This document shows, one piece after another, positions 1 to 64,000 of a stretch of DNA of 64,000 bases. Origin of the DNA: Dryococelus australis (lineage: Eukaryota > Arthropoda > Insecta > Phasmatodea > Phasmatidae). Each line of letters starts with the position of its first letter. The stretch's first letter is position 1. Where the stretch lies: contig CM056995.1 of assembly GCA_029891345.1 (NCBI GenBank), positions 215,640,547 through 215,704,546 of the forward strand, in the 5' to 3' direction. The position numbers and the translations under genes are program-made. A model generated the notes under the pieces. It was not told where the DNA came from and made no database searches. It saw only the letters and a list, made by a program, of their open reading frames with translations.

Positions 1-640
1 CCCACGATTTTTTCATCAATATAAAACCTATTTTCTCCTCTATCCATTATGTGGCTTGGTAGCGTAGGTGGTAAAGCAACGGCATTCAAGTGAAGCGGTA
101 AATGAGAGTATGTTAGATATCGGCCACCTCCGATAGTACATTTACTTTTTTAAACTGCGCAATAGAAATAGTAAACTGTTGTGAATATATTAATTTCACG
201 TTATTATTTGCCTGAATTAAAACAACAATATTTAAGTCACCACTGCAGACGACGTTCATTTATTCAGTCAGTGAAATCGTTTCACGTCACTAATTCAATC
301 AGTGAAATTTTTTCACCCAAGCTATCAGTGGCTTTCCACTGATGCGCATTTAGAGTGCAGTACTTTGTATATGCCTTTAATATGATTAATAAAATGAAAA
401 ACACATTTACAGTGTTATTTGCAGTGCATGTGAGGAAGAATAAATACACTTATGTTTCGGACGGGAGAAAAAAAAACCACAGACATGTTGAACCTTAGTT
501 GTATGGCTCACATATGCTTGCCGAGTCACACAAATACTATCTTATTTATTTATTTATTTATCTGTTAGTTCGCGATACCCTAAACACATCGAGGCCACAC
601 CCCAAGTTGTCGTGACACCGAGCTTGGAAAGCACTGCGTC
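1..640. other. Non-coding stretch with short hairpins
   Basis: No gene is recognisable here. There is a (TTTA)n tract near 541-562. Two related 30-40 bp units at about 255-320 each carry a self-complementary GTGAAA/TTTCAC core. Nothing else stands out. Confidence 0.4.
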
Positions 641-642
641 TG

Positions 643-1055
643 TAGGCTGTTGACAGTACAATTAGAACTTTTGAAGCCCTGCTTAAGAGCTACTTGTGTG
701 CGCGTTGTGTATTCTTCCACCTCATGTAAAATCAACATTGCCATGTACCTCATGACTTTATTCATGCGTCTGTCAATTGAAACTGTCGAATTATTATAAA
801 AGTAAATATTTTACAAATCTGCTAATTTTTATACGCCGATGCATAAAAAAAAACGAAAGAAATAATTTAACTTATTACAAATGGTTACCCAACACTTTTA
901 ATTCGACGTTAAGATATGGAACTATTTTCCACCCATCGTTACCAACTTTATTGGGCGTACGTCACTCAATATGCCCGTTTAATTATATGCAGGCAGGGGC
1001 AGTGACATTTTTCTAAGGTTAATTTGAGAAGTGTTCTCTTCATTGTGAACAGCCT
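643..1055 (-). mobile_element. MITE, copy 1 of a six-member family
   Basis: About 410 bp bounded by imperfect inverted ends: AGGCTGTTgAC... on the left and ...GTGAACAGCCT on the right. The internal blocks (CTTAAG...CTACTTG, a T-rich tract, GTTACCAACTTTA) recur in the copies at 9.37, 13.4, 14.56, 30.86 and 34.78 kb. No transposase is encoded. TA-rich sequence borders most copies, which fits a Tc1/mariner-type TA target, but the superfamily is an inference. This copy and the one at 30.86 kb are in the opposite orientation to the others. Confidence 0.8.
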
Positions 1056-1880
1056 TTAGTACGTTGCTTTCAACAGGCCAGTGCACAAGTGCGGTGTTTC
1101 TTCCGTACCAGTGAGACAGCGGGAACTCGTGACTTTGAAGATGTATTGGATATTAAACTTTTTACAGAAGAAATGAAGAAGCATCTAGAGATTTGTAATA
1201 TCGCGTGTGAATAATTCCATGACCGTGCCAGAAAACGAAGCTCGCGGGCTACTATCTGGAAACAATTTTGCGAAGGATTTGACGAAAAGGAGAATAGAGG
1301 GGGGGGGGGGGACGAAATTTGGTACTAAACCCCGTTATACTTTAATTTAAGTTTGTAATTACGTAATATGCATAGTATTAAGAGTCACTTAAAATAATTC
1401 AAACACAACAGAAAACAAAACGGAGCAGACGAACAACGTTGCGATATTTTGTTGCTTTGACCTTCCTATAGTAAATTACCCAAATGTTTTTTATTTACAA
1501 TTCGATTAATATTTTAAAAATTTTACCTGACTACAGAACATTTATTTAAGGAAACGTGTCGAACAAATGTAATTTGTATGCTAACATTTAACACTTGTAT
1601 TAATTATGCTGTAAACATTTGTAACTAAAACTTTTAAGAAGCCTATGGCTGTTTAAATTTCTGTAATTGTGTACACAAACCATAACACTGTGATAATACA
1701 TTTTACGCTATCACAGTTACCAAAGTTTTTGGACGGAAATTTTTTCATTCAAGTTACCTATTATATTTGTATATACAAAAAAAACAACTTATAACCAATA
1801 TAATATCAAACATGTATATAAATAATTAAATGTTAATATATATCATGTAACAGATTTGTTAACAGATTTGTTAGATAAAT
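1056..1880. other. A+T-rich intergenic stretch
   Basis: No open frame or known repeat was recognised. It holds a G10 run near 1299-1309 and short AT-rich tracts. It borders the decayed Harbinger transposase on its right. Confidence 0.3.
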
Positions 1881-1889
1881 GGACTTAAA

Positions 1890-2765
1890 AAAGCATTTCA
1901 AATACAATCTTCATGCCAGGGTATACTACAATAACATAAATGAAATAATCAGCAAGCATATTTCTCATTTGGCTGCATTGAATGAACCTCTAGAAGAATT
2001 CGAGTGGTTATCATCACTCAACTTTTGCATACTCAATGCACCTTCTCTTCATCTTAAGACCTTGTGTAGAGTACAGCATGTTTTAATTATCAGATTATCA
2101 AAATCACATTTCACGTTTAAGGTCTTGTGAATTACTTGCCATTTGTTTGAGAGTATGCCAAAAGTACTCTACACATACCTGCGAGTGAGAAATAATCTAT
2201 AATTCAGAACTTTTATTTGTATGAATAATCTACCACTATAAGTTCTCCTCATATTTCTTGAAAGGAAAGATGCCTCATCAGCAACAAACATATAAGGCAT
2301 TTCTGGACCTTCGGTGCCTGGGAGAGGTTTGCTTTTTGGAATATTCAGTGATCTGTTTTGAAGCTTTCTGTAAAAGAAAGATTTTTCAAATATTGTACTG
2401 TCTGAATCGTTCCCAAACGAAAAAAAAACATCAATGACTGTAAACACGTAGTTAACGTCACTAATAGCTAATAATATACCTGAGAAATAATTCTTACAGT
2501 TATGGAAAAGTGAGCCACTCATTTTTTGTTTCCTGATTCTAACATGCTTGCCACCTAAGTAATTAGGAAATTGGGCATACTTTTCAAAACCTGCTGCAAT
2601 TGTCTCCGTCTTTCTCCGGTTAATTAAGGAAAGCATTCTTCTTTCAGTGTACACCAAATTGCTTTGCAAACTCTTCTAATAATCTTATACAGCGTTTAAC
2701 GTACAATTATGTACTTCAAATGCAGGCCAATCTGATTACATCCACTACTTAAGTATCTGCCTACG
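1890..2765 (-). pseudogene. PIF/Harbinger transposase, decayed
   Basis: The main open stretch (2169-2669) carries the DDE_Tnp_4-type nuclease fold of HARBI1-like transposases: FPNYLGGKHVRIR, SGSLFHNCKNYFS, LLAISDVNYVFTVIDV, PYMFVADEASFLSRNM and NYRLFLTRRYV. The family works by DDE cut-and-paste transposition. In the first motif the usual alanine-isoleucine-Asp-Gly step before GKH is missing, so the first catalytic Asp is lost. The later Asp and Glu positions are present. A stop follows RRYV, yet the same frame continues with a recognisable C-terminal tail (STFGILSNKW, LHKVLR) to about 1.9 kb with further stops. On the 5' side a frame change separates a segment with IIRRVCKAIW and LKEECFP. It is a dead copy; I did not find its inverted ends. 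Confidence 0.85.
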
Positions 2766-3235
2766 ATAGTTACCATACAATGCGAAAGTAACGGACACAA
2801 AATAACCACACATTTTTAGTTAGGATGTTCAAATTTCAAATGGGCTAAAATAAATATAATTCTTCCTATAAACATTTACTTCTGGGACATTTTCAGACAA
2901 CGGAATCTTAAAAATATTAAGTAGGCTCTGATGAAAGCTATAGAAAGAAATAATAAACAAACATCGTACCACAGTGCATTGTGCATGGACATAAATGTGT
3001 ATTACGCCAAGTAAAATAATTTTTATAACGCGCTTTATGAAATTTATGGTATTTAAAGAAGTTGTTAAGAATCAGTTTATTTAGTCGATTTCTCTTTACG
3101 ACTTTTAAGTTAGCTGTTTTTTTTTGTTTTGTTTTTCGAAGTTAATATAACAAGAAATGTCTCAGAAAATAATATGTAGGCAGTTTTTAAAAATTCGCGT
3201 TTACTTTCTGAGACAAGTAGTTTTAAAATTACAAC
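2766..3235. other. A+T-rich stretch, nothing recognised
   Basis: Lies between the Harbinger remnant and the long-inverted-repeat element. It has poly-T tracts and no supported gene. It could include one end of the Harbinger element, but no pair of inverted ends was found. Confidence 0.3.
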
Positions 3236-4059
3236 AGTAGTAGGATTATGGGGACTTGTGGCCAAGGGCATGGGGCGTCGGAGCTGGAGCCGGGGGAGTC
3301 GCCATCTTGTTACGTCATCCTATTGCAATATTGGATGTTATTGACCTTTAACCCCTGACCCATGCGACCTTTAAACTTGACCTTGACCTCACAGACCTTT
3401 GACCCCAAAAACCATTAAAAAACCTTACGAAATACAAAAAAATCTTCAAAAAATTCAAACAATTTCAAAAAATTCCGAAAAAATTTAATTAAAAATTATT
3501 AAAAGATAGTACAAAAAATTATTAAAAGGATCCACAGAAATTACCCATTTTGTCCAGAAACGCTGACAGGGATCAGCGACTCCAGTGACTGGTATGAGTG
3601 ACTCCAAGCCAGGTGACCGGGATCAGGACCTTTGACCTTAACAATGCAAAAATAAAAAAAATAAAAATTACAAAAAATGCCAAAAAGTACAAAACATTCC
3701 AAAAAATACCAAACAAATTATTATTAAAAATTATTACTTAAAAAAAACTTACGTTTCCGAAGGTCTTCCCAGCACAATGCTCAGCAGATGACTGACTCCT
3801 CGCACCCACTCCCCTCACCAATACTCATTCCGCCATATTGATTTTTTCGTTCGTCATTTGTTTACATGCTACTGGAGGCAGCCATCTTTGTTTATATGTT
3901 ACTGGAAGCTGCCATATGTGTATTTCGTTTGCCATTTGCTTATACATTACTAGAGGCAACCATCTTGGTAGGCGATTGCAATATTGGTAGTCATCACCCA
4001 TCCGCCATGTTGAATGACCTTGAAAACTAAAACTCGAGAAAAATGCACAAAAGTCTACA

Positions 4060-4815
4060 AGCATAATACATTACAGCTAGTACCACCATGTTAGATGCAC
4101 GCTACCTCGACCTCGATCCCATGACCTTGAAAACAAAAATCCAAGAAAAATGCATAAAAGTCAGCAACCATAATACATTACAGACTACTACTGCCATGTT
4201 AGATGCAGACTACCTCGCCGTTGACGTCATGACCTTGAATGATGTTGAAAACCAAAACTCGAGAAAAAATGCATAACAATCAGCAAGCACAATACATTAC
4301 AGACTACTACAGCCATGTTAGATGCAGACTACGTTGACCTTGACCCCATGACCTAAATGACTTTGAAAATAAAAACTCTAGAAATAATACATAAAAGTCA
4401 ACAAGCATAATGCATTACAGGCTACAACCACCACATTAGATATATACTACCTAGACCTTCACCCTATGACCTTGAATGAACTTGAAAAAATCGAGGCTAC
4501 CACCATGATATCGGATGCAGACTACATCGACCTTGACCCCATGACCCTGTAAGACCTTGAAAATAATAACTATACAAATCATTCATAAAAGTCAACAAGA
4601 ATTATATATTACAGACTATCAACACCATATTAGATGCAGACTACGTCGACCTTGACTCCATGACCTTGAATGACCTTCAAAATAAAAAACATTGAAAAAT
4701 ACATAAAATTCAACAAGCATAATACATTACAGACTACCACCACCATATTATATGCAGACTACCTTTACCTTAACCCCATGCCCTTGAATGACCTAACAAC
4801 AAATAATCGAGAAAA
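4060..4815. repeat. Tandem array, seven ~118 bp units
   Basis: Units begin with CATGTTAGATGCAGACTAC-like sequence at about 4088, 4195, 4313, 4433, 4504, 4625 and 4744. Spacing is 107-121 bp, apart from one 71 bp unit. Each unit has the order 'ACC..GATGCAGACTAC..GACC(TT)GACC..CATGACCTTGAA..AATAcATTACAGACTAC'. A single unit occurs in inverse orientation on the right arm at about 6530-6660, so the array probably grew by local expansion after the element formed. Confidence 0.85.
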
Positions 4816-5080
4816 AAAATATTGAAGAGGCAGAAGTTAGTCAAGACGATCCACCTTCCACTCAGCTGCTGTCAAATTAAACCTCTCAGCTTACCTCCTT
4901 ACTGCTTATAATATACGAGTGTGCAAGCCCTATTGCGCCATATTGACTTTGAACTAATCGTACTGCACCATTAATTCATTGTACAGACACCGACCAGCCA
5001 ATCACCAAGTTACCACATGATTGCAGCTAACCAATCACATGCGAGCATTGAGATATCACACACAGGCAGATAGGCGGGCT
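4816..5080 (-). promoter_or_regulatory. Putative promoter block shared with the 29.1-29.4 kb copy
   Basis: Similar to 29085-29345: both contain GTCAAGACGATCCA, AAGCAAGCCCTA, an ATTGCAGCT block and ACATCACAC. In the 29 kb copy this block lies directly upstream of the minus-strand zinc-finger gene. On the minus strand both copies keep a TATATTATAA box (near 4907-4918 here). In this copy no gene follows; the tandem array takes its place. Promoter function is inferred from position and the conserved TATA-like box. Confidence 0.45.
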
Positions 5081-5890
5081 TTAGATGCTAGTTCCTTGGT
5101 CACATTAGCATGCAGTTTTATCCTCAACAGTTTCTTCCAGACAAGTTCTTAGTTCACCTACATATCATGGTCACACTTAAAGTAGACAACTGACTCCTGT
5201 TGTCGGACCAACTCTTCACGAGACTGACCCCATTGACCCCATTGACCCATAATGACCCATGACCCATAATGACCCCTGATTGCGGTGCTGCGATGCTAAT
5301 TGTGGTGCCAATTGTGGTGCTAATTGCGGTGTGTGTATGTAGGTCTCAAGCAAAAAAAAAATCCATGTATTTTAAAATAAAACTAAATAGTCCTACTTCC
5401 AAGAACTGAAATGCATACATTTTATTTAATAATTTTTTTTTTAGTATATATCCAGATCCCTCGGTAAATCTAATCGCTTCCTGAGTAAACTGTATCTACA
5501 CTTTGCAATAAAAGTGTCCAGTACTACAGCAGGCTCCCACCGAGCTATGCCATTGGGTGATGCGCAACATGGACTTTGTACTGAACAATGCCACACCCCG
5601 ACGGGCCACCACCATGCTTCGCAATTGGTCGTTGTCGCGTGAAAAGGACTCTTCGTACGGGACGCCCTTTCATGCCGTCTTGCATTTTTTGAACATAGGT
5701 GAAAACTGGATCTCAGAATCGTCACTGCTGACAACCAGTTAGCGATGATGGAGGTTCACGGCTCCATGTTCTTCGAGGTCAAAGGCAGCCCTTGATATTA
5801 CGCAAATCATCTTCTCAGTATGGCAGCACTCGGAGGAAACCCATATATTCGTTTGCCCCAGAAGAAATACGCAGGTTTTATCATAAAAAT
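5081..5890. other. Element interior without a clear gene
   Basis: Contains a short run of CATAATGACCC units (5229-5275), ATTGTGGTGC units (5290-5330), and a 97-codon open frame on the minus strand (5441-5734). That frame has no recognised domain and may be the worn tail of an element gene. The overlapping plus-strand frame shows no better evidence. Confidence 0.35.
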
Positions 5891-5894
5891 ATGT

Positions 5895-6530
5895 TATTAA
5901 CATATGCTTTTTGGCATATGTACATACATGTATACATTTAAATAAATTATATACATTTATTATATTTATATATTTATATAGACATTTAAATTAATCTGAT
6001 ATTAACGTATTTATATGTAATACTATAAAAATATATTAAAATTAATATTACATTCCTATATTTATATGTACATACTTATATGTAAAATTTTATGTTAATA
6101 ATATATTCCTATATGTACACACATATATATGATAAAATTAATTTTATGTTCACATATTTATATACCTTTAAATATAAATAATTATTATGAGATAAATTGA
6201 AAGAATTTTACATTTATATATTTATATACCTATGCGTACTTATATATCTACATCTATACATATAAATCAAATTGAAAAAAAAAATTATATTTCATACTTA
6301 TATACCTATACCTACCCATGTAAATTAAATAGGAAAATATTTTATATTAACATATTTATATACATATAAATTAAATTGAAAATAAATTTATATTTACATA
6401 ATTATATACCTATTCTTATATATAACCTAGTACAAATTAATCACAGAATTATTTTATATTTCCATATTTATATGTACATACTTATATATAGACATATGAA
6501 TTAATTTTTTATTCTAATATATTTCAAGAT
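5895..6530. repeat. A+T-rich degenerate tandem array
   Basis: About ten imperfect units of roughly 60-70 bp, built on ATATTTATATACCTAT...TATATA...AAATTAAATTGAAA. The unit drifts too much for a precise period by eye. It sits just inside the right inverted arm. Confidence 0.6.
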
Positions 6531-7245
6531 CGAAGTAGTCTGTATCTATGATGGTGGTACTAGTTTGTAATGTATTATGTTTGCTGACTTTCGTGCATTT
6601 TTTTTCGAGTTTTGGTTTTCGAGGTCAATCAAGATCATGGGGTCAAGGTCATGGTCATTGGCTCTCAATATGGTTGATGGGTGATGACTACCAAGACTGT
6701 GGTCGCCTACCAAGTGGTTGCCTCCAGTAATGTATCAACAAATGGCAAACGAAAAACACATATGGCAACCTCTAGTAACATATGAACAAAGATGGCTGCC
6801 TCCAGTAGCATGTAAACAAATGACGAACAAAAAAAATCGATATGGCGGAATGAGTATAGGTGAGGGGAATGGGTGCAAGGAGTTAGTCGTCTGCTGAGCA
6901 TTGTGCTGGGGGGACCTTCGGAAATGTAAGTTAAAAAAAAACTAATGTTTGTTTTATAATTCTTTAATAATTTCTAATAATAAATTGTTTGTTATTTTTT
7001 GTAATTTTTTGCAATTTTTTGGCATTTTTGTAATTTTATTATTTATTTTTGGATTTTAAATATTCATGGTCAAGGGTCAAGGTCAAATATCATAGGTCCT
7101 GATCCTGGTCACCTGGCTCGGAGTCACTGATCCCAGTCACCGGAGTCGCTGATCCCTGTAGGCATTTCTGGAAAAAATAGGTAATTTCCGTAGATCCTTT
7201 TAATAATTTTTAAAATAATTTTTAAAATAATTTTAAATAATACTT

Positions 7246-8090
7246 GTTAGCTAAATTTGGTAAGAATCGGTTGATTGTTTTCAGAGTATGATTTAATGGG
7301 GCACTATGTTACAAAATGGCCCGCAAAAGAAGTTATTTATTAACATTTATTGCTTGTAATAGACAATTCCAGCATACCAAGTTTGATCGAAATTGACCAA
7401 ACGATATGGTAGATATATAAAAATGACTTAAAATTTTTTATATGAACGTCGTATTTTGAAATATATGTCTTACCCATTTGAATCGCATGTGTGTGCATGA
7501 CTTAACATAATACATATTATTTAATTGCCAAATTTGGGGGGAGCTGGCTAAGTAGTTTCCGAGTTATAACGTAAAAGCTTAATTTTTTCACGTAGTGCTG
7601 TATTTCCCAACGGCGAACCATCGTATATAATAAAAAGACAATCTTCGTCTGTCTGTCTGTCCGTCTTTAATATCTCTAAGTCCCTTGAAACTCAACAGAA
7701 GTTCTTCAAATTTTACAGAGCGAATCCTCAGGGTAAAAAACAGGTCAAGTTCGAATTTCAGCAAGATCAGATTACGTAATCATTACCTTTTACCCTAAAC
7801 ACAATTTTTTTATTTACTTTTTCCCAATGAAAAGTTTTGTATTGTCACGCCTGTGGTTGAAGGACTTTATTATGCATTGCGCCATCTATGATTATTTATA
7901 CACTGCTACTAATATGAATTATTTTATTTGATTTGAATATTGTTTCATATGTGTAGTAATATTTATTTTAACGTCATGTTTAGTCACATAATTTATTTTA
8001 CCTATATTTTATTATGTAATTATTAATATTTCATAAATTTCTTTTTATAAGTGTTTCCAGTTGTAATGTGTTGATTTTCAGTCACGTGGC
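7246..8090. other. Dispersed-repeat-like stretch with a CTGT microsatellite
   Basis: Starts with CTAAATTTGGTAAGAATCGGTT and holds CTGTCTGTCTGTCCGTC at 7650-7665. The phrasing (ACCAAGTTTGATCGAAATTGACC) resembles 11.70-11.95 kb (ACCAAATTTGGTTTAAACAGG), which suggests two worn members of one dispersed family. No coding region. Confidence 0.35.
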
Positions 8091-8128
8091 AGTAAAAAGG
8101 AGTCGTTGTTTATGGTTGCCAGGGCAAC
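8083..8128. promoter_or_regulatory. E-box and perfect X-box-like palindrome
   Basis: CACGTG lies at 8083-8088 and GTTGCCAGGGCAAC at 8115-8128. The second is a perfect 6+2+6 palindrome that matches the RFX-factor X-box consensus. It stands at the left edge of a GC-richer island (about 8090-8580), around 200 bp before an open reading frame. Promoter use is inferred; nothing in the sequence shows transcription. Confidence 0.4.
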
Positions 8129-8238
8129 GTCGTGACGAACTGGAGTAGCGGCTCCATGATTGGAGAGTCGATTTAAATTAGGCCTTTTGAGGTAACGTGA
8201 GAGGAAGACATATTGGTTTTTGATCCGTCAGGCGGGCT

Positions 8239-8710
8239 TTGACGGTGTCGCAGACCCGATAGGTTTTATTTAATTTGTGTAGGGAATGTCCAAGTCTCGT
8301 CGTCGAGGTGTAGCAGACAGCCTACGGGTGAAGACGTGAGCAGGGAGAAGAACAGAAGACGTCTGCACGGGCTTCATACATGTTTAGAGGAATTATTTAG
8401 TTTCGACGCCCGCGATTTCCGTGTTGTACCAAAGTTGGACTGTAGTGTCGGAGTACCAGGGTTCGATAACCCGAACGTGAGGAAGCTTGTTGGGATTGCA
8501 CCGAGGACCAGTGACATTGGGGAACTTCAGGATGACGCCCGGAGGAGGATCAGCCAGACAACTACGGAATTGGTAAAATTTAATACATTTTTGGAAAGAT
8601 GGCCGCTGATTAATATTAATGGAGGGAAGCTATCTGGAAGCCATATTTTACAAGCTATAGACGCTCAGAATTTTTCCAGCCCAATACGACCCCGCAAATA
8701 TTTAACATAA
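8239..8710 (+). CDS. Unassigned open frame in GC-richer island
   Basis: A frame is open from a TGA near 8238 to the TAA ending at 8710. It has no ATG near its 5' end: the first plausible start inside it is a GTG at 8336. A second frame has an ATG at 8286 (MSKSRRRGVADSLRVK...) that runs into GTGAGC at 8336, which would serve as a splice donor. So this may be a spliced first exon rather than a single open frame. The translated C-terminal half (ISQTTTELVKFNTFLERW, GGKLSGSHILQAIDAQN) is compositionally protein-like, but I recognise no family. It could be a host exon, a retrogene or a leader of a retroelement. Confidence 0.3.
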
Positions 8711-9370
8711 ATAGCTTATTGATTGAGTAATGGCAAGTTTTGCCGAGTTCGGCTACTCCAGTTGCGGTCACCACACTATTATTTTATTTTTAAAAATCTA
8801 TAGTAAAATAATAGTTCAAATTGTCATGTATTGGTTTCACACCGATTCATTTTTAAAGTTAAATTAATTTATTCAGTTTTATGAACACGGAGAGTCTCTG
8901 AAAAAATCGTATTGCCTAAAGCAGATGTCAGATAATTTAATTCTTCTTAAAGATTTGAATGAAATAGAATTAGGTTATTCATGGCTAGTATTTCTTTTAG
9001 TAGTATTTGGAAACTGAGTAATGGTTGTTCTATAAAATATGCTAAGGCGTCGATGTGTCTTCCAGCATTTCTCTCTAAGGTAAGAGTTTGTTAAAGAGAG
9101 AACAACAGCACGAGAATTTCTGACGAATGGCGTTCTTGACCTGTAGGAGACTACGGGGTGGTGTAAGTTGGTAATCTATTCTTTGCTGAAAATATCTCAG
9201 TTCTGTCATCACACCTAACCTATACTTGCTATCTGAACACCAGGCAGGTACACTAGTTTCGATCATAACAAATCACTCTATTTCCATTTTTAAATATCTA
9301 TGTATGAGCTACTATACTGAAATTAATAAAGCTATAAACGTTATGTAAAAGCCTTACAGTATTAATGCAT
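8711..9370. other. Intergenic stretch, nothing recognised
   Basis: A+T-rich, with short open frames only (for example 9075-9266 on the minus strand) that carry no recognisable domain. Confidence 0.3.
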
Positions 9371-9444
9371 AAAGGCTGTTCACGATAAAGTGAGCATTTT
9401 TGAAATCAACCATGGAAAAATGTTACTGCCCCTACCTGCATATA

Positions 9445-10859
9445 CAGAGTGTTCCTCGATTCGACCGACATACGCCGGAAGTGTATTCTGCAGCTCACTG
9501 GCAACAAAAAAAGTCATATGCATAAATGGATTACGCAGCTCCAGTACCGAGTTACAGGGACGGACCTGCAAGGGACACAGACAGGTGCAGTGGAGAAACC
9601 CGTCCATTGCTGTGACGACAGGAGAGGTGAAAGACACACACATACACACACACAAACACACGCAGTTGACAAAGTGTTCCATTAAACCACACGCAGGCCA
9701 CAGCGTCGGGAGGCCGGCATGGCCTGTCAGTGTTGGTGTTACGAGGCGAGGAGACGCACCATGCTAGGACTGTTTACACGAGTAGAGTACACGGATTTGG
9801 TGTACGTGTACGGATTCTGTAACGGCAATGGGCGTCGTGCGGCGGTGGAGTATCATCGGTGATTCCCAGCCCGCCGAGCGCCTCATCGTACGATGTTCGC
9901 CAAGGTGTACCAGTGTTGGAGGGAGACAGGAGCCTGCCCGCCACGAACACAGGAGCGTGAGTATCGCCGGCGTGACGTGGCTGTACTGGACGAGATCGCA
10001 GAAGTACCACATACCAGCGATCGTGCGATTGCACGGACGACAGGGGTGTCGCCAACGCAGGTGTGGCGTATATTGCACGCTGACGGCCTGCATCCCGGCG
10101 TCCACCCGTCAGGGCATCACCAACAGCCGCAATGAGCACACGTGGGCTCACGCCAATCCGCACGATGTCACGGAAACCAATTTCCAGGAAAGGTTTTCAG
10201 TCAACGTGTGGTGCGGTGTGCTTGGCTCACGTCTCATCGGCCCACATTACTTTGCTGGCAGTCTTACTGCTCACGTCTACAGGGAGGTTCTGGTCAACAC
10301 CCTACCCGTGTTATTGGAGGATGTGCCGTTAGAGGTTCGCCAGCGGATGTAGCTACAGCAAGACTTTGGAAGGACTGTCACAGCGTACCTGAATACTGCG
10401 TTTCCGCTTAGCTGGATTGGACGGGTTGGCCGGCGCGTTATCCGGACCTCTCCCCTCTGGACTTCGTCGTGAGGGGCTGCCTGAAGAGTCGGGTGTACGA
10501 CGGACCGCGGCTGGACACACGTGCCCGGTGATAGTAGGCGATTACCGACGCCGCCGTTCAGTTACGCGCAGACCTACTTCGCAGGCAGTGGCAATGCTCC
10601 ATGATGCAACGCGTCGCAGCCTGCGTACGGGTGGACGGTGCACATTTTGAGCAGCTGGTGTGAGCCACTCCACATTCTTGTAGTCCAATGCAATAAAGGT
10701 GTGCCGTAAGGCTACGTGTGTTTTTATTTTTTTTTTCACATTCGCCCCTGTAACTCGGCACTGGAGCTGCGTAGCCCATTTTTATATTTGAATGTTTTGT
10801 TGCCAATGAGCTGTAGAATACACTGCTGACGTATGTCGGGCAAATCGTGGAACACTCTG
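9445..10859 (+). mobile_element. Mariner-type DNA transposon
   Basis: Ends are CAGAGTGTTCC and GGAACACTCTG, flanked on both sides by TA, the target duplication of Tc1/mariner elements. The inverted repeat extends imperfectly for about 115 bp inward; both arms contain CGACATACG, GTGTATTCT, AGCTCA.TGGCAACAAA, the GCAGCTCCAGT block and CGAGTTACAGGG. Inside are a (CA)n tract near 9637-9663 and a degenerate transposase gene. Confidence 0.9.
9761..10663 (+). pseudogene. Mariner-like transposase, decayed
   Basis: The gene starts at ATG 9761 (MLGLFTRVEYTDLVYVYG) with the N-terminal helix-turn-helix region typical of insect mariner-like transposases (REYRRRDVAVLDEI, AIARTTGVSPTQVWRIL). An in-frame TGA lies at 9860-9862. 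A deletion near 10110 removes the segment that should hold the first catalytic Asp. The frame resumes as GITNSRNEHTWAHANP, then RFSVNVWCGVLGSRLIGPHYF. An in-frame TAG follows QRM, and QQD keeps an Asp but lacks the usual following Gly-Ala-Pro-x-His. The C-terminal catalytic motif PDLSPLDF (third acid at 10460-10462) is present after another frame change, and a natural stop is at 10661-10663. It is clearly inactive. Confidence 0.88.
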
Positions 10860-11290
10860 TATATCAACGAGCGCACCGAGTAGCATGCGCCCAGTAAGGT
10901 TGGTAACGATGGAGGGAAAGTAGTTACATATCTTAACATCGAATAAAAAGTGTTAGGTAATGATTTGTGATAACTTAAATTATTTCTTTTGCTTTCTGTT
11001 TTTTAATGCATCGAAATGTGAATATGAGTGGATTTTTAGAATTTTTACTGTTCTAATAATTTAAAAATTTCGCTTGGCCGGCGCATGAAGAAAGTGACGA
11101 GGCACATGGCAATGTTAATTTTACATAAGGCGGAAGAGTACACAAAGTGCATACAAGTGGATCTTAAGCAGGGCTTTCAAAAGTGCTCATTTTACTGCGA
11201 ATGGCCTATAGAGAATATTGCATAGAGATATGAAGGTATAAATATAATTTTTGTTTACTTTAAATGTCTCGCTTCAATGTTGAGTTAATT

Positions 11291-11500
11291 AAGTGGGGCC
11301 ACAGTGGATCAGTGGATAGAGCGATTCCAAGTGGGGCCGCAGTGGCTCAGTGGATAGAACTATATCAAGTGGGGCCTCAGTGGCTCAGTGGTTAGAGCGA
11401 TTCCAAGTGGGGCCTTAGTGGCTCAGTGGATATAACTATGTTAAGTGGGGCCGTAGTGGCCAAGTGGATAGAGAATAATTCAATGGGACCGCAGTCGTTT
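11291..11500 (+). repeat. Tandem 38 bp array of a SINE A-box head
   Basis: Units start at 11291, 11329, 11367, 11405 (each exactly 38 bp) and 11443 (39 bp), with a degenerate sixth from 11482. Each reads AAGTGGGGCC.CAGTGGCTCA followed by GTGGATAGAgcgattcc or a variant. TGGCTCAGTGG is a good match to the RNA polymerase III A-box, and GGGGCC...GTGGCT is how the tRNA-like head of the SINEs in this window begins (reverse strand at 25478 and 38376). No B-box follows in any unit. The array is bracketed by a 12 bp direct repeat, GTTGAGTTAATT (11279-11290 and 11505-11516). Confidence 0.85.
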
Positions 11501-11516
11501 TAGTGTTGAGTTAATT

Positions 11517-13200
11517 TCACATAATTTCATTATTAGCTACATATATCTATGCAATATTTATTCCAGTCTTTGTATGATAACCACATTTTTAACATGGCAA
11601 CTGTTCTAGCTCCTTGACAATACATAAAAAAAGGTCACTGACTGGGTCCCCTAGTTAACAATATCGGTCTCTAAATTCAATGCTTGCATGGCGCATTTTA
11701 AACACACCAAATTTGGTTTAAACAGGTTTAATGGTTGACGAAATATGACGTAGAATCCTAAATTTTAAGATGGCCGCCGTTTTGAAAATAAGCATCCAGC
11801 ATGGTCGAAAAGTATAAAAGTCGGGTTTCCGTACCAAGTACTATATGTGTACCCGTTTTGGTAAAATTCTGTTAACGTATTCGAAAGCTGTAAAGGGAAC
11901 GTACACACACTCACCCAAACATTAATACGCACAGACACACAAACAGGAAAGTGATCTCATAAGTCTATCTTTACTTCGGAAAATAGGCTTTAAATTAACA
12001 CCCGAATGTCAGTGAAGCTCGAAAAGCATTACAGTTCATCGCCCTTCTTTAACCTCTAGACTCATAAATTCCACGAGGTGGTACAACAAAATTATTGTGC
12101 CATATTTGACACAGAAGCAGTGTACGGGCTTTGGTGACTGGCGCCCTGGGGAAGCAAAAATTTGTTTTTTGGCTCTTATTTCAATATTTCAAATTAATTG
12201 TTCTGTTCTTCAGCATCATGCTTCCGGAACTCGGAACCACTTAACTTCCTAAAACCACCGAACTTCTGTAAATTCAACGAATTATTCCTTCCCATATCCA
12301 ATATGAAAAAACAAAGTTAAATAAGCATTCACCATTTAATTTGGTATGAAATGCTTTAAACATGCACCCATAAACCCAAACAATAACAAATAAATAACCT
12401 TCACATGCTTAACTGCATGTGTATGTATGCTAACAAAATTAAACAATACATACACATCTGTACGCCATTATAACATTGTTAAATGTTTACAAGTTTTAAT
12501 ACGATGCACTGATTACTGCTGTTGCATATCTGGTTTATCTCACGGATTTAAAAACAATTCCACATGACTAAGAATATGCATGTCGCCAGTAGTACCAACT
12601 AATTTCGATACAACCAAATCTGATCACCAAGTTCCATCTTCATCTTCTTACAAAAAACACTAATTACAGCAGTATTGTCTGCCTTGCCCTCATGAACTGG
12701 AAAAGTCTTCCAACAGATTATCCTGTTTGGATCAATCTTACTAATCTCCTTTGGTGCAGGCTCCTTCTCGACATGAAACCCTCTGAAGAAACACATTTAT
12801 AACAAACCACTACCAGCTTTAGCAGTTATTCCTTGAAGACCAAAACGGTACAAAACAGACAACAAAATATAACTCTCTTCTATATCAAGGATCTTAACTG
12901 TCCAAGACCTATCATCTTTATTAACACCCTTAGTAAAAGACACAATATTACGCTAAACCTTACTCGGGTAATAACCAGAAGAACGAATTTGCCTCCGATT
13001 CATGTCAGGATGTAATATGCAAAAACCCATAATCAATACTGTAAATAATCGTAAAAATGAATATAATATGCAAAAAGGAATCAAACTATTAATACAACAC
13101 AGATACATACCTCACAACAAGGCAAGAACACAAAAAAAAAAACACAAAAAAGAAAAGTCCAGGATCAGCCCGCACCTACTACTTTAATCTACTCGGTCGG
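11517..13200. other. Intergenic; worn dispersed repeat, poly-A-rich tail
   Basis: 11.64-11.98 kb resembles 7.26-7.64 kb (ACACCAAATTTGG, TTTGGTAAAATTCTG, ACACACACTCACCC) and is probably a fragment of a dispersed element. 12.0-13.2 kb has only short frames with no domain (for example 12599-12796 minus) and A-rich tracts at 13130-13160. Confidence 0.3.
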
Positions 13201-13314
13201 CATTTAACATGCGAATGGTGAAACTCCGCGGCAGCGCTCCGTATCTCCAAACGCTGCCGCTATGTGCTGGGACCTTATCACCGGATGTACTACCGGGCGA
13301 TAAACAACTTCCGG

Positions 13315-13427
13315 TTACAACCAAGCGCAATTTTAATATTATATTTATGTTGGCCAACATGTTTGTGTGTGTTGTATGTAACAGGATGTTGTTATCAGTT
13401 ACGATAGTGCATTGCGCTTGGTTGTAA
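13315..13427. repeat. 113 bp foldback with perfect 17 bp inverted ends
   Basis: TTACAACCAAGCGCAAT at 13315-13331 is the exact reverse complement of 13411-13427. The spacer has no open frame. The right end overlaps the truncated left edge of MITE copy 3 (GTAAAGTTGG), so this may be a tiny foldback transposon or a rearrangement at the MITE boundary. Confidence 0.6.
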
Positions 13428-13740
13428 AGTTGGTAACGGTGGAAGAAAAGTAGTTTCATAACTTAACGTCGAATAAAAAGCGTAAATTAACCATATGTGA
13501 TAACTTAAATTATGTCTTTCGCTTTCTGTTTTTTTTATGCATCGAAGTCTAAAAATGAGCAAATTGTTAAGATATTTTTGCTTTTTTAATAATTTCATAG
13601 TTTCACTTGACCGACGCATGAATAAACTGATGAGGCCCATGGCAATGATAATTTCACATAAGGCGGAAGAAAACACAACATGCATACAAATAGATCTTAA
13701 GCAGGGCTTCCAAAATTACTCATTTTACTGCGAACAGTCT
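13424..13740 (+). mobile_element. MITE copy 3, left end missing
   Basis: Begins inside the family consensus at GTAAAGTTGGTAACGG and runs through the CGTCGAATAAAAAG, CTTTCTGTTTTTT and CTTAAGCAGGGCTT blocks to the right terminal repeat (ATTTTACTGCGAACAGTCT). The left ~100 bp of the MITE is absent; the 113 bp foldback takes its place. Confidence 0.8.
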
Positions 13741-14385
13741 ATACACAGGAACACTTCCATAATACAACCTCTGGTTCATCTGGATGTGTAGGGTTGAGTG
13801 CCTACTAACTTCGTCCGTAGGCGAATACAAATCGAGAGAAAATAGTGAAATTTCTCTTTCCAAGAGCCCACCCTTCAGGGTGGCCAACGAATCTTTCATC
13901 CAATCCAGAAATACAATTCAAAAAATTTTCGGTTGATTCACACAAACATACAGAAATTACTAAGAAATATTGTAGGAGTTTTTTTCTCCCAGAAAAACTG
14001 GCTGGAAATTCGTCAATTTAAGTGACAAATTTAGCGGGACTGAGATATGAATGAACAAGATTTCGATAGTGGCATTCTTATGCGTCCTAATTAAGTGAAC
14101 CGAGAAAATAAAATAAGCCGAAACAAGCAACATAGTTCTCATCTGCTCTGCATCTGCCCTTGTTGCTTACCACCGACAGTAGTATACATTCTGTTCATAC
14201 TGTCTTAACACTCTTCGAATCAAACCTTTGAAAAAGCACCTCATGTGTGACATGTTTGGTGATATCCTAAATATGTTATGTATCTCAAGCGTTTAATATT
14301 TATGTTAACATAAAAGCATCTTATATTTGGCTAAATATAACTTATAGTTACATCTTATATTTACATTATAGTAATTCATTTGTAA
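13741..14385. other. Intergenic stretch, nothing recognised
   Basis: Contains no convincing gene or repeat. Short frames such as 13960-14142 (minus) show no domain. Confidence 0.3.
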
Positions 14386-14520
14386 CTAATATGAATAAAC
14401 AGTGAGAAAATGGGTGTGTTGTAATGGCTAGTAAGAAATAATTCTCATGCAAAATATTATTAAACTAAGTGCGCACGAATGCGGTGCGTCATCCCTTTGG
14501 TGTAATCTTCTAGACTTCGT
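14386..14520. repeat. Dispersed ~135 bp repeat, copy 1
   Basis: Matches 36885-37015 in the same orientation: GGTGTGTTG..., GAGAAATAGTTCT/AAGAAATAATTCT, then AATGCGGTGC followed by CCCTTTGGTGTAA. The element type is unknown. Confidence 0.65.
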
Positions 14521-14560
14521 AAAGCTTAGTTTTCACGAGGTGGAGGGAAAGCCTGATAAA

Positions 14561-14984
14561 TGCTGTTCGCGATAAAGTGAGCACTTTTGAAATCAACCTT
14601 AGAAAATATTATTGCCCCTGCCTGCATATATTTTAATGGGCGCACTGAATGACATCCGCTCAGTAAAATTGGTAATGATGAATAGAAAGCAGTTCCATAC
14701 CTTGACGTCGAAAAAAAGGCGCAAGGTAACCCTTTGTGATAACGAAAATTATTTATTTCGCTTTCTGTTTTTTTTTTTAAATCCGTTTATGTGTAAAAAT
14801 GAGCATATTTGTAAAATATTTACTTTTCTAACAATTGCACATTTTCGCTTGACCGACGCATGAATAATGTAATGAGGTCCATCGCAATGTTAATTTTACA
14901 TAAGGCAGAAGAATACACAAACGTGCCTACAAGTAGATCTTTAGCAGGGACTTTCAAAAGTTCTCATTTGACCGTGAACAGCCT
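14561..14984 (+). mobile_element. MITE copy 4, complete
   Basis: TGCTGTTCGCGATAAAGTGAGCACTTTTGAAATC at the left and CTCATTTGACCGTGAACAGCC at the right, with the full internal order CCTGCATAT, GGGCGCACTGA, GTTGGTAA, the T-tract and CGACGCATGAATAA. It is one of the best-preserved copies, about 424 bp, and has no coding capacity. Confidence 0.85.
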
Positions 14985-15232
14985 ATAGTAGAAATCTGGC
15001 GGGGCATTCGCTTATTGGTGTGATGTCATACTCACCGGCTGGGCAGTGTTATGTTAGGACTGGGATGTTACAGATACAATGACAAGACCTCCTAAATAGT
15101 GTTCCCAATAAAACAGACAAAGAAGTTCAACCAGTAACTCCTGAACTGACCACAGGCAATGTCATGGAACAGTTTAGACTTCGTTTGCAGTGGAGCTGGC
15201 TGGTGGTAACATGGAACTATCTACGTGGAGTG

Positions 15233-15475
15233 GAGATATTTGGGCGGCTCTTAACATAGACGTCTTGAGAGCCGATGAGGGGGAAGCGAGATTAGCATGG
15301 AGCAGCGCCGGAATGAAAGAGCGGGGAAACGGGAGATCCCCGAGAAAACCAGTCGACCAGCGGCATCGTCCGACACTATTCCCACATGCCTAAACCTGGG
15401 GCAACTCCTCCGGGAATAGAACCAAGATCGCCATGGTAGGAAGCAGGTAGTCTAACCACTACACCACCGCGGTCC
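15233..15475 (-). mobile_element. tRNA-derived SINE, copy 1
   Basis: Read on the minus strand it starts with an A-box (GTGGTGTAGTGGTTAGAC) and a B-box (GGTTCTATTCCC), followed by the body shared with the copies at 25.2, 26.2 and 38.1 kb (CTCGGGGATCTCCC, GCGCTGCTCC, CATCGGCTCTCAAGAC, AGCCGCCC). The A-box to B-box distance and the head suggest origin from a tRNA. Short open frames across it are not genes. Confidence 0.85.
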
Positions 15476-16395
15476 TATTTACTTTGTACAATTACACTAC
15501 ACGAAATATTTGTAATTATTCTTTACACTTATAAAATTTAGTACTTATTCTGTGTACATTAAGTGAAATACGCTGAGTCTAAGTGGCGATTAAAAAATTT
15601 CAATAAAATTATATTGCAACCACATATCAAACAGATTCATGGCATGGCATAACAAAGGCCGGAAAAAATAAATTGCTCCACTAATTCTAAGTTTGGAAAG
15701 GCAACTAGTAATACCCTATATAACTAATATGTCAAAGCTTATACAAAGTTGAGGAAGGTAATAATAGGTATTATTTCACATTAAACCAATAAAACTTAAT
15801 TATGTTTGAATTGTGTGGCGAATCAGAGATTTTTTACTTTAATAAGACATTTTTATAGAAATAAAAGATGATGATATGCGCACTCTACGGCGCTGCCTAC
15901 CAAGCCTGCAGCCACAATAGTAAAATGGGGAATCAATGTTAGAATCGTTCTCAATGCATCAATTGAAAAAATAACCGCGCCCAAAAAAATAATATAATGT
16001 TACATTTTTATAGGAATATTGGCACCTTATGAAATCTTGCTAACTTTAAGGTTTTTTTTTTTCTAAATTTAATAATGAATTTTACATTTTGCGAAAGACT
16101 AAATAATATAGTTTTGAAACTTTTTAAACGTTGTGGTGAATAATCTTAGCTTGAAAGTTACCTTTAAAATCGATACATTGATAAGGAAACATTGATTCCC
16201 CGACTAAACTCTGTGAATGCAGGATTGGTCGGCAGAGTGACAGCGAATATATGTAAAATGTTGTTGTTTAGCTAAGCGTCCTTTAAAAAGTTCTGCTTTA
16301 TCGCACATAAAACTGTATCAATTATTTGTATGGCTAGAATTTATTTTTCTTAAAAAATACAAATAATTGAAGAACTAACACAACCATTACGTACA
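15476..16395. other. Intergenic stretch, nothing recognised
   Basis: A+T-rich sequence without supported features. Confidence 0.3.
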
Positions 16396-16398
16396 ACT

Positions 16399-16720
16399 TT
16401 GCTTCTTTTGCTTTGCAACCATAGATCATGCAGGCTCTTGTGGATGTACATTTGTCTTGTGAGTTTTTCCATACATCCATACTTTATCATTGGAGTGAGT
16501 TCCGTTTGTTTGCGTTGCAACCATAGAGCATGCAGGCTCTTGTGGATGTACATCTGTCTTGTGAGTTTTCCTATACATCCATACTTTATCATTGGAGTGA
16601 GTTCCGTTTGTTTGCGTTGCAACCATAGAGCATGCAGGCTCTTGTGGATGTACATCTGTCTTGTGAGTTTTCCCATACATCCATACTTTATCTGTGGAGT
16701 GAGTTCTGTTTGTTTACACA
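16399..16720. repeat. 102 bp minisatellite, three units
   Basis: TTGCAACCATAGAgCATGCAGG recurs at 16413, 16515 and 16617, an exact 102 bp period, with few differences between units. Because 102 is a multiple of three and the unit has no stops in some frames, long open frames appear on both strands (a 34-residue protein repeat on each). I treat these as by-products of the repeat, not genes. Confidence 0.85.
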
Positions 16721-17585
16721 CTACACTATAAGTACGGGATAAATGAATATAACTTAAAAGAAAATTTGTAGTTGATACCGAACTGCGAATGAGTTTTACT
16801 TCCATTAAACAATAAAATTATGAGAATTACATGACCTGCACTATCTTTCCCAATGGAGTTTTCCGTAATTGATGGTGGAAAATCAGCATTTATGAACACA
16901 TGCCCAACAATGAAGCAAAAATTAGCCAAAAAGTCACGGAAAGCACTCCGAGGTAAGACGTTCGGTTCGAAATAATACAAATTAGCTGCTGCGGAATGAT
17001 ACTGTCAATAGGCAACATATCAAGTCCTACAGGCCCGCTGATTGCACATCAAGGATCGTGCAAAAGTGTGCTGGACCCTATATTTTCAAGTGCACGTACA
17101 AAAATGGAAGCGGGTGGCAAGCTTTTATAATTTTGACAATATTTTACAAGGTCAAATTTTATATTAATAAGATCCAAACGTCATCTTAGAAAATAATTCA
17201 AGTAGCGAAAAACCGGACAATTTTTTACAGTATTTAATATGTCGCAACACAATTAACAGACGTAATTTGCATGTTTTATAGCGGCGGTAACAAATAAATT
17301 ATTGTATCTACAGTATCATATTATTGGCTATTGCTACTGATTATAAATTAATACTTTATTGGAAAATTTGAATTTGAATTATTTTAAATTCATTTTAAAT
17401 TTATTTAATTAACCCTACTTAGCAGTACAGCCATCCAGGGTGTTCAATTCTATAATGACTACTACAATTTAACAAACAGTTTATAAGTTATATAAATTTA
17501 CTTTTTTTTGGGAGGGCGGCTGTTTTTCTGGGCGCCCGTAATTTAAACTAAAAATAATATTTTTATTCAAAAGCATCATTCACAC
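16721..17585. other. Intergenic stretch, nothing recognised
   Basis: A+T-rich, no supported gene. Ends at a poly-T tract and a GGAGGGCGGC block just before the GC-rich tail of the LINE region. Confidence 0.3.
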
Positions 17586-17589
17586 TTCC

Positions 17590-18345
17590 TAGGAAGATTG
17601 TGAGCTATTCTGCCCCGACCGAGACAGCTCTTCAACGGCTATCCTTTCGGCCGCCCCCCGTTTCGCTGCCCCCGCGGGAACAGACCAGGGACCGGGATTC
17701 CCATGAATCCGCCCGCGCAACCAGACGCCGTTGGGCCCGTACACAGCTAACTAGCCTTTCGGTCGGTCCGCCATGGCACCCAACGGTCTAATGGCCCCGC
17801 TCACGCACCCGAAGGCCCCCAGCACCCTCCCTATTCGTACTATTCTATTTCGTTCTTTTTATTTTTTTTCCCTCGCCCACCGTTCTGCTCCAACCTAAGC
17901 ATCGTCCAGGACATCGAAGCACCCCTTCTTGACACCCGGGCCTTCGTTTCCTGGCGGACGAGGGAGTGGAGCTCCGCTCCTACGAGCGCCCCCCCCTTTT
18001 TTTTTACACAGATCCATACATAGAAATCAACCAATATATTATCATAAATCACATCTTTCCCTCATTTAGATTTTCTTCTCCGCAATTCCTTTCGTTCTTC
18101 TTTCATCCATTTCAGATCTTGTATTTCTTCATCTCTTTCTTGATTATTCTCCTCCTCTTTTTCTCTTTTCTGTTGTTCGTCTACTTTCCTTCTCTCTTCT
18201 CCGCCCTATTTTCTTTCCTCTTCTTTCTCTTCTTTTTCTTTTATTCCTTCTACTTGTTCTTCTATTTTTCTCCGTATTTTCTTCAATTCTTCTTGCATTC
18301 ATTTCGGATCTTGTGTTCTTCTTTATAACTTTTTCGTGTTTGGAG
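17590..18345 (-). other. GC-rich block plus coiled-coil-coding purine tract
   Basis: 17600-18000 is markedly GC-rich. 18010-18340 is almost pure pyrimidine on the plus strand. Read on the minus strand it gives a Lys/Glu/Arg-rich helix (MQEELKKIRRKIEEQVEGIK, then EKEEENNQERDEEIQDLKWM) interrupted by one stop. This resembles the charged coiled coils of LINE first ORFs, and a GC-rich tail would suit a LINE UTR, but the position downstream of the RT end is unusual. It may be from another LINE copy. Confidence 0.4.
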
Positions 18346-18399
18346 CTTTTCAGTGTTTAATATTTACTGACAATTCTGTTTCTTATCAAAAAGAGAGAG

Positions 18400-21300
18400 T
18401 TATTAATAACTTTTTTAATTTTATTTAAACGATAAAATACTAAACAAACACAAACACTCGCTCAATAGTTCCCTTAGTTCCAGAACACTCTCATCTGCTT
18501 CCTAGACTACTCAGTTAAATCATCATTCATAGTTTTTACCAAATCATATATTTTACTAATAGTTTCATTTATTATTTCTACAATTTCCTTGTCATATATT
18601 ATGTTTTTGTATTAGCAATTTATCATTAAAAGATTTTAATTTCTGTTCTAATTTTTTTATTTTCATGTTTAAAATTTCACACAAGTACAGAATATGGTAT
18701 ACCGTCTGAGCTCCCTTTTCACATTGACAACTGTCGTCTTCTATTTTATTTATTTTAGCTAAATATTCATTAATTTGACAGTATCACGTTATTACTTTCA
18801 AAACACTATTATTTATATTGATTTTACTTTCGTACTATTGTTGTATATTTTTAATATAAATTTTAGTGTTTGGGCCGGTTTCTGTTGCATCGTACTCTGT
18901 TTGCCAATTTATAACACTTAGTTTATAGATTTCTTTCTTTAATTGTTTTAAACTAATAGGTTGATTATTTCTATTTTTGTCAATCCAAATATTATTGTGC
19001 TCTACTATCTTATTGTATGTATTTCCGTTGTATTCTATTTCGTCTACTTCATTTTTGTTTTAATATATCATATTTCTATCTTTTATACTATAGTCTATTG
19101 GTACTTCTTTACTAACAGTTATCGCAGATACATATGATGTGGTTGGTGTTAAATTCATAATTTTTATAAATACATACATATCTTTGTGATGCTCTTAGTA
19201 TTCTTTTAATGTGTATTTTCAATTTTATTTTTGTATCAAGTGCTAGCATATTGTATAATATTACGGTATGATGCCTGATATATTATTTTCTTACCTTTAT
19301 TATTATTATTTTTGATATTTCATATCGTTTGTTTTAATTTTTAAAATATATTCTTAACTTTTTCGGTTATACATTTAACGCGTGGGACTAAACTGATCTA
19401 TTATCAAAAATAATGCCCAAGTATACTATTTACTTTTAACTATCATTGTTTGTTTGTCATACTTGATTACTGGCGGTCTTTTATCTAATTTTCCTTTTAA
19501 AATTATAGCAACTGTTTCCCCTACTGATAATTTATGTTCTTTCTCTTTCATCCATATTAAAGTTTTATCCATTATTTTTTGTGTCCCTTCTTCTATTTCC
19601 TTTCTTGTATTACCTTCTATCAAAATTATACAATCGTCCGCGAATGCCACAATTTTTTAATCCTCATTATTGTTTTGTACTATGTAATCATTTATTACTA
19701 AATTCTATAGACTTGGCCCTATTACTGATCCTTGTGGACAGCCGCGAGTTATTTCCCTTTTTAACGTTATCTGATTATCTTGTACTATTATGTTCCGGTT
19801 ATTCAAATAGTCCCATAAAATTTCTTTCCATTTTTTATCTATTGGTATTTTATTAATCTGTTATTTAATATCTTTCCATGTCACCGTTGAAAATACGTTG
19901 CTTATGTCTATACCAATCAAATATTGATTACCAATATTGAAATTGAAATACCAATCAAATATTTTTTGTGCTTGTTCCTATTAAATGTAATACTTTATTT
20001 ATTGTCTGTTCGGTTGATTTTTTTCTCTAAATCCAAATTGGTTATCGTGAAGCGTTTTTTCTATTTCTGATTTAATTGTTCTATATATTATACTTCCGTA
20101 TGTTTTGACCAATGTTGGTAAGATACATATTGGTCTGTAGGAAGAATCCTTTGTTTTTAATTTATTCTTACTTTGTATAGAAATATTATCTTTCCTGTTT
20201 TCCATATTTCCGGATATCTGCTTAATGTATAGCATTTGTTTATAAGTTTTGTTAATATTTATTTTATTGTTTCCCATCTTTTATTTATTACTTCGATTGT
20301 TATCCGACAGATTCCCGGTGCTTTTTTAACGCTGTATCTTTTTATTACAATTTTAATATCTCCTTAATTAATTTCTTCAGATTCTTTTTCTCTTCTTCTT
20401 GCAAAGTATGAATTTCTATTTCTTCTTCTGTTCCTTCAAACAGAATCTATATTTACAACAGAAAGTAAGAATAAAGATTAGAACTGAAATGTCGGAAGAA
20501 AGCAGCATTGGGAGGGGCGTTAGACAAGGCTGTTACATTTCTGCCTTCTTCAATTTATACCTGGATGAGATTATTGGGAAATGCTTAGATGGAAGAAGAG
20601 GAGTGCGCATTGGCAGGAACAGAATAGAATGTGTAAGATTTGCCGATGATATGGTTTTATTAGCAGAGAGTGAAAGAACTATATCTAAAATGCTAAAAAA
20701 TCTGAATGAAACTTGTGAGGAGTATGGGATGAGAATCAATACATCAAAAACAAAGAGTATGGTATTTAGTAAAGGAAGGCAACCAGCAAATATTAAGATA
20801 GGACATGTTAATATCAGCCAAGTAAGAGCATTCAAATATCTAGGAAGTACGATAACTGAGGACTTGAAATGTCATCAGGTGTTGAAGACTCGTATTGCAG
20901 TAGCGAAGGAAGCGTTCTATAGGAAGAGGAGATTGCTATGCGGAAAACTAGATAAAGCACTGAGAAAAAGACTTGGCAAGTGTTTAGTATGGAGTGTGGC
21001 ACTCTATGGGGCAGAGACGTGGACACTGAGACGTGATGACGAAATAATGCTAGAAGCTTTTGTGATGTGGATGCGGAGGAATTTGGAGAGTATAAATGGG
21101 TGGAAAGAGTGAGTAATGAAGAAGTGCTGGAAAGAGTTGATTAGAGAAGAAAACTGCTGAAAGTCATAAGAGAAAGGAAGAAGAACTGGATGGGACACTA
21201 TTTGAGACGGGAGTGATTGCTAACAGACGCTATTGAAGGGATAGTTTGTGGAAAAAGATTGAAAGGAAGGAGAAGATACAAGTTAATAGATGACCTCAAG

Positions 21301-22260
21301 GGAAGATTGAAAGTATATCGACCTGAAGAGGTTGACAGAAGACAGGAGAGCATGGAGAGATACCACGCGAAAACCTGCCTCTGGGCAGAACACAAACGAT
21401 GATGATGTTCCTTCAAGATTAGGTTTGTCCATAAGTACTTTATATTTTTTCTTAATTGTTGTTGTGTATTTTTCTCCAATTTTTATGCTACTGATGGTTT
21501 CTTTTTTCCTCAACTTCTTCCTTGCCAGTTTAACTACTAAATTCTATGGTCCCTTTCTCACTTCTTCTTTAACAAATTCAATCCATTTATTATTCATGTT
21601 TATCCTGATTAACATTTTATATTCCCGTCTAATTTTTTTGTAATCTTCCTTATAAATCAATTTAGCATTACATTCACAGCAGCTTCTATATTTCCTGTGT
21701 TTATTTGTTACTTTATTTCTCATTATTTTTAGTTTGATATTTCACCACCAATTTATGTTTATATTTTTAGTTTTATATTTTGTTTCTTGTTTATCACATA
21801 TGCTAACTATTGCTTCCTGGAATTGATCTATTTTTGCTTCAATTATATCATCTTCCATTCTGTCATCTATTATCTTAACAAAGTTTTTTAATTCTTTATT
21901 AACCTTTCCCAGTTAGTAACTTTTAAATGTAATTTTTTCTCTATCTTGATTTCCTGTTCAGTTCTAATTTCTATCTCAAAATTTATTTTGTTGTGATCGC
22001 TTATAGTGTGGTTTACTATTCAATTTATAATTTTTCCTTCCGTATCTTTTGTATTTATAGTTAAATAAATATTCTCTTGTCCTTTGATGCTGTCAAATTA
22101 TTATTTTCCTAATTTTTTTATTATCCTCTTGCTGTCTTCTTTCTTGTTTAATTCATTTCATTTCAGCTTTTAATTCCACTATTTCTAATTTCTACTGCCA
22201 AACTACATCATGGACTTCTAATAATTTTGTCATGATTTCCACGTATGGCACTTTTTTTGT
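18400..22260 (-). mobile_element. Decayed non-LTR retrotransposon (LINE), ORF2 region
   Basis: Minus-strand order from right to left: VNHTISDHNKINFEIEI near 22.0 kb (SDHN is the C-terminal motif of the APE-type endonuclease); RT fingers and palm at 19999-20277 (SYRPICILPTL, NQFGFRE); the RT catalytic box MAFADDCIILIEG at 19610-19650; and a C-terminal cysteine motif near 18.7 kb (CQCEKGAQTVYHILYLCE). This order fits an R1/jockey/LOA-like element with endonuclease, RT and a terminal knuckle. It is full of stops and frameshifts, and is split by the second LINE at 20440-21405. Confidence 0.85.
20440..21405 (+). mobile_element. 5'-truncated LINE inserted in the older LINE
   Basis: A second, better-preserved RT fragment on the plus strand: GVRQGCYISAFFNLYLDEII, then CVRFADDMVLLAE (catalytic FADD), the FKYLGSTITED block, WSVALYGAETWTLRRDDE, a frameshift near 21090, and LLKVIRERKKNWMGHYLRRE. 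It ends in GATGATGAT, a microsatellite-type 3' tail. It is flanked by an exact 11 bp duplication, TGTTCCTTCAA (20429-20439 and 21406-21416), and the outside sequences join as continuous older LINE. The 5' part (endonuclease and early RT) is missing, as expected from incomplete target-primed reverse transcription. Confidence 0.93.
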
Positions 22261-22264
22261 TTTT

Positions 22265-23840
22265 AGAATGGACGAAAACAAAAGATTTACAATTTAACAT
22301 ACCATATGCGTATAAAACCAGTATGGTTATCAGAAACAGGCATGTATGCATGAATTACTGACCGTAACGGCCGAGCACCTTTGAACAATGTCCTAAAAAA
22401 ACCGGAATTGAAGACTGCCGAGCTCGTCCTGTCAAGCCGAAGACCTTAAGCCACAGCCACACAGCTCCCATTTAAAATACATTTTGCCGAACTCATCATA
22501 ATATCATTCTACTTACGTTAACACATGAGGTCCATTGCCCTTACCTGCATATTGCTCGTTTTAGAGCCATCAAATAAATTATCTTAATTCGTTCGACCAC
22601 GTACGGCTGTCGGGAAGCAAGCTAAATACTCTCTCCGTACTTTTACAGACACACATTTAGGCCGGCGAATGCGTCTTGCAAAAGTTAAGTAACGAATGTG
22701 CTGTGCTCTACCTTCTGTTTTATTTTCAAATTCTTATGCATAGATGCGGATTTTGGAAATAACAACGTTTCAGAAATCCAGATAAGCTACCCAACCGCCC
22801 CCGCTGACCCTCATATGCCACCGGAATGACACGTGTGTCGTGAGACCGGGAGCCGCATATCCCATAACTCACTGGGTGTTTGTAAAAACAATTGTCACCC
22901 GACATTTAGACTAATCATAGGGTCCGCGGGCGGGGGCCGTGTCAGTTAAGTCTGACACCGGGCCCTTATTTAGGCTGTTTTGGTTTTGTCGCCTATTATT
23001 ATTTAAAGTTAGGTGTTAGTGTTGTCGGCGGGGGGGTGAAGCTCCCCTCCAGCCTCCCGGCTGGAGTGAATGCGAGTGTCGTGATGTCTGTCTAACGCGT
23101 GGTTCTGTTGTATGCAAGTGTGCTATTTAAACTCGCGTGTAGTGTGACGGTGAGTCTCTAATCGCCCGGGAACAGTCCTCGGGGTAGGTTTCATCGTTTC
23201 AAAGTGTTGTGACATAGGAAAGAAATCCAGTATTAGTAACAAAACAATAAAAAAAAGGGGGGGGTCCCCTTAGTACCATAATCTGCCAGACTCTAGTCAA
23301 AGCAGAGAGCCCCTCACCCCCCCCCCCCCTCAAGTTTTCAACAAGGATAGTCTTCTTCCCGACCTGAAACAGACTATCAGGTCGGTGCGTTATTGCAAGT
23401 AAGTAATTGTGTTTGTAACATATAAAACACTATAAGTTTTAATTTTATAATTTTTTACGTGTTTTTGTATTTTGTAGTTTTGTAGTTTTATATTTTTAAT
23501 ATATATGTTTTTAAGTATTTTCTAAATTTTTTATATTTTTATGATTAGAAATTACATTAATTTTAATATACTGTGCTATTAATAATACGCATAAGCTAGA
23601 TTAAGTTAATTAAACTAAGCTGAATTAGCTATGTCATATCGTATTAGCCCCCGACTCCTACCTCTACTATCATGTGTGTCACTTGACCTGGAAGACGAAT
23701 GGTGGTTGGGGCTATTTCCCACCTTCACGACTTCCCACATAACCAGCCTTGGCAGAGCACCCTAAATATTTATAACTGTGTGTTTAATACGACAGTGTAA
23801 GTGAATGTTATTTGATAGTTAAATAATCCTCAACTATTGT
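22265..23840. other. Stretch between LINE parts, partly GC-rich
   Basis: 22.8-23.4 kb is GC-rich with long G and C runs (23260-23270, 23315-23330). It lies between the minus-strand knuckle protein and the endonuclease end, where the N-terminal endonuclease should be. I could not recognise the endonuclease N-terminus, so this may be an insertion or a diverged LINE segment. Confidence 0.3.
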
Positions 23841-23844
23841 TTGT

Positions 23845-24490
23845 TTACTGCGGTAAAGTCGCGAGTGCTGTGAGAAGCAACATCTGCTTCTCATGTAGTG
23901 TTGTTAAGGCTTTTGCCTGTATAATGATGGGCCTAAAGTGGTCCAAAAGTATTGCGAATTGTGTTTCTCGCAGAAAAGCGGCCAGTTCTTGCAATCCTGA
24001 GAACATGGTCGCATTTTCTGTTGTGTTGGTCTCCCTTCTCTCGTGTTTTTGTGGCTTGTCGCTTGTTTGTTGTGTAAGTGCTTGTTCCCTATGTGTGTTT
24101 TCTTGTTCAGTCTGTATTTTCCCTACTTGAAGGGGAGGAAATTAAGCCCTTGACTGAATGTTTTGTCGCGTTTCCTGCCTGTTGTTTTAGGTTTGTTTAG
24201 TGAGTTTAAGGCCCATCTTTTGTTTTTGTGTTTCTATCTGTTTCTTGATCACTTCGCACTGCTTCTATTCAGCCGAGTGTCCTGTTTTTTTTTTGCAAAA
24301 TGTACATAGCCTCATTGATTTGTCTTGTTCTTTAAAAGGACAGTCTGCTTTTCTGTGCGTTTTTGTACAGAGAGCGCAGATTGGGTCTTCTCAATTATAT
24401 ACAGCCAATTTTATAGAACAATTTCTTTTCTCCAAGTGTCGTTTGATTTGTTTTATATTTTCCATTTAGATAGACATTTTAAAATTTTCA
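23845..24490 (-). pseudogene. LINE gag-like ORF1 with CCHC knuckles
   Basis: On the minus strand CALCTKTHRKADC (24340-24378) is a C-x2-C-x3-H-x4-C knuckle. Next comes CTFCKKKTGHSAE-stop-KQC (24255-24306), a second knuckle in which a stop stands where the family usually has an aromatic residue. Downstream, after a frame change, a well-formed helical C-terminus (SGLQELAAFLRETQFAILL...LATLPQ) ends at a TAA at 23845-23847. This is the nucleic-acid-binding first ORF of R1/jockey-like LINEs, on the same strand as and 5' of the RT region, so it probably belongs to that element. Confidence 0.72.
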
Positions 24491-24987
24491 CAAGTAAACA
24501 AAGAAAACCGTGAGAGAAAGACATTCACCTAAAAGAAGGGATAAGTGCTTAAAAAGTTAGTTAAAGCGAGGTGTTCTTCAGGCATTTAAAATGTGTATAT
24601 CCTATCAGAATCATAAAAAACCAAGAGGCTCAAAAGTAACTCATTTTTAAGCAACCATAGTTTGATATATAGATCAGTGTGCACCATACAATATATTTTA
24701 AACATTTTTCTGCAAACAAATTTGTAACTGCATTGAAAAAAATGTAATCGCGAGTAGTATGGCTTTGAAATTCTGATTTTTCAATACTAGGAAAAAAAAA
24801 AGAGGTATAGATAATTAGTTTAGCACTTATGCTTTCCACGGTAATTTTTAATGAATTATATTAACTGTCGAACATTTCGGAAATCACAACTAAGCGTTCC
24901 CCATTTTTAAATTTACCCTGGCACATAAACACGTATATCAAGATAAAATTATTTTCCATTTGGTTCCAAACGAACTATCATATATAT

Positions 24988-25047
<60 letters not shown>

Positions 25048-25214
25048 GTTGCTATGAACAAAAACCAAAGCAATCATTGGGGGAAAAATTCACTTAATAT
25101 AAATTTTTATTTTTTTAAAACCTTTTTAGAATGCGTTTTTATTGACTGAATGTAAGCAGTAAGATCGCCGTTGTGAGAATTATACTTGCGATCCTACTGC
25201 TTATTGCTTAAAGT
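24491..25214. other. A+T-rich stretch with (TA)n
   Basis: A TA dinucleotide microsatellite occupies 24979-25046. No gene is supported; the minus-strand frame 24630-24839 has no domain. Confidence 0.4.
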
Positions 25215-25227
25215 TTTAATTGTGTAA

Positions 25228-25478
25228 CAGAAGTGAAGAGATTTGGGTGGCTCTAAACAGCAAGGTCTTGAGAGCCGATGAGGATGATGGAGGTGAGTAT
25301 GGAGTGGCTCCGGAGTGAAAAGGCGTTGGGAAACGGGAGATTCCCGAGGAAACCCGCCAACCAACGGAATCGTCCGGCGCGATTCACACTTGCGAAGATT
25401 CGGTGACCCGAACGGGGATTGAACCCGGTTCGCCTTTGTGGGAGGCGAACAGGCTAACCGCTCAGCCACCGTGGCCCC
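25228..25478 (-). mobile_element. tRNA-derived SINE, copy 2, complete with TSD
   Basis: Minus-strand head GGGGCCACGGTGGCTGAGCG carries the A-box, then a B-box (GGTTCAATCCC) and the shared SINE body. It is flanked by an exact 11 bp duplication TAATTGTGTAA (25217-25227 and 25479-25489), which marks L1-style or related target-primed insertion. About 251 bp long. This is the reference copy for the family in this window. Confidence 0.93.
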
Positions 25479-25689
25479 TAATTGTGTAAATCTCTCTAAT
25501 ACTGTGTGTCAAGTCACCAGTAGATATCACACTCCCACCAGCGATGGCAGAAGTGAACCCACAATTCCCTCTGCCCTCTAATGCTCATGCGCAGTACACA
25601 GGTATATCACGAACAGTCTGACCAACAGTATGACATTGAAAGAAAATTATTTTATTTAAAAAATAAATGAAACAAGCTTGAGTGAATAA

Positions 25690-26440
25690 ATGTTAAAATT
25701 AGTAATTTTTCGTGCAAATCTCAAAATTGAATCAATTTATTGAGCTTTGCTACAATGCTAAGTAACTGTTCATGTCATAGAAATTATTTCTTGGAGACTT
25801 GTTTTGCGGTTTTCCTGTATTACGAGTTAAACTTTCGAGGTAAAATTTTAAGCCAAAATATCACAACTTAAAACATTATCACAGGCGAACAAAGCGTCGG
25901 ATTGCAAAAATATTGCAACGTGCCGGTTCTCTGACTTCAAGATACATTTAACTGAAATATAACTTTCGAATGAAAATATTTGAAATCTGTACGAATTGCG
26001 ATTTTAAGTTTCTAATTTTCCTATAAATGCAGAAAGAAGTTGTGAATATTATATTTATTAACTATAGGTAATGTGCATTGTTATCAAGTTATCGTGGTTA
26101 TGTCACAAAACAGTAAAATTCACTCAAAGTACATAAACAAATTTTTGGCTCCTATAATTTTAAAATGTGCGTTTGTTTTTGTTGAGTTGAGTTGAGAGAT
26201 TTGAGCGGTTCTCAGTAACGAGGTTCTGAGAGCGAAAGTGGATGAAATGAGCTGAGAATGGAGCAGCGCCGGAAACATACATTTGGTTTACAGTTTTACT
26301 AAACTAGACGTTCTAGACAGGCCTGGTGTTAATAAACCAGCCATTCGTTGTTGGTAAATAGGAATTGACAGCTACACAACTCCACTGTAAAATTTTTTCT
26401 AGTTTGTTATATTTCAACTAAATATCAATAGGTCGCCAGC
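25690..26440 (+). repeat. Ancient segmental duplication, copy 1 left part
   Basis: Collinear with 49090-49660: AATCTCA(A/G)AATTGAAT, the GAACAAA.CGTCG block followed by GTGCCG.T.ATTTGTCTTA-like sequence, TTAT.ATGTCACAAAACA.TAAAA, and the GTTGGTAAATA..A.TTGACA..TAC block near 26355. In copy 2 this leads directly into the exon-like segment at 49.7-49.9 kb. Here about 4.9 kb (Maverick-like element, MITE and other sequence) lies between. Confidence 0.6.
26193..26274 (-). mobile_element. tRNA-derived SINE, 3'-part only
   Basis: Matches the body end of the SINE family (GAGAGATTTGAGCGG, GAGAGCGAAAGTGGATG, GGAGCAGCGCCGGAA) and stops abruptly, so the tRNA-like head is absent. Reading from the head this is a 5' truncation, as in other SINE insertions. 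Confidence 0.75.
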
Positions 26441-27284
26441 TGCAACCTTTCAAATCAATCATAACATCGAAATTTTCGACATCTGAAATATTTGATTACA
26501 GTCGTTCTCCTTTTCCCTCAAAATTAACAAATCACTAATTATTGTTCTCAAACACAATACAAATTAAGTCACCTTTTTCTTCAATTTATTATTATTCATT
26601 TTATAAAACATCTCGAGGAAATTGGTTCAATTTAACATTTATTCTTAATTCTGTTATCATTTAAACTTCCTTTTACTTATCCACGTCCATCGTTGGAGGT
26701 AGTGAGAATTGTTCTAAAGAAAAAATTATTTCTATTTTACATCTGCCTTACTTATGTTATCTTCTGTCCTTCGATTGACCGCCATTGGGTCATGACATAT
26801 CTCTCCGCCAATCAGCAATGGCGAGACGAGAGACAACCATGATGATTTTATTTCGTACTTCTGTGTAATTAACATGTAATGCTGAATACCTTTTAGAGAA
26901 GAAATGATAATAACGAACTGAATACAGTCTAGAAACAAATGAAAAATACTTACATAAGTAGTAGGGTAATGGGAGAGCTGGTGCAGGATCCGGGACCGGG
27001 AGCCGGAAAACAAGGCAGCCATTTTGAATTCCGGACTTCAAAACATAGCTGATTTTCGCACAAAATCGTACGTTTTAACCTAAAAATGCCTTAAAATTTC
27101 CAATTATCCCTAAAAATTTCCCATTTTTTCCCATTTTGCCAAAAATGACTACCAGAAAAGTCCATTTTCAGTTATTTTATCTAACAGGTATCAGTAACCC
27201 GGCTCGCTCTTGGGGTCAGAAGAGCAGGACTTAGGACTTTTAACTTTTGATTCCAAAAATCTAAAAAATTATTTTTTGGAATTT

Positions 27285-27530
27285 AAATATATTTCTATAA
27301 CTCAAAAGTTTACGAAGCGATAGTATTTAGTGTGATATATCACCGGACTCGTCTTTTCAAGGCGCATATGATCATGACGTTATAATAAAATTACTAAAGA
27401 AAATTATTATTTTTAAAATTTAAATATATGTTTATCATTTAAAAATTTTAAGGCGTAAGTATGAAATGTTGTATATCACCGGACTCGTCTTTTCAGGGCG
27501 CATGCGATCATTATGTTGTATCGATTTTGT
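27285..27530. repeat. Two tandem units, 136 bp period
   Basis: ATATCACCGGACTCGTCTTT occurs at 27337 and 27473, followed by TCA(A/G)GGCGCATaTGATCAT in both. The preceding A+T-rich part is also shared. A hairpin ACCAATGTT-T-AACATTGGT lies just downstream at 27637-27655. Confidence 0.8.
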
Positions 27531-27829
27531 AACACCGATGCCAGGGCCACCGTTTTAGGTGTAAGACAAAAAATTTTTAAAAATTTATAAAAAGTGTATT
27601 TAAAAATCGAAATTTTCCAGAGGTCGCCTCCCACACCAATGTTTAACATTGGTTAATTAGTCGGCAGGCCTCCACCAATTTTAAATGCGAGTTTTAAAAT
27701 TCTAAATTGTTTTTATATAAAGGGGAGGTTTTTATTAAATAAAACACATAAATATTTCATATATATATATATATAGTTTTATTTTTACTAAAATATACAT
27801 ATATAAAAATATTTCTTTGCAATGGTTTT

Positions 27830-28936
27830 TTTCGAAGGCAAGAAGAGGACATCACATTAACTCGCAAGAGGTTGGTATGCACTCGTTCTCAGCTGCAGAT
27901 GATCCACCGAATTGAGTGTCCAACCCGAACCCTTCATCATCATTTCTTCTTCCTCGCAACATACCTTTTTTATATTATCATCTACACTCTTTTCGATGTC
28001 ATATACATTACAGAGTGATACATTCTGGGTCTTGAATGCCCTTCTGCATAAGTTGGTGTATTAAATTTTGTTTCATCCTTGACAGGAACGAGCAAACATC
28101 TTTCGACGAAGCTGTCGGATTCAGAGCAACATAATCTTTAAGCATGCCCCTGAATGCAGATTCCTCCAGAAAAAATCCATTGCCATTAGGTTAGTCTAGA
28201 ACATGGGGAGGTTTTCGAGCATGTGTTTACACTGTTTGACATGGCTGTCATACGACTCATAACACTGTTTTGCCTGAAGGTTATGTATTTCACGTCGCAC
28301 ATTGTCTGGGACGCCTTTTACTTCATAACACATGGACTTACAACCACACTTGGGGCAGGCAAGAGTCAAATAAGCCCATCCTGTCTTCTTCGTGCATTTA
28401 CCACCCTTCTCGGGCCTACGTGCATGACAACTTTTACTGAAGATCTTTCCGCAGTAGCGACACGATCGCCCCGATATCGTCGGCGAATTGACCATACCGT
28501 CCATATGCACATCCTCACCTACATATGGTAGCACCATTGCATCATCACTTACTGTACAAGGTAGATATGACAATTTTACATCATCATTACATACATCAGT
28601 ACTTGTAAGTCCATCACTGGTTTGTGGTAGCGACAATACATATTTTTTTTTTTTTAGGTTTTGCTGGTGAAGGAACAAGTCCTATACATATTATCGAATG
28701 TTGGTCAGTTTGTCAGTACGCTCAAACAGACGAAGGCACTTCTCACACTTATATGCCACGAGGAGCGGATTCATCTTACATTGGTGCTTTTCGTGTCGTC
28801 TAACATTGCTGCTATTTGCAAAGGCTTCATCACAGTACATGCATCGAAGTCTTGACACTGTTGGTTTGGGTCGCGTTGCCGATGGAGCTGCTGTAGGTGG
28901 CTCACCCAAAGAGGTCGATGACGCAGTCGATGTCAT
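27830..28936 (-). pseudogene. C2H2 zinc-finger / PolB N-terminal-like protein, broken
   Basis: Starts at ATG 28936. It has C2H2 fingers CMYCDEAFANSSNVRRHEKHQC and CEKCLRLFERTDKL, then two stops in the same frame (TAA, TAG just after 28691), then a finger-like CRYCGKIFSKSCHARRPEKGGKC and CPKCGC. After another stop and frame changes come FFLEESAFRGMLKDYVALNP and KGSGWTLNSVDHLQLRTSAY, a pattern I know from the region before the DNA polymerase B core in Maverick-type elements. In such elements the protein would act in DNA binding or replication. The polymerase catalytic motifs are absent here. Confidence 0.65.
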
Positions 28937-29084
28937 GCCTGAATAAGTCTATGATGCTGTCGGTGCCATTGTTGAAGAAGTCGATGGCACTGCTGGTACT
29001 ACTCCCGAAGAAGTCGACGACACTGCTGTAGCTACCATTAGCTATGGAGTACCCGAGGGCATTGCAGATGCAGAATACGACTTA

Positions 29085-29345
29085 GATGCGAAGAGGCACA
29101 AGCTAGTCAAGACGATCCAACTTTCATGGGAGTGGCTGTCAAACTAAGCCTCTCAGATCACATCACTAATAATTATAATATACGCATAAGCAAGCCCTAC
29201 GACGTCATATAAACGTTGAACCAATAGTATTAAACCATTAATGCACTTTTCGGACAGCTAATCACCGAGTTGCCACGTGATTGCAGCTGGCGAATAGCAC
29301 GCAGACAATGAGACATCACACGCAGACATGGAAGCTGACCTCGTC
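29085..29345 (-). promoter_or_regulatory. Conserved 5' block upstream of the zinc-finger gene
   Basis: Shared with 4816-5080 (see that entry). Located about 150 bp upstream of the ATG at 28936, with a TATATTATAA box on the minus strand near 29177. A separate short open frame on the plus strand (29281-29547) starts inside it, so the block could drive divergent genes; that is speculative. Confidence 0.4.
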
Positions 29346-29570
29346 AATGTCAAGAGCAGTTGTTGCAAGTCTGCTTCTGCACAGTAACTGGAGTATGTGC
29401 GTGCTTACAGGTTGTTTTCGCACCTGGATGGTGTCGGATGGCCATGTGCGAGGGAATAGCTGTGTTATCATTTCTGCACCTGCACAGCGACTATTAATTG
29501 AAGTCTGTACGTACTTTCACGCCGTTTTCACAATCAGCGTAGTGTAGGACACGTCGCATATAGGACGTAA

Positions 29571-29625
29571 TGATATACATAAATCAAAAATTAATATGCA
29601 CACGATTTTGTCCAAGTAGACTTAG

Positions 29626-29662
<37 letters not shown>

Positions 29663-30860
29663 AAAGCAAATCATTTTTATTTATTTCTAAGCTTAATTAA
29701 GTAAATAATTGTAAGATTATTTGATTTCCGATATGAAAACCAAGGCTGTAAGTAACAAAACTAGTGGTCTAGGCTCAATACAATTTTATATTTCATCTAG
29801 AAAACATGCAATATATCACTTGCAAAAATTCCTTTCAAAATCTTGTGCAGACATTTCTGTTATACTTCTCCTTTACTAGCCTCCCAAAAAAATGATTGAT
29901 TCTCATATGATAAAAAAGTCATAAAATGCAATATCATCTTATTAACTTTGTAGGATAATTCAGGAAAAATAATGTAGTCATGGAGAAAATACTTCAAGAT
30001 AAAGCACAAATGTACAAACGAGAAGTAGTGTATTTATTTTACTAACACTAAAACAAATAATATTATATTTTTAGAAAACATTCTTATATGGAATACACAA
30101 TAATATATAATGTCGCCGTTTTTGGATAACTATAAAATCTATAGTATTTGTTTTTTGAAATAAATAATTTAATTTATGTATTACACAGCAATGGTATTAA
30201 AATTTACTCTAATTTGATTGCAGTATTACAAAAATAATGTTGATAACAATTATTCGAATAATGTTTGTAACGTACTATTTTTATTAACTACGTGTTATGG
30301 CACGCAAGCGCAATTTCAAAACGTGAAATTAAAAAATAAAACGTATTATTTTTGCGATATTAAATAGGAAACCATCAGCTATCGTGACAGTTTCCTTTCA
30401 AATGGCAGTAAAGTAATTTTTATTTTGTTTGGAGTATTTAGGAGTAACGAATACTGAAGTAAGACGTAACATAAGAATACATTTCATGAAAATTACAGTT
30501 CTATAGAAATGAAATAATAATAAGTAATCCGTCTAGGCAACTCAAAATGATTTATCAATTATAATATTAAAATCGTTCACGGCCCACGCCACATGAATCC
30601 TACATGAAAATGGAAATTGAAGCTTTTCTGGCCGAATTTCCTCGAAGGAAATTCTTCTTGTACAGTCTAGCAATATTGTACAATGTAGTAGGCGTATTAT
30701 GAAAATAATATCACACATTAGTGTGTAAATATAGGAATGCCTAGCGTCACTACTATTCTAAGTTGGGAACTTCCCTACCAATTTGACTGTTTCCTAAGCA
30801 AATGGAGGATCACCACTATCGATTTATGGGACACTGCCCACCATTCACAGTTTCTTACTA
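29571..30860. other. A+T-rich stretch with (TA)n
   Basis: TA microsatellite at 29629-29661. The rest has no supported gene or recognised repeat. Confidence 0.35.
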
Positions 30861-30861
30861 T

Positions 30862-31267
30862 AGGCTATTCACGGTAAAATAAGCACTTTTGAAAGCCCTG
30901 CTTAAGATCTACTTGTATGCACATTGTGTATTCTTCCGCATTGTGTAATATTAACGTTGTCATGGGCCTCATCACTTTATTAATGCGTCGGTCAAGTGAA
31001 ACTGTGAAATTACTAGAAAAGTAAATATTTTACAAAGCCGCTCATTTTCGCACTTCGATGCATTAAAAATACCGAAAGCGTAAGAAATAATTTAAATTCT
31101 AAATTGTTACCTAACCCTTTTTATTCGGCGTTAAGATAGGGAACTACTTCCAATTCATCGTTACCAACTTTACCGGGTGCATGTCACTCAGGGCGCCCGT
31201 TAAAATATTTTGCAGTGACTTTTTTGAAGGTTGATTTCAAAAGTGCTTACTTTATCGTGAACAGCAT
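30862..31267 (-). mobile_element. MITE copy 5, complete
   Basis: TAGGCTATTCACGGTAAAATAAGC at the left and CTTACTTTATCGTGAACAGCA at the right, with the reverse-orientation internal blocks (CTTAAGATCTACTTG, AATGCGTCGGTCAAGTGAAAC, GTTACCAACTTTACCGGGTGC). It sits immediately upstream of the exon-like region, so this copy lies in the promoter-proximal sequence of duplication copy 1. Confidence 0.85.
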
Positions 31268-31485
31268 TTATATGTTATACACCGATGTGGTAAATTTGCG
31301 AATAATCTCTTAGGGTGTGGAATACGTACTTTATCCTGTATTCTGCCCACAGCTCTGAGTGTAGGCTACACGCCTGAAGTTGCCAGTTGGGGAACCGAGT
31401 ACACTGTACTTGCTCTACGCGCAGAAGTGTGAGAGCGAGCACAGCACCGTCAGTGTCGCAGTAACATCTCGAGCCTCCCAACAAC

Positions 31486-31560
31486 ATGGCCGCTACCTTG
31501 GTGTGCTATGTGCTAGTGTCCTGTATGCACGTGGCTTGTCCTTGTGCATCCTTCCAGCCG
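31486..31560 (+). CDS. Candidate first coding exon, signal peptide
   Basis: ATG at 31486 opens a 25-codon frame (MAATLVCYVLVS...CASFQP) that ends exactly at a strong 5' splice site, CCG|GTGAGT, at 31561. The peptide has a short start, a hydrophobic core and an Ala/Cys/Ser-rich end, as in a secretory signal sequence. The segment has a paralogue at 49794-49868 with no indels. A phase-0 exon that ends just after a signal peptide is common in insect genes for neuropeptides and other secreted proteins. The downstream exons were not found, so the mature product is unknown. It might also be a fragment carried within a repeat. Confidence 0.45.
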
Positions 31561-31561
31561 G

Positions 31562-32865
31562 TGAGTGTACTGTCTGTAACTTTCCATTTCTCAGCTTTTA
31601 CCCATCAAACACGAGTAACGCTCACTCCGTTTTAGAGTACACGCCCTTGCCAATCTTTTTGCTAGTGTTTGTCCCAATTTCATTCTCCAATCTGCGAGAA
31701 TAGTTACATACCTGCATCCTTGAGTCGTGTTGTTGCTGCTGTCCGGGGCCTGACAGCAGATGCCATCAACTGTCACGTACTGATTGAAAAGGGTACGTCG
31801 TAATCACTTTTTCCCGAATTCTTAATTAAGATTGTACAAGGTTTCACTTGTACCCTTCCAAATCTTCCAATATGTCCCTTCCTTTCATAACACTGCTAAT
31901 ATTCACTGCTTCGACGACAGTATGAGTTAATTACGGAGCGTATAATAGGTCAACGAATTAATTTACTTGTGACGCACTGTTAAAAAACCTTTGTTTCACT
32001 TATTTGAACCAATTCAACTTACGTAAATGTACTCCAGAAGTAGCGTAAAACTTGAGAATATAAAACCACCAACTACAATTTTATAAATTTGCAACCATGG
32101 TTCTTTACCTCCGCTTTCAATCTCTTACTCTCGCATCTGATAGTTTTGCAGTGCATTGTAATATAACTATAAAATATCATCTTTTTTTGAAATATTTATT
32201 TATTTATTTTACCGTAAAGTAAATTTAACAAATATATATTAAAATCGTTGAACATCTACATCAAAATTTGTTTAACATAATTGTTAATGTCCTCAAGTTG
32301 TGTGTAGTTGTGCACACTTATTTCAGTACCGCTTACAATAATTTTAAGAAATCATTCTAGAAATGTTGTTTTTAAGAAAACCAACATTTTCACACCCGTA
32401 CAACCATAAAATATATTGTACCCTGACATATACCTAGTATAAAAGTGACCAAGTAAAATTCTTTCAGTGGAATACTTCATTTACTGCGCCACAAAGTAGA
32501 CTGAGGACAAGGAATATATGCGAGATGCATGCCCTACCCCCCCCCCCCCGACCCCTTGTAAGGCGTTTGCTTTATGGTCGCGCAGTTACAGTTCGGCCGA
32601 CACATGTACAATCGTGTTACGTGCTAACTGGATACTGTATTAATTTTAAACACCCGCTGCTCACATCAGTACATATATGGCTGTGACACAAGCAGGGTGG
32701 ACTAAGAGCACGATCGTTTTAACTCTCATTTTACTTTAAGTGTGCTTAGTGTAATTAATAGTACGACGTTATTGTATGGCATCCATACAATATTGTATTG
32801 GTTATTCATAATAAATAAATGTACATTAGTGTTAATTAATTATGTGACAGCTGACTGCAAAATCA
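31562..32865. other. Possible intron; nothing recognised
   Basis: If the 31561 donor is used, this is intronic. No branch/acceptor plus open-frame pair is convincing. There is a C9 run near 32530 and A+T-rich sequence elsewhere. Confidence 0.3.
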
Positions 32866-32867
32866 AT

Positions 32868-33720
32868 AAAACTGTGCATAGTAAGGAAAAGGAAATAATT
32901 CATAAAGTGATACATTTTTGTGATGAAAAAAAGAAGAAAGGGGATGCCACTATTCCAGCTGACAGTGCTACGAAACGAGCCGCGGCTGCAACAGGAAAAC
33001 CGGAAAGATTCCATGACACAGTAAGACAAGAAGAGAATATCGCGACGGAAACAGAAACTAAATTGTCAACACCTGGCAAGACGAGAAACCATCGAAGATG
33101 AAGATTGAGTTGGATTCGTTTGACTGTGGGGTAGTGACGAGGACTGTGCGAGCGTTTTACACAGTGAAAAAACAGTGCCTACAATTGAGAAACTGCGATG
33201 TGCATTACGGGAAAATATTTAAATTTGTAGCAGTGGGGAAACACTAAGGAAGAGTCTGAAGAAGATGGGGTTTCAATGAAATGGACAGTGAAAATTTCAC
33301 GTAGTGGTGAGAAACGCAGCTCAAAAGAAACTTACCAGCCAAATGTATAATTATCCTTTACAATGAACCTCATCATTCTCTTCAATAAAACAAACCACCA
33401 ACATCATCATCGACTATGCAAACTGTCAGCGACTGTCTGAAAACTCAAAACACAGAATTCTTGTGAAAATGAGAGAAAATGTGAGTTACTAGAATGAATG
33501 ACGACGCGTCGTGCCCCTGTGTCGTATCGCATTGGCAACATTTCCCGTGCACATGGCCAACAAGTTGTAAGATTGCCGCCTTATCACTGTGGTCTCAATC
33601 CCATAGAATAGTTTTGGAGTTTGGTGAAATACGGAGTGGCTGGTAATAATGCAACTCAGTTGCAATCTGAGTGCAAAGCATTACTAAGGGCGACTGTCAA
33701 AAGCAGTGCAAACACGTGAA
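32868..33720 (+). pseudogene. DDE-superfamily transposase (mariner/IS630-like), decayed
   Basis: An N-terminal helix-turn-helix-like part (KEKEIIHKVIHFCDEKKKKG, ATKRAAAATGKPERF), a linker with LSTPGKTRNHRR, then FDCGVVTRTVRAFYTVKKQ, and an RENI...LRKSLKKMGFQ block. After many stops and frameshifts the C-terminal catalytic end appears as LPPYHCGLNPIE at about 33575-33610. This layout is that of insect DDE endonucleases related to Tc1/mariner. The middle with the first two catalytic acids is not recognisable. Inactive. Confidence 0.72.
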
Positions 33721-34779
33721 GACACTTGGGGAAATGTACTGGATAAAATGACGGTTTGATTGACATCGCTATCCCAAGTGCATTTATCAACTTGCAGGGC
33801 AGTGATAGCGACTGTCCCAATGACAGGGACGCCAGTGATATCAGCGCAAAAAGCGAAATCGCAGAGATTAGTGGGAATATAAGCTGAGTCGAAAAAATAA
33901 ATGGTCTGAGGAAAGAGAAATTATTTTCTACAAGTTTTCTTGGGCGAGTAGGTTGTTGACATGCGTGTGTTGTATTGTGAAAGCAACTATCATGTTCAAC
34001 TCTCCATCCCTCCCAGCTTCGGTAATTGCCTGGTAACTCAACACTCGCCATACTCAAGGTGACTGGTGTGCCACATCGTGAAGTATTCAGTTAAAGTTGT
34101 GGAGCAGTATTTATAATTGATGTAGCGTGGGTAAATTGCAGATCCCCTATGCAGAAATCTGAACAAAACTCGCAAGGAACGTGACTCGATTTGACACGGC
34201 GAAGGACAAACGTTGTTATGCGAGTAGAGAGAAAACATTTTGCCAACTTCTATAAAACACTTTGCTTTAAAATACGGCTTAATTTCAAGGGAAAAAATAA
34301 AAAAGGAGCTCTTACAAATGTTGAAAAATACCTTGTAACTTGTGTGTAGAATTACATTCATCATTTTGCAAAAGGAAATTAATTTTACTTTAAGTAAATA
34401 CATTATCGTGATCCGAATTTCCTGAAAGAATTATCAAAATATTCAATATATTGATGTTATTTTTCGTTTCTTAGTAAAAAGACATAACTTACATAACGGT
34501 TCATAATTTACTGCGGCACTACGTCATAAGTCAGGCATGTCATGCCGGAATGAGTAGTTTCACGAAAACAGCGCAAAATATTCGACGTCAAACCATACCA
34601 CACCATTTATAAGTGTTTCATGATTGCCATACCGATAATCGTGACATGAAGCGAAATACATTCAATACGAAAATTAAAACACTTTATTAAGTTTTACATT
34701 AAATTACAAAAAAAAAATCATGTTAAACTAATTGGGGTGTATCAGCACTGAGGCAAACAGCAATGTCAATATTATGTAA
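33721..34779. other. Intergenic stretch, nothing recognised
   Basis: Minus-strand frames at 33656-34057 and 34038-34403 have no domain that I recognise and overlap transposon debris; I do not call them genes. Confidence 0.3.
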
Positions 34780-35152
34780 AGGCTGTTCACAATAAAGTGA
34801 GCACATTCGAAATCAACCTTACTGCCTTTACCTGCATATATTAACGGGCGCACTGAGTGACATGCACCCAGTAAAGTTGGTAGCAATGGGTGGAAAGTGT
34901 TAGGTAACTATTTCTGACGACTTAAATTATTTCTTTAACTTTCTGTATTTTTAATGCATCGAAGTGTAGAAATGAGCAGATTTGTAAAATATTTACTTTC
35001 CTAATAATGTCACAGTTTCACTTGACCGACACATAAATAAAGTGATGAGGCCAATGATAATGTTAATTTTACATAAGGTGGAAGAATACACAACGCGCAT
35101 ACAAGTAGATCTTAAGCAGGGTTTTCAAGTGCTCATTTTACCGTCAACAGTA
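34780..35152 (+). mobile_element. MITE copy 6, internally deleted
   Basis: AGGCTGTTCACAATAAAGTG at the left and CTCATTTTACCGTCAACAG at the right. Between GGGTGGAAAG and TGTTAGGTAAC the block present in other copies (TAGTTCCATACCTTAACGTCGAATAAAAA-like) is missing, so this copy is about 40 bp shorter. Confidence 0.85.
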
Positions 35153-36705
35153 TATGTAATTATTTTCTGTCAGTTAGAATAATGCGCGTAGAAGGAATAT
35201 AAAGATACCTAGACATTACAAATTTTGTCATACACTCATTGCCCCAAGGAAAGAAGTTCGAACAATACACCGTAGGTATTATTGTAGATTTTATTACTGA
35301 TGTAAGCGTTTCACTAAATACTGACTACGCAGTGTCTGTGCTGCGTTATTTCCGCGGGAGTTACTGGGATTACAATGCAGTTATATCTGCTTGAACGATG
35401 CACTAAATGCTACATGTTATAACTATTTTCTACAATAAATGTTTCTGTTGTACTTAAAAATCATTACATTCAGTCACAACATTGTAATAACAAGTTTCTA
35501 CATTGTTTGTATAACGATCGGTGGCACAGTATCGACGTTACATCAGAGGTAGTAACTGTGGTGGGAAGAATAAATAACTGAAATCATGCTCAGGTCTCCC
35601 TCTTCTATCCATGGCTTGTGGCGTCCAGCGAGCTACACCTTCTCAATCTCGGACTGAGGCCATCGCCTTCTTTCTAGTTTTGTCTTAAAATTTTTAATGA
35701 CAAGAGCGGTATTCAGCAACCGTAATCACTGACTCTTAGTGTTCCTGTTTTTGCAGCAGATTAATAATTTATTTTACGGCTTGTTTTTACGTGTGGAGAA
35801 GTTGAGGTATTACCACTTCGCCTTAAATTTAAAAACATTAAAAATTAAGGAAAATCCGTAAAGTAGTAGGAAAGCTAGGCTGGTCAAAATAAAAATGTAA
35901 ACAAAAATATAGAATATTGTGAAGTAACTAACAAACATAACAAATACGTAACAGACTGGATGATGATATTTATATGTTACTGATAATATGTGGCATTCAA
36001 AAAAGTGAACTGGAAAATGAAACCATTATTCAACAAAAAATACAAAAAATACAAAGAAGATTAAAAAACAAATAAAAACTGTGTAATAAATTTGACATTC
36101 ACATAATTAATAAAATCATATTCATATAATTAACAGCTAATTAATGCGTGGAATAAATATTCTTTACAAAACACGAAAGAAAGCAGCAAAAAATGTTGGT
36201 TGTCAAAATAACACAGAAGATACTTCTATGACATCATCCCATATTCATAAGAACTGTTAAAAATTGAAATGCCTGGGGCTTATTCCAGTTCGTGAGGGAA
36301 GGAGTGCCTGGTAAAAATAAACGAACTACATTTAATTTCTCAATTTGTTCACAGTAATATAAAAATACAAAGAATTAAAAGCAGCATTCATTTAACCCTC
36401 GCTCATTAGTTACACATAAATACGATCAAAATACCCACTGCCTTATATTAATCCAAATGTCCGGCCGGCACTCAGGCATCAAGTGCAACTTTCTTACAGG
36501 GCAGTCAGCCAGTCTCAGTATTTGCTCTCCCGATGGTTGCAAACTGCACTCTCTGGTAGCAGCGCCATTGCTCATTACCTCGATAGTCGCCTGATACCCT
36601 GGCTGGTCACTGCGTCGTTGCCCGTCGTTCCGCCGACCACACACGTCCAGCAATAATGGCTATTCAATACTGCCGGCAGAAATGCATGCTGCGGCAACTG
36701 ATATT
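35153..36705. other. Intergenic stretch, nothing recognised
   Basis: A+T-rich except for a GC-richer patch at 36440-36660. The minus-strand 75-codon frame there (36426-36653) has no known domain. Confidence 0.3.
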
Positions 36706-36709
36706 ACCT

Positions 36710-36820
36710 CGACTAGGAAGTTCTTTGCCCACAGAGTAGCGCCGAGATAGGCAACGACTAGAAAGTTCTTCGCACACAGAGAAGCGCCGAGGTAGGGGAC
36801 GACCAGAAAGTTCGTGCAAT
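36710..36820 (+). repeat. 45 bp tandem repeat, about 2.4 units
   Basis: CGACTAG(G/A)AAGTTCTT recurs at 36710, 36755 and (as CGACCAGAAAGTTC) at 36800. Each unit includes CACAGAG.AGCGCCGAG.TAGG. Confidence 0.8.
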
Positions 36821-36884
36821 GGATCCCAAGTCGTTCATTTATCAGAAAATGGAAGTGACGTCAGCCATTGCTAGGTATTAATAT

Positions 36885-37015
36885 GAATGTAAAACAAATA
36901 GAAAATAGGTGTGTTGGTAAAACCTAGTGAGAAATAGTTCTTATGTAAAATATCGTTACACTGAGTGCACACAAATGCGGTGCACTGTCCCTTTGGTGTA
37001 AATTTCTACTAATTG
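36885..37015. repeat. Dispersed ~135 bp repeat, copy 2
   Basis: Second copy of the repeat at 14386-14520, in the same orientation, with scattered substitutions. Confidence 0.65.
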
Positions 37016-37444
37016 GTTAGACATTGTTTGTATGAGGCAGAGAAATATTCTGAAAGTAGAACTTCAGCAGGTTTTCAAGAAAGTTGGAAGTAACTATGAA
37101 TATACTACAGGTAGGGATGGAGATTTAAAATCGATTACTTTTCATAGAAAGAGTAGGCACTGCAGTTTTAGACTTTTATCGAGTCGTAACTGTGTAAACT
37201 CATAGTAGCAAGGACATACGTGATCTCGTGATTTAATTTTAAATATAAAATCGATGCATAAAAGTGGTATTTTCTGCAGTCTGTATTCTAGTTAAACAGT
37301 AAGATCACTGTAAACTACGCTGCAGTTATACATAACAAAAGGAAAATGACATTCGCTGGAGAAAATTAAGAATACAAACTGCTGATCATCAGCATATACT
37401 TTCACATGATGAAAGTCATGGGATACCCGTCTAAAAACGTGTAG

Positions 37445-37965
37445 GGCCCCCTATTGTTGGAAGAAGTGCCGTAACTTGACGTGGCATGGACTCTACAAGT
37501 GGACGGAAGACCTCTGGAGAAAAATTTAGCCATGTTGGGACTCTCCAGAATGCTCTTCGAACCATTCGTGAACATCAGCAGTCAGATGAGACGGCGCATT
37601 ATACTGTTGGAACATCCCATCGTTGTCGGGAAAACTGAAATCCATGAACGGCTGCAAATGGTCACCAAGGAGAGTTTTGTAGTGGTTACAATTGAGTTTT
37701 GTGGGTACATGGACAAGTGGGTCCAACCCATGCCATGTAAACACACCCCACACCATTACGGGACCAACACCAACCTGTACGGTGTCTTGTTCACAACTGG
37801 GATCCACTGCTTCATTGGGTTTGCGTCATACTTGAACACTGCCATCAGCCCGAAACAACCCGTTTCGTGACTCGTCGGACCAGGCCACACATTTCCAGTC
37901 CTCCAGGGTCCAATTAGTAACCTCATGAGCCCAAATGAGGCGTTGTGCTTGGTGTCGTGCTGTTG
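37445..37965 (-). pseudogene. Tc1-like transposase, catalytic part, dead
   Basis: Minus strand: WTLEDWKCVAWSDESRN holds the first catalytic Asp (37874-37876), followed by LFRADGSVQV and an in-frame TGA (37826-37828). Then come VGVGPVMVWGVFTWHGLDPL, FMDFSFPDNDGMFQQ and YNAPSH. In Tc1-like enzymes the residue before NAP is the second catalytic Asp; here the codon is TAT (37601-37603), giving Tyr. The third-acid segment with its Pro-Asp-Leu-Asn-Pro motif is deleted, and the frame resumes near the C-terminal end (SMPRQVTALLPTIGG in a shifted frame). Three independent lesions make it inactive. Confidence 0.88.
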
Positions 37966-37969
37966 TATT

Positions 37970-38124
37970 TTATTTTAAAGGGCTTTTTAACGTCCCCCGG
38001 TTTTGTGCTTGAAAGCTTAGCAGGAGACGGCTTACATACTAACTTATAACCTAACTTAAATTAACACCCATGCCTTACCCGGGATTCGAACCCAGAGCCT
38101 CCCTCACCCCAGGTCGATGGCGCT
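37970..38124 (-). repeat. Fragment of a second tRNA-like SINE type
   Basis: On the minus strand GGTTCGAATCCCGGG is a good polymerase III B-box, followed by a body (CATGGGTGTTAATTTAAG, AAGCCGTCTCCTGCTAAGC) different from the main SINE family. The A-box half is missing: the sequence joins the next SINE at about 38125. Confidence 0.55.
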
Positions 38125-38131
38125 CCATGGT

Positions 38132-38376
38132 GAGATTTGGGTGGCTCTTAACATCAAGGTCGTGAGAGCCGATGGGAATGAAGCGAGGCGAGTATGGAGC
38201 AGCACCGGAATGAAACGGCGAAGGAAATGAAAAGTTCCCCGAGAAAACCTGCTAACCAGCAGCATCGTCCGGCACGATACCCTCATGCGAAAATCCAGGA
38301 GTGACCCCGTCGGGAATCTAACCCGGTTCGCATAGGTGGGAGGCGAACAGTCTAACCACTGCAATACCGTGGCCCC
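38132..38376 (-). mobile_element. tRNA-derived SINE, copy 4
   Basis: Same family as 25228-25478. The head GGGGCCACGGTATTGCAGTG (A-box degraded), the B-box as GGTTAGATTCCC, and the full body to GAGATTTGGGTGGCTC are present. No clear target duplication, perhaps because it landed in or next to the other SINE fragment. Confidence 0.85.
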
Positions 38377-39750
38377 ATGTACATGTTGACTCCAAGCATA
38401 AAAAAATGCAAAATGCTACAGGCTAGAATGTTAGTTTGTGAGGTGAGGAGAGAGAACACAATCCGGCAACTCAAATTTTATTTATGAAGGTATTACGTAA
38501 ATGAACCGAATTTTCTGAGCTTTTTATATTTTTGCAACTAAACTGCATCCATTAATTTCCTCCTTAATTTTATTTAGTTCTAGTGCATTTGTGATTTCCG
38601 TCTTACTTTTTATTGTAACATACATTCAAGGCACTTTGTATAGTTTATCATATTTCATCTATTTATAAAAGAACGAAATATTTTAAACGGTTTCATTTGC
38701 TAGAACTAAAGTAGAAAGGGCTGCAAATGTAACAAGTTTTCCAGATAAGCTTTTATTACTAATGATACTACGGGTATTAATAAAATATTTAAGAAGAAAA
38801 GTGCAAATTTATACAGTTTTATAACGTTTTAAAATATGTAGTGATTATATTAGATTAAGTTTATGCACTGATCGCCTAATAAATTACAGTTCTAACATTC
38901 AAAAGTTTTGAGAAGGCCTTATTTTTTGATAATAAATTTTTGTTGGTTTCTAGAAATGTTGGTTTCTAGTTTTATATGAAGCGATGTTATAAAGGAAGAT
39001 TACGAATCGTTAGCTTTTTTCATAACTATTTAGTAAAAGAAAACTCCTCAAACATTGAAATGCAATAGTTACAGAAATATATAAAAGCCACTCAAATGTA
39101 CAAATAATGATATGTCGCTTGGAGAAAATTCTATGACTACCCTGGAAAAGATGTGTAAGCAAATAAAGTAACGAAAATAATACTATTATTATAAAGAAAA
39201 TGAACTAGATTATAAAAAAACAAGCTCTGAACACAAACAGCAGCAAGCCGTAGACCTTAAGCTCTCAGGTATTTCAATTTGGTAACATAATTAGTTTTCC
39301 AAAAAAATCAATACTATAATTTATAAAACAAAATGTTTTTCGTCTAAATATACAATGGCTTAAGATAAATACCGACGTGACGTTCCGAAGTTATTTTCGG
39401 GAAGCAAAAAAAAAAAAAAAAGTAAAATTTCTACACCTCTGAACTGATGATCAAAACTGTGCCACATATTTGTGAACTGTGGTACACAAAAGAGTGTTGC
39501 ATAAGTAATTAGGTCACATTTAAATGAATCTCTAACCGCAATAACTCTTAATGAAATTCATTTTTCGACATAGACTTCAATAATATATACGACGAATAAT
39601 TAATATATAATAATAAATAATTTATTAATTAAGACTATCGATAAAATACTTTATAGCAATTCACCGTAAACCTTCAGTCTTCGGATGCTATACGGAGTTT
39701 AGTGGAAAACTCACATCGCTCTAGTAACAGCAACAGCGTCTGTACAAAAC
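38377..39750. other. A+T-rich intergenic stretch
   Basis: An A17-18 run ends near 39421. No gene or recognised repeat. Confidence 0.3.
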
Positions 39751-39754
39751 TGTT

Positions 39755-40024
39755 GGAGATGATACCTTTCCGGTCCTCTAGTTGAGAGCTGTCGGAATTC
39801 TACTAACACAGGTGATTTTACATTTCCGGTCATATTATAAGGGCCTTAACTCCGGATATATAACATTTTCAGTTTTACTATAAACTCACACCCGAGATGA
39901 TATATTTCCATTGATGTGCATTTACAGTTGACATATTAAGAGCATTTGGAATTGTTTTATAACCGGAGATGATACATTTCCGGCTTGGTTTAAAGCGTAC
40001 AAATACGGAGATGAAACATTTCCC
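39755..40024 (+). repeat. Six interspersed copies of a near-palindromic 20-mer
   Basis: Copies of CGGAGATGATACATTTCCGG lie at about 39755, 39810, 39852, 39892, 39963 and 40005, separated by 40-71 bp. The best copy (39963-39983) has CCGGA...TCCGG arms. The sequences between copies are not alike, so this is a motif cluster rather than a simple tandem repeat. Confidence 0.75.
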
Positions 40025-40029
40025 AGATT

Positions 40030-41405
40030 GCGCAGTTCCACGTACCTAATTTCAGCCATATTGGATTCACGTATACATTAGATAAAATATAGGTCTAGTG
40101 TATGTGCCCCTTTGCTAGATAACTATGAGTCGTGTGTTTGAAGACACAGTTAGGGAACAAGTGGAGAGTTCATGGCGACTGGCCTGGTTGTGAGTGTCAT
40201 CTGTGGTCGGGCAATGTCAAAGTAATATGAATAGGTATTTCGACTTAAGATCTCAGCCGTTTTCTATGCCAAATTATGGTAAATATTAAAAGCATCTTAA
40301 TATGTAACACTTATGTATTGTGTTAGAAGAGCAATATCTATAGAATGGAAAATGATATCAGCCTAAGTATTTTATAATAAGATTTCTGAACCAGGCACAA
40401 TGACAAATTATACATTTGTTATATTTTGCTGGACTTTTGCATAGAAAACTTATTCTGATTCATATAATGCCTATAGTTTTTAATTTCTAACAGCATAGAT
40501 TTTCTCCTTCCTTCATAGCTCTGTAGAAACTAAGTGAAAGTTCTCCATAGCATACATACCAGTACACTATAAACCATTTAATCTTCAAATCTTAAATGCA
40601 TAACGCAAAAGAAGAGCCATGCTACTCGGATAGGTACATGTCTAGACTTTGTATGCATCACATAGCCTTGCGATGGCCAATATAGCTTGTGTGTGAAAGT
40701 AAGACAACTAAGCTATATTTCAAACATAAACCTTGGCAGTATAGGCTGTTTCTGAAGCCACAGTACCTAACGCATTGTCTCTTCGTAATATCCACGAGCA
40801 CAACCATGCTGTGTGTACCTAAACAACAAACACTGAACATTTATTTGCAAACTCGTACATCGCGAAAGTTTACAACCGTTGTTTAAATTATATAATGTGA
40901 AACGGTATATCAGAAATGGTTGAAGTTTATACTCTTTGTTATACTGCGTCCATCCACATGTAAGTGGTAATACTCATTGATAATAAACAGATTGCATTTG
41001 TTTTATCAGCAAATCATTCTTTACACAGAGTATTTGACGTAACAAGGTATATGCTCTTAGCAGAGATATCAATAGCTCCTTAGCAACACGAGAGGCAGTG
41101 TTGTAGATTGTTGCGGTATCTACAGATACCCTCGAGCCAGCTACTGAAGACATGAACCAGAAATTAAGTTCTCTGTACTAGCGAAAGTCTTCACCACGTT
41201 GTTCGATAACATTTCATTTCGACTGCGATACTTATGTTCAGGTACACGTCACCATTTTTAACTGTGCAGGATTTTGGTGTGTGTTAATTTTATGTGTGTA
41301 AATTTTTTGTGCGCCGACACGTAATAAAAAAGTTGAATTTTCGTGTGTGCCCCGGTAATATCATACACTTTAGTTCTTCATAATATTTAGTGGTAAAGAT
41401 AAGAT
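40030..41405. other. Intergenic; left flank of the virus-like element
   Basis: No supported gene. Short frames near 40658-40886 have no domain. I compared 41.0-41.4 kb with 46.7-47.4 kb for inverted ends and found none that is convincing. Confidence 0.3.
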
Positions 41406-41411
41406 AAATAA

Positions 41412-41801
41412 TTATAAGTGGTTAATAGTGCATTGTATTTTCCTCCTGTAGTAATAAGGACAACCACTACCTATTTTATTATCCGTGCCCTTATCTGCTT
41501 CTTCTTCTTCGCCTTCTGCATTGTCCTCTTCTTCTTCAAAACAATTATTAATGGAATACGGAATTCTTCCAACATATTTCGATCTAGTTTGCTTATATAA
41601 CTCTAATTCTAGAAATGCATCTATTTCCTTATCGTAAACTGTAATTTTAGCATAACCATTCTTAAGTAAAATTGTATCTAAACAGTCTAGTGGGTAATCT
41701 TCTTCTAGCAAATTATTTAATTTTTCTCTGGTATCTTGGTAATGTTTCTTATTGCTGTAGAACAAAGCTAAAAGCTGGGAGTTAAGATCTTGGTTATCCA
41801 T
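41412..41801 (-). CDS. Virus-like element gene 1, acidic 129-residue protein
   Basis: Intact from ATG 41801. The N-terminal two thirds are mixed helical (LLALFYSNKKHYQDTREKLN); the C-terminal part is strongly acidic (EEEEDNAEGEEEEADKG) and then basic and aromatic. No family recognised. It is divergently arranged with the plus-strand gene at 41899, with a 97 bp A+T-rich spacer between the two ATGs, so the two probably share a promoter region. Confidence 0.65.
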   Translation of the reverse strand: MDNQDLNSQLLALFYSNKKHYQDTREKLNNLLEEDYPLDCLDTILLKNGYAKITVYDKEIDAFLELELYKQTRSKYVGRIPYSINNCFEEEEDNAEGEEEEADKGTDNKIGSGCPYYYRRKIQCTINHL

Positions 41802-41898
41802 TTATTAAACAAAGAAAAATTTACTTAAACATAAAGATTTACATAGAATATTCTATCTTTTTAAGTTTATTTATTTTAAAATATCTGTTGACAATTAA
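41802..41898. promoter_or_regulatory. 97 bp divergent intergenic spacer
   Basis: Only A+T-rich sequence lies between two head-to-head ATGs. It contains TTTATTTATTTTAAAATATC on the plus side and TAAATCTTTATG on the minus side. Promoter activity is inferred from the geometry; the second divergent pair (46276/46379) has the same layout. Confidence 0.45.
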
Positions 41899-42210
41899 AT
41901 GGAAAAGTTAACAGTTCCCGAATATATTGTACCTTGGGGAAAAAGATGTAGAGATAGTCAAAATAAAATAGAAAGAGAATTTTGTTTATTGTTGTATAGT
42001 TACTTAGGTTATAATGTCTTCCACATTTACTCGCCAGAAGATGGAACATTAATTCGTCCTATATATGTTATTGGAAAATATTGTATGAAAAAAGATATCG
42101 AAAGTTTCGTTGGAATTAACAGCAGCTATCCAACAGATATGCTAAATTATTTTAAAGAAAATAATATAGGTATACCAGAAAACTATCTTGTTACAGATGT
42201 TAATGTATAA
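41899..42210 (+). CDS. Virus-like element gene 2, 103-residue protein
   Basis: Intact from ATG 41899. Sequence features: MEKLTVPEYIVPWGKRCRD, FCLLLYSYLGYNVFHIYSPE, and GIPENYLVTDVNV at the end. It has conserved-looking cysteines and aromatics but no motif I can name. The absence of frameshifts in this and gene 1, against heavy damage in the larger genes, may reflect size alone. Confidence 0.65.
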   Translation: MEKLTVPEYIVPWGKRCRDSQNKIEREFCLLLYSYLGYNVFHIYSPEDGTLIRPIYVIGKYCMKKDIESFVGINSSYPTDMLNYFKENNIGIPENYLVTDVNV

Positions 42211-42319
42211 ATTAGGGTACTACCACATAGCACCTCGCTTATATCTTTAAGCAACCAAATTTATATTTATTTTTATTCTTTATATTTATTTGGTGTTGTT
42301 TTAATTTTTACTTTAGAAT

Positions 42320-42526
42320 TTAAATATATTTTTTATCTTGTATTTCTTGCTCCAAACAATAATTAGAACAAGAACAATCTGCAAGATTTTCGAATTTTAA
42401 TTTGTGTCTCGCTTTACCTCTATAATATACTTTTGATACATTGGATATAAGCAAATCCATCCCTTCTTCAAATGTTTCCAATCTTCTACATTCTACGAAT
42501 TTTATTTTTCCATTTATATCTCCCAT
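42320..42526 (-). CDS. Virus-like element gene 3, 68-residue protein
   Basis: Intact. It has four cysteines spread along the protein, including CSCSNYC near the end, and may bind metal. Its ATG lies 9 bp after the stop of gene 4, so the two are packed as in a viral or polycistronic unit. Function unknown. Confidence 0.6.
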   Translation of the reverse strand: MGDINGKIKFVECRRLETFEEGMDLLISNVSKVYYRGKARHKLKFENLADCSCSNYCLEQEIQDKKYI

Positions 42527-42535
42527 TTTTGTATT

Positions 42536-42769
42536 TTATATTACTTCTTTTGTATTTTCGTTATATTGCAACTCTCCTAAGTCACCTATAACTCCATAAA
42601 CTTCTATATTTGGATATGTATTGTCCTTGAAATATTTTGTTCCATTGGTTTTTATTTCCATAAAAGGTTCTTCTGTTGAATAATACATTATTTCTAAACC
42701 ATTGTATTCTATAAAACAAACCCCCTCCTTTATTAATAAATCTCAATTTTTACTAATTCTTATTAACAT
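42536..42769 (-). pseudogene. Virus-like element gene 4, one in-frame stop
   Basis: ATG at 42769, 3 bp after the stop of gene 5. A single TGA at 42743-42745 interrupts an otherwise open 77-codon frame (LLIKEGVCFIEYNGLEIMYY, then YPNIEVYGVIGDLGELQYNE). The stop is explained by a TGG-to-TGA change. No known family. Confidence 0.65.
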
Positions 42770-42772
42770 ATT

Positions 42773-43049
42773 TTAAAATATACCTTTAATGAAATAAACA
42801 TATTTAACTCCTTTATTTTCGCAAAGTGCACCTACATAGGTGTATTTTCCTTTACCATTTACCACAAATGCAGAGAGTTTATAACAGCTTTTTATATCTA
42901 AATATTTCCAGCACTTACTAAAATAATCAACAAATTCTAGTTCAGTTTCTTTAATTTTTTGATCTTTATCTAGCACTCTTTTATATTCTTCTTGTATACT
43001 TCTAGTTTTCTCTAAATATTATAATTTTCTTTTTTGGATACAAATTCAT
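42773..43049 (-). pseudogene. Virus-like element gene 5, one frameshift
   Basis: ATG at 43049 overlaps the TGA of the preceding gene as ATGA (43046-43049). The first 12 codons (MNLYPKKKIIIF) are in one frame; after a shift near 43012 the frame is open to 42773. The central part looks helical (SIQEEYKRVLDKDQKIKE), and the C-terminal half (YKLSAFVVNGKGKYTYVGAL, YVYFIKGIF) looks like a small beta domain. No family assigned. Confidence 0.6.
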
Positions 43050-44452
43050 TCTAATTCTTGTTCTCTTTTCTTAGTAGACAGCAGGTAAGGTGTATTAAGA
43101 ATATTTATTTCTGTAATAGTAGAAGGAAGTAGTTTATTGGTAATATTAGTCCTCTTTTGTAAAACTACTGGCATTAGATTTTTAGTTTTCGTCAACCCTG
43201 TATTTTCGATAATAATATCCTTAGGTATTACAGAAGACAATAAATTGATATAGATAAATATCTTTCTCCGGCTTTACTGTAACATTTATGGTTAATAGAT
43301 ACAATATTTGCATTCTCCATATCTTCTGTAATTTCTAAATAATTAATGGGCTTATAATTAAAACTAAATGCAGATAGAACGTACTTATTTAATTTGCGTC
43401 TTTCTTCCTTATTCTCTGCCAATTTAATTTGTATTCCAGTTTTTTTTTGTATTTTTATTTCCCCAATGAACATATTGCAGAAGATTGTTAAAAACAACGC
43501 AACAACTATTCTGTAAAGAATCTGCTAATTTTCCCTACATTCTAGAAAACGATACAGAATAAAATGGTTCATTTAGGAAATAATTTGTACTATTTTTTAT
43601 TAACCTTAAGCAATCTGTTAATGGGTAGAATTCTTGTTCTTCTTGGAAATCTTTGTTTGTATAGTTATAGATTGTTGCTTCTAGTCTTGTAATTCTATTT
43701 TCTTTTGATAATGTAGAAGCAAATATTAATTTTAATCTTCTACGTGGACAATTTAGAAAGTCTATAATATGGTTTCCAAGTTGTTTGTCAACTCATGGAC
43801 TTGTTAATTGGCAAAAAAATTCATTGTGGATCTTAACTCTAGAATTAGAATTTATCAATGTTAAACAATCTTTTCCAACAGAATTATTGTTATTAACTAC
43901 TACATTACATTTTTTATGTTCTCCTTGTAGAAAAAATACCTTGCATTAAAAATACCGGCGAAATCTTGTGTTATATCCAAATCCAAATAGTGTTCTTCTC
44001 CAAGTTCTTTTAAAACTTATGGTCTATGTTAATAATGTTTCTAACTTTACCTCTGCTAGCTATATTTTATATGGAATAGCAATTGGATTTTTATATATTT
44101 TTCTAATATTTTCTATATCTCGTTCTATAATCGGTTTAACACCTTTGTCTGCACATTGAAATCTAATAAGTAAGGATTATTTGCTTTAGCTCCATGTCTT
44201 GCCAAATTAAATTTAGAAAATCTAGATCTTAAAAAACTGTTAAAACTTCCACAAGCTTCTTTTTTTTTAAAAAAAGGATTTACTTATTTTTCATTTTTCC
44301 TTCGCAATCTAAAAAAAAACCTGTTATTTTAAAAACCACAAAGTTATCGCAAAATTTTCCTGTTATTGATATAAATTATTTTAATTTTTGTTCTCCATCT
44401 GTGTAGTTTTATTTCCTAGCAACTCTGTATTAGAATATTTGGTCGCAGACAT
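43046..44452 (-). pseudogene. Virus-like element gene 6, large core protein, broken
   Basis: The largest gene of the block, about 470 codons from ATG 44452 (MSATKYSNTELLG). It is broken by several stops and frameshifts, yet long stretches read cleanly: GVKPIIERDIENIRKIYKNP, HYLDLDITQDFAGIFNARYF, KIHNEFFCQLTSP, a segment with RITRLEATIYNYTN, SLQNSCCVVFNNLLQYVHWG, and KLNKYVLSAFSFNYKPINYL. The Arg-x-x-Arg-Leu-Glu segment is faintly like replication-initiator proteins of small replicons, but I cannot identify catalytic histidines, so that is only a lead. The two 3' sections (43228-43497 and 43046-43240) belong to this gene through a frameshift at their overlap. Confidence 0.6.
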
Positions 44453-44586
44453 TTGTTTTCAGCTTCCATTTGAGAGTACTTGGAAAATAAAAAAAGTAGC
44501 TGAAACTAAAGTGAGGTTGCTTTCTTATCTATATGAAATGCAGATAATTGTGTAATTATTTCTTCGTATATGAATTTATAAATCCT

Positions 44587-45521
44587 TTAAATATATCCTT
44601 CATTCAATACTGTATAATTGGGTGGTTGAAATGTGAATAATTCTACTTGATTATTTTCCTGTTTGCGAAAACTGGCATATAATTTAATGCTGGTTTTCAA
44701 CCCTCTGAATTTTATAATATTCTTGCGTATTATCTCAAAAACTATAGTTTTTATAGAACGTAAAAATTGGTTAGGCTCTGCTAAATTAAAAGAATTTTCA
44801 AAGCTATATTTTGACATCCTACTTTTAAAGGCTTTATTAACTAAGTAATTTTTATTGGTTCTTCTATTTCTTTTGCTATAAAACAAATTATTATAGAACG
44901 GAAATATTTCTTCCAATTCATTTCAATTTTCGGGATATAATTAATTGATATTTGCGTCAGCCAAAGGTAAGTTTGTAAAAATGTTCTTGTTATCCCTTCT
45001 TTTACCCGCTGGCTTTATTTCTAAGCATTACAAATACATTATTAGAAAATGGGAATTATTCATTTTAATTCCGTTTTCTCTTGTTTTACAAATAGATTAT
45101 TAGGAAATAGGAATATTTCTTTTAATTCCTTTTTCTTTTGTTTTACAAATAGATTATTAGAGAATGGGGGAAAAAAATATTTTCAATTTATTTTTATCTT
45201 TCGTATATTGATATTGGAATAAGAAAAAGGCAAATTTGCATAGTTTATTTTTCTTTGCTCATTAATAATAGCTCTAATTAAATCTGCTTTCCTTAAATTA
45301 TTTATATTTGTTACGTTAAAGCTTTTAGCTTTAGTTCTCAACTCAGCAACTGTTAAATCATTTAGATTTTCTCCTGCTTGATGAATTTTCCTAATAATGC
45401 TTGTAATAATCTCATCTTTACGTAATTTAGATCATTATGTTATGTTTAATTCTCTAGATGTAATTCTCAACTTAGTCACTCTCCTTTCACTCAGATCTAC
45501 TGCTGAATAATTCGTAGCCAT
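44587..45521 (-). pseudogene. Virus-like element gene 7, SAP/Rho_N-like N-terminus
   Basis: ATG at 45521 (MATNYSAVDLSERRVTKLR). After one stop and shift, NDLTVAELRTKAKSFNVTNI followed by NNLRKADLIRAIINEQRK is a SAP- or Rho_N-like helix-extended-loop-helix, a DNA/RNA-binding fold. The middle (45024-45200) has three tandem ~60 bp units coding ELKEIFLFPNNLFVKQ-like repeats, with a related fourth unit at 44876-44935. The C-terminal 109 codons (44587-44916) are open: KTSIKLYASFRKQENNQVEL and FTFQPPNYTV. I have seen similar N-terminal SAP-like plus C-terminal beta arrangements in arthropod virus-like transposons, but cannot name the family. Confidence 0.6.
45020..45200 (-). repeat. In-gene tandem repeat, three ~60 bp units
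   Basis: Plus-strand phrase TACAAATA(G/C)ATTATTAG(A/G)AA.(A/T)GGGAAT... recurs at about 45028, 45088 and 45146. It encodes a repeated peptide in gene 7, though individual units are now out of frame with each other. Confidence 0.7.
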
Positions 45522-45599
45522 ATTTGTTTATTTATAAGAAATAATAATTTTAAACATTAAAAAAATAAAGAAATGCAGAAATTTAAACATAGTGAAAAT

Positions 45600-46276
45600 A
45601 CTGGAATGAAGTCCTTGTAATAATAATCATTTTTAAAAATATTTAACTTCTTCTGTGATAATATTTCTCATTACAGCATTTTTTGCTTATTGTTGAATGT
45701 TTGTCTCTAGTGTTTTTATTAATAAAAAGTAATTTTATAGACTTATTTCCATTACGAACTGTGCATATTCTTGTAGGATAATTATCATTTTGAATTTCAT
45801 TAAGAATATCTATTGATGTATTGAGTGATTTAGTTTTTTATGCTCTTTGAGATATATAATACAAACGTATTTCCCACATTCACATAATATTTTACCATTA
45901 AAACTTTCTTTACATTTTGTCGTATGTTTGTCTATAGTCGCTTTATGAGGTTAAAATGAATTGATAGATTTATTCTCATTACATACTACACATGCCTTAT
46001 TTGAATAACCATGTCGAATTTAATTTGTATTATGCTATTTACTATTTTATTGTTTTTTTTTTTTTTTTTAGATTTAGTTTAGAAACATATTTTCCACATT
46101 CGCATATCACCTTCTCTTTTTTTTTAACTCGTACTGATTTTTTACATATTCAGCATAATTTTTTTTACAGGTGCTAATATGTTTATCTTTCGTGTGTTTA
46201 TGTGATGCAAAACTTTCCATGATTAATACTTCACAACATTCTTTTTACATTGCTTGGATATGGTATTATTTTCCAT
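45600..46276 (-). pseudogene. Virus-like element gene 8, zinc-finger protein, broken
   Basis: ATG at 46276 (MENNTISKQCKKN). On the minus strand the module CxxCNxNKS....HK.T.DKH..xC followed by (I/L)CECGKYV..x.L..H occurs twice clearly (at 45855-45995 and about 46075-46230) and a third time in worn form (45640-45775). These are CCHH/CCHC-type zinc modules that probably bind nucleic acid. Frameshifts and a T16-17 run (plus strand 46052-46069) break the frame. Confidence 0.6.
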
Positions 46277-46378
46277 TTCGAGCACCGTTACAATATTATT
46301 TAAAAAGAAAATTAAATTTTTAAGAGAGTGAAAAAATATTTTTCTTTAGTAACTTTTTTCCTTTTAAATAAACAAAAA
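46277..46378. promoter_or_regulatory. 102 bp divergent intergenic spacer
   Basis: Lies between head-to-head ATGs of gene 8 (minus, 46276) and gene 9 (plus, 46379). A+T-rich with TTTAAAAAGAAAATTAAA and AAATAAACAAAAA next to the gene 9 start. Same layout as 41802-41898. Confidence 0.45.
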
Positions 46379-46691
46379 ATGGAGGATCTGATCAACAAGT
46401 TGAACAATTCATATGAATTCACTAAACTAACGGATCTAGAAATCGATAAATGGTATGAAGAAATAGATGTTCGAAATTATAAATCTAAATTCGGTAAAAA
46501 AAATTAATTGTAATCTATATAAATCTATATCCCATACAAATCTATATAAAAATACTTTACCGGATCGCTATGCAAATATAATTGATGAAAATGATTTAAA
46601 ATTGATAAATGAGAAACAAATTTTTGTTTCATATAAAGGTTTAAAAGAAGCGAAAAATGGAAAAACTGTGCATGATATTCTATTCATGTAA
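46379..46691 (+). pseudogene. Virus-like element gene 9, one poly-A frameshift
   Basis: ATG at 46379 (MEDLINKLNNSYEFTKLTD). The frame breaks at a run of eight A (46496-46503): it stops just after that, while the next frame is open to 46691 (CNLYKSISHTNLY, then QIFVSYKGLKEAKNGKTVHD). A one-base length change in the run explains it. The pattern of short beta-strand-like segments before a YKGL..HDI end suggests a small OB-like domain; this is a guess from sequence texture. Confidence 0.6.
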
Positions 46692-47780
46692 TAAATTGAA
46701 TTTTATTAATTTGTATCTTTTTATTTGATTCTTAGCTTTATTTGCTTGATTAAGATTGTTCGCTTGCAAAATTGACATTTATAAAAAAAACGTGAAAAAT
46801 TGATTGAAAAGCGAGAAATGTGCATGTTTTTTTCCTTAAATTTTGATTTTTTTTTAAAGTGGCACAAATTGACACGAAATTTTTTGGCCAAATTTAAATT
46901 TTGCTTGCTTTTGGCTTAAATTTACATGCTTTTAGAGGAAAATTGCTTGTTTTGGAGAGCTCCTGTTTAAAAATTATTAGAGCCAAAATTTAGCCTCAAA
47001 AACCTTGATTTTGAAGCAAAATAACCTCGTAATTTCGATGAAAATAAAAAGTGACATAGAATCGGCCTTATCGATCTACTGTTAAGATTTCTCCAAGTTC
47101 GTTATTCTCGGAGCTCTGATTGAAGATAAGAAGAAAAATCATTTTCTTTCCTTCACCAGTGCGCCGATAATAATGAAGGCAGTGAAAATCTAACAACGTA
47201 AAAAGGTGTTGAAAATTATTATTTACGTCTTGTCGAGCCAAAACTTTGGATAAACGCTTTGGAAAACGACTTACATAGAAAATTGGGTAAATATACTGCT
47301 TTCATGCACCATTACCTTTAAGGTCCGGTGCGCACCAGATAATATTGTGTATTTGGTCCCATACAAATCAAAGGCTTTTGGTCTTTGTGCCAAATTAGTA
47401 TTTAATAATTGGTTTTGTTACTTTTCTTTCGTGTAATAATTTAAATATTACCTGAGGTAAAAGACAAACATCTTGTGAAGTAAGAATAACAGGAGCCAGT
47501 TAATTGCCCTCGGTATTTCCTCGTGGTGGCGTGATGTGTTGAGGATAATTAGAGAAGACGAATGTGTTACATAACGCGCCTCGCACCCAGAAATTTTGTA
47601 ATAACTTCATCCAAAACCTGAATATAACTGCAGATAAGGTGAAGATTTTAATAATGGTAGGCATGAATGGCGTATATTATTTCGTCATCAGCTCAATCAT
47701 AATGAGTTGCCACAAAATCCACACAGATAATTTTATAGAACTAATTTCCTTTGAGCAACCGTTATATATAAATACAAATA
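46692..47780. other. Right flank of the virus-like element
   Basis: A+T-rich until 47.05 kb, then mixed. 46.75-47.05 kb has several near-repeats of AAATTT(A)AATTTTGCTTG type. The 47564-47785 frame has no domain. No inverted partner of the left flank was found. Confidence 0.3.
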
Positions 47781-47855
47781 AATAAATTAATAATAAATAA
47801 ATAAATAAATAAAAATATAAATAATAAATAAATAAATACAAATATAAATAAATAA

Positions 47856-47899
<44 letters not shown>

Positions 47900-47926
47900 T
47901 ATATATATAATATATACACAAGTGTG

Positions 47927-47957
<31 letters not shown>

Positions 47958-47960
47958 TTC
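47781..47960. repeat. Compound (ATAA)n / (TA)n microsatellite
   Basis: (ATAA)n-rich 47775-47855 followed by (TA)n with a palindromic ACACAAGTGTGT core near 47917-47928. Minus-strand Tyr/Ile frames across it are artefacts of the repeat. Confidence 0.9.
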
Positions 47961-49089
47961 ATTTTTTTTATCACGTTTACATTCAAACCTCAACATTCAC
48001 AAATACGATCGTACTAATGCTATTAACATTTTCAAAAACACAATTTCAATAATTCATAAGAGGCATTTACCTAAAGGAAGAGATCAGAGTTAAAAAATCA
48101 ATTAATGGGCGTAGGTCTAAAACCCATTTATAACCTACTACAATAATCGAAAACAAAGAGAATCTGGAGGTAACATATTTTCATTCGAACATAGATATAG
48201 TGTAGATAAATATGAAGGAAATTTGTATTTTGTTACTTCATCATGAAAAGTAGGCTATATAAATAAAACTTAACTGAAAACCAAGTAATCACACGTAGAA
48301 AGTCTTATAACATTTTGGTCAATGCTTGGTGTAAATAAAAACGTAGATATAATTTGTTTAGCAATTTATGCTCACGATGTTACAGTTTTACGTGTGAATT
48401 TCTCAGTAGAGCATTTTTAATTCTTGATACCAGCTCTCGGGTCTTAAATTTGCTTCGTCAAATAAACACATTCAAATATGTTCACATATTCTACTTTATT
48501 TTCGAATTACAATTTTTCATTTAAACATGCATTTATTGTCGCTGAAAGAATTCAAAGTGAATGTCAGGTTGAATTAAAATATTATATTTATTTTATTTTA
48601 GAAAAAAATACAGTTTTTAGAGTGGGTTTCTGTTGCCAGAATTAAATCGGTAATCTCACTGCTGTTTGAATTAAATGATTGTGAGCCTATTGCTAGTTAC
48701 TTATAATATTTTATTACATTAAACGTCCAAATAATGTATGCTTGTTTCAATGGCAGAACAGAACATTAAAACTCGTAGACGAGCGTCAGTCGCAAGTATA
48801 TCTCACATGTCCACAATCTGTGGCTGAAAATGAACTTAGACAATCGTCTCTACACTTTATCTCCAATGCCGCAGTGCACAATTATATTTTCAACTGTCTG
48901 CCCAGTAAGCTAAACTTGAGGATGGAATATCGGTTGGAGGAAAGTTAAAAATATTTAGAAGACGTTCAAGTGTCTTAAAATTACTTTATGCATTATTAGC
49001 ACATTACATTTTGTGTTGGTTGCCTGAAATATGCGTGGCAATGAAAAAATTACGTTCTCTCAAAAACGAATGAAACGAGTCATGAACAT
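47961..49089. other. Intergenic; one possible exon-like frame
   Basis: The 48754-48948 open frame follows a pyrimidine-containing acceptor-like TTGTTTCAATGGCAG and ends in TAA. It has no family I recognise and could be a terminal exon or chance. Confidence 0.25.
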
Positions 49090-49880
49090 AAATGTGTTAT
49101 AACAAATACAAATCTCAGAATTGAATAGAATTAATACGTAGGCTAAAGCTCGAATTAACTGACACATTGTTAGAACATCACGAAATAAGTTATAATTCTT
49201 GGCAATTCGCTATTCGCTTTGTCGGTATTTTGATTTTAACTTTTTAGATAAAATATGAAGTCGAGAAGTTTAATCCTTCGTGGCAGGTGAACAAACAGTC
49301 GAATTAAAAATAATTTTCAAAGTGCCGCTCATTTGTCTTAAACTAACATTTTAACTAAAGCCAAACTTTGTGTAAAAATACCCTTTACTTAATTTATGCG
49401 CGTCCTATCAGAGTTGCCATATTAATCTAAAAATTAAAATAAACATTATCAACGTTATTTTTCATTCGATTTGTGCTTTTTATCAGGTTATTATCCTTAT
49501 CATGTCACAAAACAATAAAACTTTCTCAAAAAACATAGAAATGAAATGTTGGATGTAGAAACAGTTTTAAAACTCGTATTTATGTAAACAGTTGAACTAA
49601 CCTAGGGACCAAGATGAATTTTTCAGACGAGGCTATTGATAAAGACGCCATTCTCTGTTGGTAAATATGATTTGACAACTACGTGACCAGCATTGAGATT
49701 CAACATTGGCTCTGTGGTCTGCCCATAGCTCGGAGGTGAAGTCGCCAGTCGCGGGCGCAGCAGAGCCTGCCTGATCTCGAGCTTCCTAACAACATAGCCG
49801 CTACCCTGGTGTGCGATGTACTAGTGTCCTGTATACACGTGGCTTGTCCTGACGCATCCATCCAGCCGGTGAGTGCACTA
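49090..49880 (+). repeat. Ancient segmental duplication, copy 2 (contiguous)
   Basis: Uninterrupted counterpart of 25690-26440 plus 31320-31570. The order is shared A+T-rich blocks, GTTGGTAAATA..ATTTGACAACTAC, CTGCCCA(C/T)AGCTC.GAG, AAGT(T/C)GCCAGT, TCTCGAGC.TCC.AACAACAT, the exon-like 75 bp and the GTGAGTG donor. After the donor the two copies diverge. Confidence 0.65.
49794..49868 (+). pseudogene. Second copy of the signal-peptide exon, start lost
   Basis: 75 bp with no indel relative to 31486-31560 and about 9 substitutions. The start codon is ATA instead of ATG, and the hydrophobic core carries a Tyr-to-Asp and a Cys-to-Asp change, both poor for a signal peptide. The GTGAGT donor is kept at 49869. 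So this copy is probably non-functional, while the splice site and exon length persist. Confidence 0.55.
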
Positions 49881-51505
49881 GTCCAATTATAATATCGTCC
49901 TCGACTTACGTAGACTGCTACCTGCCGTACAGGAAAGTCCCTTATTGCACTGTTTGGAGACACGAATGTAATTGCATTCTTGAATGTGTTTACTACGGCA
50001 TAAGGCTTGTCGTGCTGGAATAAGCAATGGCGTAATTTTATAAATGTTTTTATAAAGACATTGCACTGTGACGCAACCAAGCCGCGATAAAGGTCATAGA
50101 AAGGATAGTGGCTGCTGAGTGGAAGGGATGACAAGTAAGGAAAACACTAATACAAGGTGGACGCTCAGTGCTAATGAATATTCACTTTTTGGTCCCTATA
50201 TCTGTACACAATAGCGAGCATGAAAACGAGAATTTATCTACCAGAGCTTTAAAATAAAGTTCTCTCACAGTCGGCTGAGTTATTAGCAAATTCAAAATAT
50301 AAAACTCCTTTTAAATTCAGGAAATATGCACTTACGTGTAATAATCCTAATTCGAGGAAAATATTTATTTATTTTTTAACTTTAAAGCCTATTTAATTAA
50401 TTTACTTACAAGTAAAGTGTAGCCATTTTGTGATTTTATGTATGGCTCAGTTATGTGAAAAGTATTTTAATTGATTTTTTGCAATTTGTGGGATATTTAT
50501 AATACTTATTACGAAAATTATTTATATAAATAATCAGGTCTTTGTTAGGAACAAAGGTGTTTCTATAACCATGATTTTATTTTCAATACCAATATTTGTA
50601 TTTTTGGAACTCCAAAATAATTGCAGCTCCAAAAAGTAGATACTGTGGACCTTAAATAAAAACCGCGTGTCGATGTATTTGTTCATCGCCGTAACTGTCA
50701 GCCGCAACGAACATAAATCTTTCCTGCAGCACCGCAAATCTCTGATAACCTCTTTAATCCAACATGCGATTTTTTTTAACTTTTACCTTCGCTATTCTAC
50801 ACAGAACGTAAAGAATTTATTATGTTATTTATTACGAACAAAACAGCGCTGAACATTGGGCCACAAAATAATGCCACGTAATTTTTAAGCGTTTTATGAA
50901 GTTTTTACTGCCTAAACATAGTCACCCCCAGTCCTTCGTTACAGACAGGCAGCATCGTGTACTGTGTTTTACGCTTACTTAACACTTACGCCTTAGGTAT
51001 CATCTTAGCCCACTACATGTCATCCACTACAACATCACATTAAACTCTGCAATGAATACATCAACAGATACTATCAAAATATTTGAAATATAAAAATAAT
51101 TGTAAAATTTTTTATTTCATGGTGTTTGAAATGAAAAATATTCATAGTAGTGACGAATATAAAAAGGACTCATACAACAAGTTGTTAAAAAAAATCTCCT
51201 TATTAAAAGGAAAAATAGGTTCTCCGGGTGTTTTCTACTGAACGCACGCAGTTACTGCTATCGAAAGTGTTATACTAAGCGTGATTCACTTAAAATACAG
51301 TGCAGACGAAGTTTGTCCTTTGCTGGACCATGTCGCTCCCAATATGCCAATACGCTTCTAGCTGTTTAATAATAAAAAACTTCTGAAAACTACCTCATGC
51401 CACATCAAAGGTGTAAGTTAAAATACAGCACAATTTTTATTGCTTAAAATAAGGTAGTAAAATTTAACTAATTTGCAAATAATTCATATCTTCATTAATT
51501 TTTTA
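49881..51505. other. Intergenic or intronic; nothing recognised
   Basis: The minus-strand 144-codon frame (49700-50134) overlaps the exon copy and has no domain, so I treat it as chance. The remainder is A+T-rich. Confidence 0.3.

Positions 51506-51508
<3 letters not shown>

Positions 51509-51541
<33 letters not shown>
51509..51541. repeat. (TA)n microsatellite
   Basis: Pure TA dinucleotides, about 16 units, just upstream of the Tc1 fragment. Confidence 0.95.
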
Positions 51542-51543
<2 letters not shown>

Positions 51544-51569
51544 TTGTCAGTAATTATTATCAAACTAAT

Positions 51570-52085
51570 ACACTATCGACCAAAAAGTAATTGGGCACCC
51601 ATGAAGACAGACAATTCAGTACGGCAGTAGACTTGTGTGTCCGCCATATGCTGCAGGCCCGTGTAGAACCAGTTGACAAGGAGATGGCACGAGGTACAGA
51701 GCTATTGCAATTCTATAATGGCGTGATTGTGGCCTGCCAGCTCAGTGGTCTGTCTAGCCAGGCGATTGCACGGACGGTAAACAGGCCCAAATCAACGGTC
51801 GCATTCGTCCTGCGTAAGTGGAAGGTCGATTGGCATTGTGTCAATGCTGCACGTTCTGGGCGACCTCCAATCTTGACCGACAGAAATCGCAGAACCCTGA
51901 AACATGAAAATAGGATAGGGAGTCCGGGACGTACGGCACATTACCCTGCTCTTCCTTACCCACATTCCTGGACAAGCATGGAGAAATTGGACAGGCGGAG
52001 AAAGAAAACCTTGAGTGAACTACGCTAACATCTGAGGAAACCACCGTCAACTTGGTGACTGTCCACACCTGCTCGGAAGAAAGGT
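51570..52085 (+). pseudogene. Tc1-like transposon fragment, DNA-binding half
   Basis: Begins with an end-like CACTATCGACCAAAAAGTAATTGGGC. The transposase most likely starts at ATG 51684 (MARGTELLQFYNGVIVACQL), followed by SGLSSQAIARTVNRPKSTVA and FVLRKWKVDWHCVNAARSGRPP: the paired helix-turn-helix and GRPP/GRPR hinge of Tc1-like transposases. It goes out of frame after RNRRTLKHE and ends near an AG microsatellite. The catalytic domain is missing. Confidence 0.85.
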
Positions 52086-52110
52086 CAGAGAGAGAGAGAG
52101 AGAGAGACCG
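52086..52110. repeat. (AG)n microsatellite
   Basis: About ten AG units at the junction between the Tc1 fragment and the next block. Confidence 0.9.
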
Positions 52111-52795
52111 TGACTACTGCGTCGAGCGAGAGTATAACCGCAGAGCCTGGCCAGTTGGTAAACGCGAGTGAACGCGATGCCTCTACCGCGATGGGATTGA
52201 TCATTATTCGGTACCGCGTGCCGGTTAACAGCGCTGGAGCCATCCTCAAACTACAGTCAGTCACAGAGATGGAAACTACAACAGGTGACATCACTCACAG
52301 CCTGTCTAACGTGAGTGACAAAGAGGAGCCCAGCAGTACCTCTACCTGACTGAAGCAGATGCGAGCAACACCCAGGAGACTGGCCCCAAGCTGTCTGCCG
52401 CCTACAGAGAGGCCCTGCTGTGCACCAGGCGCATGTGCCAGCAAGTGCTACGTGCCTTATCAGTATCGAGAGACAGCCTGGCGGGCCCCAGCCTCCTTCC
52501 GCTGGCAAGCCTTCTCCACTACGGCACCCCGGAATCGAGGGCACCCACTGAAACAACAGAGGATAAGACATCCTCGCCCGCCTCCTGCATCAGCTTCCGG
52601 TACTGAGTGAGTACCTGGCAGTGGCCCGATAGTTGAACTAGCACCTCAACCCATATACCCCCCTTAGCTACTAGTAGGGTTGTGATCACGTTAGAAAAGA
52701 CAGCATCCAGAAGACGAAGCGAGAGTGTGATAGCTCGAGTAGTAGATATGGCTAGGTGTCTCTTTAAAAACACTTACAAAATCCTAGCCTGTTAG
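52111..52795 (+). other. GC-rich block with overlapping open frames
   Basis: Open in two successive plus-strand frames: one ending with LSNVSDKEEPSSTST (52349) and a shifted one reading LTEADASNTQETGPKLSAAY then CTRRMCQQVLRALSVSRDSL up to a stop near 52608. The composition is coding-like and unlike the flanks, and a frameshifted retroelement leader or gag is possible. I recognise no domain. Confidence 0.3.
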
Positions 52796-55085
52796 GAAGT
52801 GCATCAACATCAAGATGCCTCCAACCACTTCAAGAAATCAGTTTTGTCAACACCTAAATTTGTTTGTAACCTTAACTTTAGTTTTTTAAGGTGGAGAATT
52901 TACATCAAAACCCGCATTGTTATGAAATGAGGCTCCACAGAAAAAGATGAAGTGTCCAAGTAAAGCTAATTTTGCCTCCTGAAATTAACATAACTTCAAA
53001 CCAATTAAGCAAGCTGAAAAAAATATGTTTACAGTTCCCCGCAAACCCCCAAAGTGCTCACGTAAAGTCAGCTTTAAACCAAAATTTAATAACGAAAGAA
53101 AAAAAAAATATATTTGTTGTTTGTATTTGAAAGAAAATAGAACGGCAAGATTAATGTAGAATCCCAGAATTCCGTGAGCACAGGTAGGAATTGAACACGC
53201 GAAATCGAAGCCCATCAGCGGTCCCGTAGAAACATAGCGTTGATGAGACCCTCTCCATTCCTCACAATTCGACTGGGTGACATTCTTTTTCTTAATATTG
53301 TAAACCTGCTTAAGAGCATGAGACGAGAACTCACTGAGAGTATGCCGTAACCCACCATCTAGAAATTCGAAACCTTCGTAAAATTTCTAAGTGTAACCTG
53401 CGTTAATGCCGTAACATTGTAAGCCTTGTTAAAATCAAAGTTTTGAACCGACGTCATAACCTCATATATTTTGTGTACCCCTTGTTACGAAAAAATTAAG
53501 GCAACAACATTACTCCCCCCTTAAAAAACTCAAGGCTAGAAGTTTTTATGTAAATAAGTCACAGAAAGTATTGACCTAGTATTTTCCTTAGAAGGAAACC
53601 CCTGTCATATAGTAGAATTCAAGTGAGTTGACGTAGTATTTTGTGCTCCCCATTGTCTTAGCTTAGAAAGCCTTGAGAATTATGCATAAATACGTATCAC
53701 GCAAATGTGCCGCTGCCAGAATGGCAAGCGTAATTTCTACTTAGTGCGAGTTAGACGCGCCCTTACGCTGACAACCACGAGAAAGGCAATCTCGTCCCCA
53801 GCCAGTCCGGCTGACACCCTTATGCATAATTGTAACAGGCAAACTTAATCGTGTATTGTAATCGTAGTAGTCAAATAACAACCCTGTACAAAAGTAAACT
53901 TTAAGAGTGTACTCGGCTTGTAACCTCACTAGGAGGGCAAAATGGGAAAGTATGACTTGATGTTGATTTGCATATTAACCTCCTTAGTAAAGTACACAAA
54001 TATAGTGCATGTCGCTGGAATATTGTACATAACCCCTTTTTAAGATACACCGCTGTAGGTCGTTTAGATGTAAGCATTTTGCGTCCCACGTTAATCACCC
54101 CAAAATGGGATAATTATATTTCTCTTATAGGTTAAGCCTTACCCTTGCAAAATTTCTCGCGTATAGTATAACCATGTTAGCATGTAAGATTGTAATAATG
54201 TGTGTGTAAGAAACTGTCTCACCCCCAAAGTGCACAAGCAATTTATTTCACGCCTATGTGAAACTCCCGTAACGGAGTTGTAAAACGCATCATTTCACAC
54301 TCTCATTACGCTCACTTGCCTGAGCCACTTAATGTAACGTTAAATGGACTCCCACGCCTGCCTGATTTCATGAAACCTCTGTCCAGAGCAGACCCCTAAA
54401 CATTCGTGCACTTTGAGCGGATGAAAACCTTGTTCAGAAAATAACTTTCAAGCAAGTACCTGTATCATACCATAATCACTATCAACAAATCCCGTTATAC
54501 AAGGGAACATTAGTTGACCCATTAGTACGTAAGAGTGCCTTGAACTTGTGATTGTTGTTTATAACGAAGTGTTGTAACCATTGCTTGAAAATGTAAATAA
54601 CCTAGTTCGAAAGTGATCAGTATCCAATGTTTTACGAAAATGTTTAAAGCAAAGTATATTATGTCACACATCAAGTGTGCAATACAATTTCACCTCAAGA
54701 CTACGAAAAGGAAGATATTTTGTATTACTTGAGTGTTTTCAGTGTCTTATTCTCATGATGCAATGCTCACTTAGCAATGCAAAGGAGTAACCTTTACGCC
54801 ACATGTGTAATTAATAATGTTTATTAATTAAATAAAATTGTAAATTTTACTGCATGCCGGATGCTGTGGGACCACCAGAGTATAATTAAATTATTACCCC
54901 AGCATCACAGTATATCATTCCTGCATGATAACTTGCTCGTTAAGATCCCACTTTAATTTTTCGAGAACAGAAAAATAAATATTAACGTAAAAAAATATTT
55001 TTTTAACCATATCTGTACACCTGCTGTATAAATTATTCTTTCACTTTATTACGCAAGTGTAATTCTGCTCTCGAACAAGGAAGGC
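52796..55085. other. Unresolved stretch, possibly LTR-related
   Basis: No gene supported. At 53505-53526 the minus strand reads AAGGGGGGAGTAATGTTGTT, which looks like a polypurine tract next to an LTR start. At 53150-53215 a minus-strand GTTCAATTCC looks like a B-box. I cannot delimit an LTR pair here. Confidence 0.25.
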
Positions 55086-55780
55086 CTAGTATTAAAACGG
55101 CTCGTTCCCCAACTTCCTTCCAAATTTATTCCTCCCTTGGTAAGCAACAGAAACAAAAATGCAACGGGACTGCCCTGCTAGGCGCTGAGAAGCAGATAGA
55201 TGACTTCACGTCCAGACACCCGACAGCTGCCAAGAGAGCGAAGAGGGAAAACAATTGAAGCCTGTTCACCAGCCGCAGAAATTGTTACCAGAAGGCACGC
55301 GACCAAGATATGGATGACCGCTATTCATTCAAGGTCAGCGTGCACAGAGCAGGCGCTCGCCAAGAAGCCCAACTCACCCAAGGCAATGCTTGCACAGAAG
55401 AGGCGTTCGCCTAGAAACCCATCAGATGTTCGGCGATTGAGGCATCCACCTTCCAGACCTTCAGCACAGTAGTAGAACGAGAGATGGGTCTTTGTCGTTC
55501 AGTGGGTGGCCTATTGATGCAAGCCAAAATGCTGCACAGTGAGAATGCGCGTTCTAAGGATGATTTCGCCCCATCTACGCGACACTTGCGGTCAGGGGCG
55601 GACTATATAGGTGGCAAACTAGAATAAATGTATCGCGCTAAGAAGCCCACAAGCCCGGGTAGCCGAACACATAATTGTATATTACGAGCATAATTAAAAT
55701 CCCCATTGCCCACCCAGAATTATGCATTCAAAAGGCACCCCCGCTATTGGAATTATTATTATTATTGAGAATTCTACTAC
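55086..55780 (+). other. GC-richer stretch with basic open frame
   Basis: The 55200-55472 frame (MTSRPDTRQLPRERRGKTIE, rich in Arg, Pro and Ser) has internal echoes: GCTCGCCAAGAAGCCCAACTCACCCAAGGCAATGCT resembles GTTCGCCTAGAAACCCATC in spacing. No domain recognised. It is located directly upstream of the LTR-like copy A. Confidence 0.3.
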
Positions 55781-55784
55781 TCTT

Positions 55785-56795
55785 GGCTAGCCCTGGAAGA
55801 AGTTCCTGCAATTACGAAGGATCGCAGCACCCCTGTGACCATGTATCGTCACAGCCGGCCGCCTCAGAGACAGGGGTTTTAATTTGTCGTCGCCTCCACA
55901 TGGGGCAATAAGAAACTCGCAGAGCGTCTGCACGCCCGATAAATGCCCCCCCCCCCCCGTACGTCGGCATCCCTGATAAATGCGCCCCGTGTTGGAAGTT
56001 TACGTTACCTCCCCCCCCCCCCCCCACGGTACCATTGAAAAATGCTGAGCGGAGGAAATTTAGTATAAATACAGCCCTGGCTGCCAGCACCGAAGTATGT
56101 CGCCTGGCTCGGCGACCGAAGTGGACACGAGCCCAACCCCCGGTTAGCAAGTACTTACCCTCCTCAGTCTAAAAGTTATTACCTTCCTCCAGTCCGCAAG
56201 GGCTCGGTTGCTCCCCACTCCAGTCCGCCGAGGACTCTCCTACACCCAGTCTACAGAAGGCGCTCCTTCGAGTCCGACCATGGACTACTCTACTTCTTAC
56301 AGCAAACCCCCTTCATATCCTGCACCTTAAACCCACGACAAGTCTGTGAAGACTCTCTCTCTCAAGACCTGGATGTCACTGATGACCTGCATGTGGGACG
56401 TCTGCCAACTACAAGTATACCCCACCTTAACCCAGTAACCCTTACCCCAGTCAACTTCCTTTGACTCCACGGTAACGAGCCGTCGCGTTGCGTATTGCTT
56501 ACCTTACTAACTTCCACTTAATTATTATTAGCCGCTGTCAAAGTTGTATTGCTACACATTCTCACTTTTAGCTGCTGTGAAGTTACATAGTTATAACTGC
56601 CCTCTCTCTCAGGCCGCCTTCGGCTAACCCTGTTTGGTTTATGTTATTCTTGTACCATATTTGTCTCCAGTGTTTTGCCAATACAATTTAAATATAACTA
56701 TGCATTTTTGTACTAGTTATAATTATTTGCGTTTAGTCCCCAGGGACCAATCCCCGCAGTAAACAACCACGACACGTTACATTCTTGTGTATCGT
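55785..56795 (+). mobile_element. LTR-like segment, copy A
   Basis: Resembles 60728-61560 along its length: CTAGCCCTGGAAGAAGTT, CAGCACCCC.TGACC, CCCGATAAA, a TATAAATACAGCCC promoter-like box (56065-56078), CAGCAC start region, CAGTC.ACTTCC, GTCG.TGCG.ATA, and GT.TAGT...GGGAC near the end. Long C runs at 55949-55958 and 56011-56025 are specific to this copy. The layout (promoter box, leader, then a coding frame) fits a 5' LTR plus untranslated leader. Confidence 0.5.
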
Positions 56796-56964
56796 TACTA
56801 ATAGTTAGTGGACCCTTCCTCCCTATTTTGTGGTATAGTGTAAACTATAGTAATCAGTTGCACAGTAAGAAAGGAGGTGCTCCTAGTAAACAATGACGTA
56901 GGGAACGTCACGCCTTTGTACGGGCTAATGTCAGCTCCAGATGTGAGGGCGAACCTCCGGTCAG

Positions 56965-57609
56965 ATGTTCGACCAAACTCCACGGGCCATTTATCCATAT
57001 ATTCACTTGGATATTTCTTCCCTGCTAGATCATATACTTGGTAACCAGTTACCAGGGCATCTGTTGGCAGAGTACGAGATACAGGAGAAATCATTAACTC
57101 AGGAAGACGAAACTATTCCTCTTGACAACCCCGCTAGTCAGCAACCGAAAACCGCTAGTAATGTCCAACAAACGTCCGGACGGCGTATCAGAGTGAAACA
57201 TCCTGCGGGCACAGTTCTCCCGAAATATTGTTATAATAAACTTGCAATGGGAAAAGTGATCCGGGTGCGACTCCCAGCACAACCCGACACCTGCCCTCGT
57301 ACAACACTCTCCTCCGTAGATTTCATACCGACACGTCAGCCTACTCGCCCGCTTAAAGTTTCCTCTGCCAGACCACGCACCTCCATCACCACGTCAGAAT
57401 TAACTTCCCACCATTTCACCCTTTTGGGATCGTTGGCATCCCGTATATTGGCGATCCTACTAGTGAGAAGGTTTTCGCTCCCTGGGCGGGAATCCACCTC
57501 TATCCGACTCACTCTGGGATTTGACTCCCCTCCAACCGTAGCAAACCTACCCCCAAGCGGCCTAATACTACACCTAACCACCTTACGCCTCGTAGGGCTA
57601 AATGAATAG
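56965..57609 (+). CDS. Retroelement leader or gag-like ORF, copy A
   Basis: An open frame of 214 codons from ATG 56965. The central part (GRRIRVKHPAGTVLPKYCYN, GKVIRVRLPAQPDTC, PTRQPTRPLKVSSARPRT) and the C-terminal part (LASRILAILLVRRFSLPGRE then LTLGFDSPPTVANLPP) match in order a broken frame in copy B at 62030-62770. Conservation of protein-level order between two diverged copies indicates that this is a real element gene. I do not know its family: no zinc knuckle or enzyme motif is visible. Confidence 0.5.
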   Translation: MFDQTPRAIYPYIHLDISSLLDHILGNQLPGHLLAEYEIQEKSLTQEDETIPLDNPASQQPKTASNVQQTSGRRIRVKHPAGTVLPKYCYNKLAMGKVIRVRLPAQPDTCPRTTLSSVDFIPTRQPTRPLKVSSARPRTSITTSELTSHHFTLLGSLASRILAILLVRRFSLPGRESTSIRLTLGFDSPPTVANLPPSGLILHLTTLRLVGLNE

Positions 57610-58925
57610 TTAGTATTCGCCATGATAGGCCAAGCTATGCTTGGCAGGTCGGTCAACTTCTACGCAATGCCATCTAGAGTACTCGCACCCCATACCACAC
57701 GCGTCAAACATTACCTCCATCTTGACCACATTTCTCCCCATAACATTCTGATTTTAAATATATTCTAGTGCTGGTAAGAGTGCTTCCAAAGACGTGGCAT
57801 AGCAGAAGGAAAGTACAGCTTTAATTTATCTTAAATTAAAATCATTGAATAAGTTTGTTTCCCATCATCTATCACAATAGCACCCATCAGAAAATTTTTA
57901 TACAGTTGTACAACTAAACTAAATGAGTTTATGGCATCAAAGTATTAGTAGAAGTTTGCTTAAATTCGAACAAAAACTTTCTTTTGTGGCGCACGACTAA
58001 AAATAACACAGACACTTGCACTCTGTTACATAATTCTGAAATTTGTATACACAACTTAAGCAAACTTATTCTGTGTGAGTTTGGCACAAATTGCAATACA
58101 CAGGAAGAGAAAACTGCGCCACTTTGCTTCCTCAATGCAGAATATTCGATAAAAGAAGTCAAAATAAGAATTTTGAAGGGTTGCATAAATTTCTATTGGG
58201 TTTGCTACAGTGGTCTTAAGAGCGACATTATGTGCGGTGTTTCAACATCTTCCACAATAAGACTTCTACAGGTATAGATCACACCACCTGGATCTAGAAC
58301 TGGGCAAAGGAATGTCTACAAAAAGCACTCGCTGATGCTGGGATGACATTTCAGCTGGATGATGGGATTGAAACCTTGTGTCACCTGAAGATGGAACTGG
58401 TGTGAAAAGGAGGTATAGCTGCTGAACAGGAGGGCGAATCGGGCGTAATTTGAGTCTTTAAAAATATCAACTATCTGCCACAAAATCTAGTGCAGAAGTT
58501 TATGTCTGTGTATAGTATAAACTTAAACACAGTAGTGAGATTTCTAGTTCAAATAGCACGAGTCACATCACTGAACATCTGTGAAATTACCTTGTTATAT
58601 GCAGCTATTATGTTAAAATTGCTTATGCAGCTATTATGTTAAAATTGCTATAGCCTTTGTAAAATGTAGTTGGGCAGGCTATAAATTAATATATGCCATT
58701 TAACGATTTCAGTAAGGCAGTGCTGTGGCAAACAGGTTCTCCAGTAGCTATAGTGCACCAGTGTATGAAAATCCTTGAAAGATTTTAAAGTCCGAGCGAG
58801 TCCATGCAGCAATAAATAAGTGAGATCATTAGGTGGTAGAGGTAAGAGGATTGCCGAATGCGGAAAAAGGTTTAGTGGAAATAACATTTTTTTCTATTTA
58901 TTACTGTAAATCAGTTAAATTTTTT
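57610..58925 (+). other. Region downstream of copy A ORF
   Basis: 57985-58030 (TGTGGCGCACGACTAAAAATAACACAGAC...) resembles 63364-63440 downstream of copy B, so the copies share sequence beyond the ORF. No further gene is readable until the knuckle/protease segment. Confidence 0.35.
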
Positions 58926-58929
58926 ACTA

Positions 58930-59745
58930 TTTCCTCTAAGCCGAAAACGTTAAAAGAATTATTAGCATTAGTAATTCAAGTTGAATTAACAATTGGCAAG
59001 TGTAAACAATGAGAGTAAAAATGTGTAACACCAAAACAGAAGTGTCAAATTTGTTTTCGGTCTAACCATCCGACAGCTAAATGCTTCTATAGGACACAGA
59101 ATTGCGAAGGAAATACCATTCAGGCGAACCCGAAACAAAGTGTCAGGTTTGTATAATGAGTATTAACCCGATGAAGATATGTTTTTATAAGAAATCTGAG
59201 TGCAATGGGAAAGAGAAACCACTAGAAAATGGGGTCAGTCTGAATTAAAGGTAAGTCAGACGTTACAGAAAAATCTGAAGGTTGCAAACCATTAAAATAA
59301 ATATTTTGTTACAAACGCCGTAATCATGGTCACATGCAATTGAAATGTCCGTTGAGAGGAAAGTCTATAGGAATAGCTGTCATTGTTAACAAAAGTCTGT
59401 TTATTAAAAATGGTCTCTTTTGTGTTCAGTTGGTAAAAGTTATTTTAATTATGTCGTCCTAGGTAGATTCAGGAGCATCTGCAAAGCCCATAAAGCAAGA
59501 AATTTTAACTCGCATCATGCATGAAGTGCTGGTAGGAACTGTGCAATTAGGACGGTGCGAGTCTGTTGTTTTTTCTTTAGTCGACGGAAGATTTGTTAAG
59601 TAAAATGTTGTAGCAGTTATGAAAATGAAATTTGAACATTTTTCATGGAAAGTGGCATTTCGCATGTTTGAACATCTGTCGTATGACGTCATATTGGGTA
59701 TAGATTTTTTTTGGGTAGCTCCCACGCATGCATTTACATAGCAAA
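58930..59745 (+). pseudogene. LTR-retrotransposon gag knuckle and protease remnant
   Basis: CQICFRSNHPTAKC (59043-59084) is a C-x2-C-x4-H-x4-C knuckle. A second cysteine cluster (CQVCIMSINPMKICFY) and a third (CYKRRNHGHMQLKC) follow in other frames. After an in-frame TAG (59460-59462), VDSGASAKPIKQEI (from 59463) has the DSG active-site triad of retroviral-type aspartic proteases, and about 70 residues later DVILGIDFF matches the conserved ILG-x-DF flap-end motif. No RT, RNase H or integrase follows. It is clearly an LTR retrotransposon gag-pol fragment, and may belong to the element of copies A and B. Confidence 0.85.
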
Positions 59746-60725
59746 GAAGGTATTAAAATGTAACTTTTCGCCTGACACAGTGATAATTTCCAAGTAAAAT
59801 CCTTTCATTTTCATGGAAATTTACCAACGTATTAAGGTATGTACAAGGAAATACATTCTACACATTATTACATTAAGAACATAAGAAATTTTCAAAGTTA
59901 AAAAAGAAAATGTTACGCATATAATACGTGATGAAAACGCTTATTGATTTCATGTATGGGTAACGTGTGTGTAGGAATTCGAGCAATCCCTACCTAGTAA
60001 ATGTTTTAACAAACAATATTCCTTAACCTTCTAAAAGCTTATGAATTTAATATAAATATTAAGGTCTCGCCCATGATTGGGGAAGACAGACCAGGGTTTC
60101 ATAACACGGAGGAACTGCACTTCGAAATGTATTTCAAGAGGGTGAAGGGGTTCTAACTGAGACATAAAGATATGAAATCGTTTTATTACTATTCATTTAA
60201 TAGAACTTTTACATTTATTGTGGGAAAAGAATAATATTTTAACCATTTTATATTTTTGATAATATTGTATATTGGGGAAAGCTGCAATAATGTTTGAAGT
60301 CTTATATAAAGAAATAATCGACTGTATGAGAATTTTTTTCACTGAAGTTAACCCAACCTCTTTCAAACATATTGGGGAAGGTCTTGGGTCATTTCAATTT
60401 TACCAACTACATTGAGGAGATACTGAGACACAAGATATCATTCTGCATGTTGACACATGCCGGCATACTGGGCTACAGAGGGGCGCACTCTTACGGCTGA
60501 CTTCACCCCATCTGAGAGTGCACCAAGCGCGGGGCGAAATAAGATTAATTGGTCGCTGAGACTTGGTAATGATAAAATTAAAAATACTTCATGCATTGAT
60601 AAGTCACCAATGTAATCGTAATTCACGTCTGAAATGATGGTCTTCTACGTCCGATCAAGAATGAGTATGCAAATGCCTTCCCGAAGAAGAAATAATAATA
60701 TTGATTTAAATTATACTACACTACC
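59746..60725. other. A+T-rich stretch, nothing recognised
   Basis: No supported gene between the protease remnant and the LTR-like copy B. Confidence 0.3.
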
Positions 60726-60727
60726 CT

Positions 60728-61560
60728 GCCTGGCCAAGAAGTTACAAAAACCCTCAAGATAACAGCACCCCCATGACCTTCTGACATCACGGCTCGCCTG
60801 CCTCAGTCCGGGGCGCAAGAAAATTTCTACGTTTCCACCAGGGGTGATAAGAAAACGAGCGGCGCTACTGCTGCACCCGATAAACCAACCCCTGCGATGG
60901 AAGGCTACGTTACCCCCCTGCCCCACCATAAAATCGCTGACACAAGTCGATTTTTATACAAATATAAGTCCAGCACCATGGTCCAGCAGAGACGCCGGGC
61001 TCGCCGGCCGACAAGGTTCACGATCTCTAACCTATTCTGCGGAAGACTCTCTTCCTCTCCTCAGCAGCCCGCACCAGGAGTCAAGCATCTGTCACCAGCA
61101 GTCTGCACCAGGGCTAGAACTCCTAACCTCAGCAGCCTGTGCCAAGGCTCAAACCTTCCTGCCAACTGCTCGATATACAGCAGCGCTACCTCCAGCTCAG
61201 CTGACCGGCCCAGGGACAGCTCTTCACATCCACGGTAAATCCAATGCTTTTACCGTATACCCTGACCTCAGTCGACTTCCCTGTCTCCAGCGGAAACAGG
61301 TCGTTGCGCGATACCATCCACCTGGATAGCGCCCTGCTACAGCTCATGCTGTAAATAGCGTAAAAATGTTCAGTTGAGTTAATCTCTGATTATTTTAATT
61401 AATTTTTATTAATTTCCCCAGACTCGCCTTTGCCTGTAGAATAATAATATTTGAGATTTTCCAACGAACTCTATTCTAGCATTTGTTTTTGCATATTAAT
61501 AGTGATTTTATTAGCGTCTAGTTTGTAACCGGGACTTTCCGCAATCTTTATTGATAGAAT
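60728..61560 (+). mobile_element. LTR-like segment, copy B
   Basis: Diverged partner of copy A (see that entry). TATA-like TTTTATACAAATATAAG lies at 60951-60967, then CCAGCACCATGG. Overlapping open frames through it (60844-61329 and others) reflect a Pro/Ser/Ala-rich base composition and I do not call them genes. Confidence 0.45.
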
Positions 61561-61989
61561 AATAAATATTATATCTTATTCTAAAAAAGTGTTGGTTGCC
61601 TAAATCAATTGTACTGTAGATCCCTTGCCACTATTTTTATAATTTCAGTGTGGTGTGTTTTTTAATTCAGTTACTTTGCGCAGAAATTAAATTTAAATTA
61701 CTCGTCTCTTACTCAGCCATGTATTGATCTGGATACCTCAGGAGGAGAGGCCTGACAAAGGACCCTTCGCTGAGATTTCGGGATACCGACCGCCGACAAG
61801 GGTCGCACGGTTTGGGTAGTGGGTTGCCTATCTTGCAGCAGGACCGCGGGAGTGACTGCAAATTTCGCCTTGCTCCGGACTGCTCATCTGTAAACCCCAT
61901 TGTCAGTCCTTCTATTTCTTCTTGCATTTAACTTGTGGTCGATTTCCTAATATCAATGCGCAAGCAACACGGTGGTAAAGGAAGTCGTC

Positions 61990-62775
61990 AGAGACGACAT
62001 GAGAGAGACGTGACGCTATTAATCAGACACTACTCAGCCAGTTAATCCAGGACTCCAACCCCAGTATACTTGTCCTACAAGAACCGGAGTACGAACCTAT
62101 AGACTATGGTATACTTATACCTCCCACATGTGAGACCCCATCAAATCGATTCCTAGGTTGGTGTCCTCCGGACGAGGGCTCCGACCCGGAGGAAACCCCT
62201 TCTAACCTCACCGTTACACAACCTGCCAGTTCTAGTGTCGAGCACCCAGAGCAGCCCTCAACTAAAACCTCTGAACACACCAGTACTGTTCGATTATCAT
62301 CCGGCAAGGTAATTTGGGTTCGACACCCGAAGATAGAAACACACCAAGGTTTCTGCGTGGTGAAATTGGCTTCCTGGAAATCAATAAGTGTTCGAATCCC
62401 CGTTAGACAGAGTCCCAGAATATCTGGTAAAAGTTCCCCAGCCAATTTCGTCCCCGCCCGACAGCCGACGAGGCCGCGGCGGATAAATCCGGTAAGCCCT
62501 TGCCAGATCACCCATCACCACAGCCACGCATAAGTCGTAACTCCGACTGATCATTGCCCTTCATCGAGGCAACTGGCGTCTCGGCTAATGACGTCCTTAG
62601 TGGTCAGGAGGACAAGGCTGCTAGGAAGGGATAGCCTGATACTCCAAATCACCTTGGGGTTGGACTCCCCTCCACCTTGTAAATCCCAAGAGGGCAGTCA
62701 GCACTCTAATCGCTTGCCTATCAGACAGCAGCAGCAGAGGACAAAACCCCCACTCCATTCAAAATTCCTTTAAGA
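61990..62775 (+). pseudogene. Leader or gag-like ORF, copy B, frameshifted
   Basis: From about 61995 one frame reads LLSQLIQDSNPSILVLQEPE, PPDEGSDPEETPSNLTVTQ, SSGKVIWVRHPK, then PARQPTRPRRINPVSP before a stop near 62530. Another frame (62560-62773) reads RQLASRLMTSLVVRRTRLLG then LTLGLDSPPPCKSQ. The matches to copy A (GKVI.VR.P, ARQPTRP, LASR...VRR...GR, TLG.DSPP) are collinear. This copy is broken by at least one frameshift and one stop. Confidence 0.55.
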
Positions 62776-64000
62776 CGCGTCAATGTGTAGGCACACATCA
62801 TCAGAGAGTTTAATATCTCTGTGCGTCCGTTGAGGCCTTTGAATAGCAGTATTGGCTATTGTGGGGCCTCATACTACATGCCCGCTTAAATGTTTTGAAC
62901 CATCGCATCATGAGAATTCAATACAGCTGGTATTTTTTTAAAGTACATGTCTGCGTACATATACTCCCACTTCACGGGGAGTTTAAGTTCGACGGTACAA
63001 CAAACCGTCTTAAACCTGCCGCATGTTCCCTGATCACGTAAGTTGTAGTATATTATGTGTATTTATCAGTGAAGTGTTCACATCAGTGTTTGGGGAGCCA
63101 CAATACCGCAGGGCGGGAGTGTAAGTATTATCGCTTATTCATCCGCCGGTCTTAACATGCTCACGCAATTAAAATAATACACGAGGTGCAGGGTCGTTAA
63201 CCGGGGCTTTTCGGACACGGTCCACTTCAAGAGTCTAGTCCTAAGCTGAGAAGATTTCTAAATTGGTAAGGTGACGCCCTCCGAACACTCCAATCTCTTT
63301 CTCAGACCATGCGACCAACCCGAAACGAGTCACTTTGTTTTAATTCGGACTATCTACTTTGTTTTGTGGCACTAGTCTCAAAATTAGACAGCAAATTGCA
63401 CTGTGTTCCATTAATTAGGAAAATAGAATACATAACTTTTGCACTTATATGAAACAAACCAAAACAAAAAAAAATTCTTAAGACGTTTTGGCTAGTGGAA
63501 TTAGACAACTATGAAAACAAATGAAAGAAATATGTAACTATATGAAGTGAATAGAAAAATTTACGAATTATAAATGGAAGAAATAGGCATAAAGTAAAAG
63601 TTATTCAAAAAGCAAAATACAAAAGTAATAAAATAAAACATTAAAAATAAAACAAAATATAGTTATGATAAATCATTTCGAGGAAAATCGAAAAAAAAAA
63701 AGTCTACAATACAAATAGATATGACAATAGGGAGTGCACAATTATTTGGTTAGTGCACACAGGATATGGTGTTTGGAGCGATATCCACTTTAATCCTTTA
63801 GCCCTTGTATCCACTACATGGGGCATGCTGCAGAAGAAGGAAAAGTATGGTGATAATTATACAATTTAGTATTGTTACCTTATGTGGACGGTGTGTTCCC
63901 GGTCCTTAACTTTGTTTGTAGCAATTTATATATCTCTGGTTTTAGGTGCTTTCTCCCATGACTCTCAATCACCAAGCTTATATTTTATTCGTTGGGTGAA
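62776..64000. other. 3' flank of copy B, then A+T-rich sequence
   Basis: 63364-63440 is shared with the region downstream of copy A (TGTGGC.C..G.CT.AAA...AGAC), which puts the element's minimum right limit near 63.44 kb. After that the sequence is A-rich with no supported feature to the end of the window. Confidence 0.35.

Follow-up and report, generated by a model that had tools for sequence, protein, structure and literature searches.

The AT-rich block at positions 41251–47080 of the window (the whole stretch of 64,000 nucleotides of Dryococelus australis DNA that was analyzed) is very probably the defunct remnant of a Polinton (Maverick) that has lost internal parts, carries accessory genes and may have arisen by breakage and rejoining. 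Polintons are virus-like elements with linear DNA and protein-primed replication that an integrase inserts into the chromosome. The block, to which no strand is assigned, has a GC content of 0.262 versus 0.375, and it is what remains of a virus-like DNA element, non-autonomous, decayed and partial, and not a set of host genes; a sequence-only reading of this DNA had likewise set it apart from ordinary insect genes and called it possibly partial. The same reading saw no match to the known kind of Polinton, which did not hold, since the copy appears to retain the N-terminus of a Polinton polymerase and one Polinton terminus. Polinton relatives of the relic are numerous in the genome, and the unusual point is that many deleted relatives share one breakpoint, which adjoins an insect gene of obscure function.

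Limits and Polinton features of the relic

The left limit of the relic lies at about 41250 (±10): an empty-site paralogue (L067) matches 41220–41259 and resumes at 47318, and the homology of L017 and L019 to the window begins at 41252. The right limit is a Polinton-type terminus ending in ATCTACT, which was placed by comparison with L018, L010 and L009 and closes a right terminal repeat (46740–47080, + strand) matching the ends of L009, L010, L012, L014, L018 and L024. Outside the element stands a separate high-copy repeat of 241 bp (47081–47321, + strand; 40 matches scored among 2838 first-look candidates, most of the long ones running from query position ~1–18 to 236–245). Since this repeat abuts the terminus, any target duplication of the window copy is hidden; GTTAAG at 47081 was considered as such a duplication and dropped, being the start of the repeat. 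Compared with an autonomous Polinton, which has a full gene set, two termini and a target duplication, the window copy falls short. Its polymerase is cut at 44537, its left terminus was not found, leaving one terminus only, and its right flank is another repeat. Neither the rest of the polymerase nor any capsid, ATPase, protease or integrase gene was seen in the window copy, and the window scanned for Rfam families and tRNAs gave no match.

The putative N-terminal part of a Polinton DNA polymerase occupies 44537–45520 (− strand; truncated at the junction, with only a rough upstream limit). Two pieces, a Rho_N/SAP-like region at 45186–45431 (− strand; Rho_N E = 1.5e-11), which bears out the SAP/Rho_N-like protein of the sequence-only reading, and a 111-aa piece of the terminal-protein region at 44590–44922 (− strand), appear from their sequences to form one protein, the polymerase N-terminus, so the earlier statement that polymerase B was absent was wrong. 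The 111-aa piece has 7987 first-look candidates in the genome (150 scored), and of twelve loci fetched among its matches six were read (L036, L038, L040, L043, L044 and L046). These carry both pieces, SAP-like and terminal-protein, arranged as in the window, the SAP piece being weak in L038, and continue into stretches matching a protein of 1299 aa encoded on a viral contig of 17.4 kb (L066). This protein contains, in order, exonuclease motifs I–III followed by motifs A, B and C, and its neighbor is an rve integrase (E = 6.7e-8, above the Pfam cut-off). It is called polymerase-like on the basis of these motifs and neighbors; the Pfam DNA_pol_B_2 model was silent on the protein and its record, and PDB and PHROG returned weak endonuclease VII matches only; PDB sequence searches gave nothing useful for the other queries either. 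The DJR capsid model found no match in the L066 record, and none in the control either.

Further Polinton features were observed in sister copies, whose termini read AGTAGAT//ATCTACT. Target duplications of 6 bp were found for L010 (TATGTT twice) and L018 (ACTTAT twice), both perfect, and for L009 (5/6); the family of copies thus has 6-bp duplications and terminal inverted repeats whose ends read AGT, and a pattern search located both ends in just 3 of the 20 ten-kb loci. A phospholipase A2 lies near sister copies (E = 3.3e-11), and a DJR capsid match (PF21738) was obtained at L021:8589–8861 (E = 5.3e-6; at 26.3 bits it narrowly misses the cut-off of 27), while two sister pieces had no match. 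At L034, an rve match (2528–2773; E = 1.4e-5, 25.7 bits, under the Pfam cut-off of 32.6) is accompanied by pieces that may be a packaging ATPase and a cysteine protease, named by their motifs, for which Pfam gave only one weak, unrelated match (0.067). The integrase, ATPase and protease pieces were observed in this one locus with several nested copies, and they may or may not belong to the same element as gene 1. None of the copies read was a complete element bearing the accessory block. The capsid-like fragment has 10,421 first-look candidates (150 scored); capsid-like and polymerase fragments thus have thousands of candidate places in the genome, where deleted copies record the breakdown of the element.

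Genes within the relic

Nine genes had been proposed here; there are really about six, mostly broken, with several open reading frames (ORFs) merging into single genes. Both head-to-head pairs described earlier are exact, ATG 41801 (−) facing ATG 41899 (+) across 97 bp and ATG 46276 (−) facing ATG 46379 (+) across 102 bp. The relic is compact, AT-rich and virus-like, but the packing described earlier does not hold; much of its tightness stems from decayed reading frames. The accessory genes, whose roles are obscure, comprise genes 1 and 2 and a member of an orphan insect family, to which sister copies add Bro-N and matrixin protease genes.

Gene 1 (41412–41801, − strand, 129 aa) and gene 2 (41899–42210, + strand, 103 aa) have intact frames. 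Gene 1 has no Pfam match above cut-off, and gene 2 is not assigned to a family and had no relative in the protein database or among the viral contigs. In their own genome, 150 matches were scored among 270 first-look candidates for gene 1 and among 255 for gene 2; with at least 150 scored matches each, themselves included, these ORFs are real and not the chance frames that had been allowed for. Pooled dN/dS was 0.77 (20 copies) and 0.73 (12 copies), respectively. Base shuffles of 41251–46700 yielded a 129-aa ATG ORF in 1 of 300 cases; a pair of ORFs of 100 aa or more was equally rare (1 of 300). A small ORF (42320–42526, − strand, 68 aa), with a pooled dN/dS of 0.51 (8 copies, each aligned over 40 codons or more), either stands alone as a gene or forms the end of the orphan gene.

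The orphan gene (42536–44470, − strand; start approximate) is one pseudogene in several pieces. Residues 188–452 of a Planococcus citri protein (P0023, 611 aa) match 44022–43246 by tblastn (E = 2e-49), the alignment crossing stops and shifts of frame. The ORFs at 42536, 42773, 43046, 43228 and ~43538 all lie within the one broken gene, and by eye a single 235-aa frame in a sister copy (L027:4946–5650) covers three of these window stretches. Judged from these alignments, the ORFs of 42536–44022 are one pseudogene of an orphan insect family that includes the P. citri protein. What had been called a large core protein with an RLE segment is this single fragmented pseudogene; the ATGA at 43046–43049 exists as sequence but is no stop/start overlap, as it falls within the broken gene. 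Scans of the viral contigs with the orphan piece and with P0023 gave no relative. A suggested likeness of the orphan protein to rolling-circle Rep or fungal hypothetical proteins was supported by no search and was discarded.

On the other side of the polymerase lies a broken zinc-finger-like gene with CECGKY repeats (45646–46276, − strand); the two pieces scanned gave no Pfam match, and by eye L036 and L040 have similar repeats, which lie there upstream of the polymerase. The terminus-proximal gene (46379–46691, + strand) is one gene in two frames in the window (46379–46507 and 46467–46691), with relatives in L002, L009, L014, L016, L018 and L027, of which L009 has a single frame spanning both parts.

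The fixed end at 44536 and the palindromic copies

The block of gene 1, gene 2 and the orphan gene terminates in a fixed end (44481–44536, + strand), composed of a possible hairpin followed by TATATGA. Apart from point differences, this end (44536) is shared by 24 arms in 23 copies, about half of the 45 listed matches to it having been read. What lies beyond it varies, and 23 of the 24 scored partners are Polinton sequence in consistent polarity; only the partner in L051 could be host DNA. In relatives the block joins capsid-, phospholipase- and ATPase-like genes (relatives of the DJR capsid gene in L017, L055, L060 and L063), and in the window copy the deletion joins 44536 to the polymerase gene. 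Since the same end is joined to many Polinton points with consistent polarity, these copies amount to a series of nested deletions anchored at a single end. The L015 partner, taken at one stage for a phospholipase, was not confirmed as such by blastx, which aligned it with the terminal region.

Close pairs of the 129-aa gene are mostly convergent (10 of 11 tail-to-tail), and all nine convergent gene 1 loci that were read are palindromic. Arms within a copy are 92–100% alike in 7 of 8 cases, versus 84–91% to five other copies; for L014 the margin is small (92.8% versus up to 91.4% to other copies). Gene conversion could be an alternative source of this likeness. As an explanation of both phenomena, we infer that the fixed-end deletions and palindromes are products of linear, protein-primed replication and repair. 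A break or nick would occur at the fixed end in extrachromosomal linear DNA, the accessory-block side would be protected, and the opposite side would be trimmed by varying lengths and rejoined. The shortened molecules would then be inserted by integrase supplied in trans, and the palindromic copies would be snap-back products of the same linear replication.

It is possible, though improbable, that gene 2 and the orphan gene, possibly joined by gene 1, make up a mobile element of their own, for instance a rolling-circle-like one with 44536 as its true terminus, which inserts into or recombines with Polintons and makes adjacent deletions. A single precise end in 24 arms with differing partners, an orphan gene beginning close inside that end and an orphan family with more first-look candidates (667) than gene 1 would all suit such an element, as would the candidate hairpin, in which 86.9% of cells are paired versus 37–57% in slid versions; however, the hairpin has no supported covariation (63 of 500 shuffles reach its score) and its folding scores are mixed. 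Free insertion would not yield Polinton partners of consistent polarity in 23 of 24 cases. A discrete unit of gene 2 and the orphan gene with two fixed ends was considered and rejected: a second such end was not found, the left breakpoints vary, and in L026 a Bro-N gene separates gene 1 from gene 2. Moreover, no Rep/HUH, other nickase or transposase model in Pfam or PHROG matched the orphan family, and the transposase of P0024 sits in a distinct domain fused to it. A speculative role for the orphan family, which we rate as doubtful, is that of a putative site-specific nickase or recombinase acting at the conserved end 44481–44536, just upstream of its own gene, from which a Polinton carrying the block would repeatedly shed its virion and replication genes outward. 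If so, the block would be a hitch-hiking module that makes Polintons short and non-autonomous, comparable to a defective-interfering or satellite strategy. The family beside the breakpoint is a concrete enzyme candidate.

Hardly any weight is given to an undescribed endogenous DNA virus unrelated to Polintons, which had been suggested earlier. In its favor, Pfam and PHROG place gene 1, gene 2 and the orphan gene in no family beyond weak scores, and the sister copies contain Bro-N and matrixin genes, which occur in large insect viruses. This reading is already largely refuted by the polymerase pieces and the fused Polinton partners, as the same relic carries the apparent polymerase N-terminus beside a Polinton-type terminus and its relatives show direct fusions to genes of capsid, phospholipase and ATPase type; no sign of a separate virus group was found, though one gene family in the relic is without a Pfam model. 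That the palindromes and shared junctions are assembly artefacts is very unlikely as well: the arms of L012 are identical and those of L009 99.3% alike (gene 1 part), as in hairpin-read artefacts, but the arms have diverged by 5–18% in six other palindromes, L010 has its perfect target duplications outside the palindrome, and the junction partners differ mutually and are spread over many contigs.

Comparison with known linear elements

The one-way nested series from a fixed breakpoint and the inserted palindromes with target duplications would be expected if linear, terminally protected extrachromosomal DNA was later integrated, and such genomic fossils make the linear, virus-like replication of animal Polintons a testable question. 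Adintoviruses, or animal polinton viruses, are linear elements with a polymerase and an integrase, as on the viral contig L066. No paper on palindromic Polintons or fixed-end Polinton deletions was among the literature matches listed. According to PMC8097293 and PMC11071308, Polintons/Mavericks (Polintoviricetes) have a long polymerase N-terminus, a DJR-like capsid, an rve integrase, AGT inverted ends and 6-bp target duplications; the window shares the polymerase N-terminus, and its relatives share DJR-like capsid pieces, AGT ends and 6-bp duplications, along with a phospholipase-A2-type gene and candidate rve pieces. In contrast, the window copy is deleted and broken and has an accessory block with an orphan insect gene, and its sister copies show Bro-N, matrixin, nested deletions from one fixed end and palindromes. 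A paper on Oxyrrhis polinton-like viruses (PMC12721341) mentions Bro-N 11 times in a polinton-like context, with a polymerase fusion according to its title, whereas here Bro-N is a separate accessory gene of sister copies only, absent from the window. A deletion derivative of the kalilo linear plasmid forming hairpin and duplex DNA (Vierula and Bertrand 1992, by its title in PMC11071308) is likewise a palindromic deletion form of a protein-primed linear replicon; it belongs to a mitochondrial plasmid, whereas the copies observed here are chromosomal and have target duplications.

Gene content and coding signal

The window element (41251-47080) is a decayed non-autonomous Polinton derivative, of a kind already known and in an unusual variant, whose points of interest are its accessory block (gene 1, gene 2 and an orphan gene) and a fixed breakpoint. 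The ORF coordinates of the sequence-only reading proved exact on re-check, and its nine genes were reduced to about six: in L027, a sister copy, a single 235-aa frame spans three of those ORF stretches by eye; the terminus-proximal gene (46379-46691, +) is broken into two frames in the window; and the orphan gene, a pseudogene of an insect family (42536-44470, −), is matched from 44022 down to 43246 by the 611-aa LOC135836843 of the mealybug Planococcus citri (E = 2e-49), a match running through stops and frame changes and reached via a natural 428-aa relative of the orphan family in the window's own genome. A predicted Aphis glycines protein (AGLY_017629) has an orphan-family piece fused to a piggyBac-type transposase (DDE_Tnp_1_7, 1.7e-70), perhaps by an annotation join across an insertion.

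Gene 1 (41412-41801, −) and gene 2 (41899-42210, +) held up as non-chance frames: a 129-aa ATG frame arose in 1 of 300 base shuffles, and both have matches in their own genome (3,415,067,245 bases in 646 contigs searched), where the best 150 of 270 and of 255 first-look candidates, respectively, were scored as matches. First-look candidates, of which the best 150 were scored per query and whose totals are not true copy numbers, were 10,421 for the capsid-like gene, 7,987 for the polymerase (111-aa ORF), 667 for the orphan gene, and 270 and 255 for genes 1 and 2. The element block is AT-rich (GC 0.262 versus 0.375 in the remaining window). Compared with sister copies, window pieces gave pooled dN/dS values of 0.77 (gene 1), 0.73 (gene 2), 0.51 (small ORF, 42320-42526, −), 0.47, 0.52 and 0.88 (three pieces of the orphan gene) and 0.58 (polymerase piece). 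Genes 1 and 2 and the orphan piece at 0.88 are close to neutral, and some single pairs exceed 1; this fits coding genes with later decay.

Polymerase and other Polinton genes

The polymerase N-terminus (44537-45520, −) holds a SAP-like (Rho_N) ORF (45186-45431) and the 111-aa ORF (44590-44922), for which twelve loci were fetched, one being the window itself and six others being read (L036, L038, L040, L043, L044 and L046). Both ORFs match all six with their order kept, the SAP piece weakly in L038; five of the six, also read as frames, continue by eye into OTU-like and exonuclease-like regions, and each of the six has matches to portions of a 1299-aa protein encoded on L066, a 17.4-kb viral contig. 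That protein adjoins an rve integrase (E = 6.7e-8) and carries, by motif pattern, exonuclease I, II and III and then polymerase A, B and C motifs in order; the Pfam DNA_pol_B_2 model did not detect it, and PHROGs gave weak endonuclease VII matches only. Exonuclease and polymerase motifs of that kind are described in excerpted text of PMC3511435 as marking these polymerases, and the long N-terminus agrees with the description of eukaryotic protein-primed polymerases in an excerpt of PMC11071308.

Near sister copies of gene 1 were found a phospholipase A2 (E = 3.3e-11), a double jelly-roll capsid-like gene (E = 5.3e-6, slightly below cut-off) and an rve piece (E = 1.4e-5, below cut-off); accessory genes of sister copies include Bro-N (E = 1.7e-9) and matrixin (E = 1.5e-14). 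Matrixin-type metalloprotease genes, with a weak hemopexin-like piece and adjoining gene 1 relatives, lie at L020:295-522 (Pfam 1.5e-14), L023:1226-1549 (2.9e-14) and L010:5593-6209 (by similarity), the last between palindrome arms.

A fixed end with variable partners

The junction at 44536/44537 of the window fuses the polymerase gene to the orphan gene's upstream side. The same end (44481-44536), ...CTTACCTATATGA, was read, point differences allowed, in 24 arms of 23 copies including the window; L013 contributes two of these arms. L065, being a different stretch, is excluded, as is L015's right arm, which extends beyond the locus edge. L059 stops about ten bases before it; it was absent from the 241 bases read of L047 and was not found in L011, L019, L025 and L027.

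Partners following the fixed end were scored in 23 arms plus L059 (n = 24, left arm of L013 omitted). They were the terminal region in 13 (L013, L015, L018, L048, L049, L050, L052, L053, L054, L056, L057, L058 and L061; L048 additionally matches a small ORF of L021), capsid-like in four (L017, L055, L060 and L063, the last matching solely an ORF taken for the capsid N-terminus), polymerase in three (window, L044 and L059), ATPase-like in two (L028 and L064) and phospholipase in one (L021); L051 had no match. All 13 terminal regions are on the plus strand and directed outward, and what remains in all three polymerase partners is the N-terminal side, the one leading to the terminus in the window. 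Capsid (4/4 forward), ATPase (2/2 forward) and phospholipase (1/1 reverse) strands are those expected from the order in L034 and L027, the group being assumed to lead to that same terminus. Since 23 of 24 partners are Polinton sequence of consistent polarity, the copies form a nested deletion series, in which internal Polinton DNA was deleted with one end fixed and the other variable.

Candidate causes of the fixed point are a nickase that the orphan gene would encode, structure-specific cleavage of a hairpin, and an ancestral junction. The fixed-end sequence can be drawn as a hairpin, with 86.9% of cells paired versus 37-57% in slid versions; its covariation was not above shuffles (63/500; 14 rows of one subtype), and folding scores in single copies were mixed.

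Palindromes, termini and flanks

The best 150 of the 270 gene 1 candidates represent 137 copies. Among their 11 close pairs, ten are convergent, one is same-strand and none is divergent; nine of the ten convergent ones were fetched, selected for being pairs. Long inverted repeats make up L009-L016, and in L017 a palindrome of 818 bp surrounds gene 1. In the gene 1 part, arms of one copy are 92-100% alike in seven of eight (the exception, L013, 81.8%), versus 84-91% to five other copies. Both ends were located by pattern in three of 20 ten-kb loci, flanked by six identical bases in L010 (TATGTT) and L018 (ACTTAT) and by 5/6 in L009; an excerpt of PMC8097293 describes AGT-type ends and 6-bp duplications for vertebrate Mavericks. 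Palindromes have been inserted, and the long genes of the window copy have decayed; arm likeness together with the L010 and L009 duplications points to insertion as whole units, and gene conversion could be an alternative source of the likeness. Linear extrachromosomal copies with protected termini would be broken at the fixed point with one side protected, trimmed and joined, converted into palindromes by snap-back synthesis, and integrated by integrase supplied from other copies.

Degenerate short repeats, read as repeated 'KSCTKND'-like frames or their reverse, lie near the terminus-facing side of relatives of gene 1 in L009, L010, L012, L014 and L024, and retrotransposon-like frames with reverse transcriptase and integrase motifs (by eye) adjoin L017 (L033:71-3108).

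In the window, the right terminal repeat (46740-47080) ends in ...ATCTACT, shared with sister copies, and a search for the left terminus found none. L067, an insertion-site paralogue, matches the left flank to 41259 and picks up again at 47318. No target duplication is readable in the window because 47081-47321 (241 bp) is a different repeat adjoining the Polinton terminus (2838 first-look candidates, best 40 scored); it has partial self-inverted matches (about 18-163) and is MITE-like. The left flank (40700-41250) consists of an old interspersed repeat; its 32 further matches show 68-83% identity and lie in many cases on contigs C2 and C3. Elsewhere in the window lie an open frame of 161 aa that contains CxxC-type motifs and lacks a Pfam match at 0.01 (28199-28681, −) and three transposon remnants: DDE_Tnp_4 (2172-2675, −; 4.9e-5, slightly below cut-off), a Sleeping-Beauty-type HTH (51591-52025, +; 3.2e-6, below cut-off) and reverse transcriptase RVT_1 (20372-21109, +; 3.7e-16).
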